A stretch of DNA of 64,000 nucleotides from Actinocatenispora thailandica (GTDB lineage Bacteria; Actinomycetota; Actinomycetes; Mycobacteriales; Micromonosporaceae): the NCBI RefSeq assembly GCF_016865425.1, contig NZ_AP023355.1, positions 7,190,198 to 7,254,197 of the forward strand, given 5' to 3'. Positions 1-64,000 of the stretch are shown here, piece by piece. Below the pieces are notes generated by a model. The model did no database searches. It was not told the DNA's origin and saw only the letters and a program-made list of their open reading frames with translations. The position numbers and the translations under genes were made by a program. Position 1 is the first letter of the stretch; the number at the start of each line of letters is the position of its first letter.

Positions 1-845
1 CCGGCGCCGACCAGCTCGACCTGCTCGACGGCGACCCCGGCAAGCTCGCCGAGCTGGAACGCCGGGTCGCCGCGCACCTCGGCTTCGCGCACGTGTTCGA
101 CTCGGTCGGCCAGGTCTACCCGCGCTCCGTGGACTACGACGCGGTGTCCGCGCTGGTGCACGCCGCCGCGGCGCCGTCGTCGCTGGCCACCACGATCCGG
201 CTGATGGCCGGCCAGGAGCTCGTCACCGAGGGCTTCAAGGAGGGCCAGGTCGGCTCCTCGGCGATGCCGCACAAGATGAACACCCGCTCCTGCGAGCGGA
301 TCAACGGCTTCGCCGTCATCCTCCGCGGGTACGCCTCGATGACCGCGGAACTGGCCGGCGGCCAGTGGAACGAGGGCGACGTGTCCTGCTCGGTGGTGCG
401 CCGGGTCGCGCTGCCGGACGCGTTCTTCGCCGCCGACGGGCTGTTCCAGACGCTGCTGACGGTGCTGGACGAGCTGGGCGCCTACCCGGCCGTCGTCGCC
501 CGCGAACTCGACCGGTACCTGCCGTTCCTGGCCACCACCAAGATCCTCGTCGCCGCGGTACGCCGGGGCGTCGGCCGGGAGCAGGCGCACGAGGTGATCA
601 AGGAGCACGCGGTGGCGGTGGCGCTCGCGCTGCGCGGCGAGGCGAGCAGCAACGACCTGTTCGACCGGCTCGCCGCGGACGACCGGCTGCCGCTCACCCG
701 CGCCGACATCGACGCGCTGGTCGCCGACCCGGCCGCGTTCACCGGGGCGGCGGTCGCCCAGGTCGACGCGGTACTGGCGCGAGTCCGGCCGATCCTCGAC
801 GCGCATCCGGAGGCCGCCGCCTACACCCCCGCCCCGATCCTCTGA
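1..845 (+). CDS. purB: Adenylosuccinate lyase, C-terminal part (5' end outside window)
   Basis: Splits adenylosuccinate to AMP and SAICAR to AICAR in purine synthesis. The frame is open from base 3, so the gene begins before the window and about 280 residues are visible. The fumarase/aspartase superfamily signature loop GSSAMPHKMN lies at about 253-282, followed by the helical core and C-terminal domain. It ends at TGA 843-845 and overlaps the last 25 bases of the opposite-strand gene at 821-1315. It heads a purB-purC-purS-purQ-purL series whose purC is broken. Identity is very secure; only the missing N terminus is unseen. Confidence 0.97.
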   Translation, partial: GADQLDLLDGDPGKLAELERRVAAHLGFAHVFDSVGQVYPRSVDYDAVSALVHAAAAPSSLATTIRLMAGQELVTEGFKEGQVGSSAMPHKMNTRSCERINGFAVILRGYASMTAELAGGQWNEGDVSCSVVRRVALPDAFFAADGLFQTLLTVLDELGAYPAVVARELDRYLPFLATTKILVAAVRRGVGREQAHEVIKEHAVAVALALRGEASSNDLFDRLAADDRLPLTRADIDALVADPAAFTGAAVAQVDAVLARVRPILDAHPEAAAYTPAPIL

Positions 846-1315
846 CGCTCCGCCCGCACAGACTGCCGCCAGACGATCATGATGTGCGCGAACGCCAACA
901 CGAACAGGCTGCTGGACAGCAACGCGGTGAGCACGCCGGTGGGCGTGAGTGGTGCCCACTTGCCGTCGAGGGTCCAGGTGCCGGCCCGGCCGAAGAGCAT
1001 CGCGGCGAGAAACCCGGTCGGGAACAGGATCGCCACCAGGTGACCCCGGTTCGGCGCCCGCCGCGGCACCGCGACGGCCAGCAACATGACCGCCGCCAGC
1101 AGGCACAGCAGCATCGGCACCGCCCAGCTGTACCGGTCGTGCGCGTCGTGCCAGAGGCTGCCATGCCGGGTGACCGTGACCTCGCCGTCGAACCGCTCCG
1201 CGCTGGGGCCGAACGGCGGGCGGAAGCTCAGCGTCACCAGGCCGGCCGCGCCGACCCCGTACGCCACGCGGATCCACGCCGCCGCAACCGTCAGTTCGTT
1301 TCTTAGCGGTGCCAT
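821..1315 (-). CDS. Four-helix membrane protein, unknown function
   Basis: The 164-residue product has about four hydrophobic segments: near residues 8-30, 65-85, 92-110 and 125-150. I do not recognise the family. The ATG at 1315 is chosen because GAGGAA lies just upstream on the minus strand; a longer frame to 1366 has no such site. Its stop TAG lies inside the end of purB on the other strand. It occupies the place where the first two thirds of purC would be expected, so it was probably gained or rearranged into the purine cluster. Confidence 0.72.
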   Translation of the reverse strand: MAPLRNELTVAAAWIRVAYGVGAAGLVTLSFRPPFGPSAERFDGEVTVTRHGSLWHDAHDRYSWAVPMLLCLLAAVMLLAVAVPRRAPNRGHLVAILFPTGFLAAMLFGRAGTWTLDGKWAPLTPTGVLTALLSSSLFVLAFAHIMIVWRQSVRAERQRIGAGV

Positions 1316-1389
1316 GTCACTTCCTCGTCGCGGGGTCCAGGCAAGTCTCTCAGCGAGGCGCAACACATCGGACAGACGCGGACGAACGG

Positions 1390-1713
1390 CTCCGCCGCGG
1401 TGCGGCGGTCTGCGAGCCGCGCGGCATCATCCTGGCGGACACGAAGGTCGAGTGGGGTGGCGACGCGGACGGCGCCCTGCGGCTCGCCGACGAGGTACCG
1501 AAGCCGGACTCGTCGCGGTTCTGGCCGGCCGAGACGTGGCGGCCGGGCCGGGCGCAGCCCTCGTACGACAAGCAGCCGTTGCGGGACTGGCTGGAGTCGT
1601 CCGGATGGGACAAGAAGGCGCCCGGGCCGGAACTGCCGGACGAGGTCGTCGCTGCCACCCGGGACCGCTACGTGGGCGGTTTCGAGCGAATCACCGGCGC
1701 CAGGTCCGAGTGA
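1390..1713 (+). pseudogene. purC: purC remnant: C-terminal third of SAICAR synthetase
   Basis: SAICAR synthetase joins CAIR and aspartate with ATP. Only about 108 of roughly 295 residues remain: GIILADTKVEWG, LADEVPKPDSSRFWPAE, GRAQPSYDKQPLRDWL and the final ERITG segment are all typical of the PurC C terminus. The N-terminal ATP-binding part is absent; upstream DNA is an opposite-strand membrane gene. The frame can be opened at an ATG at 1309, but the first ~28 codons are unlike PurC and no good ribosome site is seen. It sits exactly where purC belongs, between purB and purS. It should be inactive, so an intact copy is expected elsewhere unless the strain needs purines. Confidence 0.88.
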
Positions 1714-1865
1714 GCCGCCCGACCCTCGCCGCGGCGGGCCCGGCGTTTCCGGCGTTGCCGCACCGTATCGGCCGGTTTCCCGGGTCGGCCGGCGACGGGG
1801 CGAGGTAGCCGGCGAGATACGCTGAGCGCGCTCGTGCCCGGCAACTATTTCGACAGGAGCGTCGC

Positions 1866-2339
1866 GTGGCTCGCGTGGTCGTCGACGTCATGCTCAAACC
1901 CGAGATTCTCGATCCCGCCGGTCAGGCGGTCGCGGGCGCGCTGCCCCGGCTGGGTGTCACCGACGTCGCCTCGGTGCGGATCGGCAAGCGGGTCGAGATC
2001 GAGTTCACCGGTGAGCCGGACCTGGCGAAGGCCCGGCAGCTCGCCGATGCGCTGCTCGCCAACCCGGTGATCGAGGACTTCACCGTCCGGGTCGAGGAGG
2101 CGGGGCGGGCCGCACCGGCCGGCGCCATCGACGCGATCTCCGGCCTGGACCCGGTGGAGCCGGACGTGCCGGCGGTGGTCGCGCCGCGCCGGCTCGACCC
2201 CGGTACCCCGCTGGTGCCGGCCCGCCCGGTCGAGGCCGCCGCGCCGGCCGGGGCGGCCGCACCCGCCGACGGCGCTGCCGCGGCGGACGCCGTACCACCG
2301 GCCGCCGCGGCCGAGGGCGAGGGCGGGGACGGGCAGTGA
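1866..2339 (+). CDS. purS: FGAM synthase subunit PurS with long Ala/Pro tail
   Basis: PurS is the small structural subunit that joins PurL and PurQ in the formylglycinamidine ribonucleotide synthase complex. Residues 1-80 form the normal PurS domain ([19 protein letters not shown], then [11 protein letters not shown]). The family is usually about 80-85 residues, but this protein has 157: the last ~75 are Ala/Pro/Gly-rich and look disordered. Start is GTG 1866, with AGGAG about 8 bases upstream. The stop overlaps the purQ GTG (GTGA), so the tail is translated up to purQ and the two are probably coupled. Confidence 0.95.
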
Positions 2340-3037
2340 GCCGGATCGGGGTCGTCACGTTCCCCGGCTCGCTGGACGATCGGGACGCGCAGCGCGCGAT
2401 CCGGCTGTCCGGGGCCGAACCGGTCGCGCTCTGGCACGACGACGCGGACCTGCACGGGGTCGACGCGGTCGTGCTGCCCGGCGGCTTCTCCTACGGGGAC
2501 TACCTGCGCTGCGGCGCGATCGCCCGGTTCTCCCCGGCCATGATGTCCATCGTGGACGCCGCGAACGCCGGGCTGCCGGTGCTGGGCATCTGCAACGGCT
2601 TCCAGATCCTGTGCGAGGCGCACCTGCTGCCCGGTGCGCTCACCCGCAACCAGCACCTGCACTTCCGCAACCGGGACCAGTGGCTGCGGGTCGAGCAGAC
2701 CGACACCGCCTGGACCAACGCGTACCAGCCGGGCGAGGAGATCCTCATCCCGGTGAAGAACGGCGAGGGTTGCTACGTGGCCGATCCGGCCACCCTGGAG
2801 GAGCTGGAGACCACCGGCCGGGTCGTCTTCCGGTACCTGCGGGGCAATCCGAACGGTTCGCAGCACGACATCGCCGGGGTGCGCAACGCGGCCGGCAACG
2901 TGGTCGGCCTGATGCCGCACCCGGAACACGCGGTCGAGGCGCTGACCGGCCCGTCCACCGACGGCCTCGGCCTCTTCACGGCCGTCCTGGCGCACCTCGG
3001 CGCGGCGGTGCCCGCGGCGGGTCGGGATCGGCGGTAG
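2336..3037 (+). CDS. purQ: FGAM synthase glutaminase subunit
   Basis: PurQ is the class I glutamine amidotransferase that releases ammonia for PurL. The 233-residue length is normal. The nucleophile is Cys86 in GICNGFQIL and the catalytic His lies in [11 protein letters not shown] near the C terminus. The oxyanion region [13 protein letters not shown] is at residues 46-58. GTG 2336 overlaps the purS stop; purL follows after 7 bases, so purS-purQ-purL form one operon. Confidence 0.98.
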
Positions 3038-3044
3038 GAGAACG

Positions 3045-5381
3045 ATGACTGACAGCGAGAAGCCCGTGCTGGACACCGTGCCGCACGCGGCCGACACGCC
3101 GGAGCAGCCCCAGCCGTACGCGGAACTCGGCCTCGCCGACGACGAGTACGAGCGGATCCGGCAGATCCTCGGCCGCCGGCCGACCCAGTCCGAGCTCGCG
3201 ATGTACTCGATCATGTGGTCCGAGCACTGCTCGTACAAGAGCAGCAAGGTCCACTTGCGACAGTTCGGCGAGAAGGCGCCGCAGAACACCCGGATGCTCG
3301 CCGGCATCGGCGAGAACGCCGGCGTGGTGCGGGTTTCCGACGAGCTGGCCGTCACCTTCAAGGTGGAGAGCCACAACCACCCGAGCTACGTCGAGCCGCA
3401 CCAGGGCGCGGCGACCGGGGTCGGCGGCATCGTCCGCGACATCCTCGCCATGGGCGCCCGGCCGATCGCGGTGATGGACCAGATCCGGTTCGGCGCGGCC
3501 GACCATCCGGACACCGCCCGGGTGCTGCCCGGCGTCGTCGCCGGGATCTCCACCTACGGCAACTGCCTCGGGCTGCCCAACATCGGCGGCGAGCTGGTCT
3601 TCGACTCCTGCTACCAGGGCAACCCGCTGGTCAACGCGCTGTCGGTCGGGGTGCTGCCGGTGGATCGGTTGCAGCGCAAGGAAGCCGAGGGCGAGGGCAA
3701 CATCGTCGTGCTGGTCGGGGCGAAGACCGGCCGGGACGGCATCGGCGGCGTCTCGGTGCTCGCGTCGGCCACCTTCGACGAGACCAGCCAGCAGCGCCGC
3801 CCGTCGGTGCAGGTCGGCGACCCGTTCATGGAGAAGCTGCTGATCGAGTCCTGCCTGGAGCTGTACGACGCGGGTCTGGTCGCCGGCATCCAGGACCTCG
3901 GCGGCGCCGGCCTGACCTGCGCGCTGTCCGAGACCGCCGCGGCGGCCGACACCGGCATGCTGATCGACCTCGACCGGGTGCCGCTGCGCGAGGCGTCGAT
4001 GGACCCGCACGAGGTGCTGGCCTCCGAGTCGCAGGAGCGGATGCTGCTCGTCGTCGAGCCGCCGAAGCTCGACGCGGTGCTCGCCGTCTGCGCCAAGTGG
4101 GGCGTGCTCGCCACCGCGCTCGGCACCGTCACCGGCGTCGGCGACCCGCTGACGATCCGCTGGCACGGCGAGACCGTGGTGGACGCCCCGCCGGCCAGCC
4201 TCGCCGACGACGGCCCGGTGTACGCGCGCCCGCTGCGCGAGCCGGCCGACCGGGTGCTGCTCACCGCCGACGTGGCCGAGACGCTGCCCCGGCCGTCCAC
4301 CCCGGACGAGCTGCGGGACACGCTGCTGCGGATGGTCGCCGCGCCGAACCTGGCGGACAAGACCTGGGTGACCGAGCAGTACGACCGGTACGTGATGGGC
4401 TCCACCGTGCTGGCGCAGCCGGAGGACGCCGGCGTGCTGCGGCTGTCCGAGGAGTCGAACCTCGGCATCGCGCTCGCCACCGACGGCAACGGGCGCTACG
4501 CCCGGCTCGACCCGTACTCCGGGGCGCAGCTGGCGCTGGCCGAGGCGTACCGGAACGTCGCGGTGACCGGTGCGGAACCGATCGCGGTGACCGACTGCCT
4601 CAACTTCGGCAGCCCGGAGGACCCGGAGGTGATGTGGCAGTTCGCCGAGGCGGTCCGCGGCATCGCCGACGGCTGCCAGCAGCTCGGCATCCCGGTCACC
4701 GGCGGCAACGTCAGCTTCTACAACCAGACCGGGCGTACCCCGATCGACCCGACGCCGGTTCTCGGCGTGCTGGGGTTGCTGCCGGACGTCCGGCAGCGCA
4801 TCCCGATGGGGCTCGCGCCGAGCCCGGACGGCCGCGGTGACCTGCTGATCCTGCTCGGCGAAACGAAGCCGGAGCTGTCCGGCTCGGAGTGGGCGGCGAC
4901 CGTGCACGGTCACCTCGGCGGTACCCCGCCGACCGTCGACCTCGACCACGAGCGGCGGCTCGCCGAGCTGTTGCGTTCCGCCGGCTCGCACGGGCTGATC
5001 ACCGCGGCGCACGACGTGTCCGACGGCGGCCTCGCGATGACGCTCGTCGAGGGTTGCCTGCGGCACGACACCGGCATCCAGGTGCGGCTCCCGGACGGCT
5101 TCACCGACGGCTCGAACCCGTTCGTGTTCCTGTTCTCCGAGTCGTCCGGCCGGGTGGTCGTGTCGGTACCGCGGGGCATGCAGGCCGCGTTCACCGCGCT
5201 CTGCGCCGAGCATCGGGTGCCGTGGACCGGCATCGGCATGATCGACCCGGAGAGCCGGGCGCTCGCGGTGGCGGACCAGTTCAGCGTGCCGCTGGAGGAG
5301 CTGCGGACCGCCTGGTCGGGGACGCTTCCGGCGCTGTTCGGTGCCGCGGCGGAGGCGGCCGTGCTGGCTGCTGACGACTGA
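3045..5381 (+). CDS. purL: FGAM synthase large subunit
   Basis: PurL makes formylglycinamidine ribonucleotide from FGAR, ATP and ammonia supplied by PurQ. The 778-residue product is the short (PurSQ-dependent) type. Visible motifs include [20 protein letters not shown] near residue 110, with nucleotide/metal-binding residues, and [10 protein letters not shown] near residue 556. ATG 3045 has AGGAG at 3037-3041, overlapping the end of purQ. It is the last gene of the operon; a repeat-rich spacer follows. Confidence 0.98.
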
Positions 5382-6092
5382 CGCTGGCGACTAGCGACTG
5401 GCGCTGATTCGCTGGCGACTGGCGTTGATTCGCTGGTGGCTGGAGGGTGAAGGCCACCTCTGTTCGCGGCTGGACCCCGCGTGGGGGGATGCGAGGAGAG
5501 GGCTTCGCCCCCTCCTCGCGCTCCTTCCCCGCCAAGGGGGAAAAGCCCCCTTGGCGATCCCCCACCCAGCCCCCGGAACGGCTGCCCCTCGCCGCCGAGC
5601 AACCGTCGAACAAGGGCGGGGTCCGGTCCGGCATTCCCACCACCGCCCCACCCGCCACGCCCCGACCTTCCGAAGCGAGCCAGGCGGGGTCAGGCCCCGG
5701 GCACCGGGCCCCGACCTTCCGAAGCGGGCCAGGCGGGGTCCGGATCTCGTCTCTGTTTGTCCGGCGGGGGATCGCTAAGGGGGCGACGGCCCCCTTAGCG
5801 GGGGAGGGGTGTGGGGAGGGGGCGAAGTCCCCCTCCCCACGCTCCCCCACGCGGGGTCAAAGCGCGAACAGAGGTGGCCTTCACCCCCGCACCCCGGAGC
5901 CCGGCGAACAGAGGTGGCCTTCACACCCGCACCCCCGGAGCCCGGCGCACGAAGGTGGCCGCACCACCGCACCACCCGCGGGACGGCGAGCGTTCACCCG
6001 GGAGCACCGCAGCCCCAGCTACGGATACTCCCGTGATCGACGGCACCGGAAATCCCCGCGCGACCCCCCATGACCGGCGGTAATTTCGCGGC
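5382..6092. repeat. 711-bp gene-free spacer full of repeats and hairpins
   Basis: No convincing gene lies here. Directly after purL are short direct repeats around the words GGCGACT and TGATTCGCTGG (5390-5440). Arms at 5447-5487 and 5844-5884 are inverted copies of each other (38 of 41 bases). The right arm end, GCGAACAGAGGTGGCCTTC, recurs at 5904-5922 in a ~40-bp direct repeat. A 31-bp direct repeat lies at 5661-5691 and 5710-5740 with one mismatch. Strong hairpins sit at 5491-5519 and 5814-5840. Open frames here on both strands are low-complexity and unlike proteins. Confidence 0.85.
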
Positions 6093-6860
6093 ATGACCGA
6101 GTCGGTGTTCACCCAGCCCGGTGCGGGCGTCCGGTTCGAGTGGGGGCTGGCGGGCGCGGCCGAGCTGAGCCGGGTGTGCGCGGTGCTGGTCGTCGTCGAC
6201 GTGCTGTCGTTCACCACGTCGGTCACCGTCGCGGTCGAGCGCGGCTTCCGGGTGCACCCGTTCCCGTGGAACGACCAGGCCGAGCAGTACGCGCAGCGGA
6301 TCGGTGCGGCGGTCGCGGTGGGCCGCTCGGCGACGACACCGCAGCGCCCGTGGTCGCTGTCGCCGTCGGCGTTGCGTACCGCGCCGGTGGTGCCCGATCT
6401 GGTGCTGCCGTCGCCGAACGGCGCGACCATCTGTGCGGCGGCGCAGTCCAGCGGCATCCCGGTGCTCGCCGGGTGCCTGCGCAACGCGGGTGCGGTCGCC
6501 GACCTGCTGCGTTCCGACGGGTACGGGACGCCGGACGCCCCGATCGGGGTGATCGCCGCCGGGGAGCGCTGGCCGGACGGCACGCTCCGCCCGAGCGTGG
6601 AGGACCTGCTCGGCGCCGCCGCGGTACTGGACGGGCTGACCGGCGGTGAGCTGTCCGTCGAGGCCGCCGCGGCGGTCGCCGTGCTGTACGGGATGCCGGA
6701 CGTGCCGGCCGCCGTCCGGGGCTGTGCCTCCGGCCGGGAACTGGCCGACTACGGTTTCGGCGCCGACGTCGAGCTGGCGGTCGAGCGTGACGTCAGCGCC
6801 GAGGTGCCGGTGCTGCGGTCCGGCGTCTTCACCGGCGGCCGGGTCCCCCGCGCCCGCTGA
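6093..6860 (+). CDS. ComB-like 2-phosphosulfolactate phosphatase family protein
   Basis: Resembles the ComB family, named for hydrolysis of 2-phosphosulfolactate in coenzyme M synthesis. Actinobacteria do not make coenzyme M, so the true substrate is unknown. Family segments seen are VVVDVLSFTTSVTVAVERG (34-52), LVLPSPNGATIC, GCLRNA and IAAGERWPDGTLRPSVEDL. The product has 255 residues. No ribosome site precedes ATG 6093, but TAATTT at 6081-6086 could be a -10 box giving a leaderless mRNA. It converges with the ABC genes that follow. Confidence 0.85.
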   Translation: MTESVFTQPGAGVRFEWGLAGAAELSRVCAVLVVVDVLSFTTSVTVAVERGFRVHPFPWNDQAEQYAQRIGAAVAVGRSATTPQRPWSLSPSALRTAPVVPDLVLPSPNGATICAAAQSSGIPVLAGCLRNAGAVADLLRSDGYGTPDAPIGVIAAGERWPDGTLRPSVEDLLGAAAVLDGLTGGELSVEAAAAVAVLYGMPDVPAAVRGCASGRELADYGFGADVELAVERDVSAEVPVLRSGVFTGGRVPRAR

Positions 6861-6879
6861 GGCCGCCGGTCGCCGGTGG

Positions 6880-7677
6880 TCAGGCGGCTGGGTCGCGGCG
6901 GAACAGGACGAGCAGCGCGACCCCGACGGCGAGCACGATGGTGCCGAGCTGGACCAGCACGCCGGTACCGAGGTGCGCGGTGCCGGCCGGATCGAACAGC
7001 GTGGTCCACAGCTGCCAGTAGTGCACCGGAAGCACCTGCTGGACGGCGCGCAGCAGGTGGGTGCCGTTCAGGACGCTGGCCGCGATCACGAAGGCGACGG
7101 ACGCGCCGAGCGCCTCGGCGCCGCGGGGCAGCAGGATGCCCAGCGCGAACGCGATCGCGGCGATGCTCAGCATGCAGAGCAGGTTGTAGCCGCAGGCGAT
7201 CGACACCCGTACCGCGGTTTCGCCGGCGGTGAGGTTCGCCGCGCCGACCACGTGGAACGGGTGCCAGCCGAACAGGACGAGGCCGGTCAGCAGGCCCGCC
7301 AGCGGTACGCACAGCGTCGCGGCGGCGGTGGCGACGCCGAGCGCGGCGAGCTTGCCGGTGAGCAGCCGCCGCCGGCTGACCGGCGCGACGTAGAGGTAGC
7401 GCAGCGTCCCCCAGTCCCGGTCCGCGGCGCCGATCGCGCTGCCCAGCAGCGCGACCACGACGGGCAGCAGCAACGGTTCCAGGAACGCCAGGCTGGCGAC
7501 GGCGTGGTTGAGCGCGGAGTAGCTGGCCGCGCCGAACAGGCCGGTCGACCCGCCGTTGCGGTGCCCGGCGTTGCCGGCGGTCGCCACCCCGGCCGCGACC
7601 GGTACCGCGGCGAGGCAGGCCAGCGCGATCAGGGTACGGATGCGCCACAGCTGGGTGGTCAGTTCAACGCGCAGCAC
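6880..7677 (-). CDS. ABC-2 type exporter permease
   Basis: A 265-residue membrane protein with about six hydrophobic segments, typical of an ABC-2 permease half. GTG 7677 lies inside the 3' end of the ATPase gene (14-bp overlap), so the two are co-translated. With the ATPase and the membrane protein upstream it forms a three-gene export unit, divergent from a PadR regulator. The substrate is unknown; PadR-linked exporters often remove toxic compounds, but that is inference. Confidence 0.87.
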   Translation of the reverse strand: MLRVELTTQLWRIRTLIALACLAAVPVAAGVATAGNAGHRNGGSTGLFGAASYSALNHAVASLAFLEPLLLPVVVALLGSAIGAADRDWGTLRYLYVAPVSRRRLLTGKLAALGVATAAATLCVPLAGLLTGLVLFGWHPFHVVGAANLTAGETAVRVSIACGYNLLCMLSIAAIAFALGILLPRGAEALGASVAFVIAASVLNGTHLLRAVQQVLPVHYWQLWTTLFDPAGTAHLGTGVLVQLGTIVLAVGVALLVLFRRDPAA

Positions 7678-8395
7678 GCTCGTCCTCTTCTCCGGTCATG
7701 GTCAGGAACGCCTCTTCCAGCGATCCGGCGGTGCCGACCAGGTCGGCCATCGGCCCGGCCGCCACCAGCCGGCCGCGGTTCAGTACCACCAGGTGGGTGG
7801 CGAGCTGCTGCACCTCGGCGAGCTGGTGGCTGGAGACGAGGACGGCGGCGCCCTGCCGGGCGAGCGCGGCGAGGTGTTCGCGCAGCGCGCGGACCTCGGC
7901 CGGGTCGAGTCCGTTGGCCGGCTCGTCGAGGATCAGCACGTCCGGCTGCCGCATCAGGGCCTGCGCGAGCATCAGCCGTTGCCGCATCCCCATCGAGTAG
8001 CCGCGTACCTTCCGGTCCAGCGCGGCGCCGAGCCCGGCCAGCTCCAGTGCGGCGTCGAGGCCGGGCGGTGGCCAGGTCCGGCCCGCCGCCGACCACAGCA
8101 GCCGCAGGTTGGCGGTTCCGGACAGGTGCGGAACGAACGCGGGCCCGTCGATCAGTACGCCGACCCGGCGCAGCACCGGGGCGCCGAGCCGTACCGGTTC
8201 GCCCAGGATCCGGGCCCGACCGCTGTCCGGTGTGGACAGACCGAGCAGCATCCGCATGGTGGAGGTCTTGCCGGCGCCGTTCGGTCCGAGCAGCGCGCAG
8301 ACCTGCCCGGCCTCGACGGCGAGGTCGAGGTCGCGGACGGCCGGGTGCCGCCCGTACCGCTTGGTGAGGTGTTCGGCGCTGATCATGGCTGTCAT
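7664..8395 (-). CDS. ABC transporter ATP-binding protein
   Basis: The 243-residue ATPase drives the neighbouring permeases. Walker A is LLGPNGAGKTS, the signature is YSMGMRQRLMLAQALM, Walker B is VLILDEPANGLDPAE, and the H-loop is SSHQLAEV. The C-terminal end SLEEAFLTMTGE is usual for ABC-2 exporters. ATG 8395 overlaps the TGA of the upstream gene (ATGA); a second ATG at 8386 is possible. The frame is open far upstream of 8395, but that part is Arg-rich shadow sequence. Confidence 0.93.
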   Translation of the reverse strand: MTAMISAEHLTKRYGRHPAVRDLDLAVEAGQVCALLGPNGAGKTSTMRMLLGLSTPDSGRARILGEPVRLGAPVLRRVGVLIDGPAFVPHLSGTANLRLLWSAAGRTWPPPGLDAALELAGLGAALDRKVRGYSMGMRQRLMLAQALMRQPDVLILDEPANGLDPAEVRALREHLAALARQGAAVLVSSHQLAEVQQLATHLVVLNRGRLVAAGPMADLVGTAGSLEEAFLTMTGEEDERAAR

Positions 8396-9369
8396 CCGGT
8401 TGCCCTTTCGCTGGAGTCTTGGGTACGGACGAGCAGCACGGCCGTGGTGAGCACGGCGACGCCGAGCCCGACCCCGAGCGTGAGCCCGACCAGGGTCGGT
8501 ACCGAGGCGACCGGGCCGGCGCCGAGCGCGGCCCGGGCGACGTCGCGGAACGCCACCGCGAGGATGGTCGCGAGGCCGCCGGTGACCAGCGCCGCCTCGG
8601 CCGCCCGCCGGACCCGGCCGCGCGCCGGTCGCACCACGAACCCCGCGATCGCGTTGCTGACCAGGCAGAAGGCGATCAGGCTGGTCGCCTCGACGACGAA
8701 GTACCAGGCGACGAGGAGCGGGTCGGTGAGCTGCTCGCCGATCGCCTGGGCGCCGGCGACGCCGGCCGCGGCCAGCGCGCTCGCCGCGACGAACCCGGTG
8801 AGCGCGTGCCGGCGGACGGCGGCGACGGCGGCCGGGCCGATCCAGCGGCGCGGCAGGGGTGTCCACCGGCACAGCAGGGCGGCGTCACCGAGCCAGTCGT
8901 GCCGCCACCGGCGGGCCGACCCGCGCGGCCAGCGGCACCGCGCGAGCAGCACCCCGGCCGCGGCCGTCAGCAGCGAGGTCACCACCAGCCCGGCGATCAG
9001 CAGGGACGTCCAGCCGGTCCGGGCGGCGGCGTGCGCGCCGGCGAGCACGGCGGCCCATTCGAACGCCAGCGCGGCGCCGGCCAGCGCGGTCATGGTGCCG
9101 GCGGCGCGCACCGTCTGCTGGCCGCGGTCGGACCTGCCGGGTGCGCGCCACCCGAACAGCCGCAGCACGATCAGCAGTCCGAGCGCCGGGACGGCGAGTT
9201 CGGCCAGCCCGAGCACCGCGTGGTACGGGTCGTCCCGCCACGGGCTCGCCGCCCACACGGTCCTGTCCTGGGTGGCCAGCACGGTCGGTGCCTCGAACGC
9301 GCCGGCCGCGAGCAGGCTGGCGCAGATCGCGGCCACGGCGGCGCGGTCCCTCCGGTACGCGGGTTCCAT
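8392..9369 (-). CDS. Multi-pass membrane protein of the PadR-linked exporter operon
   Basis: A 325-residue protein with about eight hydrophobic segments; I recognise no named family. It is first in the operon and overlaps the ATPase start by four bases, so it is probably part of the exporter. ATG 9369 is preferred over ATG 9378, because TACTAT on the minus strand (9382-9377) is a good -10 box placed to give a leaderless transcript starting at about 9369. The longer frame reaching 9594 would run into padR and is rejected. Confidence 0.75.
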   Translation of the reverse strand: MEPAYRRDRAAVAAICASLLAAGAFEAPTVLATQDRTVWAASPWRDDPYHAVLGLAELAVPALGLLIVLRLFGWRAPGRSDRGQQTVRAAGTMTALAGAALAFEWAAVLAGAHAAARTGWTSLLIAGLVVTSLLTAAAGVLLARCRWPRGSARRWRHDWLGDAALLCRWTPLPRRWIGPAAVAAVRRHALTGFVAASALAAAGVAGAQAIGEQLTDPLLVAWYFVVEATSLIAFCLVSNAIAGFVVRPARGRVRRAAEAALVTGGLATILAVAFRDVARAALGAGPVASVPTLVGLTLGVGLGVAVLTTAVLLVRTQDSSERATG

Positions 9370-9375
9370 GGCAGC

Positions 9376-9442
9376 CATAGTACGCGCCTCGTAGTACGAA
9401 GCAAGTAGCAACGAGGCGAGTAGCAACGAGGGTCGTACTATG
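9376..9442. promoter_or_regulatory. Divergent promoters and likely PadR operator
   Basis: Inverted boxes ATAGTACG (9377-9384) and CGTACTAT (9434-9441) each contain TACTAT, a fitting -10 hexamer for the left and right genes. Between them lie a palindrome TCGTAGTACGA (9389-9399) and two direct copies of AGTAGCAACGAGG (9404-9416, 9419-9431). TACT/AGTA dyads are usual targets of PadR regulators, so PadR probably represses both its own gene and the exporter here. Confidence 0.7.
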
Positions 9443-9499
9443 CTGGGTGACGGACGAGAGGCCCGACAGCTCCCTCCGCCCGGGCCTCCGAGGAGGGTC

Positions 9500-9811
9500 A
9501 TGCACAGCAACGACGCCCAGCTGCTCGTACTCACGGTGCTGGCCGACCGGCCGCTGCACGGGTACGCGATCAACGCCGCGATCGAGCAGCTCACCGGCAG
9601 CCGGCTCGGCCCCGGCAGCCTCTACGGCGCGCTGTCCCGGCTGGAGACGCGCGAGCTGATCCAGCCGCTCGACGACGCCGGCGACGGCACCGAACGGCAC
9701 CGCACCATGCAGATCACCGGCGCCGGCCGCGACCTGCTGCGCACCGAACTCCAGCGGATGGCCCGCGTCTCCGCCGCCGGCCTGCGGGCGCTCGGAGCGA
9801 CGCCGACATGA
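9500..9811 (+). CDS. PadR-family transcriptional regulator
   Basis: A 103-residue winged-helix repressor. The DNA-binding part is LLVLTVLADRPLHGYAINAAI with GPGSLYGALSRLE, the usual PadR signature. ATG 9500 has AGGAGG at 9491-9496; an upstream in-frame ATG at 9440 has none. The stop overlaps the next ATG (ATGA 9808-9811). It likely senses the compound handled by the divergent ABC exporter; the ligand is unknown. Confidence 0.93.
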   Translation: MHSNDAQLLVLTVLADRPLHGYAINAAIEQLTGSRLGPGSLYGALSRLETRELIQPLDDAGDGTERHRTMQITGAGRDLLRTELQRMARVSAAGLRALGATPT

Positions 9812-10578
9812 GCGCCGCGACGCTGCTCACCCGGCTGTACCCGCCGGCCGTCCAGGAACGCTGGGGCGCCGACATCAGCCACGAGGTGTCCACAGCGGGC
9901 ATCCGGTCCTGGCCGGACACCCTCGTCGGCGCGGTCCGGCTCTGGCTGCACCCGAGCGACTGGGGAGAGACCCGCGCCGGCCAGACCCGACGGGTACTGA
10001 CCGTCACGTTGTTTGCGGTCGTCGCCGCCACGGTGCTCACCCTGCGTACTGCCGCCCCGTCGACCGCGTGGACCGCCGACCCGTCCCGCCCGGCCACCAG
10101 CCTGTGGCTCGTCCCGCTGCTGATCGGCATCGCCCTCGGCTCGCCGCTGCCCCGGTTCCGGCCCGCCTCGCTGCGGTACCTCGCCGCCGTCGCGGTACGC
10201 ACCCTGGCCGCGCCCGCCGTCGCGGTCGCCGCGCTGCTGGCGCTCGCCTGGAGCGGCGTGGCCGGGCACGTCACCGGTCCCGCCGCTGGGGTGCTGGTCG
10301 GCTACTACTGGGGCACGCTCGCGTTCGTCGCCCTCCGCTGCTGCACCCTGGTGGCCCGCATCTCCGGTGCCACCGCGCTGCCCAGCACCCGCCGGTTGTC
10401 CGTGGCCCTGCTGTTCTTCGGCCTCGGGCTGACCCTGGCCGCCGGGCAGAGCCTGCTCGTCGAGGCTCGCAGCGGCGTGCACCCGAGCACGATCGCGGTG
10501 GCCGTGGTGCTCGCCGTGCTGGCCGCCGGCACCCTGACCGCCGGCCACGACCTGCGCCGGCACCGCGCGTCCCGCTGA
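9808..10578 (+). CDS. PadR-coupled membrane protein
   Basis: A 256-residue protein with a short cytosolic N terminus (LLTRLYPPAVQERWGADI) and about five hydrophobic segments between residues 65 and 245. The overlap of four bases with padR shows translational coupling. Similar small membrane proteins commonly follow padR genes in actinobacteria, which suggests a role in sensing or signalling to PadR. I know of no proven function. Confidence 0.8.
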   Translation: MSAATLLTRLYPPAVQERWGADISHEVSTAGIRSWPDTLVGAVRLWLHPSDWGETRAGQTRRVLTVTLFAVVAATVLTLRTAAPSTAWTADPSRPATSLWLVPLLIGIALGSPLPRFRPASLRYLAAVAVRTLAAPAVAVAALLALAWSGVAGHVTGPAAGVLVGYYWGTLAFVALRCCTLVARISGATALPSTRRLSVALLFFGLGLTLAAGQSLLVEARSGVHPSTIAVAVVLAVLAAGTLTAGHDLRRHRASR

Positions 10579-10657
10579 GCCCCGATGCCCGGCGGGTCGG
10601 TGGACCCACCGGGACCGCGCCACGATCGGCCGGCCGCCGGGGAGCGGCGAGCCGGGC

Positions 10658-12574
10658 TCAGTCGAGCCAGTCGACGCCGTCGTTGCGGTCCAGCCGAGTC
10701 TCGTCGCCGGACGGCGGCGCCGGCCGCTGCGGCTGCTGCCGGGGCTGTTGCTGCTGCTGGCCGGGCTGCCAGACGCCGGTCGGCTCGTTCAGCTCCGGCC
10801 GCTGCTGGCCGTACTGCTGCCCCGGCTGGCCGTACTGCTGTCGACCCGCCCCGTACGGCTGGCCCGGGCCGCTCGGCTGCCCGTACTGCTGCTGTCCCGG
10901 CCCGTACGGCTGGGCTGCCGGCTGGCCGTACTGCCCGGCCGGCGGGCCGTAGCCGCTGCCCTGGCCGTAGCCGCCGGCCGGCGCGCCGCCGGACTGCGGG
11001 TACCCGCCGCCGCTCGCCGGACCCGCGCCGCTGGTCGGCTGCCCGCCCGGGTAGCCGCTGGTGGGAGCCGCGCCGGAACCCGGGTACCCGCTGGTCGGCG
11101 CGCCGGAGGCCGGGGCCGCACCGGAGGTGGGCGCCGCGCCGGAGCCGCGGCCGTACATGGTGCCCTCGTAGTTTCCGCCGACGCCGCGGTCGGACTGCTG
11201 CCACGGCTGGGTCGGTCCCTGCGGGGTGCTGCCGTACGTGCTGGTCGCGTCGCCGGCCGGCGGACCGGCGGGCGGCTGCGCCCCGTACACCTGGGTCTCC
11301 CCGCCGTACACCTGGGTCGCGCCGCCGGGGGCGTCCGCGCCGTACGCCTGGGTCTGCCCGGGCCCCGCGCCGTAGCCCGGGGTGGGCCCGGCCTCGGCGC
11401 CGTAGACCTGGGTCTGGCCGGCGTTGCCGTACGGCGGGTAGCCGTCGTCGCGGACCAGCGGCCCGTTGTGCACCATCGTCGGCGCGTCGTCGCCGCCCGG
11501 CACCCGGTTGATCACCGAGGTCTCACCGGCGCCGCGCTGCGGGTACCCGGTGGGTTCCGGGCCGTCGTCGAACGGCAGGATCCCGTCACCGCCAGGCCCG
11601 CCCGGCCCGTCGTCGTCGTCCTTCCTGCGCATCAGCAGGACGATCGCGACGATGCCGCCGACCACCAGCAACGCGCCGAGGATGATCAGCACCCAGACGA
11701 TCGTGCCGAGCCCGCCGCCGTCGTCCTTCGGCGCCTCGCTCGGCGTCGGCGAGGCCGCCTTGGCGTGCGTCTTCGTCGGCTTCGGCTTGGCGATCTTGTC
11801 CAGCTTGAACGGCGGGAACGCGAGCGGCTGACCGTTGGTGCCGTTCTGGCTCTGCTTGCCCTGCTTGTACCCGTCGACCTCGACGGTCGCGGTGATCTGT
11901 CCCTCGGCGAGCGTCTGGTCGTTGCTCGGCGTCCAGCTGAACTCGCCGTTGCCGTTGGTGGTGGCCTGCCGGCTGGTACCGGCGCTGTCGGTCAGCGTGA
12001 CCTTGGCGTTCGGGATCGCGGAGCCGTCCTTGGCGGACACCACCGAGCCGGAGATCTGCCCGACCGACTGCGGCGCGTCGTTGGACAGGGTCATGTTGAA
12101 CGAGGCCGAGCCGGGCTGCGCGCCGTCCGCGGTGACCTGCACCTGGCCGGTACCGCTGCGGCTGTCGCCGGCCGCGATCTGGCTCTGCTGCGGGGCGGCG
12201 ACCGTGACGTAGATCGCCTTCGCCTTGCCGGGGTCCATGTGGCCGACCGGGCAGTTCAGCTGGTTCTGCCCGGTGGCGACGCAGTCGGTGCCCTGGGAAC
12301 CCTTGATCGTCACGCCGGAGTCGCCGAGCGGCACGCTCACCAGCGCCGAGACGTTCTCCGCGGGCTCCGAGGCCTGTATGTTGATGCTGATCGTCCGGTT
12401 GTCGCCGCCGACCTTCAGGTCGACGGTGTCCGGGCTGGCGCTGACGGACAGGGTGGGTGCGGCCGCGGCCGGGCTGGCCGCGACTCCGGCCAGCAGCAGG
12501 CCGACGGTGACGCCGACCGCCGTGGCCAGTCCTGCCCGGTGTCGACGCCCGCGGGTGCGCGCTGGCGTTGCCAT
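10658..12574 (-). CDS. Secreted-domain membrane protein with long repeat-rich cytosolic tail
   Basis: Order of parts in the 638 residues: signal peptide (1-38), an extracellular beta domain with a Cys pair (about 98 and 108), a carboxypeptidase-regulatory-like beta domain (about 172-235), a Pro/Lys linker, one membrane helix (about 289-315), RRKDDDD stop-transfer, then a ~320-residue cytosolic tail. The tail is low-complexity, with repeated TQVYG words, TSGYPG words and a Q/G/Y-rich stretch, ending NDGVDWLD. ATG 12574 has GGAGG eight bases upstream; GTG 12580 is too close to it. Function unknown; it could be a cell-envelope scaffold or kinase target. Confidence 0.85.
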   Translation of the reverse strand: MATPARTRGRRHRAGLATAVGVTVGLLLAGVAASPAAAAPTLSVSASPDTVDLKVGGDNRTISINIQASEPAENVSALVSVPLGDSGVTIKGSQGTDCVATGQNQLNCPVGHMDPGKAKAIYVTVAAPQQSQIAAGDSRSGTGQVQVTADGAQPGSASFNMTLSNDAPQSVGQISGSVVSAKDGSAIPNAKVTLTDSAGTSRQATTNGNGEFSWTPSNDQTLAEGQITATVEVDGYKQGKQSQNGTNGQPLAFPPFKLDKIAKPKPTKTHAKAASPTPSEAPKDDGGGLGTIVWVLIILGALLVVGGIVAIVLLMRRKDDDDGPGGPGGDGILPFDDGPEPTGYPQRGAGETSVINRVPGGDDAPTMVHNGPLVRDDGYPPYGNAGQTQVYGAEAGPTPGYGAGPGQTQAYGADAPGGATQVYGGETQVYGAQPPAGPPAGDATSTYGSTPQGPTQPWQQSDRGVGGNYEGTMYGRGSGAAPTSGAAPASGAPTSGYPGSGAAPTSGYPGGQPTSGAGPASGGGYPQSGGAPAGGYGQGSGYGPPAGQYGQPAAQPYGPGQQQYGQPSGPGQPYGAGRQQYGQPGQQYGQQRPELNEPTGVWQPGQQQQQPRQQPQRPAPPSGDETRLDRNDGVDWLD

Positions 12575-12722
12575 CTCCACCGCCTCCGGTGCACTGTGAG
12601 CTGCGTCCGTCCCAACGCCGGAACTATGCCTTGTCTCCCTGTGCGTTGGCGACCCGACCTGTCAACCGAGTTGCGGATGTCTCTCGGCGGTCGCGTCGTA
12701 CCGTGACGGTATCGTCCCGGCC

Positions 12723-13094
12723 GTGACCGCCCGTACTCGTTCCCGCGGACCGGACCCGGCCGCCGTCGCGGCCGCCGTCGCCGAGCTGGATGCCGGCGCC
12801 ATCCCGCCCGCGTCGGTGCTGCGTGACGCGACCCGAGTGTTGCTGAACGCGCTGGCCGAGCGGGCGCCGGGGCATGCGGTCGAGGTCCGCGTCCCGCCGT
12901 ACGGCGCGGTCCAGTGCATCGGTGGCCCGCGGCACACCCGTGGCACCCCGCCGAACGTGATCGAGACCGACCCGCTGACCTGGGTGCGGTTGGCCACCGG
13001 ACGGGTCGTCTGGGCCGACGCGGTGGCCTCCGGCGCGGTCCGGGCCAGCGGCGTGCGGGCCGACCTCAGCCACGAGCTGCCGCTCGCACGGTGA
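12723..13094 (+). CDS. Sterol carrier family protein
   Basis: A 123-residue protein of the bacterial sterol-carrier family that commonly precedes purF in actinobacteria; any ligand and role are unknown. The core [16 protein letters not shown] and the [20 protein letters not shown] ending fit the family. GTG 12723 has only a weak ribosome site. The last 24 bases, stop codon included, are the first copy of an exact tandem duplication, so the natural C terminus lies at the repeat junction. Confidence 0.82.
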
Positions 13095-13118
13095 CACGAG
13101 CTGCCGCTCGCACGGTGA
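13071..13118. repeat. Exact 24-bp tandem duplication across a stop codon
   Basis: Copies at 13071-13094 and 13095-13118 are identical. The first encodes HELPLAR plus TGA and ends the sterol carrier gene; the second is non-coding. A recent slippage event is the simplest explanation. Confidence 0.95.
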
Positions 13119-13241
13119 GAGGCGCGGCGGTCCGGATCGGGGCGTTCCGGACCTTCGCCGCACCGGGTCGGGCAGCGGCGGACGCCACGCGTACCACCGC
13201 CTGACAGGCGATGATGACCAGAAGTGATCAAACGACGCCTC

Positions 13242-13270
13242 TATGTCATCGCCGTCGGCTCGCGTACACT
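13242..13270 (+). promoter_or_regulatory. Possible purF promoter
   Basis: TACACT at 13265-13270 is a good -10 box, with TATGTC 17 bases upstream as a weak -35. It lies 38 bases before the purF start, inside a 214-bp spacer with no other gene. No purine riboswitch fold was recognised. Confidence 0.4.
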
Positions 13271-13308
13271 TGCCGGCGACGGCTTTCCCCGGCTAGCGAG
13301 GAGCGGCA

Positions 13309-14901
13309 GTGCCCCGAGGCGACGGGCTGCTGACCCACGATCTCGACCCGGACGGCCCCGGCCCGCAGGACGCATGTGGCGTCTTCGGTGTCTGGGCACC
13401 GGGCGAAGAGGTCGCCAAACTCACCTATTTCGGTCTCTACGCACTGCAGCACCGCGGCCAGGAAGCGGCCGGCATCGCGGTCAGCGACGGCTCCGGCGTC
13501 GTGGTGTACAAGGACCTCGGCCTGGTCTCCCAGGTGTTCGACGAGGCATCCCTGGCCAGCCTGTACGGGCACATCGCGGTCGGCCACTGCCGTTACTCCA
13601 CCACCGGTGGCCCCGGCTGGGAGAACGCGCAGCCCACCCTGCGGTCCACCTCGGCGGGCACCACGATCGCGCTGGCCCACAACGGCAACCTGGTCAACGC
13701 GGTCGACCTCGCGCACCGGGCCGCCAAGCTCGGCCTGGACGCCGGCGCCACCAACGACACCGCGCTGGTCACCACGCTGCTCGCCAGCCGGCCCGACCTG
13801 TCCGTCGAGGCCGCCGCGCTGGAGCTGCTGCCGACCCTGCGCGGCGCGTTCAGCTTCGTGTTCTGCGACGAGGACACGCTCTACGCGGCCCGCGACCCGC
13901 AGGGCATCCACCCGCTGGTGCTCGGCCGGCTGGAACGCGGCTGGGTGGTCGCGTCCGAGACCGCCGCGCTGGACATCGTCGGCGCCTCGGTGGTCCGCGA
14001 GGTCGAGCCGGGCGAGCTGCTCGCGATCGACGAGCACGGGCTGCGCAGCGAGCGGTTCGCCAACCCGGAGCCCAAGGGCTGCCTGTTCGAGTACGTCTAC
14101 CTGGCCCGGCCGGACACCACCATCGCCGGCCGCAACGTGTACGCGGCGCGGGTCGAGATCGGCCGCCGGCTGGCCCAGGAGTACCCGGTCGAGGCCGACC
14201 TGGTGATCCCCAGCCCGGAGTCGGGCACCCCGGCGGCGATCGGCTACGCCGACGAGTCCGGCACTCCGTACGGCATGGGGCTGGTCAAGAACGCCTACGT
14301 CGGCCGCACGTTCATCCAGCCGTCGCAGACGATCCGGCAACTCGGCATCCGGCTCAAGCTCAACCCGCTGCGCGAGCAGATCCGCGGCAAGCGGGTCGTG
14401 GTGGTGGACGACTCGATCGTGCGCGGCAACACCCAGCGCGCCATCGTCCGGATGCTGCGCGAGGCCGGTGCGCTGGAGGTGCACGTCCGGATCGCGTCGC
14501 CGCCGGTCAAGTGGCCGTGCTTCTACGGCATCGACTTCGCCACCCGGGCCGAGCTGCTCGCGAACGGGCTGGACACCGAGGGCATCCGCCGGTCCGTCGG
14601 CGCCGACACCCTCGGGTACGTGTCACTGGACAACCTGATCGCCGCGACCGAGCAGCCCCGCAACCGGCTCTGCCGGGCCTGCTTCGACGGGGTCTACCCG
14701 GTCGAGTTGCCGGCCGACACGCTGGTCGGCAAGCACGTCCTGGAAGGCATCGGCCGCCGCGCCGACAGTTCGACCGCCACGTCCGGCCCACCGGCCGCCG
14801 ACGATGGTTCCGGCCGCCCGAACGAGGCGCGGCCACCGGCAGCGGACGCCGACCCGGTGTCCGCCGGCCCGGGTGGGGCGGACGCCCTCCGGCGTCCGTG
14901 A
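13309..14901 (+). CDS. purF: Amidophosphoribosyltransferase
   Basis: PurF makes phosphoribosylamine from PRPP and glutamine, the first committed purine step. The N-terminal nucleophile is Cys23 in DACGVFGVW, so a ~22-residue propeptide is probably cut off. The PRPP-binding loop is VVVVDDSIVRGNTQ near residue 362. C-terminal Cys residues in LCRACFDGVYP fit the Fe-S type enzyme. The 530-residue product has an unconserved Pro/Ala tail. GTG 13309 is preceded by GAGGAG. purM follows. Confidence 0.98.
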   Translation: MPRGDGLLTHDLDPDGPGPQDACGVFGVWAPGEEVAKLTYFGLYALQHRGQEAAGIAVSDGSGVVVYKDLGLVSQVFDEASLASLYGHIAVGHCRYSTTGGPGWENAQPTLRSTSAGTTIALAHNGNLVNAVDLAHRAAKLGLDAGATNDTALVTTLLASRPDLSVEAAALELLPTLRGAFSFVFCDEDTLYAARDPQGIHPLVLGRLERGWVVASETAALDIVGASVVREVEPGELLAIDEHGLRSERFANPEPKGCLFEYVYLARPDTTIAGRNVYAARVEIGRRLAQEYPVEADLVIPSPESGTPAAIGYADESGTPYGMGLVKNAYVGRTFIQPSQTIRQLGIRLKLNPLREQIRGKRVVVVDDSIVRGNTQRAIVRMLREAGALEVHVRIASPPVKWPCFYGIDFATRAELLANGLDTEGIRRSVGADTLGYVSLDNLIAATEQPRNRLCRACFDGVYPVELPADTLVGKHVLEGIGRRADSSTATSGPPAADDGSGRPNEARPPAADADPVSAGPGGADALRRP

Positions 14902-14942
14902 ACGACGTGGGTCGCGAGGCGGCCCACCTGAGGGGAGATTCG

Positions 14943-16103
14943 GTGACCCAGGTGACCGAGCGAGCTGGTACGACCGACGGCGCCACCGGCGAGACCGGCC
15001 AGCGAGCGGGAACCGTTCCGTGGTCCGGTTCCGCCGGCCGCGGCCGCAAGCGCGGTTCCAGCTACGCGGAGGCCGGCGTCAACATCGAGGCCGGTGAGCA
15101 GGCCGTCGAGTTGATGAAGAGCAAGGTGCACAAGACCTTCCGGCCCGAGGTGGTCGGCGGCATCGGCGGCTTCGCCGGCCTGTTCGCGCTGGACACCACG
15201 AAGTACAGCAAGCCGCTGCTCGCCTCCTCCACCGACGGCGTCGGGACCAAGCTGCTGATCGCGCAGCAGATGGGCATCCACGACACGGTCGGCGTCGACC
15301 TGGTCGCGATGGTGGTCGACGACCTGGTCGTGTGCGGCGCCGAACCGCTGTTCCTGCAGGACTACGTCGCCTGCGGTGAGGTGGTCCCGGAGCGCATCGT
15401 CGAGATCGTCGCCGGCATCGCCGACGGCTGCCGGTACGCGGGGTGTTCGCTGGTCGGCGGCGAGGTCGCCGAGCACCCGGGGATGCTGCGCCCGGACGAG
15501 TACGACATCTCGGGCACCGGCATCGGGGTCGTCGACGCCGACAAGGTGCTCGGCGGCGACCGGGTGCAGCTCGGTGACACGCTGATCGCGCTCGGCTCGT
15601 CCGGCCTGCACTCGAACGGGTTCTCGCTGGTCCGGCACGTGCTCCTGGGCGCCGGCCGGATGAAGCTCGACACGGTCGTGGACGACCTCGGCGAGCAGCG
15701 CTCGCTGGGCGAGGAACTGCTCGTACCCACCCGGATCTACGCGCAGGACTGCCTGTCGCTGATCCAGGAGTGCGACGTGCACGCGTTCGCACACATCACC
15801 GGCGGCGGCATCCCCGGCAACCTGGTCCGGTCGCTGCCGGAGGACCTGGACGCGATCGTGGACCGGTCGTCCTGGCGACCGCAGCCGATCTTCGACCTGA
15901 TCGCCACCAAGGGGCGGATCGACGCCGAGGAGATGGAGCGGACCTTCAACCAGGGGGTCGGCATGGTCGCGATCGTCGGGCCCGCCGACGTCGACCGGGC
16001 GATCTCGCTGCTGGCCGCGCACGACGTCAACGCCTGGGTGCTGGGTGAGGTCGTGGAGGGCGAGGGGCGCGTCCAGATGCTCGGCGAACACACCCGCGGC
16101 TGA
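14943..16103 (+). CDS. purM: Phosphoribosylaminoimidazole (AIR) synthetase
   Basis: PurM closes FGAM to AIR with ATP. The 386-residue product contains SSYAEAGVNIEAGEQAVELM, STDGVGTKL and HITGGGIPGNL, all typical. GTG 14943 is chosen for the strong AGGGGAG just upstream; an in-frame GTG at 14898 overlaps the purF stop but lacks such a site. The first ~35 residues are unconserved. It forms an operon with purF. In related genomes a DUF3073 gene comes next, but here an inserted locus follows. Confidence 0.97.
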   Translation: MTQVTERAGTTDGATGETGQRAGTVPWSGSAGRGRKRGSSYAEAGVNIEAGEQAVELMKSKVHKTFRPEVVGGIGGFAGLFALDTTKYSKPLLASSTDGVGTKLLIAQQMGIHDTVGVDLVAMVVDDLVVCGAEPLFLQDYVACGEVVPERIVEIVAGIADGCRYAGCSLVGGEVAEHPGMLRPDEYDISGTGIGVVDADKVLGGDRVQLGDTLIALGSSGLHSNGFSLVRHVLLGAGRMKLDTVVDDLGEQRSLGEELLVPTRIYAQDCLSLIQECDVHAFAHITGGGIPGNLVRSLPEDLDAIVDRSSWRPQPIFDLIATKGRIDAEEMERTFNQGVGMVAIVGPADVDRAISLLAAHDVNAWVLGEVVEGEGRVQMLGEHTRG

Positions 16104-16372
16104 CGCCACCCCGTGCGGGCGCGGCCACCGTCGCTCGCGTGGGTTGCGTTCACTGCGACGCGCTCGCCCTGGTTGCGGTTACCCCTTGCACGGCGTGGGT
16201 CGTCTGGTCCCGGTTCGCTTCGCCCTTCACGGTTGTCGGCCGCCCGCCGTGGGGTGCGTGCGAGAGAAGAGCTCCGCTCCTCTCTCGCGCTCCCTCCACG
16301 CTCAAGGGGTCAGGATCTTGTCTCCGGTGCCCCGGCGGCAACCCAGCCCGACCCGAGCGCTTCGGGGTCACC
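16104..16372. repeat. Spacer after purM with a hairpin of the purL-tail type
   Basis: No gene is supported. A stem of 13 bases (12 paired) at 16260-16288 is followed by GCTCCCTCCACGCTCAAGGG and then GTCAGGATCTTGTCTC. The same hairpin-plus-GCTCC layout is found twice after purL (5491-5540 and 5814-5856), and GGATCTCGTCTC recurs at 5742-5753. It probably ends transcription of purM and belongs to a dispersed repeat family. Confidence 0.7.
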
Positions 16373-17374
16373 TCAGCGCACAGAGGCGGTGAGCTCGTCG
16401 GCGATGGCGGCGCAGATGGGTAGGCCGGTGTGGTGTTCGATCCAGCCCCACTGCCCGTTGGGGTTGAGGTCGAGGAAGTACCACCGTCCGTCCGGGCGCA
16501 CCACGAAGTCCATCGCCGCGAACCGCAACCCCAGCTCGGCGAGCATCCGCGCCACCGCGGCGCGCACCCCGTCGGGTACCTCGGTGACGGCGTAGTCGAC
16601 CGAGTCGTAGTCGGATCGCCAGTCGGTGCGCGCGGCCTCGGATCGTGCGGTGAGCCGGGCGGCGAAGTACCGGTCGCCGACGACGGTGAGTCGCACCTCG
16701 TGGTCCTTGTCGATCCACTCCTGGAACTGGTGCGCCGTGTACCGGACCGAGTCGTCGATCTCGGCGGCGGTGACCGCGCTGGTGTAGATGAACCGGGTGC
16801 CGTCGGCCGCCCGCAGCGACCCGCGGAACGGTTTGTACACCGCGTGCGGCAGCCCGGCGACGAACTCCCGGGCGGCCGCCGGATCGGTGGTGATCAGCGT
16901 CCGCGGCGCCGCCAGGCCGGCCCGCGCCGCGGCGGCGAGCTGCACCGGCTTGTACTCGGCGTGCTCCATCCGGCCGGGATCGTTGAGCCAGCGCGGCACC
17001 GCGGCGAGCAGCCCGCCGAAGCCGCCGCGCGCCTCCGCGCTCGCCCACTCGTCGACCCCGGCGCCCGCGGTGTCGACCCCGGCCGCCTCGGGCTGGTCTG
17101 CGGTGGCCGGGTCGGTACGGACGGCGATCCGTCCCGGCCGCCGGTACCAGGCGCCGACGATGCGGCCCAGCTCGACCGACCGGTACGGCGTGCGCAGCGT
17201 GCCGGACCAGCCGGCCGCGGTGTCGAAGCGCGCGGACACCGCGATCCGGTCCGGGAAGTCGGCCGGGTCGCACCGGAACACCGGTACGCCCCGGCGGTCG
17301 AGTTCGGTGATCACCAGGTCGGCGGTGGCGTCCAGCCGGCCGGTGAGCACCAGCACCGTGTCCGGCGCGGTCAC
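16373..17374 (-). CDS. tgmB: ATP-grasp ribosomal peptide maturase (graspetide ligase, TgmB-like)
   Basis: ATP-grasp enzymes of this MvdD/TgmB group join side-chain carboxylates to Ser, Thr or Lys of a precursor peptide, making macrolactones or lactams. The 333-residue product shows WYRRPG at about 76-81, YKPFRGSLRAADG in the ATP-binding lid area, and the metal/ATP site DLNPNGQWGWIEHHTGLP near the C terminus. GTG 17374 overlaps the stop of the precursor gene (GTGA), so both are made together. No methyltransferase, transporter or protease gene is adjacent. The gene lies between purM and the DUF3073 gene, where related genomes have nothing like it. Confidence 0.9.
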   Translation of the reverse strand: MTAPDTVLVLTGRLDATADLVITELDRRGVPVFRCDPADFPDRIAVSARFDTAAGWSGTLRTPYRSVELGRIVGAWYRRPGRIAVRTDPATADQPEAAGVDTAGAGVDEWASAEARGGFGGLLAAVPRWLNDPGRMEHAEYKPVQLAAAARAGLAAPRTLITTDPAAAREFVAGLPHAVYKPFRGSLRAADGTRFIYTSAVTAAEIDDSVRYTAHQFQEWIDKDHEVRLTVVGDRYFAARLTARSEAARTDWRSDYDSVDYAVTEVPDGVRAAVARMLAELGLRFAAMDFVVRPDGRWYFLDLNPNGQWGWIEHHTGLPICAAIADELTASVR

Positions 17375-17634
17375 GCGAACGACTTGTCGAATATCTCGTC
17401 CTCCCGGGGGCTCTCACCACTGGTCTGCAGGGTCTGGGCGAGCCGGTGGTCGATCAGCGGCAGCCAGCGGTCGCCGTCGGCGGCGAGGGAGCGCTGGCGG
17501 TGTTCGTCGTAGCGGACGTGGTCGAGGTCGAGCGCGACGCCGGCGCGCGGCGTGCGGGCGAAGCGGAGTCCGAACGGCGTGCCGGTCGCGTCCGGAGTGG
17601 TCCGATCGTCGTCGATGACTGCCCTGCTGTCCAT
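17371..17634 (-). CDS. tgmA: Putative graspetide precursor peptide (TgmA-like)
   Basis: An 87-residue peptide encoded directly before the ATP-grasp maturase and overlapping it by four bases. PFGLRFA at residues 20-26 matches the leader signature of the ATP-grasp-target RiPP family. The likely core is the last ~20 residues, from Thr68: Thr68, Thr71, Ser72, Ser75 and Ser85 could donate hydroxyls, and Glu74, Glu78, Asp79, Glu80 and Asp83 could give carboxylates. ATG 17634 has AAGGGG upstream; a GTG at 17652 is in frame but lacks a site. Ring pattern and activity cannot be read from sequence. Confidence 0.85.
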   Translation of the reverse strand: MDSRAVIDDDRTTPDATGTPFGLRFARTPRAGVALDLDHVRYDEHRQRSLAADGDRWLPLIDHRLAQTLQTSGESPREDEIFDKSFA

Positions 17635-17913
17635 ACCAGACCCCTTGCTCACTGTGTGCCACCGTCGCGGATGCGGTGGTGCCCTGCGGTCTTCCGGCGT
17701 GGTGACAGACGGTTCCGCGGCGCCGGACGAACAATCCGCCCGTCAGTGTCTCTCGCCGGCAAGCCGGGCGTAAACCGCCTCGGTCGTACCGCTCACGCTG
17801 CGCAGCGGTGGCCGTGAGTTGGTCAAGCTCACGGTACGGTTTGCGGGCGATCGGTCAGATTCGGCACGCTCCGCCGCTAGCGATCCGCGCCGGTACAGGA
17901 TACGAATACCTAC

Positions 17914-18861
17914 GTGGCCTTCGACATCAGCAATTACAAGAACAACTCGGTGCGGGTCAAGTTCGACGACGTCGACTACGACTCGTTCCGGGAACGCCCG
18001 CTCACCCCGGCGGCGCTGCGCACTCTGCGTTACATGTCCGACGTAGAGAGCCACACGATCTGCTATCTGCGCGACCTGCTCGTCACCCCCTCGCACAAGG
18101 ACCCGGAGGTGACCGCGTTCCTCACCCACTGGGCGTACGAGGAGTTCTGGCACGGCGAGGCGCTCGACGAGGTGTTGCGGGTGCACGGCGTGTTGGCCGA
18201 CTACGCGCACATTCGTGAGGTGCGGCTCGCGCAGGGCATCAAGGACCGGCTGGCACCGATCAACCAGGCGCTCGCGGCGAACATCATCGGGGAGGATTTT
18301 GTCGCCGTGCACATGTCCTGGGGCGCGATCAACGAGTGGTCGGCGCACGCCGCGTACGCGCGGATGATGCAGCGGGAGGACCACCCGGAGCTGACCAAGC
18401 TGCTCAAGCGGGTGCAGAAGCAGGAGACCCGGCATCTGGCCTTCTACGCCTCGCAGGCGAAGGACCGGTTGGAGCGTTCCGCCAAGGCGCGCAAGCTGAC
18501 CCGGTTCGCGATGAAGGCGTTCTGGGGCCCGGTCGGCTCCACGATCGAGCCGAAGCGGGAGACCGCGTTCGTGCTCAGCTACCTGCTGGGTGGCGCGGAG
18601 GGCGCCAAGCACATCGAGCGGATCGACCGCAAGATGGACGAGCTGCCGGGTCTCGGCGGGATGGACCTGGTCCGCCGGGCGGTCGCGAAGTTCGGCGTCG
18701 GTCCGGGTGTCGCGGAGCGGCAGCAGTCGCTGCTGCACCGGCTGAGCGGGCTGCGTGCCGCGGCGGCACCGCGGGCCCGCACCGTCGCCGGCGCGCTGAC
18801 CCGTCCGATCGAGGTCCCGCCGTCGGCGCCGAGTTCGGGTGAGCACACCGCGACCGCCTGA
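17914..18861 (+). CDS. Ferritin-like diiron protein
   Basis: A 315-residue helical protein with two ExxH motifs: Glu77-Phe-Trp-His80 and Glu171-Thr-Arg-His174. Glu45 and Glu141 complete a likely carboxylate-bridged diiron site. It resembles ferritin-like/acyl-ACP-desaturase-like oxidases of actinobacteria; substrate unknown. The GTG 17914 start is weakly supported by its ribosome site. It is divergent from the graspetide genes (279 bases apart) and also sits inside the purM-DUF3073 gap, so it may be part of the same insert. A role as tailoring oxidase is speculation. Confidence 0.8.
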   Translation: MAFDISNYKNNSVRVKFDDVDYDSFRERPLTPAALRTLRYMSDVESHTICYLRDLLVTPSHKDPEVTAFLTHWAYEEFWHGEALDEVLRVHGVLADYAHIREVRLAQGIKDRLAPINQALAANIIGEDFVAVHMSWGAINEWSAHAAYARMMQREDHPELTKLLKRVQKQETRHLAFYASQAKDRLERSAKARKLTRFAMKAFWGPVGSTIEPKRETAFVLSYLLGGAEGAKHIERIDRKMDELPGLGGMDLVRRAVAKFGVGPGVAERQQSLLHRLSGLRAAAAPRARTVAGALTRPIEVPPSAPSSGEHTATA

Positions 18862-18906
18862 TCGGCGGGCGGGCTCCGGCGCGGAGCGCCTACAGGCAGG
18901 CACACA

Positions 18907-18942
18907 ACGGGCCACCCGGTCCTCGTCGACCGGGTGGCCCGT
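18907..18942 (+). terminator. Strong hairpin terminator
   Basis: A perfect 15-bp stem (18907-18921 with 18928-18942) around the loop CTCGTC, 45 bases after the diiron gene. Only a short T-rich tail follows, as usual in GC-rich actinobacteria. Confidence 0.8.
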
Positions 18943-19122
18943 TCATGCTGTCGATCTCACATCACCGACCGGTGCCTCGCGACCCGGCACCCGGACACGG
19001 TCGACGGCGGGTGGCACACGTCGGAACCGTGCTGGCACGCGGTCGGCCCTCACAGCTGGGTGAGGACCGGCGAGGTGGCCGGGAAGACCGGCCCGTGTCG
19101 GTGCGGACGAAAGGCGAGGCGA

Positions 19123-19329
19123 TCAGCGGCCGTTGGCGGCGCGCTGCCCCGACTCCTCCTCGTACGGGTCGTACGAGTCGCCGTATTCGTCCACGCTGTT
19201 GAGATCGTCCCCATCGGAAGGACCGCTCCCCAGTTCGCGCTGAAGCGCCCCGAGGTCGGTATCAGGGGTGTGGTACTTCAGCTGCCGGGCCACCTTTGTC
19301 TGCTTGGCCTTAGCTCGGCCGCGCCCCAT
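19123..19329 (-). CDS. DUF3073 family protein
   Basis: A 68-residue protein starting MGRGRAKAKQTKVARQLKY, the hallmark of the DUF3073 family, followed by an acidic C-terminal half. Function is unknown. In relatives this gene follows purM directly; here it is about 3 kb away because of the graspetide/diiron insert. Confidence 0.93.
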   Translation of the reverse strand: MGRGRAKAKQTKVARQLKYHTPDTDLGALQRELGSGPSDGDDLNSVDEYGDSYDPYEEESGQRAANGR

Positions 19330-19643
19330 GGCTCGACCCCCTCACGCGGTAATGACGGGGTGCCGGAGGCGACCCCGGTGACTTAGGCATCTCTCGTGGC
19401 TAATACGGTACAGCGCCGGTCCGGGATTCGGCACCTCGCCCCACCCCTGAGTGAGACGTCGGTGGCGGACCACACAGTGGCCCCGGCGCGGGGCCGCACC
19501 GGGGTGGGCCGGGTAATGGGTACAGGCGGTTACCGGCCGCTACCGAACGGCGCTGGCGGCCGGCCCCCGCTGGGAGCCGGCCGTGCGATGGCTGGGCACC
19601 GGCCGCAGACAAACTCGTGGTCGGCTGTGCCGAGCCGCACCAG
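19330..19643. other. Gene-free spacer between two minus-strand genes
   Basis: The 314 bases upstream of the DUF3073 gene and downstream of valine dehydrogenase hold no convincing gene. They should contain the DUF3073 promoter, but I cannot point to clear -35 and -10 boxes. Confidence 0.5.
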
Positions 19644-20717
19644 CTAGCGGCCGGGCAGCAGGATGCCGCGCAGCCGGCCGCACTCGGCCATCCGGCGCTC
19701 GGCGAGCCGGTCGGCGGCCACCGCCGGCGGCACCCCGTCGGTGTCCGACAGCGTCAGGATCTCCTTGGTCGTCTCGAAGATCCGGCTGGCCCGCGACTTG
19801 GCGCGGTCGAAGTTGAAGCCGTCGATCTCGTCCGCGACCTGGATCACACCACCGGCGTTCACCACGTAGTCCGGCGCGTACAGCACCCCACGGTCGGCGA
19901 GCACCTTCTCGATACCGGGGTGCGCGAGCTGGTTGTTGGCCGCGCCGCAGACGATCTTGGCGCGGAGCGCGCCGACCGTCTCGTCGTTCAGTGCGCCGCC
20001 CATCGCGCACGGCGCGTACACGTCGATGTCGGCGGCGAGCAGCGCGTCGGTGTCCGCGACGACGTCGACCTGCGGGTAGGTCGTGCGCACCCACTCGACG
20101 GCGGCCTCGTTCGGGTCGGTGACGACGATGTCCGCGCCGTCCTCGGTGAGGTGCTGGAGCAGGTACCGGCCGACCTTGCCGACGCCGGTCACGCCGACCC
20201 GGTGGCCGCGCAGCGTCGGGCTGCCCCAGGCGTGCTCGGCGGCGGCGCGCATGCCCTGGAACACGCCGTACGCGGTGAGGATGGACGAGTCGCCGGCGCC
20301 GCCGTGCTCGACCGAACGGCCCGTCACGTACCGGGTCTCCTTGGCGACGATGTCCATGTCGGCGACGTAGGTGCCCACGTCGCAGGCGGTGACGTAGCGC
20401 CCCGCCAGCGACTCGACGAACCGGCCGTACGCGCGCAGCAGCGCCTCGGACTTGACCGTGTTCGGGTCGCCCCAGATCACCGCCTTGCCACCGCCGAGGT
20501 CCAGCCCGGCCAGCGCGTTCTTGTACGCCATGCCGCGGGACAGTTCGAGCGCGTCGTGGACCGCGTCGGCCTCGTTCTGGTACGGGAAGAAGCGGGTGCC
20601 GCCGAGGGACGGACCGAGCGCGGTGGAGTAGATCGCGATGATCGCCTTCAGCCCGGACGGTTTGTCCTGGCAGAAGACCACCTGCTCATGTCCGGTGTCG
20701 GCGGTGAATACGCCCAT
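19644..20717 (-). CDS. vdh: Valine/leucine dehydrogenase
   Basis: NAD-dependent oxidative deamination of branched-chain amino acids. Substrate residues lie in GGTRFFPYQ and [20 protein letters not shown] (catalytic Lys of the Glu/Leu/Val dehydrogenase family). The NAD fold has [11 protein letters not shown], and the late motif is CGAANNQLA. The 357-residue length is normal. Position between DUF3073 and bldC fits the valine dehydrogenase gene of streptomycetes, where it feeds catabolism and polyketide precursors. Confidence 0.95.
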
Positions 20718-20902
20718 CTTTCGTCACTCCTACTTGTCCTCGGCCGCGTCCTTGTGGGGCGGCGGCGCGCTGCCGGCTGGTCTGCCGGTACAACTGAGCG
20801 TAGTGCGCGCGCTCGCCCGGTACGGGGCGACAGGTGCGGTGCATCCCAACTCGCGGACACCGCGTCGGCCGCGGCGGGCCGAGACGTGGCACGATCGGCG
20901 CC

Positions 20903-21772
20903 GTGCCGCCCTTCGCGTCGTACCTTCGCGTCTACGAACCGCTGATCGCGTTCGAGCGTGCCCGCCAGCAGCACTGGCGGCGCTACCTGGCGGCGAACCG
21001 TGCCGTACCGCAGGCGCTGGGCCCGGCGCGGCAACGGCGCACGGTCCTGGAGGCGCTGGGCGCCGGCTGGACCAAGCTGCCCGAGCTGCCGGACGAGGCG
21101 TACTCGGTGACCGACGGCGAGGTGACCCTGGTCTGCCCGTGGGACCTGCGGGTTCAGGTGGCGCAGGGGGTGCTGTCCGCGCGTCGCGGGGTGCCCGCGG
21201 CGCTCGCCGACGCGTTCGTCCCGCCGGCGCTGACCGCGGTGGCGGAGCGGGTGGTGGCCGACTGGCGGACCGCTGCCGACCCGCTCGGCGACCTGCGGGC
21301 CGGCGGCGCCGCGCTGACCGAGCACGACCAGCTGCTGCACGAGCTGGTGTCCGGCTGGGTGGTGCCGGCCCGCTGGTTCGCGTTCGTGGAGTACGACGAG
21401 CGCCGCGCCGCACTGGCCCCGACGGAGCGGCACGTCCGGTACCGGACGTCGATGGCGCGGGCCCGGCGGCGGGCGCACCGGGCGCTCGCGGTGATGCGCC
21501 GGACCGTCGGCGAGCACGCGCCGATGACGCTGGCGGTGGAGAACGACGCGCGCTGGTTGGAGAAGTTCCATCCACGCTCGGTAGTCGAGCTGGATTACGG
21601 CGGTCTCGTCTACCTGATGGGTGACCGTGAGTTGCTGGACGACGACTCGCCCCGGGTGGTGGCGGACACCCTCGCCGCACTGGCCCGTGGCGACACGGAC
21701 GTCGCCGGCGAGCTCTACTCCGACCTGCTGGAACGCTGGCGGAAGGTGCAGCTGCGGGAACGCCGCAACTGA
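20903..21772 (+). CDS. Conserved actinobacterial protein upstream of bldC (DUF8083-like)
   Basis: A soluble 289-residue protein, starting VPPFASYLRVYEPL. I recognise it only as the conserved gene that sits between vdh and bldC in related genomes; function unknown. GTG 20903 is chosen because conserved-looking sequence begins there; the open frame continues upstream to 20834 without a ribosome site. No transmembrane segment or signal peptide is seen. Confidence 0.82.
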   Translation: MPPFASYLRVYEPLIAFERARQQHWRRYLAANRAVPQALGPARQRRTVLEALGAGWTKLPELPDEAYSVTDGEVTLVCPWDLRVQVAQGVLSARRGVPAALADAFVPPALTAVAERVVADWRTAADPLGDLRAGGAALTEHDQLLHELVSGWVVPARWFAFVEYDERRAALAPTERHVRYRTSMARARRRAHRALAVMRRTVGEHAPMTLAVENDARWLEKFHPRSVVELDYGGLVYLMGDRELLDDDSPRVVADTLAALARGDTDVAGELYSDLLERWRKVQLRERRN

Positions 21773-21936
21773 CCGCAGGCCAGTTAATGGGGATACATCG
21801 GACTTAGCTCCACCTGTTGTCCAGCCCAGTTCATCCGTTCGGCCCATGTCGGACATCGCGGACAGGACGGACCATGGAAGAGCGTCGGCCGGCGGGACCC
21901 CGGTCGATGGCTGAGAGTAATCAGGAGGAATTACCG

Positions 21937-22146
21937 ATGGCATCGCGTACGCACGAATCCGAGCCGCTGCTCACCCCGGCCGAAGTGGCCTCGATGTTCC
22001 GGGTCGACCCGAAGACCGTGACCCGGTGGGCGAAGGCCGGCAAGCTGAGCGCCATCCGGACGCTCGGTGGCCACCGTCGCTACCGCGAGTCTGAGGTTCG
22101 GGCTCTGCTGCAGGGTCAGATCCCGACGCAGCGACAGGGCGAGTAG
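21937..22146 (+). CDS. bldC: Developmental regulator BldC
   Basis: BldC is a small MerR-like DNA-binding protein that controls development in streptomycetes. The 69 residues include LTPAEVASMFRVDPKTVTRW and AIRTLGGHRRYRESEV, nearly identical to what I remember of the S. coelicolor protein. ATG 21937 has a perfect AGGAGGA at 21923-21929. Its presence supports a filamentous, differentiating organism, although BldC-like proteins also occur in non-sporulating actinobacteria. Confidence 0.97.
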   Translation: MASRTHESEPLLTPAEVASMFRVDPKTVTRWAKAGKLSAIRTLGGHRRYRESEVRALLQGQIPTQRQGE

Positions 22147-22260
22147 CACGACGTTCCGCCGCCACGGCGGCGGATGGTGGCGAGGCCGGTACCGCGTACC
22201 CCCGAGCGGCGGCGAGGAGGACCCGGCACCGGCGGCACGCTGCAGAAACCGCGCAACCAG

Positions 22261-22288
22261 GACGCACCCCCACCGGGGTGCGTCCTTT
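22261..22288 (+). terminator. Terminator after bldC
   Basis: A perfect 10-bp stem (22261-22270 with 22275-22284) around CACC, followed by CTTT. It lies 115 bases after the bldC stop. Confidence 0.8.
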
Positions 22289-22385
22289 CGCATCCCACCC
22301 GGTAGCCCCTGTCGACCCTGGGGTCATCCGTGGAGACGGCGCTTCCCCGTCGCGACGACCATGATCAACAGTACCGGGGTGGCGG

Positions 22386-22994
22386 TTACCAGCGGCCGAA
22401 GTGGATGACGTCGGTGAACGGGCGGTGGCCGCGGCGCAGCGACGGCGAGCGCGGGTCCGGCGCCCGGTAGCCGATGGTGATCGCGCCGATGGGCGCGTAC
22501 GGGCCCGGCACCCCGAACGCGGCACGGAACGCGTCGGTGCGTTCCGGCGGGATGCCGAAGAAGCACGCGCCGAGTTCCTCGTCGACCGCGGTGAGCAGCA
22601 TCAGCAGTGCGGCGAACCCGGTGTCGATGTGCCAGTACGGCACCGGCCAGCGGGCCTCGTCCCGATCGGTCCAGCCCTTGTCCGGCTCCGCGTACCGGTC
22701 GAGGTAGGCGTCCCGGTGCGCGAGCGGCACCACGATCAGCGGCGCGGTGGACATCCGGGCGAGCCAGCGGGACGGTGCCTCGGGCGTCGAGTCGTCCGGA
22801 GCGGTGGCGGCCCAGAACCGGGCCCGGTCCTCGGGCGATTCGAGCACCAGGAACGCCCAGCCCTGGGAGAACCCGGCGGACGGTGCACGCAGCGCGTGCC
22901 GCAGGATCCGATCGCGTACCTCGGCGGGCACCGGGCGGTCGGGGTCGTAGTTGCGGATCATCCGGCGACGGCGGACCACTTCGGCGAACTCCAT
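22386..22994 (-). CDS. Nitroreductase family protein
   Basis: An FMN-dependent NAD(P)H oxidoreductase-type protein of 202 residues. FMN contacts are suggested by RRRRMIRNYD (9-18) and APSAGFSQGWAFLVLE, with FFGIPPE in the second half. The substrate is not predictable. ATG 22994 is chosen because homology starts there; the open frame extends further upstream without similarity. It stands alone and points toward bldC. Confidence 0.88.
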   Translation of the reverse strand: MEFAEVVRRRRMIRNYDPDRPVPAEVRDRILRHALRAPSAGFSQGWAFLVLESPEDRARFWAATAPDDSTPEAPSRWLARMSTAPLIVVPLAHRDAYLDRYAEPDKGWTDRDEARWPVPYWHIDTGFAALLMLLTAVDEELGACFFGIPPERTDAFRAAFGVPGPYAPIGAITIGYRAPDPRSPSLRRGHRPFTDVIHFGRW

Positions 22995-23270
22995 GACATC
23001 GCAGGTTACGACTCCCGAGTCACGACTACGGTGCGTGCATTCTGTGACACACGCCGCCGAACACGATGGGGGAGTTGCCCACCGGTACGCCTTGATCAAC
23101 TGGGCCGGGGGACGGACCATAAGAGGTGCCGTCGGGCGCGGCCGGCGGTGGTGGAGGTGGGGCGATGCGGAGCCGGGCCGTCACCGAGCGCGGTGCGAGA
23201 CCGCACCATTCGGCGCGATGCGCTACATTTCAGCTGGTCACCACCGACTCAGAGTGAGGTGGGGATTGCC

Positions 23271-23807
23271 GTGCTCCGTCCGAATCTGTACGGCAGCCTC
23301 GCCGTACTCGCCGTCGTTGCCGCCATCGCGATCGGCCTGCCGACGATCGACGACGCGCTGCCCGCCGGCCGCTCGCTGCGCGCCGGCGAACGGCTCGACG
23401 TCGGCCTCGGCGTGTCCCTCGCCGCGCCGGCGGACGCCGTCCTGGACGTCACCAAGACGCAGCCGTCGCTGTACCGGCTGGTGTTCTCGGTGCGCAGCGT
23501 CCGGGTCGTCGTCGAGGCCAGCAGGTACTCCGGGAAGCTGGACGGGCTGAGCGAGCGGCTGCGCCGCAAGATCCAGAGCAATCCCGGGTACCAGACGTCG
23601 CAGCAGGAACATCCGACCTCCACCGAGACGGGTGTCGCCGGACTCGCCGGCAGCTACTCCACGCCGGGCCGCAACGGGACGTACGCGGTGTTCGGCCACC
23701 ACGGCGTCGGCGTCGAGATCAGCATGGCCGGGGACGGCTCGGACCTGCGCACGGAGGGCGCGGACCTGACCGGCATGATCCGCAGCGTGCGGTTCGGTGC
23801 GTCGTGA
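23271..23807 (+). CDS. Membrane-anchored secreted protein, unknown
   Basis: A 178-residue product with one N-terminal hydrophobic helix (about 6-27) and an extracellular alpha/beta domain. No family is recognised. GTG 23271 has AGGTGGGG about 5-10 bases upstream. Its stop overlaps the GTG of the PrsW-like gene (GTGA 23804-23807), so the two are coupled and may act together at the membrane. Confidence 0.78.
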   Translation: MLRPNLYGSLAVLAVVAAIAIGLPTIDDALPAGRSLRAGERLDVGLGVSLAAPADAVLDVTKTQPSLYRLVFSVRSVRVVVEASRYSGKLDGLSERLRRKIQSNPGYQTSQQEHPTSTETGVAGLAGSYSTPGRNGTYAVFGHHGVGVEISMAGDGSDLRTEGADLTGMIRSVRFGAS

Positions 23808-25366
23808 CGTCCGGCGCGGTACCCGAGGACGGTGCCGAGCCGACTCGCAAGATCACCAAACGGCTCGGTGCGCGTCGCGCGCTGTCCAGCCATGACGGGC
23901 GACACCGGGCGGGCATCGCCGAGCGCCCGCCGGTGGCGCCGCCGCCGGCCGCGTCCGGCCCCGCCGTCCAGCTGCGGATGCCCGCGGTGTGGATGGTCGC
24001 GGTGCTGGTCGCGATCGGCGCCTGGCGGATCGGGCTGATCTTCGCCGACGCGGTCCGGCTCTACCCGCGCGCCTCCGCGGTCGCGTTCGTGCTGTTCGCG
24101 GCGTACGCGGTGCCGTTCATCTGGGTCGTGCGCGAGGTCGACTGGCTGGAACGGGAACCGTTCGTGCTGCTCGCCACCGCGTTCTGCTGGGGTGGGCTGG
24201 TAGCGACGGCGATGGCCAACATCGGCAACACCGCTGCCCAGGAGATCCTCGCCAAGGTGTTCTCGCCGAGCTTCGCCGACCGCTGGGCGCCGGCGCTCGT
24301 CGGCCCGACCAACGAGGAGACCCTGAAGGCGCTCGGGGTGGTCGCGATCGTGCTGCTCGCCAAGCGGCACGTGAACAGCGTGGTGGACGGCTTCGTCTAC
24401 GGGGCGCTCGTCGGGCTGGGCTTCCAGGTCGTCGAGGACTTCGTCTACTCGATCAACTCGGTGGTACTGGCCGGGAACGGCGACGCGGTCACCCCGGTCG
24501 TGGCGACCTTCCTGGTCCGCGGCTTCCTGGGCGGGTTGTGGAGCCACACGCTGTTCACCGCGCTGGTGGGGGCCGGCGTCGGCTATGCGGTGGTTCGTAC
24601 CGACCGGTCGCTGCGGATCCGGGTCGGCGTCGCCGTGCTCGCCTACCTCGGCGCCTGGACGCTGCACTTCGTCTGGAACTCGCCGCTGCTGCGGGACGGG
24701 TTCGGCATCGGCGTCGGCGGGCTGATCGGCGGCCTGCTGATCAAGGGCATCCCCGGGTTCGTCGCGGTGCTGCTGATGCTGCGGGTGGCCCGCCGGCACG
24801 AGGCCGGGTACTACCTGGGCCGGCTGAACGGGATCGAGCCGATCCTGGTCGACCCGGAGGAGATGGACGCGCTGGTCACCGCGCGGGGCCGGAGCGCCGC
24901 CCGGAAGCGCGCCGCGGCCAAGGCGGGCCTGCGCGCCGACCGGACCGTACGGCGACTGCAGCGCGCCCAGGCGAGGCTGGCCGTGGAGATCAGCCGCAGC
25001 GGGTACCCGTCGTACTGGGAGGCGGCCCGCAACCCGAACCCGCGGACACCGGCGCTGGAACGGTGCGTCCGGGAGATCCTGCTCGCCCGGCAGCGCCTGG
25101 TCGCGCTCGGCATCCCGGTGGCCGGCCGGTACGGCCGGGAGCAGCGCACCGCACTCGGCGGCTGGTCCTGCGCGCTGGCGATCGCCGGCCTGCTGGTACC
25201 GGGTGCCTCGGTGGTCGCGCTGATCCTGGTCGGCATCGGTACCGTGGCCGCGCGCCGGCAGCGGATCAGCCCGGACAACCGGCTCGGCATGGCGAGTTCG
25301 ATCGCGGTCCTTGCCACCGCCCTGTGGATCGTCGTCTACCTGCTGCACGGCTTCAGCAGCGGCTGA
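23804..25366 (+). CDS. PrsW-family intramembrane protease
   Basis: PrsW proteins are membrane-embedded proteases; in Bacillus PrsW cuts an anti-sigma factor. The 520-residue product has a cytosolic N terminus, then about eight membrane segments. Active-site style motifs are Glu171-Glu172 in GPTNEETLKALG, GFVYGALVGLGFQVVED (about 196-212), and RGFLGGLWSHTLFT. Residues ~330-430 form a charged cytosolic domain; two more helices end the protein, so it is longer than the Bacillus enzyme. No sigma/anti-sigma pair is adjacent, but the upstream coupled gene could be a partner or substrate. Confidence 0.88.
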   Translation: MTSGAVPEDGAEPTRKITKRLGARRALSSHDGRHRAGIAERPPVAPPPAASGPAVQLRMPAVWMVAVLVAIGAWRIGLIFADAVRLYPRASAVAFVLFAAYAVPFIWVVREVDWLEREPFVLLATAFCWGGLVATAMANIGNTAAQEILAKVFSPSFADRWAPALVGPTNEETLKALGVVAIVLLAKRHVNSVVDGFVYGALVGLGFQVVEDFVYSINSVVLAGNGDAVTPVVATFLVRGFLGGLWSHTLFTALVGAGVGYAVVRTDRSLRIRVGVAVLAYLGAWTLHFVWNSPLLRDGFGIGVGGLIGGLLIKGIPGFVAVLLMLRVARRHEAGYYLGRLNGIEPILVDPEEMDALVTARGRSAARKRAAAKAGLRADRTVRRLQRAQARLAVEISRSGYPSYWEAARNPNPRTPALERCVREILLARQRLVALGIPVAGRYGREQRTALGGWSCALAIAGLLVPGASVVALILVGIGTVAARRQRISPDNRLGMASSIAVLATALWIVVYLLHGFSSG

Positions 25367-25392
25367 CCCGCCCGCCCGCCCGGCCCCACCGC

Positions 25393-25453
25393 GTTGATCA
25401 TGGTCTCGTCCCGGTTGGCAAGCGTTTGCCAACCGGTTGACACCATGATCAAC
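25393..25453. repeat. 61-bp nested palindrome
   Basis: Outer arms GTTGATCATGGT (25393-25404) and ACCATGATCAAC (25442-25453) are perfect inverted copies. Inside lies GGTTGGCAAGC/GTTTGCCAACC (25413-25434), a 22-bp near-perfect dyad with a central CG like LacI-family operators. The same 12-mer ACCATGATCAAC stands alone at 22358-22369. It may terminate the PrsW gene, be an operator for the next operon, or be a mobile repeat. Confidence 0.75.
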
Positions 25454-25527
25454 CCGGCTGCCTGGAGACTGCGGGCGGCAGGCCGTAGGGTCGGCTCGAC
25501 AACGTCGTCGAGCGGTGGGAGGTACGG

Positions 25528-26394
25528 GTGGCCGAGCGGCTGGTGGTGATCGGCGGCGGCACGATGGGCATCGGGATCGGCTACGTCGCCGCGAACGCCG
25601 GATACCAGGTGACCCTGGTCGAGGTGGACGGTGATCGGGCGAGCGCCGCGGCCGCGGCGCTGGAGGCCCGCTGGGACAAGGCGGTGCGCACCGGCCGGCA
25701 GGACGCCGCCGACGCCGCGGCGGCCCGCGACCGGCTCGCCACCGCGACCGCGCTCGCCGACCTGGCGCCCGAGCCGGCCGCGGTGATCGAGGCGGTACCG
25801 GAGCGGGTCGAGCTGAAGCGGCAGGTGCTGCGCGAGGCGGAGCGGCTGCGGCCGAGCCTGCTGGCCAGCAACACGTCCAGCATCGCGATCGGCGCGCTGG
25901 CCGCGGTGCTGGCCAGCCCGGACCGGTTCTGCGGGCTGCACTTCTTCAACCCGGTGTGGTCGATGCCGCTGCTGGAGGTCGTGGTCGGCCCGGACACCGC
26001 GGCGGCCACCAGGGACGCGGCGCTGGCCCTCGCGGTACGGCTGGGCAAGGAGCCGATCGTGGTGGCCGACGCGCCCGGGTTCGCCTCCTCCCGGCTCGGC
26101 GTGGCGCTCGGCCTGGAGGCGATCCGGATGGTCGAGACGAAGGTCGCCAGCCCGGCCGACATCGACACCGCGATGACCCTCGGGTACCGGCATCCGATGG
26201 GGCCGCTGGAGCTGACCGACGTGGTCGGGCTGGACGTGCGGCTGGCGATCGCCGAGACGCTGCGCGAGGCGTACGGGGACCGGTTCGCGCCGCCCGACCT
26301 GCTGCAGCGGATGGTCGCCGAGGGGAAGCTCGGCCGCAAGTCGGGCCAGGGCTTCTACCGCTGGGTCGACGGAAAGAAGGTGCTGGATGACTGA
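25528..26394 (+). CDS. 3-hydroxyacyl-CoA dehydrogenase
   Basis: NAD-dependent oxidation of 3-hydroxyacyl-CoA in fatty-acid, butyrate or phenylacetate-type pathways. The Rossmann motif is VVIGGGTMGIGIGYVAANAG (residues 6-25); NTSS and GLHFFNPV are the catalytic Ser/His regions; the helical C-terminal domain includes GYRHPMGPLELTDVVGLD. The 288-residue length is normal. GTG 25528 has GGGAGGT upstream. An enoyl-CoA hydratase follows in the same direction, forming a small beta-oxidation unit. Confidence 0.93.
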   Translation: MAERLVVIGGGTMGIGIGYVAANAGYQVTLVEVDGDRASAAAAALEARWDKAVRTGRQDAADAAAARDRLATATALADLAPEPAAVIEAVPERVELKRQVLREAERLRPSLLASNTSSIAIGALAAVLASPDRFCGLHFFNPVWSMPLLEVVVGPDTAAATRDAALALAVRLGKEPIVVADAPGFASSRLGVALGLEAIRMVETKVASPADIDTAMTLGYRHPMGPLELTDVVGLDVRLAIAETLREAYGDRFAPPDLLQRMVAEGKLGRKSGQGFYRWVDGKKVLDD

Positions 26395-26506
26395 ACTCGC
26401 GGCGCCGCACCCCGCCGGCCCGCCGGCGGCGACGGTCGGGGTGGCACACGCCCGGCCGGCCGGCATCGTCGGCCCCGGCACGGGAACGGAGGACGCCGGT
26501 GTCTGA
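26387..26506 (+). CDS. Possible 39-residue ORF bridging two beta-oxidation genes
   Basis: ATG 26387 overlaps the dehydrogenase stop (ATGACTGA) and the frame ends at TGA 26504-26506, overlapping the next GTG. The predicted product is Ala/Pro/Gly-rich with no recognisable domain. It may only carry ribosomes across the gap between the two enzymes, or it may not be translated. Confidence 0.3.
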   Translation: MTELAAPHPAGPPAATVGVAHARPAGIVGPGTGTEDAGV

Positions 26507-27236
26507 GTACCGGACGCTGCTGGTGGCGGAGCAGGACGACCGGGTCGTCGTCACGCTGCACCGGCCGGACAAGCGCAACGCGATCGACGCCGAGATGGTC
26601 GACGAGCTGCATGCGGTGTGCGACAGGCTGACCCGCGCGCCGAAGCTGCTGCTGCTGACCGGCGGTACCGACGGCATCTTCGCGGCCGGTGCCGACATCG
26701 CGCAGCTGCGCGACCGGGACCGGTACGACGCGCTCGCCGGCATCAACCACGGCATCATGCAGCACATCCGGTCGCTGCCGATGCCCAGCGTCGCCGCGAT
26801 CGACGGGCCGGCATTGGGCGGCGGCGCCGAGCTCGGATACGCCTGCGACGTGCGGATCTGTACCGACCGGAGCTTCTTCGGCCAGCCCGAGGTGCGGTTG
26901 GGCATCGTTGCCGGCGCGGGCGCCCTCTACCGGCTGCCGCAGCTGGTCGGCGAGTCGCTCGCCAAGGAGCTGCTGTACACCGGGCGCCGGCTCAGCGCCG
27001 CCGACGCGCTCGCGGTACGGCTGGTGTCGCAGGTGGTGGCGCCGGACGAGCTGCTGCCGACCGCGCACGCGCTGCTGGACCGGATGGCGAGGGTCTCGCC
27101 GCTCGCGTTGCGGCTGACCAAGCTCGCCGTGGACGCGCCGGCCGACGCGCACCCGCAGGTCGAGCAGCTGGCCCAGGCGGTGCTGTTCGAGGACGACGAG
27201 AAGCGCCGCCGGATGACCGCGTTCCTGGACCGCTGA
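26499..27236 (+). CDS. Enoyl-CoA hydratase/isomerase family protein
   Basis: Crotonase-fold enzyme, 245 residues, expected to hydrate 2-enoyl-CoA thioesters. It has RPDKRNAID near residue 22, FAAGADIAQL forming the oxyanion hole, and IDGPALGGGAELGYACDVRI around 107-126. The Glu of the second active-site region is present in GQPEVRLGIVAGAGA. GTG 26499 has GGAGGA at 26488-26493. It works with the upstream dehydrogenase. Confidence 0.93.
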   Translation: MSEYRTLLVAEQDDRVVVTLHRPDKRNAIDAEMVDELHAVCDRLTRAPKLLLLTGGTDGIFAAGADIAQLRDRDRYDALAGINHGIMQHIRSLPMPSVAAIDGPALGGGAELGYACDVRICTDRSFFGQPEVRLGIVAGAGALYRLPQLVGESLAKELLYTGRRLSAADALAVRLVSQVVAPDELLPTAHALLDRMARVSPLALRLTKLAVDAPADAHPQVEQLAQAVLFEDDEKRRRMTAFLDR

Positions 27237-27250
27237 CCCTTCGGCGGCCT

Positions 27251-27380
27251 CCGGCCCGGCGCCGCCCTCCGGCCCGGCGCCGCCCTCCGGCCCGGCGCCG
27301 CCCTCCGGCCTGGCGCCGCCCTCCGGCCTGGGGCCGCCCTCCGGCCTGGGGCCGCCCTCCGGCCTGGGGCCGCCCTCCGG
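27251..27380. repeat. 18-bp minisatellite, seven copies
   Basis: Seven full copies of CCGGCCCGGCGCCGCCCT-like units run from 27251 to 27376. The first three are identical, the fourth has CCTGGC, and the last three have CCTGGG, so the array shows an ordered drift. It starts 15 bases after the hydratase stop. Confidence 0.95.
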
Positions 27381-27449
27381 TGGCTCCGATCGAGAACGGC
27401 GGTCTTGAGTACGGAGCCCCGGGCGGCCTAGGCTGTCCACCACTGCATG

Positions 27450-27465
27450 TGGAAAGCGGTTACCA
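27450..27465 (+). promoter_or_regulatory. LacI-type operator candidate before the polysaccharide lyase
   Basis: TGGAAAGC/GGTTACCA is a 16-bp dyad with central C/G and six of eight paired positions, like LacI/GalR-family sites. It lies 28 bases upstream of the lyase start, a good place for repression until sugar is present. No LacI gene is in the window. Confidence 0.45.
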
Positions 27466-27492
27466 AGCACTTTCGCGCGCCGGAGGCAAGCG

Positions 27493-29874
27493 ATGACCCC
27501 TCAGCTGAACCGCCGTACCTTCCTCGTCGCCTCGGTGGCCGCTGCCGCCGCGGGTGCGCTGGTCGCTCCCCCCGCCGCCGACGCCGCACCGGCGTCGGAC
27601 TCCAGCGGGGACGAGTTCGACCGGCTCCGTGCCTCCTGGTACGCGGCGACCACCGGCGGCGACGTCGACCCGACCGATCCCGACTACGCCGCCGCGCTGG
27701 CCGCCATCGACTCCGCCGTGGACGCAGCACTGTCCACACAGGACAGTACGGGCGGCTTCACCGACCTGCCGCTGGGCTCGAACTCGGCCCACGTGACCAG
27801 CGCCTACCGGCGGCTGCACGCGATGGCCACCGGGTACGTGACGCCCGGTACGGCGAAACACGGCGACGCCGCGCTGCTGGCCGGCATCACCGCCGGGCTG
27901 GCCGCCGTGCACGACGGCGCGTACAACGACGCGCAGGCCATGTACGGCAACTGGTGGGACTGGCAGATCGGTGCGCCGAAGCTGCTCAACGACGTCGCCG
28001 TGCTGCTGTACGACCAGCTGACCGCCGACCGGCTGGCGCAGACGGTCGCCGCCGTCGACCACTTCGTACCGGATCCGACGAAGATGGCGCCGGGCGGCAA
28101 CGAGACGACCTCGACCGGCGCCAACCGGGTCGACGAGTGCCAGGTCGTGCTGATCCGCGGGATCCTGGACCGGAACGCGGACAAGATCACCCAGGCCCGG
28201 GACGCGCTGTCCGCCGTCTTCGGCTACGTCGACAGCGGTGACGGGTTCTACCGGGACGGCTCGTTCGTGCAGCACACGCACGTGGCGTACACCGGGACCT
28301 ACGGTCTGGTGCTGCTGGGCGGGATGGCGAAGCTGCTGTCCCTGCTGGCCGGCTCGACCTGGGAGGTGACCGACCCGAACCGGCAGATCCTGTTCGACGC
28401 GGTCGAGCGGACCTACGCGCCGGTCGTGTTCGACGATCAGATGATGGACAGCGTGCGGGGCCGCGCGGTCTCCCGCTACTCCGAGAGCGAGCACACCGAC
28501 GGGCACACCGCGGTGCTCGACATCCTGACCCTCGCGCCGAGCGTCGACGCGTCGACCGCGGCCAGGTGGCAGGCGCGCTGCGCCGGCTGGCTCGACCGGG
28601 ACCACTTCGACAATCCGCTCGCCACCATGTCGGTACCGCAGATCGCGCTGATCAAGGCGCTGCGCGCGGACGGCACCGTCGCCCCGGCGCCGGAGCCGGT
28701 GCGGCACGACCTGTTCGCGCAGATGGACCGGGCGGTGCACCGGCGAGACGGCTGGTGCTACACGATCGCGATGGCCTCCGAGCGGATCTGCTACTACGAG
28801 CACGGCAACGGCGAGAACCTGCACGGCTGGCACCAGGGCGAGGGCATGGGCTACCTGTACGACCATGCCGACGACGCCCAGTTCACCGACGCGTTCTGGC
28901 CGACCGTCGACCCGTACCGGCTGCCCGGCACCACCGTGGACACCGCGCCGCTGGCCGACGGCGCCGGCCCGGCGTGGGGCGGCGCGACCCCGTCGACCAG
29001 CTACGCCGGCGGTGCGGTGCTGGACGGCACGTACGCCGTCGTCGGGCAGGACGTCGCCGGCTTCCAGTCGACCATGACCGCGCGCAAGTCGTGGTTCTGC
29101 CTCGACGAGTACGTGGTCGCGCTCGGCGCCGGCATCTCCGGCGGCACCGCCGCGGTGCAGACGATCGTGGAGAACCGCAACCTGCACACCGACGGCACGA
29201 ACACCCTGCTGCTCGACGGATCCGCGCAGCCGTCCCGGCAGGGCTGGTCGACCGTCGCCGACGGGGTCCGGTGGGCGCACCTGGCCGGCGTCGCCGGGTA
29301 CGTGTTCCTCGACGGGCCGGTGTCGCTGTCGGCCAAGCGGGAGGAGCGCACCGGCCGGTGGCGCGACATCAACGCCGGCGGACCGACCGATCCGATCACC
29401 CGGCGCTACCTGACGCTCTGGCTCGACCACGGCACCGGGCCGAGCGACAGCCGGTACGCGTACCTGCTGCTGCCCGGCGCGTCCGCCGCGCGCACCAGCC
29501 GGGTCGCCGCCCAGCCGGGCATCCTCGTACTGGCCAACGACACCGGCGCCCAGGCGATCCGGGTGCCGCGGCTCGGCATCACCGCGGCCAACCTGTACCG
29601 GCCGGGCACGGTACGCGGCCAGGGAGCGCTGCCGACGACGGTCGACGGCCCCGCCGCGGTCCTGCTCAGGCAGGCGGCGGACGCGCTGACCGTCGTCGTC
29701 GCCGATCCGACGCACCGGTCGGACCGGCTGACGGTCCGGGTCGTCGCGGCCGGCTACACCGCCTGGCGGGCCGACGACTCCGTCACGGTGACCTCCACCG
29801 GTCGCGCGCTCACGTTCCGCGTCGACACCAGCGCGCACGACGGCGCCAGCCATGCGGTGACGTTTCACCGGTAG
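27493..29874 (+). CDS. Secreted polysaccharide lyase family 8 enzyme
   Basis: PL8 enzymes cleave hyaluronan, chondroitin or xanthan by beta-elimination. A Tat-type signal (NRRTFLVASV, residues 6-15, then an Ala-rich segment) indicates folded export. The alpha/alpha-toroid domain has NWWDWQIGAPKLLND at 153-167, Asn211 in NRVDECQVV, and His261 and Tyr270 in HTHVAYTGTY, with the nine-residue spacing known from hyaluronate lyases; RGRAVSRYSESEH follows. Later beta domains contain YYEHGNGENLHGWHQGEGMG. The 793-residue length is normal. ATG 27493 has GGAGG upstream. The exact polymer cannot be decided here. Confidence 0.93.
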   Translation: MTPQLNRRTFLVASVAAAAAGALVAPPAADAAPASDSSGDEFDRLRASWYAATTGGDVDPTDPDYAAALAAIDSAVDAALSTQDSTGGFTDLPLGSNSAHVTSAYRRLHAMATGYVTPGTAKHGDAALLAGITAGLAAVHDGAYNDAQAMYGNWWDWQIGAPKLLNDVAVLLYDQLTADRLAQTVAAVDHFVPDPTKMAPGGNETTSTGANRVDECQVVLIRGILDRNADKITQARDALSAVFGYVDSGDGFYRDGSFVQHTHVAYTGTYGLVLLGGMAKLLSLLAGSTWEVTDPNRQILFDAVERTYAPVVFDDQMMDSVRGRAVSRYSESEHTDGHTAVLDILTLAPSVDASTAARWQARCAGWLDRDHFDNPLATMSVPQIALIKALRADGTVAPAPEPVRHDLFAQMDRAVHRRDGWCYTIAMASERICYYEHGNGENLHGWHQGEGMGYLYDHADDAQFTDAFWPTVDPYRLPGTTVDTAPLADGAGPAWGGATPSTSYAGGAVLDGTYAVVGQDVAGFQSTMTARKSWFCLDEYVVALGAGISGGTAAVQTIVENRNLHTDGTNTLLLDGSAQPSRQGWSTVADGVRWAHLAGVAGYVFLDGPVSLSAKREERTGRWRDINAGGPTDPITRRYLTLWLDHGTGPSDSRYAYLLLPGASAARTSRVAAQPGILVLANDTGAQAIRVPRLGITAANLYRPGTVRGQGALPTTVDGPAAVLLRQAADALTVVVADPTHRSDRLTVRVVAAGYTAWRADDSVTVTSTGRALTFRVDTSAHDGASHAVTFHR

Positions 29875-29957
29875 CCCTCGACCGGGTCGGCCGGCGGAGC
29901 CTCGGTACCGTCGAACCGGGGCGCCGCCGGCGCCCTGCGGGACGCGGCGGAGGCACG

Positions 29958-30755
29958 GTGGGCACACGGTTCGAACAGGGCGAGCAGGTCTGGCGGGAAC
30001 GTCTCGGGACGCTGCGCCAGGAGGTACGGCAGGAGCTCGTCACCCGGCAGCTCGCCGAGCAGATCCCGGACACGCCGCCGCGGCGGGTGCTCGACGTCGG
30101 CTGCGGGCAGGGCACCCAGGCGCTGCGGCTGGCCCGCCGCGGGCACCGGGTCACCGGGCTCGACGCGTCCGACCGGCTGCTGGCCGACTTCGCGACGGCG
30201 CTGGCCGCCGAACCCGCGGAGGTACGCGACCGGGTCACGCTGCTGCACGACGACATCGCGCGGTGGAGCGAGCCGCCGGGTGACACCGCCGGGCCGTTCG
30301 CCCCGGCGAGCTTCGACGTGGTGCTGTGCCACGGGGTCCTGATGTACTTCGCCGACCCGGCGCCGCTGCTCGCCGACCTGGCCCGGTTGTTGCCGCCCGG
30401 CGGCATGCTGTCCCTGCTGGTACGCAACGGGGACGCGCTCGCGATGCGGCCGGGACTGGCCGGCGACTGGGCCGCCGCGCACCGGGCGTTCACCCAGGCC
30501 GGCTACCTGAACCGGATCGGCGTGCCGGCCCGCGCCGACCGCCGTGCCGACCTGACCGCGTCCCTCGCCGACCTCGGCCTGTCGGTACTCGCCTGGTACG
30601 GGGTGCGGGTGTTCACCGACCCGGCCGCCTCGGACGCGCCGGTGCCGGACGCGGAGACGTTCGCCGCGCTGCTGGACGCGGAAGAGCGCGCCGGGCGGAC
30701 CGACCCGTACCGGGCGGTGGCCTCGCTGCTGCACCTGATCGCCATCCGGGCCTGA
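29958..30755 (+). CDS. SAM-dependent methyltransferase (SmtA/CmoM-like)
   Basis: A 265-residue class I methyltransferase. Motif I is VLDVGCGQGTQALRLARRG, with acidic Asp in TGLDASDRLL and the later motif FDVVLCHGVLMYFADP. The layout of the domain and the C-terminal region resembles the SmtA/CmoM group, some of which modify tRNA; the substrate is uncertain. GTG 29958 follows GGAGG by four bases. It is downstream of the lyase but probably independent of it. Confidence 0.85.
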   Translation: MGTRFEQGEQVWRERLGTLRQEVRQELVTRQLAEQIPDTPPRRVLDVGCGQGTQALRLARRGHRVTGLDASDRLLADFATALAAEPAEVRDRVTLLHDDIARWSEPPGDTAGPFAPASFDVVLCHGVLMYFADPAPLLADLARLLPPGGMLSLLVRNGDALAMRPGLAGDWAAAHRAFTQAGYLNRIGVPARADRRADLTASLADLGLSVLAWYGVRVFTDPAASDAPVPDAETFAALLDAEERAGRTDPYRAVASLLHLIAIRA

Positions 30756-30757
30756 CC

Positions 30758-31054
30758 GTGCGGCGGATCGCCGCGGTGGCCGGGATCCTGATCCGGGACG
30801 GGCGGCTGCTGCTGGTGCGGCAACGTTTCGCCGGCCGGGAGTTCAGCAGCCTGCCCGGCGGCAAGCTGGAGCCCGGCGACGTCATCGACAGCGAGTTCGT
30901 CGGGCTGGGTGTTGCCCGGGAGCGCCTCGCGACGTTGCCGTTCCCGGCCATGCGCGAACCCGTGCTGGCGTACCTCGACGGCGCCGCGCAGAGCTTCTAC
31001 TCGTACGTGACGGGCGGCGACCCTACCGAGGCGCGCCGGACGGTGCCGCGCTGA
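30758..31054 (+). pseudogene. Nudix hydrolase with deleted Nudix box
   Basis: The first ~42 residues (VAGILIRDGRLLLVRQRF, then SLPGGKLEPGD) are a normal Nudix beginning, and the end (ATLPFPAMREPVLAYLDG) is a normal Nudix end. The part between, which should hold the GX5EX7REUXEEXGU helix, is missing, and the whole product has only 98 residues against the usual 140-160. An in-frame internal deletion is the simplest reading. Without the metal-binding box it should be inactive. It starts two bases after the methyltransferase stop. Confidence 0.75.
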
Positions 31055-31079
31055 GGGTGCCGACCCGCGTCCGGTCGCG

Positions 31080-31538
31080 TCACCGCTCTGGCCTGGCCGG
31101 TACGCAGATGAGCGTCTGCTGGCCGGTGGCGACGAGCGAGCGGTGGTCGTCGCGGACGCCGAACACCTCCAGCCGGCAGACGGTCAGGGTGCGGCCCGCC
31201 TTCAACACGGTGCCGACGGCCTCCAGCCGATCCCCGATCGCCGGCGCGAGCAGGTTGATCTTGTACTCGACGGTGAGGACCGTGCTGCCCTCGGGGAACA
31301 GCGTGAACGCGGCGAACCCGCCGGCACTGTCCGCGATCGCGCTGGTGGCCCCGGCATGCACGTAGCCGTGCTGCTGGCTGACCTCGGGACGGTTCGGCAG
31401 CTGGATGAGCACTCGGCCCGGCGCGACCTCGGCCAGTTCGGCACCGAGATGACGCATCAGCCCCTGGCTGTCGAAGCTCGCCCTGACCCGCTCCGCCACG
31501 CCGGGACCCACCCGCTCGTGAACGCCGTCCGTTGACAC
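31080..31538 (-). CDS. PaaI-family hotdog thioesterase
   Basis: A 152-residue single hotdog domain expected to cleave acyl-CoA thioesters. QQHGYVHAGATSAIADSAGG (85-state loop near residues 55-75) is the characteristic active-site helix region with its Gly/His/Ala pattern. It is convergent with the broken Nudix gene. Substrate is unknown. Confidence 0.88.
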   Translation of the reverse strand: MSTDGVHERVGPGVAERVRASFDSQGLMRHLGAELAEVAPGRVLIQLPNRPEVSQQHGYVHAGATSAIADSAGGFAAFTLFPEGSTVLTVEYKINLLAPAIGDRLEAVGTVLKAGRTLTVCRLEVFGVRDDHRSLVATGQQTLICVPARPER

Positions 31539-31613
31539 GTGCCCTCCCCCGCCGGGTCCGTTGCTGCATGGGAGAACGGTCCCCGAACGGTCGGGGGCCG
31601 TTGCGCCGCTCGC

Positions 31614-31807
31614 TCAGGCCTGCTTCATCGAGTCCGCGAAGGCAGCCCATGCCCGTGCCGCGACCACCAGTACCGGCCCGTCCGGGTCCTTGCTGTCGCG
31701 GACAGCAACAACCTCGGGAGGTTGGTCGCGACCTCCACGCACTGACCACCCTGCGTGCCGGACCGAGTGCTCTTGCGCCATCGGGCGCGCGTCAGATCGA
31801 CAGACAT
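31614..31807 (-). pseudogene. DUF397 gene with one-base frameshift
   Basis: DUF397 proteins are ~64-residue partners of XRE/DUF5753 regulators. The first frame gives ARWRKSTRSGTQGGQCVEVA, and after a shift near 31716-31718 the other frame gives VVAVRDSKDPDGPVLVV and AAFADSMKQA, ending at 31614. Adding one C to the CCC run would restore a 64-residue protein. Either a true mutation or a sequencing/assembly error is possible. The gene lies just downstream of its XRE partner. Confidence 0.85.
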
Positions 31808-31827
31808 CCCCGCGCTTCCTTCCTAAC

Positions 31828-32721
31828 TCACCGACTCAGGTCATCGGCGATCCTACGCAGAAGCTCGACGGAGTCCGAGGGCGTTAATGCCAGTGACCGG
31901 ATGTCATCCCATGCATTGTCGTAGGCAATGATCTCCTCCGGCTTTTCCAGGTACCAGGCGTTCATCATGGATTCGATGTAGATGAGTCGAGGTTGTGCCG
32001 TGTCCGGATAGCCCTCGGGCGGCGGCGGGAAGTCGATGATCGTGAACGGCCCATCAAGCCCGGGGTGTGCGCCGGATCGAAAGGGAAGCACTTGGATCTT
32101 GATGTTGCTTCGCCGTGACATGTCGAGAAGGTGGTCGACCTGACCGCGCATGACGTCGGCTCCCCCGACCTCGCGGCGAATGGAGCCCTCATCGAGGACC
32201 ACCCGAAGCTCTGGCGGATCGTCCACGTCCAGGAGCCGCTGGCGGTGTGCCCGGACTGCCAGCTTCTCGCGAATGTCAGCCTCGGTCGGCGCGCGCTGTC
32301 CGGCGAGCAGGACCGCTTGGGCGTAGTCGTCGGTCTGTAGGAGACCGGGAACGAGAGAGTCTTCGTACTCGCGGAGTAGGGAGGCGGCGGTTTCGAGGCC
32401 GACGAAATTGCCGAACTCCTTGGGCATGTAGTCCGAGTAGGAGTGCCACCAGCCGCCCCGGCCCCGGGCGAGCTTGGCGACCGACTGGATCGCCTGCACC
32501 TGCGCGCTTTCCGGGTCGAGGCCGTAGTAGACGAGCAGCGCCTTGAGATCGTTCGGCCCGGGGGTCATCTCGGCACGCTCGGCGCGGCTCAACCAGGTGC
32601 TGGTGCGCTCGACGGCGGTGGAGACTTCTTTCAGGTCCTTGCCGGACCGGTCCCGGAGTTCCTTGAGTGTCAAGGCGATGAGACGTCGTTGCGCCGACGG
32701 GCTCTTGGGGCGTGGGGGCAT
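31828..32721 (-). CDS. XRE-family regulator with DUF5753 domain
   Basis: The 297-residue product has an N-terminal helix-turn-helix (LRDRSGKDLKEVSTAVERTS, then WLSRAERAEMTP) and the C-terminal DUF5753 domain (LVPGLLQTDDYAQAVL; VVLDEGSIRREVGG; IKIQVLPFRSGAHPGLDGPF). Such regulators pair with DUF397 proteins and are abundant in actinomycetes; some control development or specialised metabolism. ATG 32721 has GGGAGGTT upstream. It is divergent from a cluster of small genes, which it may control. Confidence 0.92.
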   Translation of the reverse strand: MPPRPKSPSAQRRLIALTLKELRDRSGKDLKEVSTAVERTSTWLSRAERAEMTPGPNDLKALLVYYGLDPESAQVQAIQSVAKLARGRGGWWHSYSDYMPKEFGNFVGLETAASLLREYEDSLVPGLLQTDDYAQAVLLAGQRAPTEADIREKLAVRAHRQRLLDVDDPPELRVVLDEGSIRREVGGADVMRGQVDHLLDMSRRSNIKIQVLPFRSGAHPGLDGPFTIIDFPPPPEGYPDTAQPRLIYIESMMNAWYLEKPEEIIAYDNAWDDIRSLALTPSDSVELLRRIADDLSR

Positions 32722-32959
32722 GGAACCTCCCGATAACACGTACACACTAACTCGTTGCTTGCAAACTGCCGCAACGGAGTCTACTGTCCAAACCGCCGGA
32801 TCTCACCATGCGGGGTGGCGGTCCTACCGATGGTCACCCCGCGGGCGGTCCGGTGTCCCCGCCGCTCGACGGCGGTCGAAGAAAGCAGGTGGGGCGCGAT
32901 GCATGCCGGCAAGCCTCGCATCGCGCCCCTGCCCCACCGACGGAAGTGAGGAACCATCG

Positions 32960-33073
32960 ATGGAACTCGTCTACCGTAGCGTGCGCGCGGCCAGGCGGTT
33001 GCGCGCGCGATACCTGAGTGCGCTGGAATGGTTGCGGCGCAACGAGTACGACCCGGCCGGGTGGTGGCGGTGA
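32960..33073 (+). CDS. 37-residue basic peptide, first of four overlapping small genes
   Basis: ATG 32960 has GAGGAA just upstream. The product is Arg/Tyr/Trp-rich and likely helical (ARRLRARYLSALEWLRR). I recognise no family. The stop overlaps the next GTG (GTGA), so the small genes are translated as a chain. The region upstream (32722-32959) holds the divergent promoters but no gene. Confidence 0.55.
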   Translation: MELVYRSVRAARRLRARYLSALEWLRRNEYDPAGWWR

Positions 33074-33276
33074 TCGCGGCGTGGCGGGCCCGGCGCGCGC
33101 GGGCCCGGCGGATCCGCGCGATCCGGCGGGCGATGTACCGGGCGGCCGCGCTGCGCGTGCTCGACCGGCGAGTGACCGGGGCGGCGGTGCAGCGCCGGCG
33201 TCCGGCCGATCCGTACCGGGGAAGTCTGCGGCTGGCCGGGCGGTGCCGGCCGGCCGGGGCGGTGGCCGATGCGTGA
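33070..33276 (+). CDS. 68-residue Arg-rich protein
   Basis: GTG 33070 overlaps the previous stop. About a quarter of residues are Arg; the first half looks like one amphipathic basic helix (ARRARARRIRAIRRAMYRAA). Binding to nucleic acid is possible but not shown by any motif. The end overlaps the next gene by eight bases. Confidence 0.5.
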   Translation: MIAAWRARRARARRIRAIRRAMYRAAALRVLDRRVTGAAVQRRRPADPYRGSLRLAGRCRPAGAVADA

Positions 33277-33484
33277 GGACGAGCTGCCGCCGGAGGGCGG
33301 GATCGTGGAGCTGACCGCCGCCGCGCGGCCGGGGCGGACGGCCAAGTTCCGCGCGATCGGGGTACGGCGTGGCGAGCAGCCGGGGACGGCCGTCCTGCAC
33401 GGTTGGTACCTGGACGGCTCCGACATCCGCGAGCAGGATGTGCCGGTGCGGCTGGCCGGGGTGCGGGTGGTGAGCGAGTCGTGA
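33269..33484 (+). CDS. 71-residue small protein, unknown
   Basis: ATG 33269 lies inside the end of the previous gene. The acidic start (MREDELPPEGG) leads to a likely beta-rich core with FRAIGVRRGEQPG and VLHGWYLDGSDI. No family recognised. Its stop overlaps the next GTG (GTGA 33481-33484). Confidence 0.55.
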   Translation: MREDELPPEGGIVELTAAARPGRTAKFRAIGVRRGEQPGTAVLHGWYLDGSDIREQDVPVRLAGVRVVSES

Positions 33485-33792
33485 CCGGCGTCGACCTGCT
33501 GCCGTGGCTGTCCGTTGCGGTGCTGGCGGGGGCGGCCGGGGCCGCGTTCGGCGGGCTGTTCGGCTACGCGTTCGGCGTCGGCCGCACCGAGCGGCCGATC
33601 GACGCGCCGGACGCGCCCGACGCGGCCTCGCCCACGACGGCGCGCGGTCGGGCTGCTCGAACGCCGGCGGTGGGCGCCGGTGGAACCCCGTCCAGCCAGC
33701 CACGGACGACACTCCATTATGGACATAAAGTGGCCGGATACGCTGCGGTCAGCGGGGTACACGGCAGCGTGAGACCGTCCATAGTGGATTGA
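33481..33792 (+). CDS. 103-residue single-span membrane protein
   Basis: GTG 33481 overlaps the previous stop. One Gly/Ala-rich membrane helix lies at about residues 7-31, followed by a Pro/Ala-rich tail. Near its end the DNA carries an inverted repeat (33713-33788), and the last ~30 residues may be readthrough of non-conserved sequence. No family recognised. Confidence 0.5.
   Translation: MTGVDLLPWLSVAVLAGAAGAAFGGLFGYAFGVGRTERPIDAPDAPDAASPTTARGRAARTPAVGAGGTPSSQPRTTLHYGHKVAGYAAVSGVHGSVRPSIVD
33713..33788. repeat. 12-bp inverted repeat bracketing 76 bp
   Basis: TCCATTATGGAC (33713-33724) and GTCCATAGTGGA (33777-33788) are inverted copies with one mismatch; each is itself partly palindromic. 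The bases are AT-rich compared with surroundings. They lie at the 3' end of the small-gene cluster. Confidence 0.65.
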
Positions 33793-34055
33793 CGAGGTGG
33801 TCGGCTGGGAGTCGGACAACGGGCCCGGCCGGCCACGCCTGCCCGAGCGGACAGGCCCGGCCGATGATGCTCGCCCGAGCGGGCGGGGCGGTTGGCTTGG
33901 CGGACAACGGGGATGCCGCCGGGCCGGACCGAAACCGTTGCCGGGCAACGAAAATCGCTCGGGTCGACCTTCCCCGCGCGGGGCGGAGGGTGGTGCGCGG
34001 CACGTCGGTGACACGGCGTTCCGGGGTCGCGCGGTGGGCGGGTAGCGTCGCGGGC

Positions 34056-34505
34056 ATGGCGGACGACGAGGTGGGCGTGGACGACCGGGCGGCGACCCAG
34101 GCGGCCCTGGACGAGGTCTTCGAGAGCATGGGCGCGCTGGCCGACCGGATGGGCGTCGAGGTGCTGTCGGCCAGCGCGGAGCGGGTCGTCGGCCGGATGC
34201 CGGTCGTCGGCAACACCCAGCCGTACGGGCTGCTGCACGGTGGCGCGTCCTGCGTGCTGGCGGAGACCGTCGGGTCGGTCGCGGCGGCGCTGCACGCCGG
34301 TCGCGGCGGGCGGGCGGTCGGGATCGAGATCAACGCGAGCCATCACCTCGGTGTGCGGGACGGGAGCGTCACCGCCACCGCGACGGCGCTGCGGCTCGGG
34401 CGCAGCCTCGCCACGTACGAGATCCAGGTCGTCGACGACGCCGGCCGGCTGGTCTGCACGGCCCGGCTGTCCTGCATGATCCAGCGGTCGACCACTGCCG
34501 AGTAG
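34056..34505 (+). CDS. PaaI-type hotdog thioesterase
   Basis: A 149-residue hotdog-fold acyl-CoA thioesterase. PYGLLHGGASCVLAETVGSV near residues 54-73 is the typical active-site stretch with the conserved HGG and Glu, as in 1,4-dihydroxy-2-naphthoyl-CoA and phenylacetyl-CoA thioesterases. ATG 34056 is the first start fitting the family; the ribosome site is weak. It is separate from the thioesterase at 31080-31538. Confidence 0.88.
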   Translation: MADDEVGVDDRAATQAALDEVFESMGALADRMGVEVLSASAERVVGRMPVVGNTQPYGLLHGGASCVLAETVGSVAAALHAGRGGRAVGIEINASHHLGVRDGSVTATATALRLGRSLATYEIQVVDDAGRLVCTARLSCMIQRSTTAE

Positions 34506-34924
34506 CGACTCCGAGCCCCAAACCCACCCATCCTCACCTGGCAAAATTACGCCGAGTAATTCGCCGGCAACTCTTGACAACCATGCGCGGTGCTACCAAC
34601 CTTGTAGGTGGTCGTACCGATCGACGGGAATGAATCGCGACGACCAGGGTGTCTTGCGGCCGGCGCAACTGGGGGGTGGCACCGGCCAGGGGGGCGAGAC
34701 ACCGGCAGCCGGGCGGGCTGCACGACGGGGGAAGACAGAGACTTTCCGCGGTCGTGGGTCCGCCCGGGCTTGCGTTCCGAGGCCGCATCGCTCGCCGATG
34801 CGGCCTCGTCGCATCCGATCCCGCGCCCGCGAGTCCGGGGTCGGCCGGCCGGGCGGGGCAAGATTCGGTCAAACCTGCCGTACCGGGGCCGCACATCCGC
34901 GCAGTACGCGGAACAATGCGGGCC
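34506..34924. promoter_or_regulatory. 419-bp spacer with promoter and dyad before a FadR-type gene
   Basis: No gene is supported. TTGACA at 34574-34579 is a perfect -35 hexamer, but no equally good -10 box follows at 16-18 bases. A dyad ACCAACCT/AGGTGGT (34595-34613 area) could bind the FadR-type product. The open frame through this region is not conserved-looking. Confidence 0.4.
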
Positions 34925-35602
34925 ATGAGCTACGGGTACACGGGTGACGGGCCGCTCGCCGATCCACCGGACGCGCTGGCAGATCCGCTCGCGATGCGGC
35001 TCGCCGCCATCATCCGGGAGATCCGGCCCGGCGAGCGGCTGCCGGCCGAGCGCGAGCTTGCCACCCACCTCGGGGTCAGCCGGACCGCGCTCCGGGACCG
35101 GTTGCGCTTCCTGGAGTCGGCCGGCATCCTGCGCCGCCGCTCCGGCTCCGGTACCTACGTGGAGGCGCTGAACCCGCAGGCGCTCACCCGAACCCTCGGC
35201 GTGGCGGTGACGTTCTCCGGGCTGCCGGCGGAGTCGATGTTCACCGCGCTCGACGCGCTCGACCGGCAGGCCGCGCGGGAGGCGGCGACGCACGCCGACC
35301 CGGCCCAGCGCGCCGCGCTGCGGCAGGCGCTGGAGGGGATGCGGGACGACCGGCCGAACGCCGTGCTGACCGCGCACGAGGAGTTCCACGACGCGATGGT
35401 CGCGGCGGCGGACAGCCCGGCGCTGACCCTGCTGCGGTCCGGGGTGGTCGGCGCGTTGCGCAAGGCCCAGCTGATCTGGCCGGACCGGCCGGACTCGGCC
35501 GACGCGGTACCGCCGCCCGGCCTGTACGAGCGGCACGCCGAGATCTACCGGGCGATCGCAGCGGGTGACCCGACCGCCGCCGGCGCCGCCTTCGACGGCT
35601 GA
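34925..35602 (+). CDS. FadR-type GntR regulator
   Basis: A 225-residue regulator. The winged helix is LAAIIREIRPGERLPAEREL, then VSRTALRDRLRFLE and RRRSGSGTYVEA; the C-terminal helical FCD-type ligand domain contains HEEFHDAMVAAADSPAL. It ends AAGAAFDG, slightly early for the family, where a last helix would be expected, so a small C-terminal loss is possible. ATG 34925 is supported by homology rather than by a ribosome site. The target genes are not clear. Confidence 0.85.
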   Translation: MSYGYTGDGPLADPPDALADPLAMRLAAIIREIRPGERLPAERELATHLGVSRTALRDRLRFLESAGILRRRSGSGTYVEALNPQALTRTLGVAVTFSGLPAESMFTALDALDRQAAREAATHADPAQRAALRQALEGMRDDRPNAVLTAHEEFHDAMVAAADSPALTLLRSGVVGALRKAQLIWPDRPDSADAVPPPGLYERHAEIYRAIAAGDPTAAGAAFDG

Positions 35603-35616
35603 CCCCACCCGGACGG

Positions 35617-35646
35617 CGGCGGCCCGACGCAGCTGTCGGGCCGCCG
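35617..35646. terminator. Bidirectional hairpin terminator between regulator and dps
   Basis: A perfect 12-bp stem (35617-35628 with 35635-35646) around GCAGCT, located between two convergent stop codons. Confidence 0.78.
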
Positions 35647-35653
35647 GTGCCGG

Positions 35654-36121
35654 CTATTGCTGAGCCTGGATCATCCAGTGCTGCTGTTCCAGGTCCTGGG
35701 TCGCCGCGATCAGCAGGTCCTGGGTGACCGGGTCGGCCTCGTCGGTGTCGCGCACCCGGGTCCGGAACCGCTGCACGACCTCGGCGAGCAGGCCGGTGAA
35801 GAACTCGATCACGTCGCGGTCCTGCACGTACCCGTCGGGCAGCTGCTTGGCGTGCGCCGATTTGGCGACCGTTTCGGCGCGCCCGTCCGGGTTGACGCCG
35901 ATCGCGACGGCGCGTTCGGCGACGATGTCCATGTGCTTGCGGGCGATGTCGACGACGTCGTCGAGCTGCAGGTGCAGCGACCGGAAGTGCGGGCCGATCA
36001 GGTTCCAGTGCGCCTGCTTCGCCGACAGCGACAGGTCGATCAGGTCGACCAGTGCCGACTGCAGGGCATCGCCGGTGACCTTGCGTGCCTCGTCGGACAG
36101 CGGGCCGGTGACGGCTGCCAT
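35654..36121 (-). CDS. dps: Dps-family ferritin (DNA-binding protein from starved cells)
   Basis: Dps stores iron and protects DNA from oxidation in a 12-subunit shell. The full ferroxidase set is present with the spacing known from E. coli Dps: His38, His50, Asp54, Asp65 and Glu69. The 155-residue length fits. ATG 36121 has GGGGGAG upstream; an in-frame start at 36172 is unsupported. It is divergent from the PucR-type regulator. Confidence 0.95.
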   Translation of the reverse strand: MAAVTGPLSDEARKVTGDALQSALVDLIDLSLSAKQAHWNLIGPHFRSLHLQLDDVVDIARKHMDIVAERAVAIGVNPDGRAETVAKSAHAKQLPDGYVQDRDVIEFFTGLLAEVVQRFRTRVRDTDEADPVTQDLLIAATQDLEQQHWMIQAQQ

Positions 36122-36342
36122 GGTCTCTCCCCCTTGTGGTCGTCGGAGGTGCGGCGGAAAGCCCCCTTCCACCGGACCTCCAGGTACCCGGCTGGACCGG
36201 GCCTTATCTGGAACAACTCCAGATTACCCGCTCGGCGGCCGGTTCAACCGTCGCGCTCGCCACACCGGCTACCCGGCTCGCCGGCCGGTACACGGGGGTA
36301 CGGGGACAGAATGGGTGCCACGACGACGGCGGGGGAGGCGCG

Positions 36343-37923
36343 GTGATCGGGCTGCGGTGGGTGCTCGACGCGCTCGGCCCCGGGCTGCTCGAACCCGTCG
36401 AGGTCGGTACCGATCCCGGCGTGCGGGATGTCGTCGTCGCCGATCCCGACCCGTCCGACGTGGACCGCATCCACCCCGGCGACCTGGTCCTCGGCGTCGC
36501 GGTACACGACGTGCCGGCGGCGCTCGCGGTGCTGGCCCGGTGCGCCGACCGGGGCGCCGCCGCGCTGCTGCTGCGGCCCCCCGTCGCGCGCGAACCCGAG
36601 GTACGGAAGCGGGCCCGGGAGCTGCGGCTGCCGCTGGTGACCGCCCGCCGGCAGGTGTCCTGGGCGCAGGTGGTGTGGCTGCTGCGCAGCCTGGTCGACA
36701 CCGGTACCGTCGGCGCCCCCGCCGGCTCGGTCGACTCGCCGGCGTTCCAGGACCTGTTCACCCTGGCCGACGCCGCCGCCGCGGTGATCGACGCGCCGGT
36801 CACCATCGAGGACGAGTTCTCCCGGGTGCTGGCGTACTCGAAGCGGCAGGAGCAGGCCGACGCCGCCCGGCTGTCCACCATCGTCGGCCGCCGGGTGCCC
36901 GCCGACGTGCTGCGCCAGTTCCGCTCCCGCGGGGTGTTCCGCCGGCTCGGCAGCGGGTCGGAGCCCATCTTCGTACCCGGGCAGCCGGACGGGACGATGC
37001 CCCGGCTGATCGTCCCGGTACGGCTGTCCGGGCAGCTGCTCGGTTCGATCTGGGCGCTGGTGCCGGAACGGCCGCCGGAGGAGCGGGTCCAGGCGTTCGC
37101 CGACACCGCCAGCGTGGTGGCGCTGCACCTGCTGCGGGTGCGCGCCGCCGCCGACGTGGCCCGCCGGGTCGCCGCCGACCGGCTGCGTGCCGCCCTGTCC
37201 GGTACCGGCGCGGACGACCCGGCGGACCTCGCCCTGCCGCCCGGCCCGTACCGGGCGGTCGCGCTGGACCTGGCCGCGCCGGACGATCCGCAGCCCGGTA
37301 CGCCCCGGCACGCGGACCGGCTGCAGGCGTTGTGGGAGTCGATCGGGCGCAGCCGGGGCTGGCGCCGCCCGGCGATCACCGAGTACCAGGGCCGGCTGTA
37401 CGCGGTGGTGACCGAGCACGGCGACACCGGCTCCTGGCCGTGGCTGGCCAAGCTCGGCGCCGAACTGGCGCGTACCGAACCGGACGTCCGGGTCGCCGCG
37501 GGCGGGCCGGTCGACCGGATCGGCGAGCTGCACCGCTCGACCGCGCAGGCCGCGGCGCTGCTCCGGCTGATCGACCGCGGCTTCGTCACCGGGCCGGTGG
37601 CCGCGCACGAGGACTCCTGGGCAGCCGCCGTACTCGACCTGGTCACCGGTGCGGTGCCGCTCGCCGACCTGCTCGCGATCGGGCCGCTCGGCCAGCTGCT
37701 CGCGACCGACGACTCGCGCGGCGGCTGGTACGGCGAGACGCTTCGGGCCTACCTTGCGCACCCGGCCGATCCGGCGGCGGCGAGCCGGCAGCTGCACGTA
37801 CATCCGAACACCTTCCGCTACCGGATGCGCCGGCTGCGCGCTGCGCTCCCGGTGGACCTGGATGCACCGGACGTGCGCTTGGCACTACAGATCCAGCTAT
37901 ATGCGGGCAGGTTGCACGGCTGA
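36343..37923 (+). CDS. PucR-family transcriptional regulator
   Basis: The 526-residue protein has an N-terminal PucR domain (about 1-110, VVVADPDPSDVDRIHPGDLV), a GAF-like middle part (SRVLAYSKRQEQADAARLST), and the C-terminal PucR helix-turn-helix (ASRQLHVHPNTFRYRMRRLR). GTG 36343 follows GGGGGAGG; the open frame upstream covers the dps promoter and is not conserved. It stands 221 bases before alanine dehydrogenase in the same direction, which suggests control of amino-acid or nitrogen use. Confidence 0.9.
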   Translation: MIGLRWVLDALGPGLLEPVEVGTDPGVRDVVVADPDPSDVDRIHPGDLVLGVAVHDVPAALAVLARCADRGAAALLLRPPVAREPEVRKRARELRLPLVTARRQVSWAQVVWLLRSLVDTGTVGAPAGSVDSPAFQDLFTLADAAAAVIDAPVTIEDEFSRVLAYSKRQEQADAARLSTIVGRRVPADVLRQFRSRGVFRRLGSGSEPIFVPGQPDGTMPRLIVPVRLSGQLLGSIWALVPERPPEERVQAFADTASVVALHLLRVRAAADVARRVAADRLRAALSGTGADDPADLALPPGPYRAVALDLAAPDDPQPGTPRHADRLQALWESIGRSRGWRRPAITEYQGRLYAVVTEHGDTGSWPWLAKLGAELARTEPDVRVAAGGPVDRIGELHRSTAQAAALLRLIDRGFVTGPVAAHEDSWAAAVLDLVTGAVPLADLLAIGPLGQLLATDDSRGGWYGETLRAYLAHPADPAAASRQLHVHPNTFRYRMRRLRAALPVDLDAPDVRLALQIQLYAGRLHG

Positions 37924-38144
37924 GTTGTGCTCGGTGCACAACGATCGGTCTCCGACTCGTTTCGCCGGAACGATGACCGACGGTCACCTCAGGCCGGACC
38001 ATTACCGCAGAGGGGTCGCCACTCGACGACCCACCAACGGCTCGTGTCGTTGAACCGGTGATCAGATCAAGCAGAGGTCGGTCGAGCCCGATCCGCACGA
38101 CCTCTCCCAGGCAACGGTGCCTGCAGTCGGAAGGACAGTGCGTC

Positions 38145-39260
38145 ATGAAGGTCGGCGTTCCACGCGAGGTCAAGAACAACGAGTTCCGGGTCGCGATCAC
38201 CCCGGCCGGGGTGCACGAACTGGTGACGCACGGGCACGAGGTCGTCGTCGAGCGCGGCGCGGGTGTCGGCTCCTCCATCCCGGACGACGAGTTCCTGCAC
38301 GCCGGCGCCAAGATCGGTGACACCGCCGACGCGGTGTGGGCCGACGCGGAACTGGTGCTCAAGGTCAAGGAGCCGGTGGCCGAGGAGTACCACCGGATGC
38401 GCGAGGGCCAGCTGCTCTTCACCTACCTGCACCTCGCCGCGTCCCGGGAGTGCACCGACGCGCTGCTTTCCCGCAAGGTCACCTCGGTGGCGTACGAGAC
38501 GGTGCAGCTCGCCGACCGCTCGCTGCCGCTGCTCGCCCCGATGAGCGAGGTCGCCGGCCGGATCGCCCCGCAGGTCGGCGCGTACCACCTGATGCGGTTC
38601 GCCGGTGGCCGCGGCGTGCTGCCCGGCGGCGTACCGGGGGTCACGCCGGCCAAGGTCGTCGTGCTCGGCGCCGGCGTCGCCGGCAGCAACGCCATCGAGA
38701 TCGCGGTCGGCATGCGCGCCGACGTGACCGTGCTCGACCTCAACGTGAACAAGCTGCGCGAGCTGGACCACCTGTACGAGGGCCGGATCCACACCGTCGC
38801 CTCGAACGCGTTCCAGCTGGAGAAGGCGGTCACCGACGCCGACCTGGTGATCGGCGCGGTGCTGGTACCGGGCGCCAAGGCGCCGAAGCTGGTCAGCAAC
38901 GAGCTGGTGTCCCGGATGCGGCCGGGCAGCGTGCTGGTGGACATCTCCATCGACCAGGGCGGCTGCTTCGAGGACTCGCGTCCCACCACGCACGCCGACC
39001 CGACCTACCGGGTGCACGACAGCATCTTCTACTGCGTCGCGAACATGCCCGGCGCGGTGCCGAACACCTCCACGTTCGCCCTCACCAACGTGACCATGCC
39101 GTACGCGGTGGCGCTGGCGGACAAGGGCTGGCGCGCCGCGCTCGCCGACGACCCGGCGCTCGCCCAGGGGCTCAACACGCACGCCGGCCAGCTCACCAAC
39201 GAGCCGGTCGCCGCCGCGCACGACCTGCCGTACCGGGCGGTCGCCGACGTACTCGCCTGA
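38145..39260 (+). CDS. ald: Alanine dehydrogenase
   Basis: NAD-dependent interconversion of L-alanine with pyruvate and ammonia. The 371-residue enzyme shows MKVGVPREVKNNEFRVAITP at the start, LKVKEP with the substrate Lys, LFTYLHLAAS with the active His, and the NAD fold VVLGAGVAGSNA. MPGAVPNTSTFALTN is the usual C-terminal signature. ATG 38145 has AAGGA upstream. The 221-bp leader holds no gene; the upstream PucR product is a candidate regulator. Confidence 0.97.
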   Translation: MKVGVPREVKNNEFRVAITPAGVHELVTHGHEVVVERGAGVGSSIPDDEFLHAGAKIGDTADAVWADAELVLKVKEPVAEEYHRMREGQLLFTYLHLAASRECTDALLSRKVTSVAYETVQLADRSLPLLAPMSEVAGRIAPQVGAYHLMRFAGGRGVLPGGVPGVTPAKVVVLGAGVAGSNAIEIAVGMRADVTVLDLNVNKLRELDHLYEGRIHTVASNAFQLEKAVTDADLVIGAVLVPGAKAPKLVSNELVSRMRPGSVLVDISIDQGGCFEDSRPTTHADPTYRVHDSIFYCVANMPGAVPNTSTFALTNVTMPYAVALADKGWRAALADDPALAQGLNTHAGQLTNEPVAAAHDLPYRAVADVLA

Positions 39261-39277
39261 CTCCGGCGGCCGCGACC

Positions 39278-39306
39278 CGGCCCGTCACCGTCTCGGTGGC
39301 GGGCCG
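39278..39306 (+). terminator. Terminator after ald
   Basis: A 13-bp stem (39278-39290 with 39294-39306, one G-T pair) around TCT, 18 bases after the ald stop. Three partial direct repeats of GCCGTCGTCTCC follow (39305-39358). Confidence 0.75.
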
Positions 39307-39386
39307 CCGTCGTCTCCAGGGGTTGTCGTCGTCTCTCGGGGGCCGCCGTCGTCTCCGGGGCGTGATGGAGATCGCGGGGCGGCGCG

Positions 39387-39416
39387 GTGAAAGAGAAAAT
39401 CGTTGTCGAATATGCT
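39387..39416 (+). promoter_or_regulatory. Promoter and possible Zur box of the ZIP gene
   Basis: TATGCT at 39411-39416 is a good -10 box with GTGAAA 18 bases upstream. The AT-rich word GAAAATCGTTGTCG between them partly resembles actinobacterial Zur sites (TGAAAATGATTTTCA). With this promoter the mRNA would begin at the ATG at 39424, i.e. leaderless. Confidence 0.45.
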
Positions 39417-39423
39417 GGGCGGC

Positions 39424-40155
39424 ATGGCGGTCCTCGTCACGCTGTTGTCCCTGGTGGCCACCCTCGCGGGTGGCCTCGTCGCGCTCCGGGCCCGGGACAA
39501 GCTGCACCTGATCCTCGGCCTCGCCGCGGGCGTCCTGCTCGGCGTGGTCGCCTTCGACCTGCTGCCGGAGATGTTCGCGCAGAACGCCTACCACGTGCTC
39601 GGCGTTCCCGCGGTGATGATCACCTTCGCCGCCGGCTTCCTCGCCCTGCACGTCATCGAGCGCGGCACCGCGCTGCACCGCGCGCACGAGCACGAGTACG
39701 AGCCGCACGGCCACCACTACCCGACCGTCGGGGTACTCGCCGCGTCCGCGCTGGTCGCGCACAGCTTCATGGACGGGCTCGGGATCGGCCTCGGTTTCCA
39801 GGCCAGCACCGCGATCGGCGCCACCGTCGCGATCGCCGTCGTCGCGCACGACTTCGCCGACGGCTTCAACACCTTCACCATCACCTCGCTGTACGGCAAC
39901 GCCCGCCGCCGCGCGCTCACCCTGCTGTGCCTGGACGCGGCGGCGCCGGTGCTCGGGGCCACCGTGACGCTGTTCGTGCGGGTACCGGAGTCGGTGCTGG
40001 GGCTCTATCTCGGCTTCTTCGCGGGTTTCCTGCTCTACATCGCGACCAGCGACATCCTGCCGGAGGCACACGCCCGGCACCCCAGCCGCCTCACCCTCGG
40101 CATGACCGTACTGGGGATGGCGTTCATGTTCCTCGTCGTCGGCCTCGCCGGCTGA
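39424..40155 (+). CDS. ZIP-family metal transporter
   Basis: ZIP permeases import zinc or other divalent metals. The 243-residue protein has about seven to eight membrane helices. Transport-site residues lie in LVAHSFMDGLGIGLGFQ (helix IV) and VVAHDFADGFNTFTI (helix V). A His-rich loop (HRAHEHEYEPHGHHYP) precedes helix IV. ATG 39424 is preferred since it fits a leaderless transcript; in-frame ATG 39412 and TTG 39403 are alternatives. Confidence 0.9.
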   Translation: MAVLVTLLSLVATLAGGLVALRARDKLHLILGLAAGVLLGVVAFDLLPEMFAQNAYHVLGVPAVMITFAAGFLALHVIERGTALHRAHEHEYEPHGHHYPTVGVLAASALVAHSFMDGLGIGLGFQASTAIGATVAIAVVAHDFADGFNTFTITSLYGNARRRALTLLCLDAAAPVLGATVTLFVRVPESVLGLYLGFFAGFLLYIATSDILPEAHARHPSRLTLGMTVLGMAFMFLVVGLAG

Positions 40156-40195
40156 CCGCCCGCGGCCGGTCCGGGCACGGCACACCGGTCGGGCG

Positions 40196-40969
40196 TCAGG
40201 ACCAGCGGACGGTCATCGCGGTGCGCCAGCGGTCCAGCACCTCGGGGTCGCCGGCGAGGACCAGGCCGGTGTGCTCCCGCCGGTTCCACATCAGGTGGTA
40301 CAGGTCGGACGCGCTCGCCGTGATCGCGCAGTCCGCCGCCGCGCAGTCCGCCGCGGTCGGGTCGGCGTCGGTCCGGACGCCGGCCGTGGAGATCTCGACC
40401 AGCCAGCGCCGGTCGACGTCGGTCGCGGTCAGCGACAGCCGGCTCGGTGCACCCCAGTCCGACCGGTGCCGGCGCCGGGTGAGGAACCGCAGCAGCAGCT
40501 CGTCCAGCCCGTCGGCGCCGAACTCCGGTGCCACCCCGGTCACCGGACCGACCGCGGACTGCGCGTCGACCCGGTGGATCGACGTCTCGTGCGCCTGCCG
40601 CCGGGCCCAGAACGCCCGCGGCGACGGCGCCGGCAGAAACGTCCAGCAGGACAACGAATCGGGTGCCTCGGCCAGCGCCGTGACCAGCGCGGCGTGCCCG
40701 GCGCGGAACCAGTCGACCAGATCGGCGTCGGCACCCCAGGTCTCCATCAGCTCCCGGTCGAGCTCGTCGGTGGACGCCTCGGCGCGGCCGGTCGTGACGA
40801 AATGTCCGGCCCAGCGGTGGATCCCGCCGATGTGTCGCAGCAGGTCGCGGAGCGTCCAGCCGGGACAGGTCGGCACCGGCGCGGCGAGATCGGCGCCGTC
40901 GGCGGCGGCGGCCAGCAGCTCGCCTTCGGCGCGCAGCGTGGCGAGGTGGTCGGCAACGGGCATCGGCAT
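40196..40969 (-). CDS. Maleylpyruvate isomerase-type, mycothiol-dependent family protein
   Basis: A 257-residue DinB/MDMPI-fold protein. The N-terminal helix bundle has VPTCPGWTLRDLLRHIGGIH with the first metal-binding His, and HETSIHRVDAQ gives the others; the small C-terminal domain follows. Family members use mycothiol in isomerase or transferase reactions, but the substrate here is unknown. ATG 40969 or the second ATG at 40963 may be used. Confidence 0.87.
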   Translation of the reverse strand: MPMPVADHLATLRAEGELLAAAADGADLAAPVPTCPGWTLRDLLRHIGGIHRWAGHFVTTGRAEASTDELDRELMETWGADADLVDWFRAGHAALVTALAEAPDSLSCWTFLPAPSPRAFWARRQAHETSIHRVDAQSAVGPVTGVAPEFGADGLDELLLRFLTRRRHRSDWGAPSRLSLTATDVDRRWLVEISTAGVRTDADPTAADCAAADCAITASASDLYHLMWNRREHTGLVLAGDPEVLDRWRTAMTVRWS

Positions 40970-41336
40970 GATGGCATCGTAGGAGCCGGGTCCGACAGCC
41001 GCCGCGGGCGTTCCCCCGGCCCGGCCGGTCGGGCGGCGCCCGCCGGGCCCGACGGATCCCGCGGCGCCCGCGGTCCGCGGTGCCCGAACCTGCGGCGGGC
41101 GATGCCCGCTATGCCCGGCCGATCCCGCGAAGGGCGGCTGCCCGCAGCCGTCGCGGCTCTGTCAGGAACCCTGACCGGATTGGCCCGTTCGGTTGGTCGG
41201 CGACTCGGCCGAACGGCGGGGTTGGTTGCCCGGACCGGCAGAAGTGTGGCCGGCGCAACGCCGAGGCCGTTTCCTCCGTTACATCGGGGCCGTTTTTCCA
41301 GGCCACGCCAAGGAATCCGGCTTACCGTCGAAGGCG
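40970..41336. other. 367-bp spacer without a supported gene
   Basis: Frames crossing this stretch on both strands are Arg/Pro-rich shadows. It contains short repeated words (CGGCGGG, GGCCGAAC-like) but no clear hairpin or promoter. The start of the next gene lies at its right end. Confidence 0.5.
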
Positions 41337-41546
41337 ATGTACCGCAGCAGGGACGGTCGCTGGACCGTCGAACACGTGATCGGGACCGCAGCCGAGGACG
41401 GCCGGCCCCGCGACCTGCTGCGCGTGTCACACAGCGGCTACCAGGTGGCGGTGTGCCGGTCGGTGGACGAGGTGGCCGAACTGGTCAACCTGGCCGATCT
41501 GGAACTGGTCGAGGACCACCGCCGCCCGCTTGCCCCGGCGAGCTGA
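41337..41546 (+). CDS. Small conserved-type protein, 69 residues
   Basis: Product starts MYRSRDGRWTVEHVIG and ends in an acidic helix (SVDEVAELVNLADLELVED). It looks like the short beta-rich proteins of unknown function often found in actinomycetes. ATG 41337 has AAGG seven bases upstream; the frame is open further left without conserved-like sequence. It precedes the AraC gene by 24 bases and may share its transcript. Confidence 0.6.
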   Translation: MYRSRDGRWTVEHVIGTAAEDGRPRDLLRVSHSGYQVAVCRSVDEVAELVNLADLELVEDHRRPLAPAS

Positions 41547-41570
41547 CCCGGCGCCGTAACCTGGCAGGCG

Positions 41571-42392
41571 ATGCTGCTGACGATGCCGCCACCGGCCCCG
41601 CTCGCCCCGTTCGTCACCAAGCTCTACTGGTACGACGAGCCGCTCGGTGATGCGCTGGAACTGGCGCTGCCGACCGGGCGGCAGCAGCTGATCGTCAACC
41701 TCGCCGAGGACGAGCAGCGCTGGTACGACGGTCCGGGCTTCGCCCGGGTGCACCGGATGCCCGCGGCGACGGTGTCCGGGGCGCTCGCCGGGCCGGTGTG
41801 CATCGACACCGCCGAGCAGCGCCAGGTCGTCGGGGCCTGCTTCCGCCCCGGCGGCGGCTTCCCGTTCTTCGGCACCCCGGCGGCCGATGTGGACCTGCCG
41901 CTGGACCAGGTGTGGGGCCGCGACGGGGCCACCCTCGCCGAGCGGCTGCGCGGATACCCGACGCCGCGCCGGCGGCTCGCGGCCCTCGCCGAGCTGCTGC
42001 TGGCCCGGCTCGGTGACCCGCTCGCCGGGCCGGACCGGCTCGTCGGTGCCGCCGCGACCGCGCTGGAACGCGGCCTGCCGGTGGCCACCGTCGCGGACCG
42101 GCTGGGCCGTACCGACCGGGGGCTGACCCGCCGGTTCGCCGCCCGCACCGGCTACACCCCGAAGCGGTACGCCCGGATCCGCCGGTTCCAGCGCGTCGCC
42201 GCCGACTGCGCGGTCGCACGGGCCGTCGCCGGCCGCGCCGGGGTCGACTGGGCCGCGCTGGCCGCCGAGCACGGCTACGTCGACCAGTCGCACCTGATCC
42301 ACGACTTCCGGGCGTTCGCTTCGGTGACACCCACCCGGTACCGGCCGCGCGAGGCCCGGACGCCCAACCACCTTCCGGTGCCGCCTGGCTGA
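41571..42392 (+). CDS. AraC-family regulator
   Basis: A 273-residue regulator with an N-terminal sensing domain (PPPAPLAPFVTKLYWYDE, then GACFRPGGGFPFFG) and a C-terminal AraC DNA-binding domain (VATVADRLGRTDRGLTRRFA, then WAALAAEHGYVDQSHLIHDF and FASVTPTRY). The next gene is a VOC protein in the same direction, a common pair in actinomycetes, so the regulator may control it. Confidence 0.92.
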   Translation: MLLTMPPPAPLAPFVTKLYWYDEPLGDALELALPTGRQQLIVNLAEDEQRWYDGPGFARVHRMPAATVSGALAGPVCIDTAEQRQVVGACFRPGGGFPFFGTPAADVDLPLDQVWGRDGATLAERLRGYPTPRRRLAALAELLLARLGDPLAGPDRLVGAAATALERGLPVATVADRLGRTDRGLTRRFAARTGYTPKRYARIRRFQRVAADCAVARAVAGRAGVDWAALAAEHGYVDQSHLIHDFRAFASVTPTRYRPREARTPNHLPVPPG

Positions 42393-42435
42393 GCGGTCGG
42401 GTTTTTCCAAGACCAGCAGGTCCACGGCCGGCACC

Positions 42436-42807
42436 ATGGCAGGCATGGACAACACACTCGCACCGACCCTGGCGGTCCGCGACGCGGCCGCCGCCATCGA
42501 CTACTACCAGCGCGCCTTCGACGCCGCCGAGCTGAGCCGCTACCGGGACGACGGGCGCATCGTGCACGCGGACCTGTCGATCGGCGGCAGCGAGTTCGCC
42601 GTCAAGGACGCGGACCACGTCGATCCCGCACCGGACGGCGCCGTCTCGGTGATCCTGACGCTGCGGCTGCCCGACGTGGACGCCGTCTGGCAGCGGGCGA
42701 TCGACGCCGGCGGTACCGAGATCTTCCCGCTGAGCGACCACGAGTACGGCCGGATGGGCCGCATCGCGGACCCGTTCGGGCATCGCTGGATCCTCGCCGC
42801 CGCCTGA
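42436..42807 (+). CDS. VOC-family (glyoxalase-like) protein
   Basis: A 123-residue protein with two beta-alpha-beta-beta-beta repeats: LAVRDAAAAIDYYQRAFDAA near the start and RIADPFGHRWILA at the end. The PhnB-type members of this superfamily bind metal, but the function is unknown here. Start may be ATG 42436 or ATG 42445. It follows the AraC regulator by 43 bases. Confidence 0.88.
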   Translation: MAGMDNTLAPTLAVRDAAAAIDYYQRAFDAAELSRYRDDGRIVHADLSIGGSEFAVKDADHVDPAPDGAVSVILTLRLPDVDAVWQRAIDAGGTEIFPLSDHEYGRMGRIADPFGHRWILAAA

Positions 42808-43138
42808 CCGGCCGCGGTGGATGCCGGCGCCACCAGCGTGCCGTGCCGGCCCGGCGGCGCTGCGGCTGGCGCTGGCCGCGCCGCTGGCGCTGGCCGGTCG
42901 GCCGCGCTTGCCGAGCCGGCTGGCGCTGGCTGGACCGCTGGGGCGGGCCGGGGCTGGCGGCGCTGGCTGGACCGTTGGCGCGGGGCGGGGCGGGCGTGCT
43001 GGCCGGGGCGCCGCCACTCGAGGGTGGCGGCTCGGGTCTGGGTCACCAGTCGCGGCGTTCCGAGACGGCGTCCGGATCGCGGACCGTGTTCGGGGTGTCG
43101 TGGCGGGGTGACCGGCGGGCGTGGCAGAATCCCGGTTC
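42808..43138. repeat. Low-complexity spacer upstream of the poly-Cys leader
   Basis: From about 42840 to 42990 the word GCTGGCGCTGG and close variants recur in uneven steps. Translations are Ala/Gly/Arg-rich and are not believable proteins. CAGAAT at 43125-43130 may be the -10 box for a transcript beginning at about 43139. Confidence 0.6.
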
Positions 43139-43213
43139 ATGACGGACCTGCGCTGCACCGCGACCGGCCACGCGCCGATTGCCGCCGCCGCGTGTCCGTG
43201 TTGTTGCCGCTGA
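43139..43213 (+). CDS. Poly-cysteine leader peptide ORF (24 residues)
   Basis: ATG 43139 to TGA 43211-43213 encodes a 24-residue peptide with a Cys at position 6 and the end ACPCCCR, four Cys in five residues. There is no ribosome site, but CAGAAT ends eight bases before the ATG, so it may be the 5' end of a leaderless mRNA. Leaderless poly-Cys ORFs that act as cysteine-responsive attenuators are known in mycobacteria. Here it stands 56 bases before a PIG-L deacetylase gene, a family that includes mycothiol enzymes. Confidence 0.6.
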   Translation: MTDLRCTATGHAPIAAAACPCCCR

Positions 43214-43226
43214 TCTCCCGCGCCCC

Positions 43227-43244
43227 GCCCGGTCGTCGCCGGGC
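43227..43244 (+). promoter_or_regulatory. Candidate attenuator hairpin
   Basis: GCCCGG (43227-43232) pairs with CCGGGC (43239-43244) around TCGTCG, between the poly-Cys ORF stop and the deacetylase start. The stem is short and has no T-run, so a role in hiding the downstream start is as likely as termination. Confidence 0.35.
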
Positions 43245-43269
43245 TCCCGTCGAGTCAGTGAGCGTACCC

Positions 43270-44121
43270 ATGTCTTCGGCCCTCAGTGCCTCCCGCCCTG
43301 CCCGTACCGCGGCCTCCCGCCCTGCCCGTACCGCGCTGACCGGTTCGCCGGCCGCGCCCGACCTGTCCGGCCGCGCCGTCGTCGTCCTGCACGCGCATCC
43401 CGACGACGAGGCGATCTTCACCGCGGCCACCATGCGCCGGCTCGCCGACCGCGGCGCCCGGGTGGTCCTCGTCATGGCCACCGGTGGGGAACTCGGCGAA
43501 CAGCTCGCTCCGCTGCGGCCCGGCGAGTCCGTGCACGGCCGCCGGCTGGCCGAGCTGGAGGCCGCCGCGGAGCTGCTCGGCGTGTCCCGGCTGGTGCTGC
43601 TCGGCCGGCGCGACTCCGGCATGATGGGCTGGCCGTCGGCCCGGCACCCGCGGGCACTGGCCCGCGGCCGGACCGACCGGCTGGCCCGCCGGCTCGCCGA
43701 GGTCATCGACGCCGAACGGGCCGACACCGTGCTGCACTACGACGACCGAGGCATCTACGGACACCCCGATCACGTTGCGGTGCACCGGATCGGCGCGCTC
43801 GCGGCGGCCATGACCGGTGCCGTGTCGTACGAGGCGACCGTCGACCGGGACCACCTGCGCGGGCGCGGCGGTACCCACCTGATCGACGCGGCGAGCGGGC
43901 ACACCGGCGACTACGGCCGCGCCGGGTACGAGATTCCGGTGCGGCTGAGCGCGACCGACGCCGAACTCGCCGCGAAGCGGGCCGCGATGGCCGCGCACGC
44001 CAGCCAGATCGCGCCGGCGGCGGTCGGCGGCGACGGCTTCGCCGACACGTACCGGCACGAGTGGTACCTGACCAGCCACGCCCGGGGCATTCTCACCGAG
44101 CTGGCCGCCACTCCCAGCTGA
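43270..44121 (+). CDS. PIG-L family deacetylase
   Basis: Zinc-dependent N-deacetylase family that includes MshB and Mca of mycothiol metabolism. The 283-residue product has the zinc motif LHAHPDDEAIFTAA near residues 40-53 and the later HPDHVAVHR. Whether it acts on mycothiol precursors, conjugates or other sugars is not decided by sequence. The first ~35 residues are not conserved and include an exact 24-bp tandem duplication (43288-43311, 43312-43335). ATG 43270 or GTG 43258 may be the start. Confidence 0.85.
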   Translation: MSSALSASRPARTAASRPARTALTGSPAAPDLSGRAVVVLHAHPDDEAIFTAATMRRLADRGARVVLVMATGGELGEQLAPLRPGESVHGRRLAELEAAAELLGVSRLVLLGRRDSGMMGWPSARHPRALARGRTDRLARRLAEVIDAERADTVLHYDDRGIYGHPDHVAVHRIGALAAAMTGAVSYEATVDRDHLRGRGGTHLIDAASGHTGDYGRAGYEIPVRLSATDAELAAKRAAMAAHASQIAPAAVGGDGFADTYRHEWYLTSHARGILTELAATPS

Positions 44122-44189
44122 CACCGGCCCGGGGCGCCGCGGCTGGCGCCCCTCGTGGCCCTGCCCCGCCAGGGGTGTTGCTTGGCTGT

Positions 44190-44249
44190 CCTTTGCTCTG
44201 CGCACTTCAGCGCACCATCGGTGGTGCAGGTGAGTGCCCAGAGCAAAGG
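44190..44249. repeat. 60-bp nested palindrome
   Basis: Outer arms CCTTTGCTCTG (44190-44200) and CAGAGCAAAGG (44239-44249), middle arms GCACT/AGTGC, and inner arms GCACCA/TGGTGC (44212-44217, 44222-44227) form an almost continuous hairpin with loop TCGG. It follows the deacetylase by 68 bases, so it may end its transcript, but it is larger than a normal terminator. Confidence 0.8.
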
Positions 44250-44264
44250 GGCGCCGCAACAGGG

Positions 44265-44362
44265 CCGCGACCCGGCCGCGCCGCGATCCGGCCGGTCTGT
44301 GATCCGCGCCGCGATCCGGCCGCGCCGCGACCCGGCCGCGCCGCGATCCGGCCGGTCTGTGA
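44265..44362. repeat. Direct repeat of 38 bp with 60-bp period
   Basis: Exact copies lie at 44265-44302 and 44325-44362, with further partial copies of GCCGGTCTGTGA (44366-44377) and CCGCGATCCGGCC nearby. Nothing in the region codes for a believable protein. Confidence 0.9.
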
Positions 44363-44438
44363 CCCGGCCGGTCTGTGACATCGCCTACCGGCGGGGATGG
44401 CCGGGAAGCAGCCGGGGCCGTCGGGCGTTGCAGGTCAC

Positions 44439-45443
44439 GTGGCTGTGTCTGACGAGGTGAAACTGTCGGTGCTGGACCTGGCGCCGGTACCGGACGGATC
44501 GACGCCGGCCGACGCGTTGCGCAACAGCGTCGAGCTGGTACGACTGGCGGAGCGGCTCGGTTACCACCGGTACTGGGTGGCCGAGCACCACAACATGCCG
44601 GGCATCGCGAGTTCCTCTCCGCCGGTGCTGATCGGCCACCTGGCCAGCGCGACCGAACGGATCCGGATCGGCTCCGGCGGCGTGATGCTGCCCAACCACG
44701 CGCCGCTGGTGGTGGCCGAACAGTTCGGCATGCTGTCCGCGCTGCACGACGGCCGGATCGACCTGGGGCTGGGCCGCGCGCCCGGCACCGACCAGGTCAC
44801 CGCGCACGCGCTGCGGCGGGACGCTTCCCCGGCGGCGGACGAGTTCCCGCGCCAGCTCGGCGAGCTGATCGGCTTCCTGGACGGCGAGTTCCCGGACGAC
44901 CACCCGTACGCGTCGATCACCGCGGTGCCCGGCCGGGGCTACCGACCGCCGATCTGGCTGCTCGGCTCGTCCGGCTACTCCGCCCAGCTGGCCGGCGCGC
45001 TGGGCATGCCGTTCTCGTTCGCGCACCACTTCGCCGGCGACAACACGGTACCGGCGGTGGAGCTGTACCGCTCGTCGTTCCGGCCGTCGCCGGACCTGGC
45101 CGAGCCGTACGTGATGCTCGGGGTGTCGGTGTTCTGCGCCGACACCGAGGACGAGGCGCGCCGGATGGCAAGCTCCCAGGAGCTGTCGTTCCTGCAGCTG
45201 CGCACCGGCCGGCCCGGCCCGCTGCCGAGCCCCGAACAGGCCGCGAACTACCCGTACACGTCGCTGGACCGGCAGCTGATGGAGCAGCGCGGCCAGCACA
45301 CCGTCGTCGGCGACCCGAAGCAGGTCGCGGAGCAGCTGACCGAGCTGGTCGCCCGGACCGGCGCGCAGGAGCTGATGGTCACCACCCAGGCGTGGGACCA
45401 CGCCGCCCGGCTGCACTCGTACGAGCTGGTCGCCGGGCACTGA
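44439..45443 (+). CDS. LLM-class flavin-dependent oxidoreductase
   Basis: A 334-residue protein of the luciferase-like monooxygenase family. It starts the conserved region with [20 protein letters not shown], then [20 protein letters not shown] and [20 protein letters not shown], typical of the MsnO8/alkanal-type members. FMN or F420 use cannot be told apart. GTG 44439 is a reasonable start; GTG 44445 and an ATG at 44397 are alternatives. Confidence 0.9.
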
Positions 45444-45495
45444 CCGGCGCATTCCGCGACGGGTGGCGGCACCGGACGTGGCAGCATGGCTTCGC

Positions 45496-46269
45496 GTGGG
45501 GATTCGGGTACTGATCGCGGACGACCAGGCCGCCGTGCGGCGCGGGCTGCGGCGCGTCCTGGACGGCGAGCCGGACATCGAGGTGGTCGGCGAGGCGGCG
45601 GACGGGCTGGCCGCGGTCGACGCGGCGGCCCGACTGGCGCCGGACGTGGCGCTGGTCGACGTCCGGATGCCCGGGTTGGACGGCATCGAGGTGACCCGCC
45701 GGCTGGTCGCTGGGCCGCGGCCGGTGCGGGTGGTCGTGGTCACCACGTTCGACCTGGACGAGTACGTGTACCCGGCGCTGCGGCTCGGCGCGTCCGGATT
45801 CCTGCTGAAGCGGTCCGGGCCGGCACTGCTGATCGAGGCGGTCCGGGCCGCGATGGTCGGGGACAGCCTGATCAGCCCGTCCGTCACGGTACGGCTGTTG
45901 CGCCACGTCACCGGTGCCGGCGGCCCCGCCGCGGGCGAGCGGCAGGTACTCGGCGGCACCGGGGTCCACGGTGGTCGGTCGGGAGACGGCCCGGTGGGCG
46001 AGGGTGGCGCGGCCGGTGCCGCCGGGGGACGGCGGGCGGCGCGCGGCGGTCCGGCGGGCGAGGCGTTGACCGAGCGGGAGATCGAGATCGCCGGGCAGGT
46101 CGCCGCCGGGAGAACCAACGCCGACATCGGCCGCGAGCTGTACATCTCGCCCGGCACGGTGAAGACGCACGTGGCGAGCATCCAGCGCAAGCTCGGGGTA
46201 CGCAACCGGGTCGGCATCGCGCTGCACGCCTGGGAGATGGGCTACCCGTCGCCGCGGGACGTCCGGTGA
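45496..46269 (+). CDS. NarL/LuxR-type response regulator
   Basis: A 257-residue regulator. The receiver has Asp9-Asp10, phospho-acceptor Asp55 in LVDVRMPG, Thr83/84 and Lys105 in FLLKRSG. The LuxR helix-turn-helix is LTEREIEIAGQVAAG, then ISPGTVKTHVASIQRKLGV. A Gly-rich linker of ~55 residues between the domains is unusually long. GTG 45496 is chosen since the receiver begins there. Its stop overlaps the kinase GTG. Confidence 0.93.
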   Translation: MGIRVLIADDQAAVRRGLRRVLDGEPDIEVVGEAADGLAAVDAAARLAPDVALVDVRMPGLDGIEVTRRLVAGPRPVRVVVVTTFDLDEYVYPALRLGASGFLLKRSGPALLIEAVRAAMVGDSLISPSVTVRLLRHVTGAGGPAAGERQVLGGTGVHGGRSGDGPVGEGGAAGAAGGRRAARGGPAGEALTEREIEIAGQVAAGRTNADIGRELYISPGTVKTHVASIQRKLGVRNRVGIALHAWEMGYPSPRDVR

Positions 46270-47465
46270 CCGATCCCGGTCGACCGGCCCCTGGGGACGG
46301 TGCCGCGGAGCGGTCGACGACCGCGGCCGCCTGGCGTGGCCGGGTGCGGCTCGCCGCGGGCGTCGCGCTCGCGGTCGTGCTGCTGCTGCCGGTACCGCTG
46401 GCGAAGACCGAGGCGGGCGCCGCGCTGCTCGTCGCGCTGCCCGCGGCGGTGGCCGGGTTCGTGGCGTTCGTCCGCTGGCGGGGCCGCTTCCTGCTCGGCG
46501 CGGTCGCGGTCGCCTGCGCGCTGTCGTTCGCCGCCGACGCCGCGTACCGCGGTCCGCAGGACTACGCGGTGCTGTGGGCGCTGCCCGAGTACCTGGCGCT
46601 GCTGGTACTGGTGACCCGGACGATCCGGAGCGCGCCCGGCCGGGTGGCGGCGCTGCTCGGGCCGGCGACCGCGCTGGCGGTGGTGTTGCTGCCGATCCGG
46701 GCGCTGCTGGCGCATCCGGCCAGCGACGCGCTGGCCGTCGCACTGCTCTGCGCGCTGTCGATGTTCCCGGCCGCCTGCGCCGCGGGACTCGGCCTCTACC
46801 TGCGCCTGCTCGCCGTGCGGCGAGCCCGCGCGGTCGACGATCTGCTTGCGGCGCAACGGTTGTCGGTTGCGGCCGATCTGCACGACTTCGTCGCCCACGA
46901 GCTGACCGGGATCGTGGTCGAGGTGCAGGCCACGCAGTGGGAGCAGGCGTACCAGCCGGACCAGATGCGGGAGCTGCTCGGCCGGGTCGAGGCCGCCGGG
47001 GTGCGCGCGCTGGACTCGATGGACCGTACCGTCGCGTCGCTGCGCACCGGCACGCCACCGCGCCGGCTGTACCGGTTCGCCGACCTGACCGAGGTCACCG
47101 ACCGGTTCGGTGCCACGCTGAGGCTCGACGAAGCGCTGGGCCCGGTCGCGGACACTACCCAGCAGACCGGGTACCGGATCGTCGTCGAGGCGCTGACCAA
47201 CGTGCGCCGGCACGCCGCCGGCGCCCAGGCCACGGTGACCGTCGCTCCGTCCGGTACCGGCGCGATCGCGGTCACCGTCACCGACACCGGCGGGCACCGG
47301 CGCCGCCGGCCCGGTGGTGGCGCCGGGCCGGGCGAACCGGGCCGTTACGGGCACGGCGGCACCGGGCTCGCCGGCCTGGCGGCCCGGGTGGACGCGCTCG
47401 GCGGCACGTTGCGCTGGGGCCCCCAGGGCGACGGCTGGCAGGTACACGCCGTGCTACCGCGCTGA
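46266..47465 (+). CDS. Sensor histidine kinase (HisKA_3 type)
   Basis: A 399-residue NarX/DesK-like kinase. It has about five to six membrane helices between residues 30 and 185, the dimerisation motif DLHDFVAHELTG with His206 as phosphorylation site, and a HATPase domain with ALTNVRRHA (N box) and GTGLAGLAARVDALGG. No large sensory domain is present, so it likely senses a membrane or envelope state. GTG 46266 overlaps the response regulator stop. Confidence 0.92.
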   Translation: MTDPGRPAPGDGAAERSTTAAAWRGRVRLAAGVALAVVLLLPVPLAKTEAGAALLVALPAAVAGFVAFVRWRGRFLLGAVAVACALSFAADAAYRGPQDYAVLWALPEYLALLVLVTRTIRSAPGRVAALLGPATALAVVLLPIRALLAHPASDALAVALLCALSMFPAACAAGLGLYLRLLAVRRARAVDDLLAAQRLSVAADLHDFVAHELTGIVVEVQATQWEQAYQPDQMRELLGRVEAAGVRALDSMDRTVASLRTGTPPRRLYRFADLTEVTDRFGATLRLDEALGPVADTTQQTGYRIVVEALTNVRRHAAGAQATVTVAPSGTGAIAVTVTDTGGHRRRRPGGGAGPGEPGRYGHGGTGLAGLAARVDALGGTLRWGPQGDGWQVHAVLPR

Positions 47466-47727
47466 GCCGCCCCCGCGACGTCGCGTGCCTGCGGTGACGG
47501 CCTGCCGCGCTGAGCGCCCCGCGATGTCGCGTGGCTTCGGTGATGGCGTGCCGTGTTGAGTCGGCCTGCGTGACGTCGTGTGCCTTCCGTGGCGGCATGC
47601 CGTGCCCGCGTGTTTCGCGGGCTGGTGCGGGGCGCTGCGGGTGGACGGATATCTGCCGAACGGCAGATGTGCGGTGCGCGGCGACGGCGGAGGCTGGCAG
47701 GGACCTGTCGCGTTCCTGGAGGTTCCG
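47466..47727. repeat. Spacer with three imperfect ~50-bp tandem repeats
   Basis: Starting at the kinase stop, three diverged units containing GCTGAG, GACGTCGCGTG-like and GGCATGCCGT-like words follow each other to about 47610. The rest is unremarkable up to GGAGG at 47718-47722, the ribosome site of the lipoprotein gene. Confidence 0.6.
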
Positions 47728-48120
47728 TTGCCGACAACCGTTGTCCCGCTTCGTTTCGCCGCGCTGCCGCTGATCGCCGCCGGTGTCCTGCTGACCGCCG
47801 GCTGCACGATCGACGCCAAGGACGCGCGGCCGCAGCACCGGACGTTCCCGTTCTCCGGCACCACGCTGAACGTGGTGGCGCACGGTACGCCGACCGACCT
47901 GGTACCGGTGGACCGGCGGGACGTGCGGGTCACCCGGTGGTTCGTGCACAAGCCGGGCAGCAGCCCGCACGCGCACTGGCGGCTGACTGGGCACACGCTC
48001 GACATCGACGCCGGCTGCACCGGCCTTGCGCTGTGCGACGTACGGTTCCAGGTCGACGTGCCCCGTGGCGTCCGGGTGCTGCGAAACGGCCGCGCCACCA
48101 AGCTGACCGGCGGCCACTGA
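47728..48120 (+). CDS. Small secreted lipoprotein
   Basis: A 130-residue precursor with a signal peptide and the lipobox LTAGC (Cys near residue 27). The mature part is about 100 residues, beta-rich, with two later Cys. The start is a TTG at 47728, preceded by GGAGG; no better start gives a signal peptide. The stop overlaps the ABC ATPase start (TGATG), so the lipoprotein and transporter are coupled. It may sense or assist the exporter. Confidence 0.75.
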   Translation: MPTTVVPLRFAALPLIAAGVLLTAGCTIDAKDARPQHRTFPFSGTTLNVVAHGTPTDLVPVDRRDVRVTRWFVHKPGSSPHAHWRLTGHTLDIDAGCTGLALCDVRFQVDVPRGVRVLRNGRATKLTGGH

Positions 48121-49007
48121 TGCTCGAACTGCTCGGCGTGACCAAGGTGTACCGGGGCGGTCGGCGCGCGGTCGACGACGTGACGCTGCGGCTGGACGCC
48201 GGCCTGATCGGACTGCTCGGCCCGAACGGCGCCGGCAAGTCGAGCCTGATGCGCATCGCGGCGACCGTGACCCGGCCGAGCGCGGGCCGGATCCTGTTCC
48301 GCGGTCACGACGTCGTCGCCCGACCGGACGGGTTGCGCACCTCGCTCGGCTACCTGCCGCAGGACTTCACCGGCTACCCGAAGCTGTCGGCGCGGGAGTT
48401 CCTGCGCTACCTGGCTGCCGCCAAGGGGCTGCGGGCCCGGTCGGCGCGGGCCCGGATCGACGAACTGCTCGCCACCGTCAACCTCACCGAGGCGGCGCGG
48501 CGGCCGCTCGGCACGTACTCCGGTGGGATGCTGCGGCGGGTCGGCATCGCGCAGGCGCTGCTCGGCGACCCGGCGGTGCTGATCGTGGACGAGCCGACCG
48601 CCGGGCTCGACCCGCAGGAACGGGTCAGGTTCCGCAATCTGCTCAGCGAGCTCGCTACCGACCGGGTGGTGATCCTGTCCACCCACATCGTGTCCGACGT
48701 GGAGTCGGTGGCCCGGGACGTCGCGATCCTGGCCGGCGGCCGGCTGCGCGCCCGCGGTACGCCGGAGGCGCTGATCGGCGCGGTGACCGGTCACGCGTGG
48801 ACCGCCGTGGTGCCGGCCGAGGCGCTGCCCGAGGTGCAGGCCCGGTTCCGGGTCACCCGCACGACGCACCGCGCCGACGGGGTGCTCGTCCGGCTGCTGT
48901 GCCCGGTACGGCCGTTCGACGCGGCGACGGCGGTCGACCCGGACCTGGAGGATGCGTACCTGGCGGCGGTCGCCCGCGCCGAACCGGCCGCGGCGGTGAC
49001 CCGATGA
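48120..49007 (+). CDS. ABC transporter ATP-binding protein
   Basis: A 295-residue ATPase with Walker A LLGPNGAGKSS, signature YSGGMLRRVGIAQALL, Walker B VLIVDEPTAGLDPQE and H-loop STHIVSDV. The C-terminal ~80 residues form a regulatory extension common in export ATPases. ATG 48120 overlaps the lipoprotein stop, and its own stop overlaps the permease ATG. Confidence 0.94.
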   Translation: MLELLGVTKVYRGGRRAVDDVTLRLDAGLIGLLGPNGAGKSSLMRIAATVTRPSAGRILFRGHDVVARPDGLRTSLGYLPQDFTGYPKLSAREFLRYLAAAKGLRARSARARIDELLATVNLTEAARRPLGTYSGGMLRRVGIAQALLGDPAVLIVDEPTAGLDPQERVRFRNLLSELATDRVVILSTHIVSDVESVARDVAILAGGRLRARGTPEALIGAVTGHAWTAVVPAEALPEVQARFRVTRTTHRADGVLVRLLCPVRPFDAATAVDPDLEDAYLAAVARAEPAAAVTR

Positions 49008-50890
49008 GGCCGCCCGGCAGCGCCGACCCGGCGGGACCGCCCGGAAGTGCTGGTCCGGTGACGCCGCCTGGATGCGCTGGCCAGATGTGGGCGGCCGTGC
49101 GTGGCGGAACGACGGTGCCGCCCGAGGCCGGCGATGGTTTCGTGACCGGTCTTGCCGGGCTTGCCGGCGCGGCGGTGCCCGGAGGCGGCGGTCGTTCGAC
49201 GGTGCGGTCGGGTTCCTGGGTCGGCGGTGTGTTCGCGGTGGCCGGCGCGGACTTCCGGGACCGGGTGCGGCGACCGGCCTTCCTGGTGACGCTCGCGGCG
49301 ACCGTCGCGCTGGGCTGGCTGATCCTGCCCGGCGCCGGCGCGCACTGGGCGGTACTGCAGATCGGTGACTACCGTGGCCGCTACAGCAGCGACTACGTCG
49401 GCCTCGCGACCGCGATGGGCGGCGCGCTGTGGCTGTCGTTTGCCGGTTTCTACGTGGTGCGTGGCGGGATCGCGCGCGACGAGCGCACCGGGGTCGGTCG
49501 GCTGCTCGCCGCGACCCCGTTGCGTACCACCGGATACCTGCTCGGCAAGCTGCTCAGCAACGTCATGGTGTTCGCCAGCATGCTGGGCGTGTTGGTTGTC
49601 ACCGCCGTTGCGCTGCAGCAGATCCGTGGCGAGTCGCGCGCGGTCGATCCGGTCGGCCTGCTGCTGCCGTACCTGGTGTTCGCGCTGCCGGTGCTGGTGC
49701 TCGTGGGCTCGCTCGCCCTGGTGAGCGAGACGGTGCCGGTGTTGCGCGGTGGGATCGGCAACGTCGCCTGGTTCTTCGCCTGGATGGTACTGCTGGTGGG
49801 CGGTCTGAGCGCGCACGCCCCGCTCGGCGGTCTGGGCTGGCAGCAACCGCTCGACTCGATCCGGGCCGATCTCGTCGCGCAGCACGCCCGGGTGCACGGC
49901 GACTTCAGCCTCGGACTGACCTATCTGGACAGTCCACTGCGGACCTTCGAGTGGCACGGCTTCGTGCCGTCGGCTGGTTTCCTCGGTACCCGGCTGCTCC
50001 TCGTGGCGATCGCGATCGTGCTGGTGCTGCTCCCGGCGTTCTGGTTCCCGCGCTTCGACCCGGCCCGGGGCCGCCCCCGCCGTGCCGCCGCGCCTGCCCG
50101 CGTCTCGCCCGCCATGCCGCCCGGCGGTTTCCGGGGCGCCCCGGCGGCTCCCCCGGGCGCGGGCGTCGCGGCTGCCGTGCCGATTCCCGCATCCGCCGGT
50201 GCCCCGGCCGCCACGGCCGCGCGGGGCCGGTCCGTCCCGGACGCCGGCGGGTTGCCGACGACGGCGGCCACGGCGGGCGGCGTCGTGCTGCCCCGGCTGG
50301 TACTGGGTGAGCTGCGCATCCTGCTGGCCGGGATGCGCTGGTGGTGGTGGCTGGTCGCCGCGGCGATCGTCGTGGCCGGGATCGCCGCCGGTACCGGCGG
50401 GATCCGGCTGACGCTGCCGATCGCCTGGCTGTGGCCGATCCTGCTCTGGTCCCGGCTCGGCACCCGGGACGCCGAGCACGGCACCGACGGGCTGCTCGCC
50501 GCGCTGCCCCGGCCGTACCGGCGGCGGCTGGCGCAGTGGTGCGCCGGGCTCGCGGTGACGGTGGCGACCGGTGCCGGGCCGCTGGCCGTACTGGTCGGGC
50601 ACGGTGACGGGGTCGGCGTCGCGGCGTGGGCGGGCGGCGCGGTGTTCCTTCCCTCGCTGGCGCTCGCGCTCGGCTCGATCGGCCGCACCCAGCGGCTGTT
50701 CCAGGCGGTGTACCTGCCGCTGTGGTACACGATCGCGAACGGCCTGCCGCTGCTCGACGTCATGGGCGCGACCCGCGCGCCCGGCGCCGCGGCACCGCTG
50801 CCGCCGGCGCTCGTCGCCGCGACCGGGCTGGTACTGCTGCTCGCGGCACTCGCGGCACTCGCGGCGGCCCGGTGGCGACGCGCCCCCTGA
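49004..50890 (+). CDS. ABC transporter permease, double-length
   Basis: A 628-residue membrane protein with an unconserved ~75-residue cytosolic N terminus, a first group of about six helices (residues 95-360), a Pro/Ala-rich cytosolic linker (about 365-430), and a second group of about six helices. It looks like two permease halves on one chain. It overlaps the ATPase gene by four bases. The two-component system upstream probably controls it; substrate unknown. Confidence 0.87.
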   Translation: MRPPGSADPAGPPGSAGPVTPPGCAGQMWAAVRGGTTVPPEAGDGFVTGLAGLAGAAVPGGGGRSTVRSGSWVGGVFAVAGADFRDRVRRPAFLVTLAATVALGWLILPGAGAHWAVLQIGDYRGRYSSDYVGLATAMGGALWLSFAGFYVVRGGIARDERTGVGRLLAATPLRTTGYLLGKLLSNVMVFASMLGVLVVTAVALQQIRGESRAVDPVGLLLPYLVFALPVLVLVGSLALVSETVPVLRGGIGNVAWFFAWMVLLVGGLSAHAPLGGLGWQQPLDSIRADLVAQHARVHGDFSLGLTYLDSPLRTFEWHGFVPSAGFLGTRLLLVAIAIVLVLLPAFWFPRFDPARGRPRRAAAPARVSPAMPPGGFRGAPAAPPGAGVAAAVPIPASAGAPAATAARGRSVPDAGGLPTTAATAGGVVLPRLVLGELRILLAGMRWWWWLVAAAIVVAGIAAGTGGIRLTLPIAWLWPILLWSRLGTRDAEHGTDGLLAALPRPYRRRLAQWCAGLAVTVATGAGPLAVLVGHGDGVGVAAWAGGAVFLPSLALALGSIGRTQRLFQAVYLPLWYTIANGLPLLDVMGATRAPGAAAPLPPALVAATGLVLLLAALAALAAARWRRAP

Positions 50891-50920
50891 CCCGGCCCGG
50901 CCGCCGGTGGCGTGCGTCGG

Positions 50921-51745
50921 TCAGCGTCGCTGGTAGCGGGCGCGGACGAAGCACAGCAGGCCGAAGCAGCCGATCCCGAAGGCCACCAGGCACAGCAGCA
51001 CCCGGCCGTGCGGCTGCCCGGCCAGTACCCGCAGCGCCTGATCCAGCCCGCGGCTGTGGTGCGGCTGGTAGGTGACCGCCGAGACGGTCAGCAGCACGCC
51101 GACGATGCCGTACGCGACGCCCTTGGCGACGTGCCCGACCGCGCCGACGGCAAGCACCGCGCGCCGGGCCCGGTGACCCAGCCGGTCCAGTTGCATGGCG
51201 CGCTCGAACCGGCGGAGCAGGCCGTAGCAGAGCATGCCGATGCCGAGCGCGACCACCCCGACGCCGATCGCGCCGACCAGGAACCGGCCGCCCGGCAGGC
51301 TCAGCGCGGTCGACGTGGCCCGCTGCTCGCTGCGCCCGCTGGACGGCGCGCGGTCGGACAGCACCGTCCGCGCCGTGGTCGCGGTCAGCGCGGCGAAGCA
51401 GATCGCCTGCGCGATCGACGTCAGCCGCCGCTGCGTGCCGGGATGGTCGCCGTGGCCGGGTTCGCCCCAGACGGCCTCGGCGAGCCGCCACAGGGTCAGC
51501 AGCAGCAGCCCCACGGTGAGGATCGCGAGCAGTACCCGGCCGAACGCGGCGCCGGCCAGGGTGGCGAGCGCGCCGCCGGCGTCGGCCGACCGGCCCGAGC
51601 CACCGAACGCGATCTGCACCGCGAGCCAGGCGACCAGCAGGTGGATCGCCCCGTAGGCGGCGTAGCCCGCCCGGCCGACGCGGCGCATCAGCACCTGACG
51701 GTGGTGGGTGGGCGCGTGCCGCCACGGCCACCGGATCGCGGTCAC
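50921..51745 (-). CDS. DUF1206 membrane protein
   Basis: A 274-residue protein with six membrane helices in three similar pairs (around GRAGYAAYGAIHLLVAWLAV, then LTSIAQAICFAALT, then GHVAKGVAYGIVGVLL), the layout of DUF1206 proteins. Function unknown. GTG 51745 overlaps the stop of the lipid kinase gene, so the two are coupled. Confidence 0.9.
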   Translation of the reverse strand: MTAIRWPWRHAPTHHRQVLMRRVGRAGYAAYGAIHLLVAWLAVQIAFGGSGRSADAGGALATLAGAAFGRVLLAILTVGLLLLTLWRLAEAVWGEPGHGDHPGTQRRLTSIAQAICFAALTATTARTVLSDRAPSSGRSEQRATSTALSLPGGRFLVGAIGVGVVALGIGMLCYGLLRRFERAMQLDRLGHRARRAVLAVGAVGHVAKGVAYGIVGVLLTVSAVTYQPHHSRGLDQALRVLAGQPHGRVLLCLVAFGIGCFGLLCFVRARYQRR

Positions 51746-52692
51746 CGCTGGACCTCCGCCTCCGCAGTCGGATCAGCTTCCCCGTCGGCTTCGGCCGCCG
51801 GCTGCCGGCCCGTCGGACGGTCGGCCGGGACGAACAGGCGCCAGGCGCCCGGCAGTACCCGCCAGGACCGGCTGACGGTCGGCTCGGAGAGCTCGCCGTC
51901 CGCGTTGACCCGGAACCGTTCGCCGGCCACCAGCACCCGGTCCGCCGGGCCGTGGATCACGTCGGAGGAGTCGACGTGCCGGCCGTGCAGCAGCCGCAGC
52001 GCGTAACCGATCCGCGCGAGCGGCCCGGTCGACTGCGAGATCGTCACGTGCATCCGGCCGTCGTGCACCGACGCGTCCGGGCTGAGCAGCGCGCTGCCGC
52101 CGGCGATCGTCGGCGCGTTGGAGACGGCCACCATCAGGTTGCGGTGCCGCGGATGGGTGACGGTACGGCCGTCGATGACCACGGTCAGCCGGGTGCCGGG
52201 CCGGACCAGGCCGGCCAGGACCGCACCGATCGGGAACGCGGCCGGGCCGACGTGCGGCTTGAGCGGGCGGGCGCTGTCCGCGGCGTCGGCACCGACCCCG
52301 ATGTGCGCCGCGTTCACCACCACGTCGTCGGTGTCGTCCACGATCAGGTCCACGGCGCGGGTGACGCCGTCCCGGACGATGCCCGCCGCCGCGGCCACGT
52401 CCAGCGGGATCCCGCTGCCGCGGGCGAAGTCGTTACCGGTACCGAGGGGTAGCAGGCCGACGCGACGCCGGTCCAGCTCGCCCCGGCGGTACAGCGCGCG
52501 CAGCAGGGCGTGCAGCGATCCGTCGCCACCGGCCACGACCACGTCCTCGTCGTCGTGCTCGGTGAGGATCCGGTCGAGCGCGGCGCCGGCCGAGACGGCG
52601 ACCCGGGTGACCGGCGTACCGATGAGCTTCTCGCCGGTCTCGATCGACTCGGCGTCGGTGGTTCCCGCGTCCTCGTTGTGGATCAGCAGCAT
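51742..52692 (-). CDS. Diacylglycerol/sphingosine kinase family lipid kinase
   Basis: A 316-residue DAGK-catalytic-domain protein. It has IHNEDAGT at the start, VVAGGDGSLHALLRAL for nucleotide binding, LLPLGTGNDFARGSGIP, and a beta-rich C-terminal domain with FRVNADGELSE. The start MLLIHNEDAG is at ATG 52692. The Pro/Ala-rich tail is not conserved. It may phosphorylate diacylglycerol or a similar lipid. Confidence 0.9.
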   Translation of the reverse strand: MLLIHNEDAGTTDAESIETGEKLIGTPVTRVAVSAGAALDRILTEHDDEDVVVAGGDGSLHALLRALYRRGELDRRRVGLLPLGTGNDFARGSGIPLDVAAAAGIVRDGVTRAVDLIVDDTDDVVVNAAHIGVGADAADSARPLKPHVGPAAFPIGAVLAGLVRPGTRLTVVIDGRTVTHPRHRNLMVAVSNAPTIAGGSALLSPDASVHDGRMHVTISQSTGPLARIGYALRLLHGRHVDSSDVIHGPADRVLVAGERFRVNADGELSEPTVSRSWRVLPGAWRLFVPADRPTGRQPAAEADGEADPTAEAEVQR

Positions 52693-52786
52693 GAGTGCCT
52701 CCGGGGGTGGTGCGGTCGCCGAGCGCGGTCGGCGTGGCCGGCACCGGCTGTCGACGCCGGTGCCGGCGGGAGGGGAGTGGGGCGGA

Positions 52787-52984
52787 TCAGAACAGCGCGG
52801 CGAGCTTGGTCACCAGCATCGTCGCGACCAGGCAGGCGATGCCGAGCCATTCCCAGCGCACCTTGCGGGTCCGCCGGTGGCTGTAGCTGATTCCGCCCAG
52901 CACCAGGAACAGTACGGATGCGATCAACAGCACCACATTGAGTGTCTGCATGCCGGCGTCATACCCATCCGGGTCGATTCGCAT
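52787..52984 (-). CDS. Small two-helix membrane protein
   Basis: About 65 residues with two hydrophobic segments, LNVVLLIASVLFLVLGGI and WLGIACLVATMLVTKLAAL, separated by a basic loop. The start may be ATG 52984 or ATG 52951; neither has a clear ribosome site. Function unknown. Confidence 0.65.
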   Translation of the reverse strand: MRIDPDGYDAGMQTLNVVLLIASVLFLVLGGISYSHRRTRKVRWEWLGIACLVATMLVTKLAALF

Positions 52985-53107
52985 GCCACCACCAACTGCC
53001 TTCCACAATAGACAGTTTCACGACGGCAAGTTCGACCTCGTCTCCGCTGCACCCGGGAAACCGCTGTCCGAGGTGGCCGGGCCGGTGCGCGCGACTTCCG
53101 TGCCAGG

Positions 53108-54124
53108 TCAGCGGGGGAACTCGGCGCGGACGCCGAGCAGCCGGACCGGGCGGTCCGAGGGAAACTCGTCGAGTGCGGCGAGCGCCGCCCGCTCGATCAG
53201 GTCGGCGTCGACCGTCGGCCGGGGCAGCTGACGGCCGTGCGTGCGGGTGCGAAACGGCGCGTACCGAACCTTGACCACCACTCGTTCCACCGCCCGGTCG
53301 CCCGCGTCGGCGGCGACCAGCCGGGCGAGCCGAGCCACCTCCCCGCGCACCCGCGCCCAGTCCGCGAGATCCTCCTGGTACGTGGTCTCCCGGCTGCGGG
53401 ACCGCGGTACGTGCGGTGCGTCGGTCACCACCCCGTCGTCCTCGCCGCGGGCCAACCGCACCAGCCACGGCCCGGTCGCCGGGCCGAGCGCCGCGGCGAG
53501 CGCCCCCGGATCGGTACCGGCGAGCCCGGCCACCGTCGTGATGCCCAGCCCGGCCAGCCGTTTCGCGGTCTTCGCGCCGATCCCCCACAGCACGTCGGGC
53601 GGCCGGTCGCCGAGCAGCTCGTACCAGGTGTCCGGGGTGATGGTGAAGATGCCGGCCGGCTTGCCGAAGCCGGTGGCGAGCTTCGCCTGGATCCGGTTGG
53701 TACCGATGCCGACGGTGCAGTCCAGCGCGGTCGCCGCGCGCACCCGGCGCTGGATCTCCGCCGCGAGCTCCGCCGGATCGTCGGTGTCCACGGCAAGGAA
53801 CGCCTCGTCCCACCCCAGCACCTGCACGACCGCGTCGACGCCGCGCAGGGTGGCCAGCACCGTCGCCGAGGCCGCCTGGTACGCCTCCCGGTCGACCGGC
53901 AGGAACACCGCGTCCGGGCACAGCCGCGCCGCGGTGCGCAACGGCTGCCCGGAATGCACCCCGTACCGCCGGGCCTGGTACGACGCGGTGCTCACCACGC
54001 CGCGCCGGCTCGGATCGCCGTCCCCGCCGACCACCACCGGCCGGCCGCGCAGCTCGGGCCGGCGCAGAATCTCCACCGCCGCGACGAACTGGTCCAGGTC
54101 GACGTGCAGTACCCAACGGGCCAC
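53108..54124 (-). CDS. dinB: DNA polymerase IV-type (Y-family) translesion polymerase
   Basis: Copies damaged DNA. The 338-residue product has the metal-binding starts HVDLDQFVAAVE (Asp8) and GWDEAFLAVDT (Asp-Glu), SYQARRYGVHSGQPL, and helix-hairpin-helix VLWGIGAKTAKRLAGLGI. The DLDQF motif differs from the usual DMDAFF, which is seen in some actinobacterial paralogues. No beta-clamp motif is seen at the C terminus, which ends early. It is divergent from the MmcQ-like gene. Confidence 0.93.
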   Translation of the reverse strand: MARWVLHVDLDQFVAAVEILRRPELRGRPVVVGGDGDPSRRGVVSTASYQARRYGVHSGQPLRTAARLCPDAVFLPVDREAYQAASATVLATLRGVDAVVQVLGWDEAFLAVDTDDPAELAAEIQRRVRAATALDCTVGIGTNRIQAKLATGFGKPAGIFTITPDTWYELLGDRPPDVLWGIGAKTAKRLAGLGITTVAGLAGTDPGALAAALGPATGPWLVRLARGEDDGVVTDAPHVPRSRSRETTYQEDLADWARVRGEVARLARLVAADAGDRAVERVVVKVRYAPFRTRTHGRQLPRPTVDADLIERAALAALDEFPSDRPVRLLGVRAEFPR

Positions 54125-54171
54125 GCACCATTGTCCCCGGAAATGTCGGTGCCCGGGGGTAGACCGGACGC

Positions 54172-54522
54172 ATGGTCACCGTCGAGGACATACGCAGCTG
54201 GGCGACCCGGCTGCCCCGCACCACCGAGGCCCTGGTGTACGACCGGGTCAAGTTCCGGATCGGCAGCATCGTCTACGCGTCGCTGTCCCGGGACGAGACG
54301 ATCATGGGGTTCGGTTGTCCGAAGGAGGAGCGCGACGCGCTGGTGGCCGGCGAGCCGGCGAAGTTCCTGCCGCCGCTGCCCTCCGACGAACGGTTCAACT
54401 GGGTGCGGGTGCGGCTGTCCGAGCTCGACGTGCCCGAGATGCGCGAACTCGTGCTCGACGCCTGGCGGATGTGCGTGCCCAAGAAGATCGCCGCCACCCA
54501 CCCGCCGCTGCACGCCCCGTAA
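54172..54522 (+). CDS. MmcQ/YjbR family protein
   Basis: A 116-residue alpha/beta protein with the family pattern VEDIRSWATRLPRTTEAL, FRIGSIVYASL and NWVRVRLSELD, ending RMCVPKKIAA. YjbR-type proteins are described as DNA-binding-like folds; biological role is unknown. It starts 47 bases from dinB on the other strand. Confidence 0.88.
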   Translation: MVTVEDIRSWATRLPRTTEALVYDRVKFRIGSIVYASLSRDETIMGFGCPKEERDALVAGEPAKFLPPLPSDERFNWVRVRLSELDVPEMRELVLDAWRMCVPKKIAATHPPLHAP

Positions 54523-54558
54523 CGGCCGGGTCGCCGCCGCGGTCAGTGCACCCCGCGG

Positions 54559-54864
54559 TCAGTGCACCCCGCGGTCGGCCAGCCGGGCGATCAGCCGGGC
54601 CCGGCAGTCCGGCCACTCGGCGGCGACGATGGAGAAGATCGCGGAGTCGCGCAGCCGTCCGTCCTCACCCGGCGCCCACGACCGCGACCAGCTCCGCAGT
54701 ACCCCCTCGAACCGGCCGCCGACGGCCTCGATGGCCCGCCGGGACCGGACGTTGCGGGCATCGGTCTTCAGATCGACCCGGGCCACCTGCCAGCGGCTGA
54801 ACGCGTGCTCGAACAGCAGCAGCTTCGCCTCGGCTGCCCGATCGTGGGCCGCTTGCCGGGTCAC
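54559..54864 (-). pseudogene. C-terminal half of a GNAT acetyltransferase
   Basis: The 101-residue frame contains [20 protein letters not shown] and [13 protein letters not shown], the typical end of RimJ/RimL-type N-acetyltransferases. The first half, with the acetyl-CoA pyrophosphate loop, is missing. It begins with a GTG overlapping the stop of the CDF gene (GTGA), so it may still be translated, but it should be catalytically dead. The rearrangement junction lies at 54861-54864. Two short repeats of CGCGGTCAGTGCACCC lie just after its stop. Confidence 0.75.
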
Positions 54865-55922
54865 CGGTGGTGGGCGAGGGGTTGGTGCGGGTCGGCGTCC
54901 GTGGCGGGGTCGGTGTGGATGGTGACCCCGGCGAGCCGCGGGACGGCGTGCAGCAGGGCGTGTTCGGCGTCGACCGCGATGGTGTGGGCGTCGCTCACGG
55001 TCAGGTCGGCATCGACGGTGAGGTTCGTTTCGGCGTGCAGGGTGTGCCCGATCCAGCGCAGCCGCAGCGCGTCGACGCCGCGGACGCCCGGAGTGCCGCC
55101 GAGGGTGGCTTCGGCGGTGTCGACCAGCGCGGGATCCACGGCGTCCATCAGGCGGCGGTAGATCTCGCGGGCGGCGTCTCGCAGCACGAACACGATGGCC
55201 ACCGTGATGCCCAGCCCGACCACCGGATCGGCCCAGTTCCAACCGAGAGCGACACCACCGGCGCCGAGCAGTACCGCGAGCGAGGTGAAGCCGTCGGTGC
55301 GGGCGTGCAGCCCGTCGGCGACCAGGGCGGCCGAACCGATGCGCCGGCCGACCCGGATCCGGTAGCGGGCGACCAGCTCGTTGCCGGCGAAGCCGATCAC
55401 CGCGGCCAGCGCGACCACCCACAGGTTGTGCACCGGGGCCGGACGCAGCAGCCGGCTGATGGCCTCGTAGCAGGCCAGCGCGGCGGAAGCGGCGACGAAC
55501 ACGACGATGACGATGCCCGCGAGGTCCTCGGCCCGGCCGTACCCGTAGGTGTACCGCCGGTTCGCGGCGCGGCGGCCGACCAGGAACGCCAGGCCGAGCG
55601 GAACCGCGGTCAACGCGTCGGCCACGTTGTGCAGGGTGTCGCCCAGCAGGGCCACCGAACCGGACATCACGACCACCACGGCCTGCAGTACCGCGGTGGC
55701 CCCCAACCCGGCGAGGGAGATCCACAGCGCGCGCATCCCGTCCCGGCTGGCCTGCATCGCCGAGTCGACCTTGTCGGCCGAGTCGTGCGAGTGCGGCGTG
55801 ATCGCGTGCCGGATCCGGTGCGCCCACCCGCCACTGTCGTGCCGGTCGTGCCGGTCGTGGTGGCCGGGGTGTCCGTTGTCGTGTTCGTGGTCGCCGGACG
55901 GGTGCTGGTGGTGGCGGGACAT
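54861..55922 (-). CDS. Cation diffusion facilitator metal exporter
   Basis: CDF proteins export zinc, cobalt, nickel or iron by proton exchange. The 353-residue protein has a His-rich N terminus ([19 protein letters not shown]), six membrane helices, and metal-site Asp residues in [13 protein letters not shown] and [16 protein letters not shown]. The C-terminal cytosolic domain binds metal through several His. ATG 55922 has AGGA upstream. It is divergent from an ArsR regulator 58 bases away, which probably represses it until metal is in excess. Confidence 0.92.
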
Positions 55923-55980
55923 GCGGTGTCCTGTCGGGATGAGTGGACGTGGCTGCCTGGCCCGGCCAGAATATGTGCTC

Positions 55981-56337
55981 ATGTACGCACGCGACAACGA
56001 TGCAGCTGCCGAGCATGTGCATCAGCTACCCACCGGCGAGCAGGTCGAGGCCGCCAGTACCGCCCTGCGGATGCTCGCCGACCCCACCAGGCTGCGGCTG
56101 ACCTGGCTGCTCCGTACCGCGGAACGGGACGTGTCCAGCCTGGTGGAAGCCACCGGGGCAGCCCGACCGGCGGTCTCCCAGCACCTCGCGAAGCTGCGGC
56201 TGGCCGGGCTGGTGCGCGCCCGCCGCGACGGCCGGCGAGCCCTGTACACGCTGCAAGGCGGCCACGTCCGCCGCCTGGTCGAGGAGGCCCTCGCCGCCGC
56301 CGACCACCACCTCACCGGCGCCCCCGACCACGACTGA
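55981..56337 (+). CDS. ArsR/SmtB-family metal sensor
   Basis: A 118-residue winged-helix repressor with [16 protein letters not shown] and [20 protein letters not shown] as the DNA-binding part. Putative metal ligands are His/Asp/Glu residues at both ends (HVHQ near residue 13, and [14 protein letters not shown] at the C terminus), like the alpha-5 sensors for zinc or nickel/cobalt. GAATAT at 55969-55974 lies six bases before ATG 55981, fitting a leaderless mRNA. The 58-bp shared promoter contains a 13-bp dyad (55957-55969). Confidence 0.92.
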
Positions 56338-56429
56338 CGGCGCGCGGCTTCCGGGCACTCGGCCTGCAGGCACTCGGCGGGATCCGAGGACCCCGGTACG
56401 CGGCAGGGCCGCAACTGAGACTGGACGCA

Positions 56430-56468
56430 CGTCGGGCCGGCACCTGGTGGGTGCCGGCCCGACGTTTT
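56430..56468. terminator. Strong bidirectional terminator
   Basis: A perfect 15-bp stem (56430-56444 with 56450-56464) around TGGTG, followed by TTTT on the plus strand. It ends the ArsR transcript and also lies just after the minus-strand tRNA-Ser gene. Confidence 0.9.
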
Positions 56469-56482
56469 GCCTGTTCAGGCGG

Positions 56483-56567
56483 CGGAGGATACGAGATTCG
56501 AACTCGTGAGGGTGTGAACCCAACACGCTTTCCAAGCGTGCGCCCTAGGCCACTAGGCGAATCCTCC
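56483..56567 (-). tRNA. tRNA-Ser (GGA anticodon)
   Basis: The minus strand folds into a class II tRNA: acceptor GGAGGAT with ATCCTCC, anticodon stem CACGC/GCGTG with loop TTGGAAA (anticodon GGA, reads UCC/UCU), a long variable arm typical of serine tRNAs, and T-loop GTTCGAATC. CCA is not encoded. A tRNA-Ser next to the SRP RNA and dnaX is the usual actinobacterial order. Confidence 0.97.
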
Positions 56568-56670
56568 GCAGGACACGATACCGGTCCGCGTGGGGAGGTT
56601 CCCAGCCGGTATCGACAGGCGCCAGATGCGGGTGGGTTCGGCCGCCGCGTGCCCTGTACAGTAGTCGCCA

Positions 56671-56757
56671 GCCCCTCGTGCGGCGTGCATCTCGTCAACT
56701 CCCCCAGGGCCGGAAGGCAGCAAGGGTACGCGAGCTCTCACGGGTGCACGGGGGCCC
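56671..56757 (+). ncRNA. ffs: Signal recognition particle RNA (4.5S type)
   Basis: The hallmark hairpin with GGCCGGAAGGCAGCAAGGGT (56708-56727, containing the GGAA tetraloop and the asymmetric AGCAAGGG loop) binds Ffh. The flanking strands pair (GCCCC and CGTGC with GTGCACGGGGGC), closing one long hairpin of about 87 nt. TACAGT at 56657-56662 is a suitable -10 box. The GGGGGCCCTTT end can act as terminator. Location before dnaX fits related genomes. Confidence 0.93.
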
Positions 56758-56924
56758 TTTCGTGCCCGCATCCCGGCCGTCCGGCCGGCCCGTGCCGGCC
56801 CGTGTCGGGCGCCGCGAGGCCCGCCGTCACCCACCCGGCCGCGCCGGGCGGATGGTGTCGGTGCGCTGACCTAGACTTCGGCTCCGGGGCCAGCAGTGGG
56901 TCTCGGAGAGGGGGCGAGACGCCG

Positions 56925-59477
56925 GTGCCCAACATCGCGCTGTACCGGAAATATCGGCCGCGCACCTTCGCCGAGGTGTTCGGTCAGGAGCAGGTCACCG
57001 AGCCGCTGATGGCGGCGCTGCGCAACGACAAGCTGAACCACGCCTACCTGTTCAGCGGGCCGCGCGGCTGCGGCAAGACGTCCAGCGCCCGAATTCTGGC
57101 CCGTTCGGTCAACTGCGAGAAGGGCCCGACGCCGGAGCCGTGTGGCGAGTGCGATTCGTGCCGGGCGCTCGCGCCGGACGGGCCGGGCTCGATCGACGTG
57201 ATCGAGATCGACGCGGCCAGTCACGGTGGTGTCGACGACGCCCGCGAGCTGCGCGAGAAGGCGTTCTTCGCACCGGTGAACAGCCGCTACAAGGTGTACG
57301 TCATCGACGAGGCGCACATGGTCTCGTCGGCCGGGTTCAACGCGCTGCTGAAGCTGGTCGAGGAACCGCCCGAATACGTCATGTTCGTGTTCGCGACCAC
57401 CGAACCGGACAAGGTGCTCGGCACGATCAAGTCGCGGACCCACCACTACCCGTTCCGACTGGTGCCGCCCGGGGTGATGCGGGAGCACCTGGAGTCGGTC
57501 TGCGCCAAGGAGGGCGTCAAGGTCGATCCGGCGGTGTTTCCGCTGGTCGTGCGCGCTGGCGGTGGGTCGGTGCGCGACTCCCAGTCGATCATGGATCAGC
57601 TGCTGGCCGGCGCCGACGAGTCCGGGGTGAGCTATCCGCGGGCGGTCGCGTTGCTCGGCGTGACCGACGTGGAGCTGATCGACGCCGCGGTCGACGGGCT
57701 GGCCACCTCCGACGGCGGCGCCCTGTTCGGCGCGGTCGACCGGGTCGTCGAGGCCGGTCACGACCCCCGCCGGTTCGCCTCCGACCTGCTGGAACGGCTG
57801 CGCGATCTGATCGTGCTCAACCAGGTGCCGGACGCCGCGGGCAAGGGCCTGCTCGCGGTGCCGCCGGACGAGGTCGACCGGCTCACCGCGCAGGCGCGGC
57901 GGCTCGGTCCGGCGACGCTGTCCCGGATGGCCGACATCCTGCACGAGGGGCTCGCCTCGATGCGCGGCGCCACCTCGCCGCGGCTGGTGCTGGAGGTGCT
58001 CTGCGCCCGGATGCTGCTGCCCGGCGACGACAGCACCGCCGACCTGCTGCAACGTCTGGAAACGCTGGAACAGCGGATCACCGCCGGTGGCGCGGTGCCA
58101 CTGGCGGCCGGGCCGGGCCAGGGCGCTCCGGCCGGGCCCGCGGCGGCGGTGCCGGCGCAGGCCGCGGCACCCCGGCCGACCGCACCGGCGCCGACTGAAC
58201 CTGCGCCCGGTGAGCCTGCCCCGGTCCGTACCGCACCGGCAGAGCCGGCGAGCCCCGCGGCTCCGGATCCGGCGAGCGCCGCGTCGGCGACGGGCCCGTC
58301 CGCGCCCGCCCCGGCTGCGCCGCCCACGACCGCCACCCCGGCCGCGCCTTCCGCGCCGGCCGCGCCATCCACCGCGTCCGGCCCGGCCACCGCGGCTCCG
58401 GCGTCCGTAGCGGCTGCGCCGGCCACGGCGCCCGCGCCGGTCGCCGCCGGTGTGCCGCAGACCGGCGCCGGCTCGGGTGTGCCCGCCGCGCCCGGCGAGG
58501 TGGACCTGGCCACCGTCGAGGCGCACTGGAGTGCCGTCCTGGCCGAGGTGAAGCGGCGGCGGCAGATGGTGTGGGCGATCCTCGGGCAGAACGCCGGGCC
58601 GTACGCGTTGGACGGCGACACGCTGGTGCTCAAGGCGCGGAACGCGGGTACCGCGGCGCGACTCAACGACGACAGCCTGGCGTCGGTGATCCAAGACGCG
58701 GTGCAGACCGTGCTGCATCACCGGCTGCGGATCCGGTGCGAGGCCAACCCGGCTGGGTCGAGCCGGCCGGCAGCGCAACGCAGCGCTCCGCCGGCCGCCG
58801 CGCCGACCCCGCCGGCCGCGTCGGCCCCGCCGACTGCGCCGGCCACGCCCGCGGCGCCGGTGAGCGAGGTCGGCGGCTGGCCCGAGATCACCCGCCCGGG
58901 TGGCCCCGCCGCGCCGCCGGCCGGCCAACCGGACGGCGGCACCGGCCCCTCCGCGGCCCCGTCCTCGAACGGTGCGGCGCCGACCGGTTCGGCGACGGTC
59001 GGATCCACCCCGAACGGCGCCGGCCCGGCCGAGCCCGGTGCGCTGTCCGCCGGAACCGGAGCCGGAGCCGGGGTCGGGGTCGGGGTCGGGAACGGGCCGG
59101 TTGCGAGCGCCGTCCGTACCGCACCGGGGCCGGGAGAGCCCGCGGCCGTGGCCGCGACACCGGCCGGTGCGGTGGCGACGATGCCGCGGCCGGCCAGCGC
59201 CCCCGACTGGCTGCCGGACGGACCGACCGACTTCTCGCCGGACGATCCGGTACCGGTCAGTCTCGGCGGCACGACCCCGGTGCCCGGCGGTGCCGCGACG
59301 CCGCCACCCGCGCCCGCGGCCGATCGAAGCGCGGCGACAGCACTGGACGGGTTCGCGCCCGGCGACGAGCCGACCGACGAACCGTTCGACCCGGCGAGCG
59401 CACCCAAGCCGATCAGTGTCGAGGACCGGGCGGTGTCGCTGCTGGTGCAGAAGCTCGGCGCGGAGCCGCTCGACTAG
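56925..59477 (+). CDS. dnaX: DNA polymerase III subunit gamma/tau
   Basis: The ATPase subunit of the clamp loader. Of 850 residues, 1-370 are conserved: ALYRKYRPRTFAEVFGQEQV, Walker A SGPRGCGKTSSARI, zinc Cys in CGECDSCRAL, Walker B VYVIDEAHMVS and sensor ATTEPDKV. Residues ~380-530 are a Pro/Ala linker, then a tau-like domain (VEAHWSAVLAEVKRRRQMVW) and another Pro/Ala tail. GTG 56925 is preceded by GGAGAGGGGG. The last codon and stop lie at the left arm of a palindromic insertion, so the natural C terminus may have been replaced. No slippery site for programmed frameshift was noticed. Confidence 0.96.
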   Translation: MPNIALYRKYRPRTFAEVFGQEQVTEPLMAALRNDKLNHAYLFSGPRGCGKTSSARILARSVNCEKGPTPEPCGECDSCRALAPDGPGSIDVIEIDAASHGGVDDARELREKAFFAPVNSRYKVYVIDEAHMVSSAGFNALLKLVEEPPEYVMFVFATTEPDKVLGTIKSRTHHYPFRLVPPGVMREHLESVCAKEGVKVDPAVFPLVVRAGGGSVRDSQSIMDQLLAGADESGVSYPRAVALLGVTDVELIDAAVDGLATSDGGALFGAVDRVVEAGHDPRRFASDLLERLRDLIVLNQVPDAAGKGLLAVPPDEVDRLTAQARRLGPATLSRMADILHEGLASMRGATSPRLVLEVLCARMLLPGDDSTADLLQRLETLEQRITAGGAVPLAAGPGQGAPAGPAAAVPAQAAAPRPTAPAPTEPAPGEPAPVRTAPAEPASPAAPDPASAASATGPSAPAPAAPPTTATPAAPSAPAAPSTASGPATAAPASVAAAPATAPAPVAAGVPQTGAGSGVPAAPGEVDLATVEAHWSAVLAEVKRRRQMVWAILGQNAGPYALDGDTLVLKARNAGTAARLNDDSLASVIQDAVQTVLHHRLRIRCEANPAGSSRPAAQRSAPPAAAPTPPAASAPPTAPATPAAPVSEVGGWPEITRPGGPAAPPAGQPDGGTGPSAAPSSNGAAPTGSATVGSTPNGAGPAEPGALSAGTGAGAGVGVGVGNGPVASAVRTAPGPGEPAAVAATPAGAVATMPRPASAPDWLPDGPTDFSPDDPVPVSLGGTTPVPGGAATPPPAPAADRSAATALDGFAPGDEPTDEPFDPASAPKPISVEDRAVSLLVQKLGAEPLD

Positions 59478-59539
59478 GGCGTGTCTTCATGGCTCCGCCT
59501 CGGTGCAGCCGGGTGGCTGGCCATGAAGACACGCCCTAG
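59474..59539. mobile_element. 66-bp palindromic element with perfect 19-bp ends (MITE-like)
   Basis: CTAGGGCGTGTCTTCATGG (59474-59492) and its exact inverted copy (59521-59539) enclose 28 bases. The left arm supplies the dnaX stop TAG, and the right arm ends in the CTAG into which the IS481-type element is inserted. GGGCGTGTCTT-like ends are common for IS5-type elements in actinobacteria, so it may be a small non-autonomous insertion; a terminator is an alternative. Confidence 0.65.
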
Positions 59540-60489
59540 CTGTTCTGTCCTGTGAGGTTGGGGACGCGGGTGGCGGGGGGTTGGCCGCCGAGTGCGGTGT
59601 GTCGGCGGTGGTGATTGTAGGTGTGGAGCCAGGCTGGGTAGGCGGCGCGGCGGTCGGTTTCGGTCTGGTAGGGCTGGGCGTAGGCCCATTCGTCGAGCAG
59701 GGTGCGGTTGAACCGTTCGACTTTCCCGTTGGTTTGGGGCCGGTAAGGGCGGGTGCGTTTGTGGGAGATCTGTTGCGCGGCAAGGGTGTCACGCCACAGG
59801 AGACTCTTGTAGCAGGAACCGTTGTCGGTCAGGACGGCTTCGACGGTGATCCCGGCGTGGGTGAAGAAGGTGTGCGCGCGCTGCCAGAACGCCACGGCGG
59901 TGTGTTGGGTTTCGTCGGGCAGGATCTCGCTGTAGGCCAGGCGGGAGTGGTCGTCGACGGCGTTGTGCAGGTAGCTGTAGCCGGCGCCGGATCGGGTCTT
60001 ACGCCCCTGTTGACGTCCGAGGATCTTGTGTCCGCCGCCGTCGGGGATGTTGCCGAGTTTCTTGATGTCGACATGCACCAGCTCGCCGGGCCGGTCACGC
60101 TCGTAGCGGCGCACGACCCGGCCGGTGGCCCGATCCAGATGGGTCAGGCGGGCCAGCCGGTAGCGGGTCAGGACCCGGTGCACGGTGGCGGGGTTGAGGC
60201 CCAGCAGATACCCGATACGGGCCGGCCCCCACCGTCGCAGGACACGCACCTTGATGATGCGGCGTTCGGTGCGGGTCGGTGTCCGGGCCGGGCTGGTGCG
60301 CGGGCGGCTGGACCGGTCCTGCATGCCCTGCTCGCCCGTCTCGCGGTACCGGTCGGCCCACCGCTTGGCCGTGGTCACCGACACCTGGAAGCGTTCCGCG
60401 GCCCGCCGGAGCGGCCACCCGTCCTCGACCACCACACGAGCCAGACGCAGCCTGCCTGTCGGTGTCAAGGGTGCGTTAGCGTGAACCAT
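59536..60489 (-). CDS. IS481-family transposase
   Basis: A 317-residue DDE transposase. It has an N-terminal helix-turn-helix ([20 protein letters not shown]), the catalytic Asp in [13 protein letters not shown], the second Asp in [11 protein letters not shown], and Glu in [15 protein letters not shown]. Length is normal and no frame break is seen. ATG 60489 has AGGAAGG upstream. The stop codon TAG is read from the flanking CTAG target copy, outside the element itself. Confidence 0.94.
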
Positions 60490-60612
60490 CGAGGGCCTTC
60501 CTGGGATCGTCTGGTGTGTCGTTTCGTCGCTTCACACCGAACCCGGAAGGCCCTCACCTGTTCAAGATCATCAGCCCGTGGCTTCCGTCACCAACCTCTG
60601 TGGTCAGTACAC
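59540..60612 (-). mobile_element. IS481-family insertion sequence
   Basis: About 1073 bp. Imperfect inverted ends: left TGTTCTGTCC with GAGGTTGG from 59541, right end (minus strand) TGTACTGACC with GAGGTTGG ending at 60611. CTAG is present on both sides (59536-59539 and 60613-60616), matching the NCTAGN target known for IS481. It carries one transposase gene on the minus strand and separates dnaX from ybaB-recR, which are usually adjacent. The ends and transposase look intact, suggesting recent insertion. Confidence 0.9.
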
Positions 60613-60795
60613 CTAGCGGCTGGCCCGCAGCCTCGGCCGGGGAGGCAGGCCCCGTCTGCCGGCTCGCCGGGCGGTTCGTGTGCCGGGTTCGCGGGTGGAC
60701 GGCCGGCGGCGGGCGGCGCGGGTGGTGCTGCGTTGTGGCGGCTACGCTCGGCAGGGACAGACCGCAGAGCCGACGAGCCCCGAGGAGTCGCCGTG

Positions 60796-61140
60796 ATGCC
60801 GGGTGGCGGGCAGCCGAACCTTCAGCAACTGCTCAAGCAGGCACAAAAGATGCAGGAGCAGCTGGCTTCGGCGCAGGAAGAGTTGGCGGACACCGAGGTC
60901 AAGGGCAGCGCCGGCGGTGGCCTGGTGACCGCGACGGTGACCGGCAGCGCCGAGTTGCGCAGTCTGGAGATCGATCCGAAGGTGGTCGACCCGGACGACA
61001 TCGAGACGCTGCAGGACCTCATCGTCGCGGCGGTGCGCAGCGCCACCGAGGAGGCGCGCAAGGTGCAGCAGGAGAAGATGGGCCCGATCGCGGGTGGCCT
61101 CGGCGGAATGGCCGGCGGCATGCCCGGTCTGGGCTTCTAG
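60796..61140 (+). CDS. YbaB/EbfC nucleoid-associated protein
   Basis: A 114-residue dimeric DNA-binding protein encoded next to recR. Core: [20 protein letters not shown], then [20 protein letters not shown] and [16 protein letters not shown]; a Gly/Met-rich tail follows. ATG 60796 or the overlapping GTG 60793 is used, with GAGGAG at 60782-60787. It normally belongs to a dnaX-ybaB-recR operon; the IS481 insertion now lies upstream and may have changed its promoter. Confidence 0.95.
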
Positions 61141-61148
61141 GACCGCCG

Positions 61149-61748
61149 GTGTACGAGGGCGCCATCCAGGACCTGATCGACGAGCTCGGTCGGCTGCCCG
61201 GGGTCGGCCCGAAGAGCGCGCAGCGCATCGCGTTCCACGTGCTCGCCGCCGACCGGGAGGACGTGACCCGGCTGGCCGCGGCGCTGACCCGGGTCAAGGA
61301 CCAGGTGCGGTTCTGCCGGGTCTGCTTCAACGTCGCCGAGGCCGACGAGTGCCGGATCTGCCGCGACGCGCGGCGCACCGACGAGGTGCTGTGCGTGGTG
61401 GAGGAGCCGAAGGACGTCGTCGCCATCGAGCGCACCGGTGAGTTCCGCGGCCGGTACCACGTGCTCGGTGGGGCGATCAACCCGCTGGAGGGCGTCGGCC
61501 CGGACAACCTGCGGATCCGGGAGCTGATGACCCGGCTGCAGTCGGGTGCGGTGACCGAACTGATCCTCGCCACCGACCCGAACACCGAGGGCGAGGCGAC
61601 CGCGACGTACCTCGCTCTGCTGGTGAAGCCGATGGGGATCGCGGTGACGCGCATCGCGTCCGGGCTGCCGGTGGGCGGCGACCTGGAGTACGCGGACGAG
61701 ATCACGCTCGGCCGGGCGTTCGAGGGGCGCCGCTCCGTCGACGTCTGA
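61149..61748 (+). CDS. recR: Recombination mediator RecR
   Basis: RecR works with RecF/RecO in loading RecA on gaps. The 199 residues include helix-hairpin-helix [20 protein letters not shown], a four-Cys zinc finger ([19 protein letters not shown]), and the Toprim domain with [12 protein letters not shown] and [14 protein letters not shown] 61149 follows the ybaB stop by eight bases, so they are co-transcribed. Confidence 0.97.
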
Positions 61749-61760
61749 CCGCCGGCGTCC

Positions 61761-61822
61761 GGGCCGCCGCCCGGCGGCGCAGCCCGGGGACGGGCCGCCG
61801 CCCGGCGGCGCAGCCCGGGGAC
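61761..61822. repeat. Exact 31-bp tandem duplication after recR
   Basis: Copies at 61761-61791 and 61792-61822 are identical. Each contains a GCCGCC/GGCGGC dyad, so both could act as weak terminators of the recR transcript. Confidence 0.9.
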
Positions 61823-61880
61823 GGGGCGCCGAACGGGCGGTCGGCGCCCGGGAACCCGGGGCGCCGCCTAGCCTGGTGGC

Positions 61881-62894
<1,014 letters not shown>

Positions 62895-63005
62895 CAGGCG
62901 CCGCGCCGGATGGGCGGGCGGGTCGGCCAGCCGGTACCGGGGGTACCGCCGGTGCGGGAGACCCGACCCGACCGCGGCGGCGCGACCGTGCCCGGTGCTT
63001 CGAGG

Positions 63006-63682
63006 TCAGGTCGTGACCGGGACGTACTCGCTGTCCCGGTAGAGGTGCTCGGGATCGTGGCGAGGCGGGACGAGCGGGCTCGCGGCCCGAGCCGGTACAG
63101 CTGCTGGAAGCTCATGATCAGCGGTCGCCAGGCATCCGGGTCGACGTGGTCGGCCCGGTCCGCGGCGCGGATCTCGTCGTGCACCCAGACCCGGCGGACG
63201 AGCACCTCGAACGCCACGATCTTGCCGGACTCCCGGTCGTTGTCGGCGGCGACCGGATGTGCCGCGGCGAGTGTCGCCTCCATCGCGACCGGGCACTCGG
63301 CGACGCGCGGCGGCGTCACGGTCTCCGATGGCAGCGGCGTCAGCCGTGCGGTGCCGAACTTGTCCGGCTCGTACCGGTAGCCGCGGGTGGCCCTGACCGC
63401 CGACACACAGGGGTTGCCGGTGGTGAGCGCGAGCCGATCGACCGCATCGGCCTGCTCGTCGGAGGGCAGGTTCAACACGCACTCCCCGGTACGGCGGAGG
63501 TTACGCGCGGTCTGCGAGCCGGCGCCGAGGCCGAGCACGCCGCGCCGGCCGAGCCAGAACGCGGACGACATCGGGGCCAGATTGGCCGTGCCGTCCGGGT
63601 TCTCGGTGGACAGCAGGACCACCGGGGTGCCCCAGTACAGGATGCTCGGCGCCATCTGGGTGTGGCTGTTCTCGTACTCCAT
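63006..63682 (-). pseudogene. Flavin reductase family gene with one-base frameshift near the 3' end
   Basis: The product from ATG 63682 resembles FMN-binding flavin reductase-like proteins: ILYWGTPVVLLSTENPDGT, then LAPMSSAFWLG, GLGAGSQTARNLRRTGE and CVLNLPSD. After SFQQLYRLGPRARSSRLATI the frame shifts at 63051-63053; adding one C there gives EHLYRDSEYVPVTT and the stop at 63006 (225 residues). Without it the frame runs on for ~90 unrelated residues. The break may be real or a sequencing error; little of the domain is lost. Confidence 0.82.
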
Positions 63683-63856
63683 GCTGCCAGTCTCCGGGCG
63701 TGCGCCGGCGGTGGCTGGCGGGAATCGGCCGACGCGTTGGCGCCGCCGACCTCGCGCCGGGCGGCCGAGCCGGGCCGGTCGCGCCGGGCAGTGAACTACC
63801 GATCCGTGACTGATTCGGCGGCCCCGGTCGCGCCCGTAGCGTTCCTCGTACCGACA

Positions 63857-63928
63857 GGGCAACGCCCGGCGGCACCGGCGGGGCAACGCCCGGCCGCACC
63901 GGCGGGGCAACGCCCGGCCGCACCGGCG
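63857..63928. repeat. 24-bp tandem repeat, three copies
   Basis: Copies at 63857-63880, 63881-63904 and 63905-63928; the first differs by one base. On the plus strand an open frame from GTG 63806 reads the units as GQRPAAPA and stays open to the window end, but it has no ribosome site and is probably not a gene. Confidence 0.92.
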
Positions 63929-63985
63929 GAGCGTCCGTCGGTCGCGCCGATGCGGCAACCGTCGGTCGCGCCGAGACGAGACAAC

Positions 63986-64000
63986 AGGAGGAAGTCATGG
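63986..64000 (+). CDS. Start of the next gene (only first codon visible)
   Basis: AGGAGG at 63986-63991 followed by ATG at 63997-63999 is a textbook ribosome site and start. The product lies outside the window, so nothing can be said about its function. Confidence 0.6.

Follow-up and report, generated by a model that had tools for sequence, protein, structure and literature searches.

A conserved poly-cysteine leader ORF, probably a cysteine-sensing attenuator, precedes one clade of PIG-L genes

We examined a stretch of 64,000 nucleotides from Actinocatenispora thailandica (referred to here as the window) in which a short ORF rich in Cys codons precedes a gene for a PIG-L enzyme. From sequence comparison we consider it probable, at roughly 0.78, that this leaderless ORF of 24 codons senses cysteine and attenuates the PIG-L gene accordingly. 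An earlier note made from the letters alone had proposed a leader peptide at this site. That reading is well supported, because the ORF is conserved together with one PIG-L clade and its Cys codons are kept. A point against it is that PIG-L is not among the known sulfur genes.

Poly-Cys leaderless ORFs of M. smegmatis are reported as cysteine-dependent attenuators (Canestrari 2020, as recounted in PMC9031893, PMC9094748 and PMC13236596). Leader peptides with Cys runs have also been predicted upstream of the Mycobacterium and P. acnes cys operon and of B. longum cbs (PMC1262725), and a Cys-run leader with ribosome occupancy is described before cysA2 (PMC4633059).

Results

The leader ORF and its promoter

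The ORF has the form of a poly-Cys leaderless attenuator: it is short, lies upstream of the gene on the same strand and has its Cys codons clustered by the stop, with the C-terminus A-C-P-C-C-C-R (Table 1). The earlier note had given a 24-residue ORF with this ending, a hairpin 13 bases past its stop and a PIG-L gene 56 bases past the same stop, and all of this is exact to the base. The start of the PIG-L gene is likely the ATG at 43270 since an in-frame GTG at 43258 is replaced by GCG in the sister species. The hairpin (GCCCGG-TCGTCG-CCGGGC) lacks a T tract and is thus not an intrinsic terminator, and no site resembling an intrinsic terminator was found between the leader and the PIG-L gene of the window. 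A search of Rfam with positions 42700–44500 gave 0 matches at the gathering score.

Table 1. Features of the leader and PIG-L region, in window coordinates.
Feature	Position	Strand	Basis
Extended –10 element, TG-G-CAGAAT	43122..43130	+	Sequence; TGN[CT]ANNNT conserved; start site predicted
Leader ORF MTDLRCTATGHAPIAAAACPCCCR, 24 codons from ATG at 43139 to TGA ending at 43213, predicted leaderless	43139..43213	+	Sequence; conserved 5′ of orthologues
Presumed regulatory codons TGT CCG TGT TGT TGC (Cys-Pro-Cys-Cys-Cys)	43193..43207	+	Cys position and UGU excess in 65 leaders
Left arm of predicted sequestering helix (end of Cys codons, Arg codon, stop)	43203..43213	+	Minimum-free-energy fold
Small G+C hairpin, nested in the predicted helix	43227..43244	+	Sequence, fold
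Right arm of predicted helix, 15 to 3 nt 5′ of the PIG-L start (ribosome-binding region; shorter in the contiguous-helix analysis)	43255..43267	+	Fold
PIG-L (LmbE-like) metallo-deacetylase or amidase, 283 aa	43270..44121	+	PF02585; NCBIfam; AlphaFold model

An extended –10 element stands before the leader: a TG and one spacer base precede CAGAAT (43125–43130), whose end lies 8 nt 5′ of the ATG. The pattern TGN[CT]ANNNT occurs 6–8 nt 5′ of the start in 58 of 65 leaders with at least two Cys compared with 0 of 2287 other ATG or GTG codons in the same loci, a count that is favoured by the choice of leader starts partly by –10 score among the in-frame starts. Transcription is predicted to start at or adjoining the leader ATG, and the spacing of the element is as expected for leaderless translation.

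The genome searched for the window species is a single contig of 7.43 Mb. It contains six exact matches to TGYTGYTGYCGNTGA, of which by eye only the one in the window is leader-like; this concerns those six sites and does not amount to a genome-wide exclusion. For 14 matches in this genome to the sulfite reductase, rhodanese and PIG-L families, inspection of 1500 nt upstream showed no poly-Cys leader. Judged from these 14 loci, the poly-Cys device has no obvious further use in the host.

Conservation of the leader with a PIG-L clade

The earlier note had staked its reading on conservation of the Cys codons in relatives, and they are kept. An upstream ORF with at least three Cys in its last 10 residues was found for 61 of 74 scanned PIG-L orthologues, which represent about six lineages (Actinocatenispora, RSA1, f10, Frankia-like f28, Jiangellaceae and Pseudonocardia) and are not independent, near relatives being counted many times. 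The scan covered ORFs of 10–45 aa lying between 420 and 40 nt upstream of the HAHPDD codons. The reverse strand of the same regions reached at least three Cys in 0 of 74 cases and Markov shuffles did so in 1.9% of 1480. The highest Cys count per orthologue was 0 in 5, 1 in 4, 2 in 4, 3 in 8, 4 in 28, 5 in 19 and 6 in 6 (n=74); on the reverse strand it was 0 in 43, 1 in 25 and 2 in 6. One orthologue that scored 0 in the scan (L011) has a leader about 362 nt upstream.

Orthologues were collected with a profile. At the level of the order, 29 of 397 genomes matched at E up to 1e-60; 15 of these, at about 1e-91 or better, were kept apart from the 14 weaker ones, which were treated as other PIG-Ls. 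At the level of the class, 24 of 394 genomes matched at E up to 1e-75, of which two had been collected before. Within Pseudonocardia, 59 of 62 genomes matched and the best 30 of the 59 were used as loci. Duplicates of the window (L125) and of L072 (L174) were excluded before the scan. From the 78 orthologues listed, four without a match to the HAHPDD motif were dropped (L069, L133, L138 and L204), and on inspection the first three do carry leaders.

The leader and the PIG-L gene occur together in Micromonosporaceae, Pseudonocardiaceae, Jiangellaceae and Frankia-like genomes. Orthologues in three genomes of the same genus and in RSA1 (67% identity) have the leaders MTDLRCTATGFAPIVAAACPCCCR (twice), MTYPRSIVTGPAPIVAAACACCCR and MMSAQLHRCPGQSARVAAARCCCRR. 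The leader recurs in Pseudonocardia, for example as MTDRTGFAGVSRCCPGCCRCCRCRS, in Jiangella anatolica as VNVLPTRTALAAVLGMPCCCRCR and in a Frankiaceae MAG as MTRELACRCSCCCCR.

As a control we scanned other PIG-L loci, of which 4 of 86 reached at least three Cys (87 were listed, L038 was dropped and five of the 86 are not in the tree). Two of the positives, both from Kineosporia (L083 and L100), fall inside the leader clade, leaving 2 of 84, 79 of them in the tree. In a FastTree phylogeny of 159 PIG-Ls the leader-bearing sequences lie within one clade of 76 rows with 99% local support, and the leader label needs 6 changes compared with 49 in shuffles. Because of this difference we regard the leader as a trait of one PIG-L clade. 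The two Kineosporia PIG-Ls show 38–43% identity and their upstream ORFs end CLGSCCRG and RCPVGCCPG.

Position and choice of the Cys codons

In the same 65 leaders, Cys occupies codons 2 to 6 from the stop at frequencies of 55, 65, 80, 58 and 55%, and the last codon at 2%. Attenuators use rare codons as sensing codons. UGU makes up 207 of 332 leader Cys codons (62%) compared with 9 of 98 (9%) in window genes (Fisher p 2.6e-22) and 2 of 23 in the PIG-L bodies (p 3.3e-7), the reference being genes of one genome picked by codon-position G+C plus only these 23 codons from PIG-L bodies. The sequence before the Cys run varies widely between lineages and the number of Cys ranges from 1 to 7. What is constant across lineages is the Cys run adjoining the stop and the excess of UGU.

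RNA folding between leader and gene

In the window, the predicted fold of 43187–43272 pairs the two arms listed in Table 1 around the small hairpin. This segment had a z of –2.19, with 4 of 200 shuffles as stable, and the region from the start of the leader to the PIG-L start (43139–43272) had a z of –1.82, with 9 of 200 as stable. A contiguous helix between the leader and the ribosome-binding site (RBS) of the window was no better than chance (p 0.587), and exchanging the window leader for those of other lineages left the pairing at 0.62 compared with 0.61 for the native one. Over 65 loci, the stability from leader end to PIG-L start averaged z –1.58 compared with –0.13 for a coding control and was lower than the control in 8 of 8 lineages, in the Frankia-like one by only 0.1.

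The pairing differs by lineage. In Jiangellaceae, Cys codons CCTGCTGT pair over 7–13 bp with ACAGCAGG, the Shine-Dalgarno region of the PIG-L gene at about –13 to –6. With PIG-L start codons assigned by rule rather than taken from annotation, contiguous helices at p up to 0.05 were obtained in 5 of 8 and 2 of 12 members of the two Jiangellaceae subgroups, in 1 of 6 f10 loci and 2 of 32 Pseudonocardia loci, and in none from Actinocatenispora (0/3), RSA1 (0/1), the Frankia-like genomes (0/2) or Kineosporia (0/1). When leaders were swapped among all loci, the native leader paired better with the RBS in 30 of 65 (p 0.92); by lineage, it did so in 19 of 20 Jiangellaceae, 5 of 32 Pseudonocardia, 3 of 6 f10 and 1 of 3 Actinocatenispora. 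In a test for long duplexes, which is saturated by G+C content, 4 of 65 loci had p no higher than 0.05. These tests gave no support for a helix between leader end and RBS that is common to all lineages. These predictions support hiding of the RBS in Jiangellaceae; in the window species this step is only plausible and in Pseudonocardia it is not supported.

The PIG-L enzyme

By sequence, the product of the downstream gene belongs to the PIG-L/LmbE-like metallo-deacetylases. It matches Pfam PF02585 at 93 bits (cut-off 28.2) and has the HxDD and distal His metal site. Residues H43, D45, D46, R92, D115, Y163, H165 and H168 are invariant in 30 orthologues. Aligned to the genome's own MshB, H43, D46 and H168 correspond to the Zn ligands, D45 to Asp15, Y163 to Tyr142, R92 to Arg68, D115 to Asp95 and H165 to His144. 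The MshB catalytic residues used for comparison are those named in a review of the PIG-L family (PMC4101496) and the correspondence of numbering is our own.

The AlphaFold model (mean pLDDT 91.2) is closest in the PDB to MshB 4ewl (Z 26.6, 2.8 Å over 236 residues, 33% identity), followed by a chitobiose deacetylase (Z 21.4). The enzyme is likely to be active, with a substrate of the N-acyl-glucosamine type.

The earlier note had taken the protein for a mycothiol-related deacetylase. This holds in part, in that the enzyme is MshB-like and keeps the catalytic residues. By contrast, it scores 121.6 bits with the MshB model (TIGR03445; equivalog cut-off 224.35) and 91 bits with the Mca model (TIGR03446; cut-off 277.15), and the six PIG-L matches in the genome include an MshB (336 bits) and two Mca (420 and 456 bits) encoded elsewhere. 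We therefore rejected the PIG-L behind the leader as the MshB or Mca of this species. Compared with MshB (PDB 1q74, 4ewl), which has the closest fold, it also has a shorter C-terminal half; with Mca, the mycothiol S-conjugate amidase, it shares the PIG-L domain and the metal-site residues.

The low-complexity N-terminal part of the PIG-L gene contains a perfect 24-bp tandem duplication (43288–43335). At the same site the sister species (G001) has, by eye, a longer repeat-rich stretch.

Gene neighbourhoods

We also looked at the genes downstream of PIG-L in the window and six other loci. In the window an LLM monooxygenase gene follows beyond an inverted repeat. In a Pseudonocardia locus (L060) the downstream genes are lnt, a glycosyltransferase and a phosphoribosyltransferase. 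The other loci have an adenosine deaminase on the other strand (L054), a GNAT (L046), a dienelactone hydrolase with a mycothiol-dependent-type protein (L058), a regulator with BrkB (L070) and, in L068, no matched family. Since these downstream neighbours differ, the leader and PIG-L look like a kept unit. Use of an operon partner as a clue to function was rejected for the same reason, as no pathway can be read from the seven loci.

The inverted repeat of the window lies just 3′ of PIG-L (44190–44249) and consists of 28-nt arms that are 79% complementary and 4 nt apart. It is possibly a two-way terminator, which would make PIG-L monocistronic. Degenerate direct repeats of the GCCGCGAYCCGGCC type lie at 44248–44382 between PIG-L and the LLM gene.

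Discussion

The most probable reading of these data is that the leader lets the supply of cysteine set the expression of the PIG-L gene. Transcription would begin at the leader ATG from the extended –10 promoter. When cysteine is ample, the ribosome would pass the Cys codons and finish the leader, upon which the RNA would close over the PIG-L ribosome-binding region, or a Rho site would be exposed, and PIG-L would stay low. When charged tRNA-Cys is scarce, the ribosome would pause at these codons, right before the stop, hold the RNA open and thereby allow PIG-L to be made. That the leader is translated and responds to cysteine, which way the control runs and which RNA step operates in the window species are all inferred from comparative evidence. 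Pairing of the sensing stretch with a downstream ribosome-binding region is described for translation attenuators in general (PMC13236596).

The step after leader translation could take another form. In a variant of the attenuator reading, which we hold to be a real possibility but not the favoured one, Rho-dependent or other termination of transcription past the leader takes the place of RBS hiding. The failure of RBS pairing in Pseudonocardia is consistent with this, as is the lack of an intrinsic-terminator-like site between leader and gene, and Rho has been suggested, weakly, for mycobacterial cys leaders (PMC1262725). By contrast, the complementarity of the Jiangellaceae Cys codons to the Shine-Dalgarno region argues for RBS hiding in that family.

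It is unlikely that the ORF is a truly translated attenuator that reads a signal other than cysteine, such as redox state, zinc, a ribosome-stalling drug or electrophile, or arrest by the nascent peptide. The PIG-L family includes detoxifying amidases according to its review (PMC4101496), and runs of UGU could, to go by the codon counts, pause ribosomes under several stresses. Nevertheless, Cys codons by the stop are the feature that the lineages have in common, and the poly-Cys leaders of M. smegmatis are described in review as dependent on cysteine availability.

Very unlikely, in our estimate, is a working peptide that partners the PIG-L enzyme, as a binder of metal or thiols or as precursor to a modified peptide, instead of an ORF whose effect is confined to pausing the ribosome in cis. 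Metal binding by Cys clusters such as CCPGCCRCCRCRS is conceivable and the peptide travels with the enzyme across orthologues, but the variable sequence before the Cys residues and their changing number, together with the UGU excess and the constant place of the run beside the stop, fit codon sensing better. Short ORFs are common at high G+C, yet a chance ORF or composition artefact is so improbable as to be negligible given 61/74 orthologues compared with 0/74 reverse strands, 1.9% of shuffles and 2/84 PIG-L loci outside the clade.

By its anatomy, the present leader resembles the mycobacterial poly-Cys attenuators, with a short ORF and clustered Cys codons 5′ of a gene, here leaderless by prediction. 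It differs from them in that its target is a PIG-L enzyme whereas theirs, as described, are cysteine-biosynthesis genes, in the families that carry it and in the UGU excess, which the cited accounts do not mention in the parts available. The leaders predicted in PMC1262725 similarly have Cys runs near the leader stop and no conserved terminator hairpin as far as that account goes; their target genes and taxa are others, and a conserved extended –10 and the Jiangellaceae Shine-Dalgarno complementarity are seen in the present set. Poly-Cys leaders are thus extended past the taxa named in the cited literature, to the extent that it was accessible. Among the literature matches listed, where subscription papers are thinly covered, there was no report of a poly-Cys leader that precedes a PIG-L gene.

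A cysteine-counting leader says much about the function of the enzyme clade behind it and would assign this MshB-like PIG-L, across several families of actinobacteria, to cysteine or thiol supply. The enzyme likely serves such supply because of the poly-Cys control that we infer for its gene. A more specific idea, which we offer as doubtful, is that enzymes of the PIG-L clade are induced by cysteine starvation and break down mycothiol or a cysteinyl pseudodisaccharide akin to it. The main thiol buffer of the cell would then double as a reserve of cysteine, opened through a poly-Cys attenuator with charged tRNA-Cys as its direct signal. Sulfate-starved Rhodococcus is reported to have lower mycothiol and a higher level of the precursor GlcN-Ins in early and mid-log phase, with mycothiol-making enzymes also more abundant (PMC8557817). 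The authors of that report favour use of mycothiol in detoxification and give its use as a source of precursors as their alternative. Their result is compatible with a cysteine store and is not evidence for this enzyme. Whether mycothiol can be drawn on for its cysteine could now be tested with a simple knock-out, and the promoter signature and rare-codon bias are usable for finding further targets.

Some members of the clade depart from the common pattern. No Cys-rich ORF was found in the scanned stretch of L014 and L128 (behind P450), L071 and L136. In two Pseudonocardiaceae genomes (G074 and G289) a clade PIG-L without a leader lies directly behind a P450 gene (L226 7145–9167 and L227 6922–9174), and no leader was found before the P450 gene in these two loci either. 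These P450-linked PIG-Ls look as if they were recruited into another pathway. Weaker members have two Cys in the last 10 residues (L070, L192, L195 and L201) or one (L016, L017, L065 and L137). In family f9, to which L016 and L017 belong, there is a related upstream ORF with a GTG start, the ending ...HHFDQRCR and TGTGG-type sequence upstream of it. It has a single Cys before the last codon and may sense weakly or sense something else.
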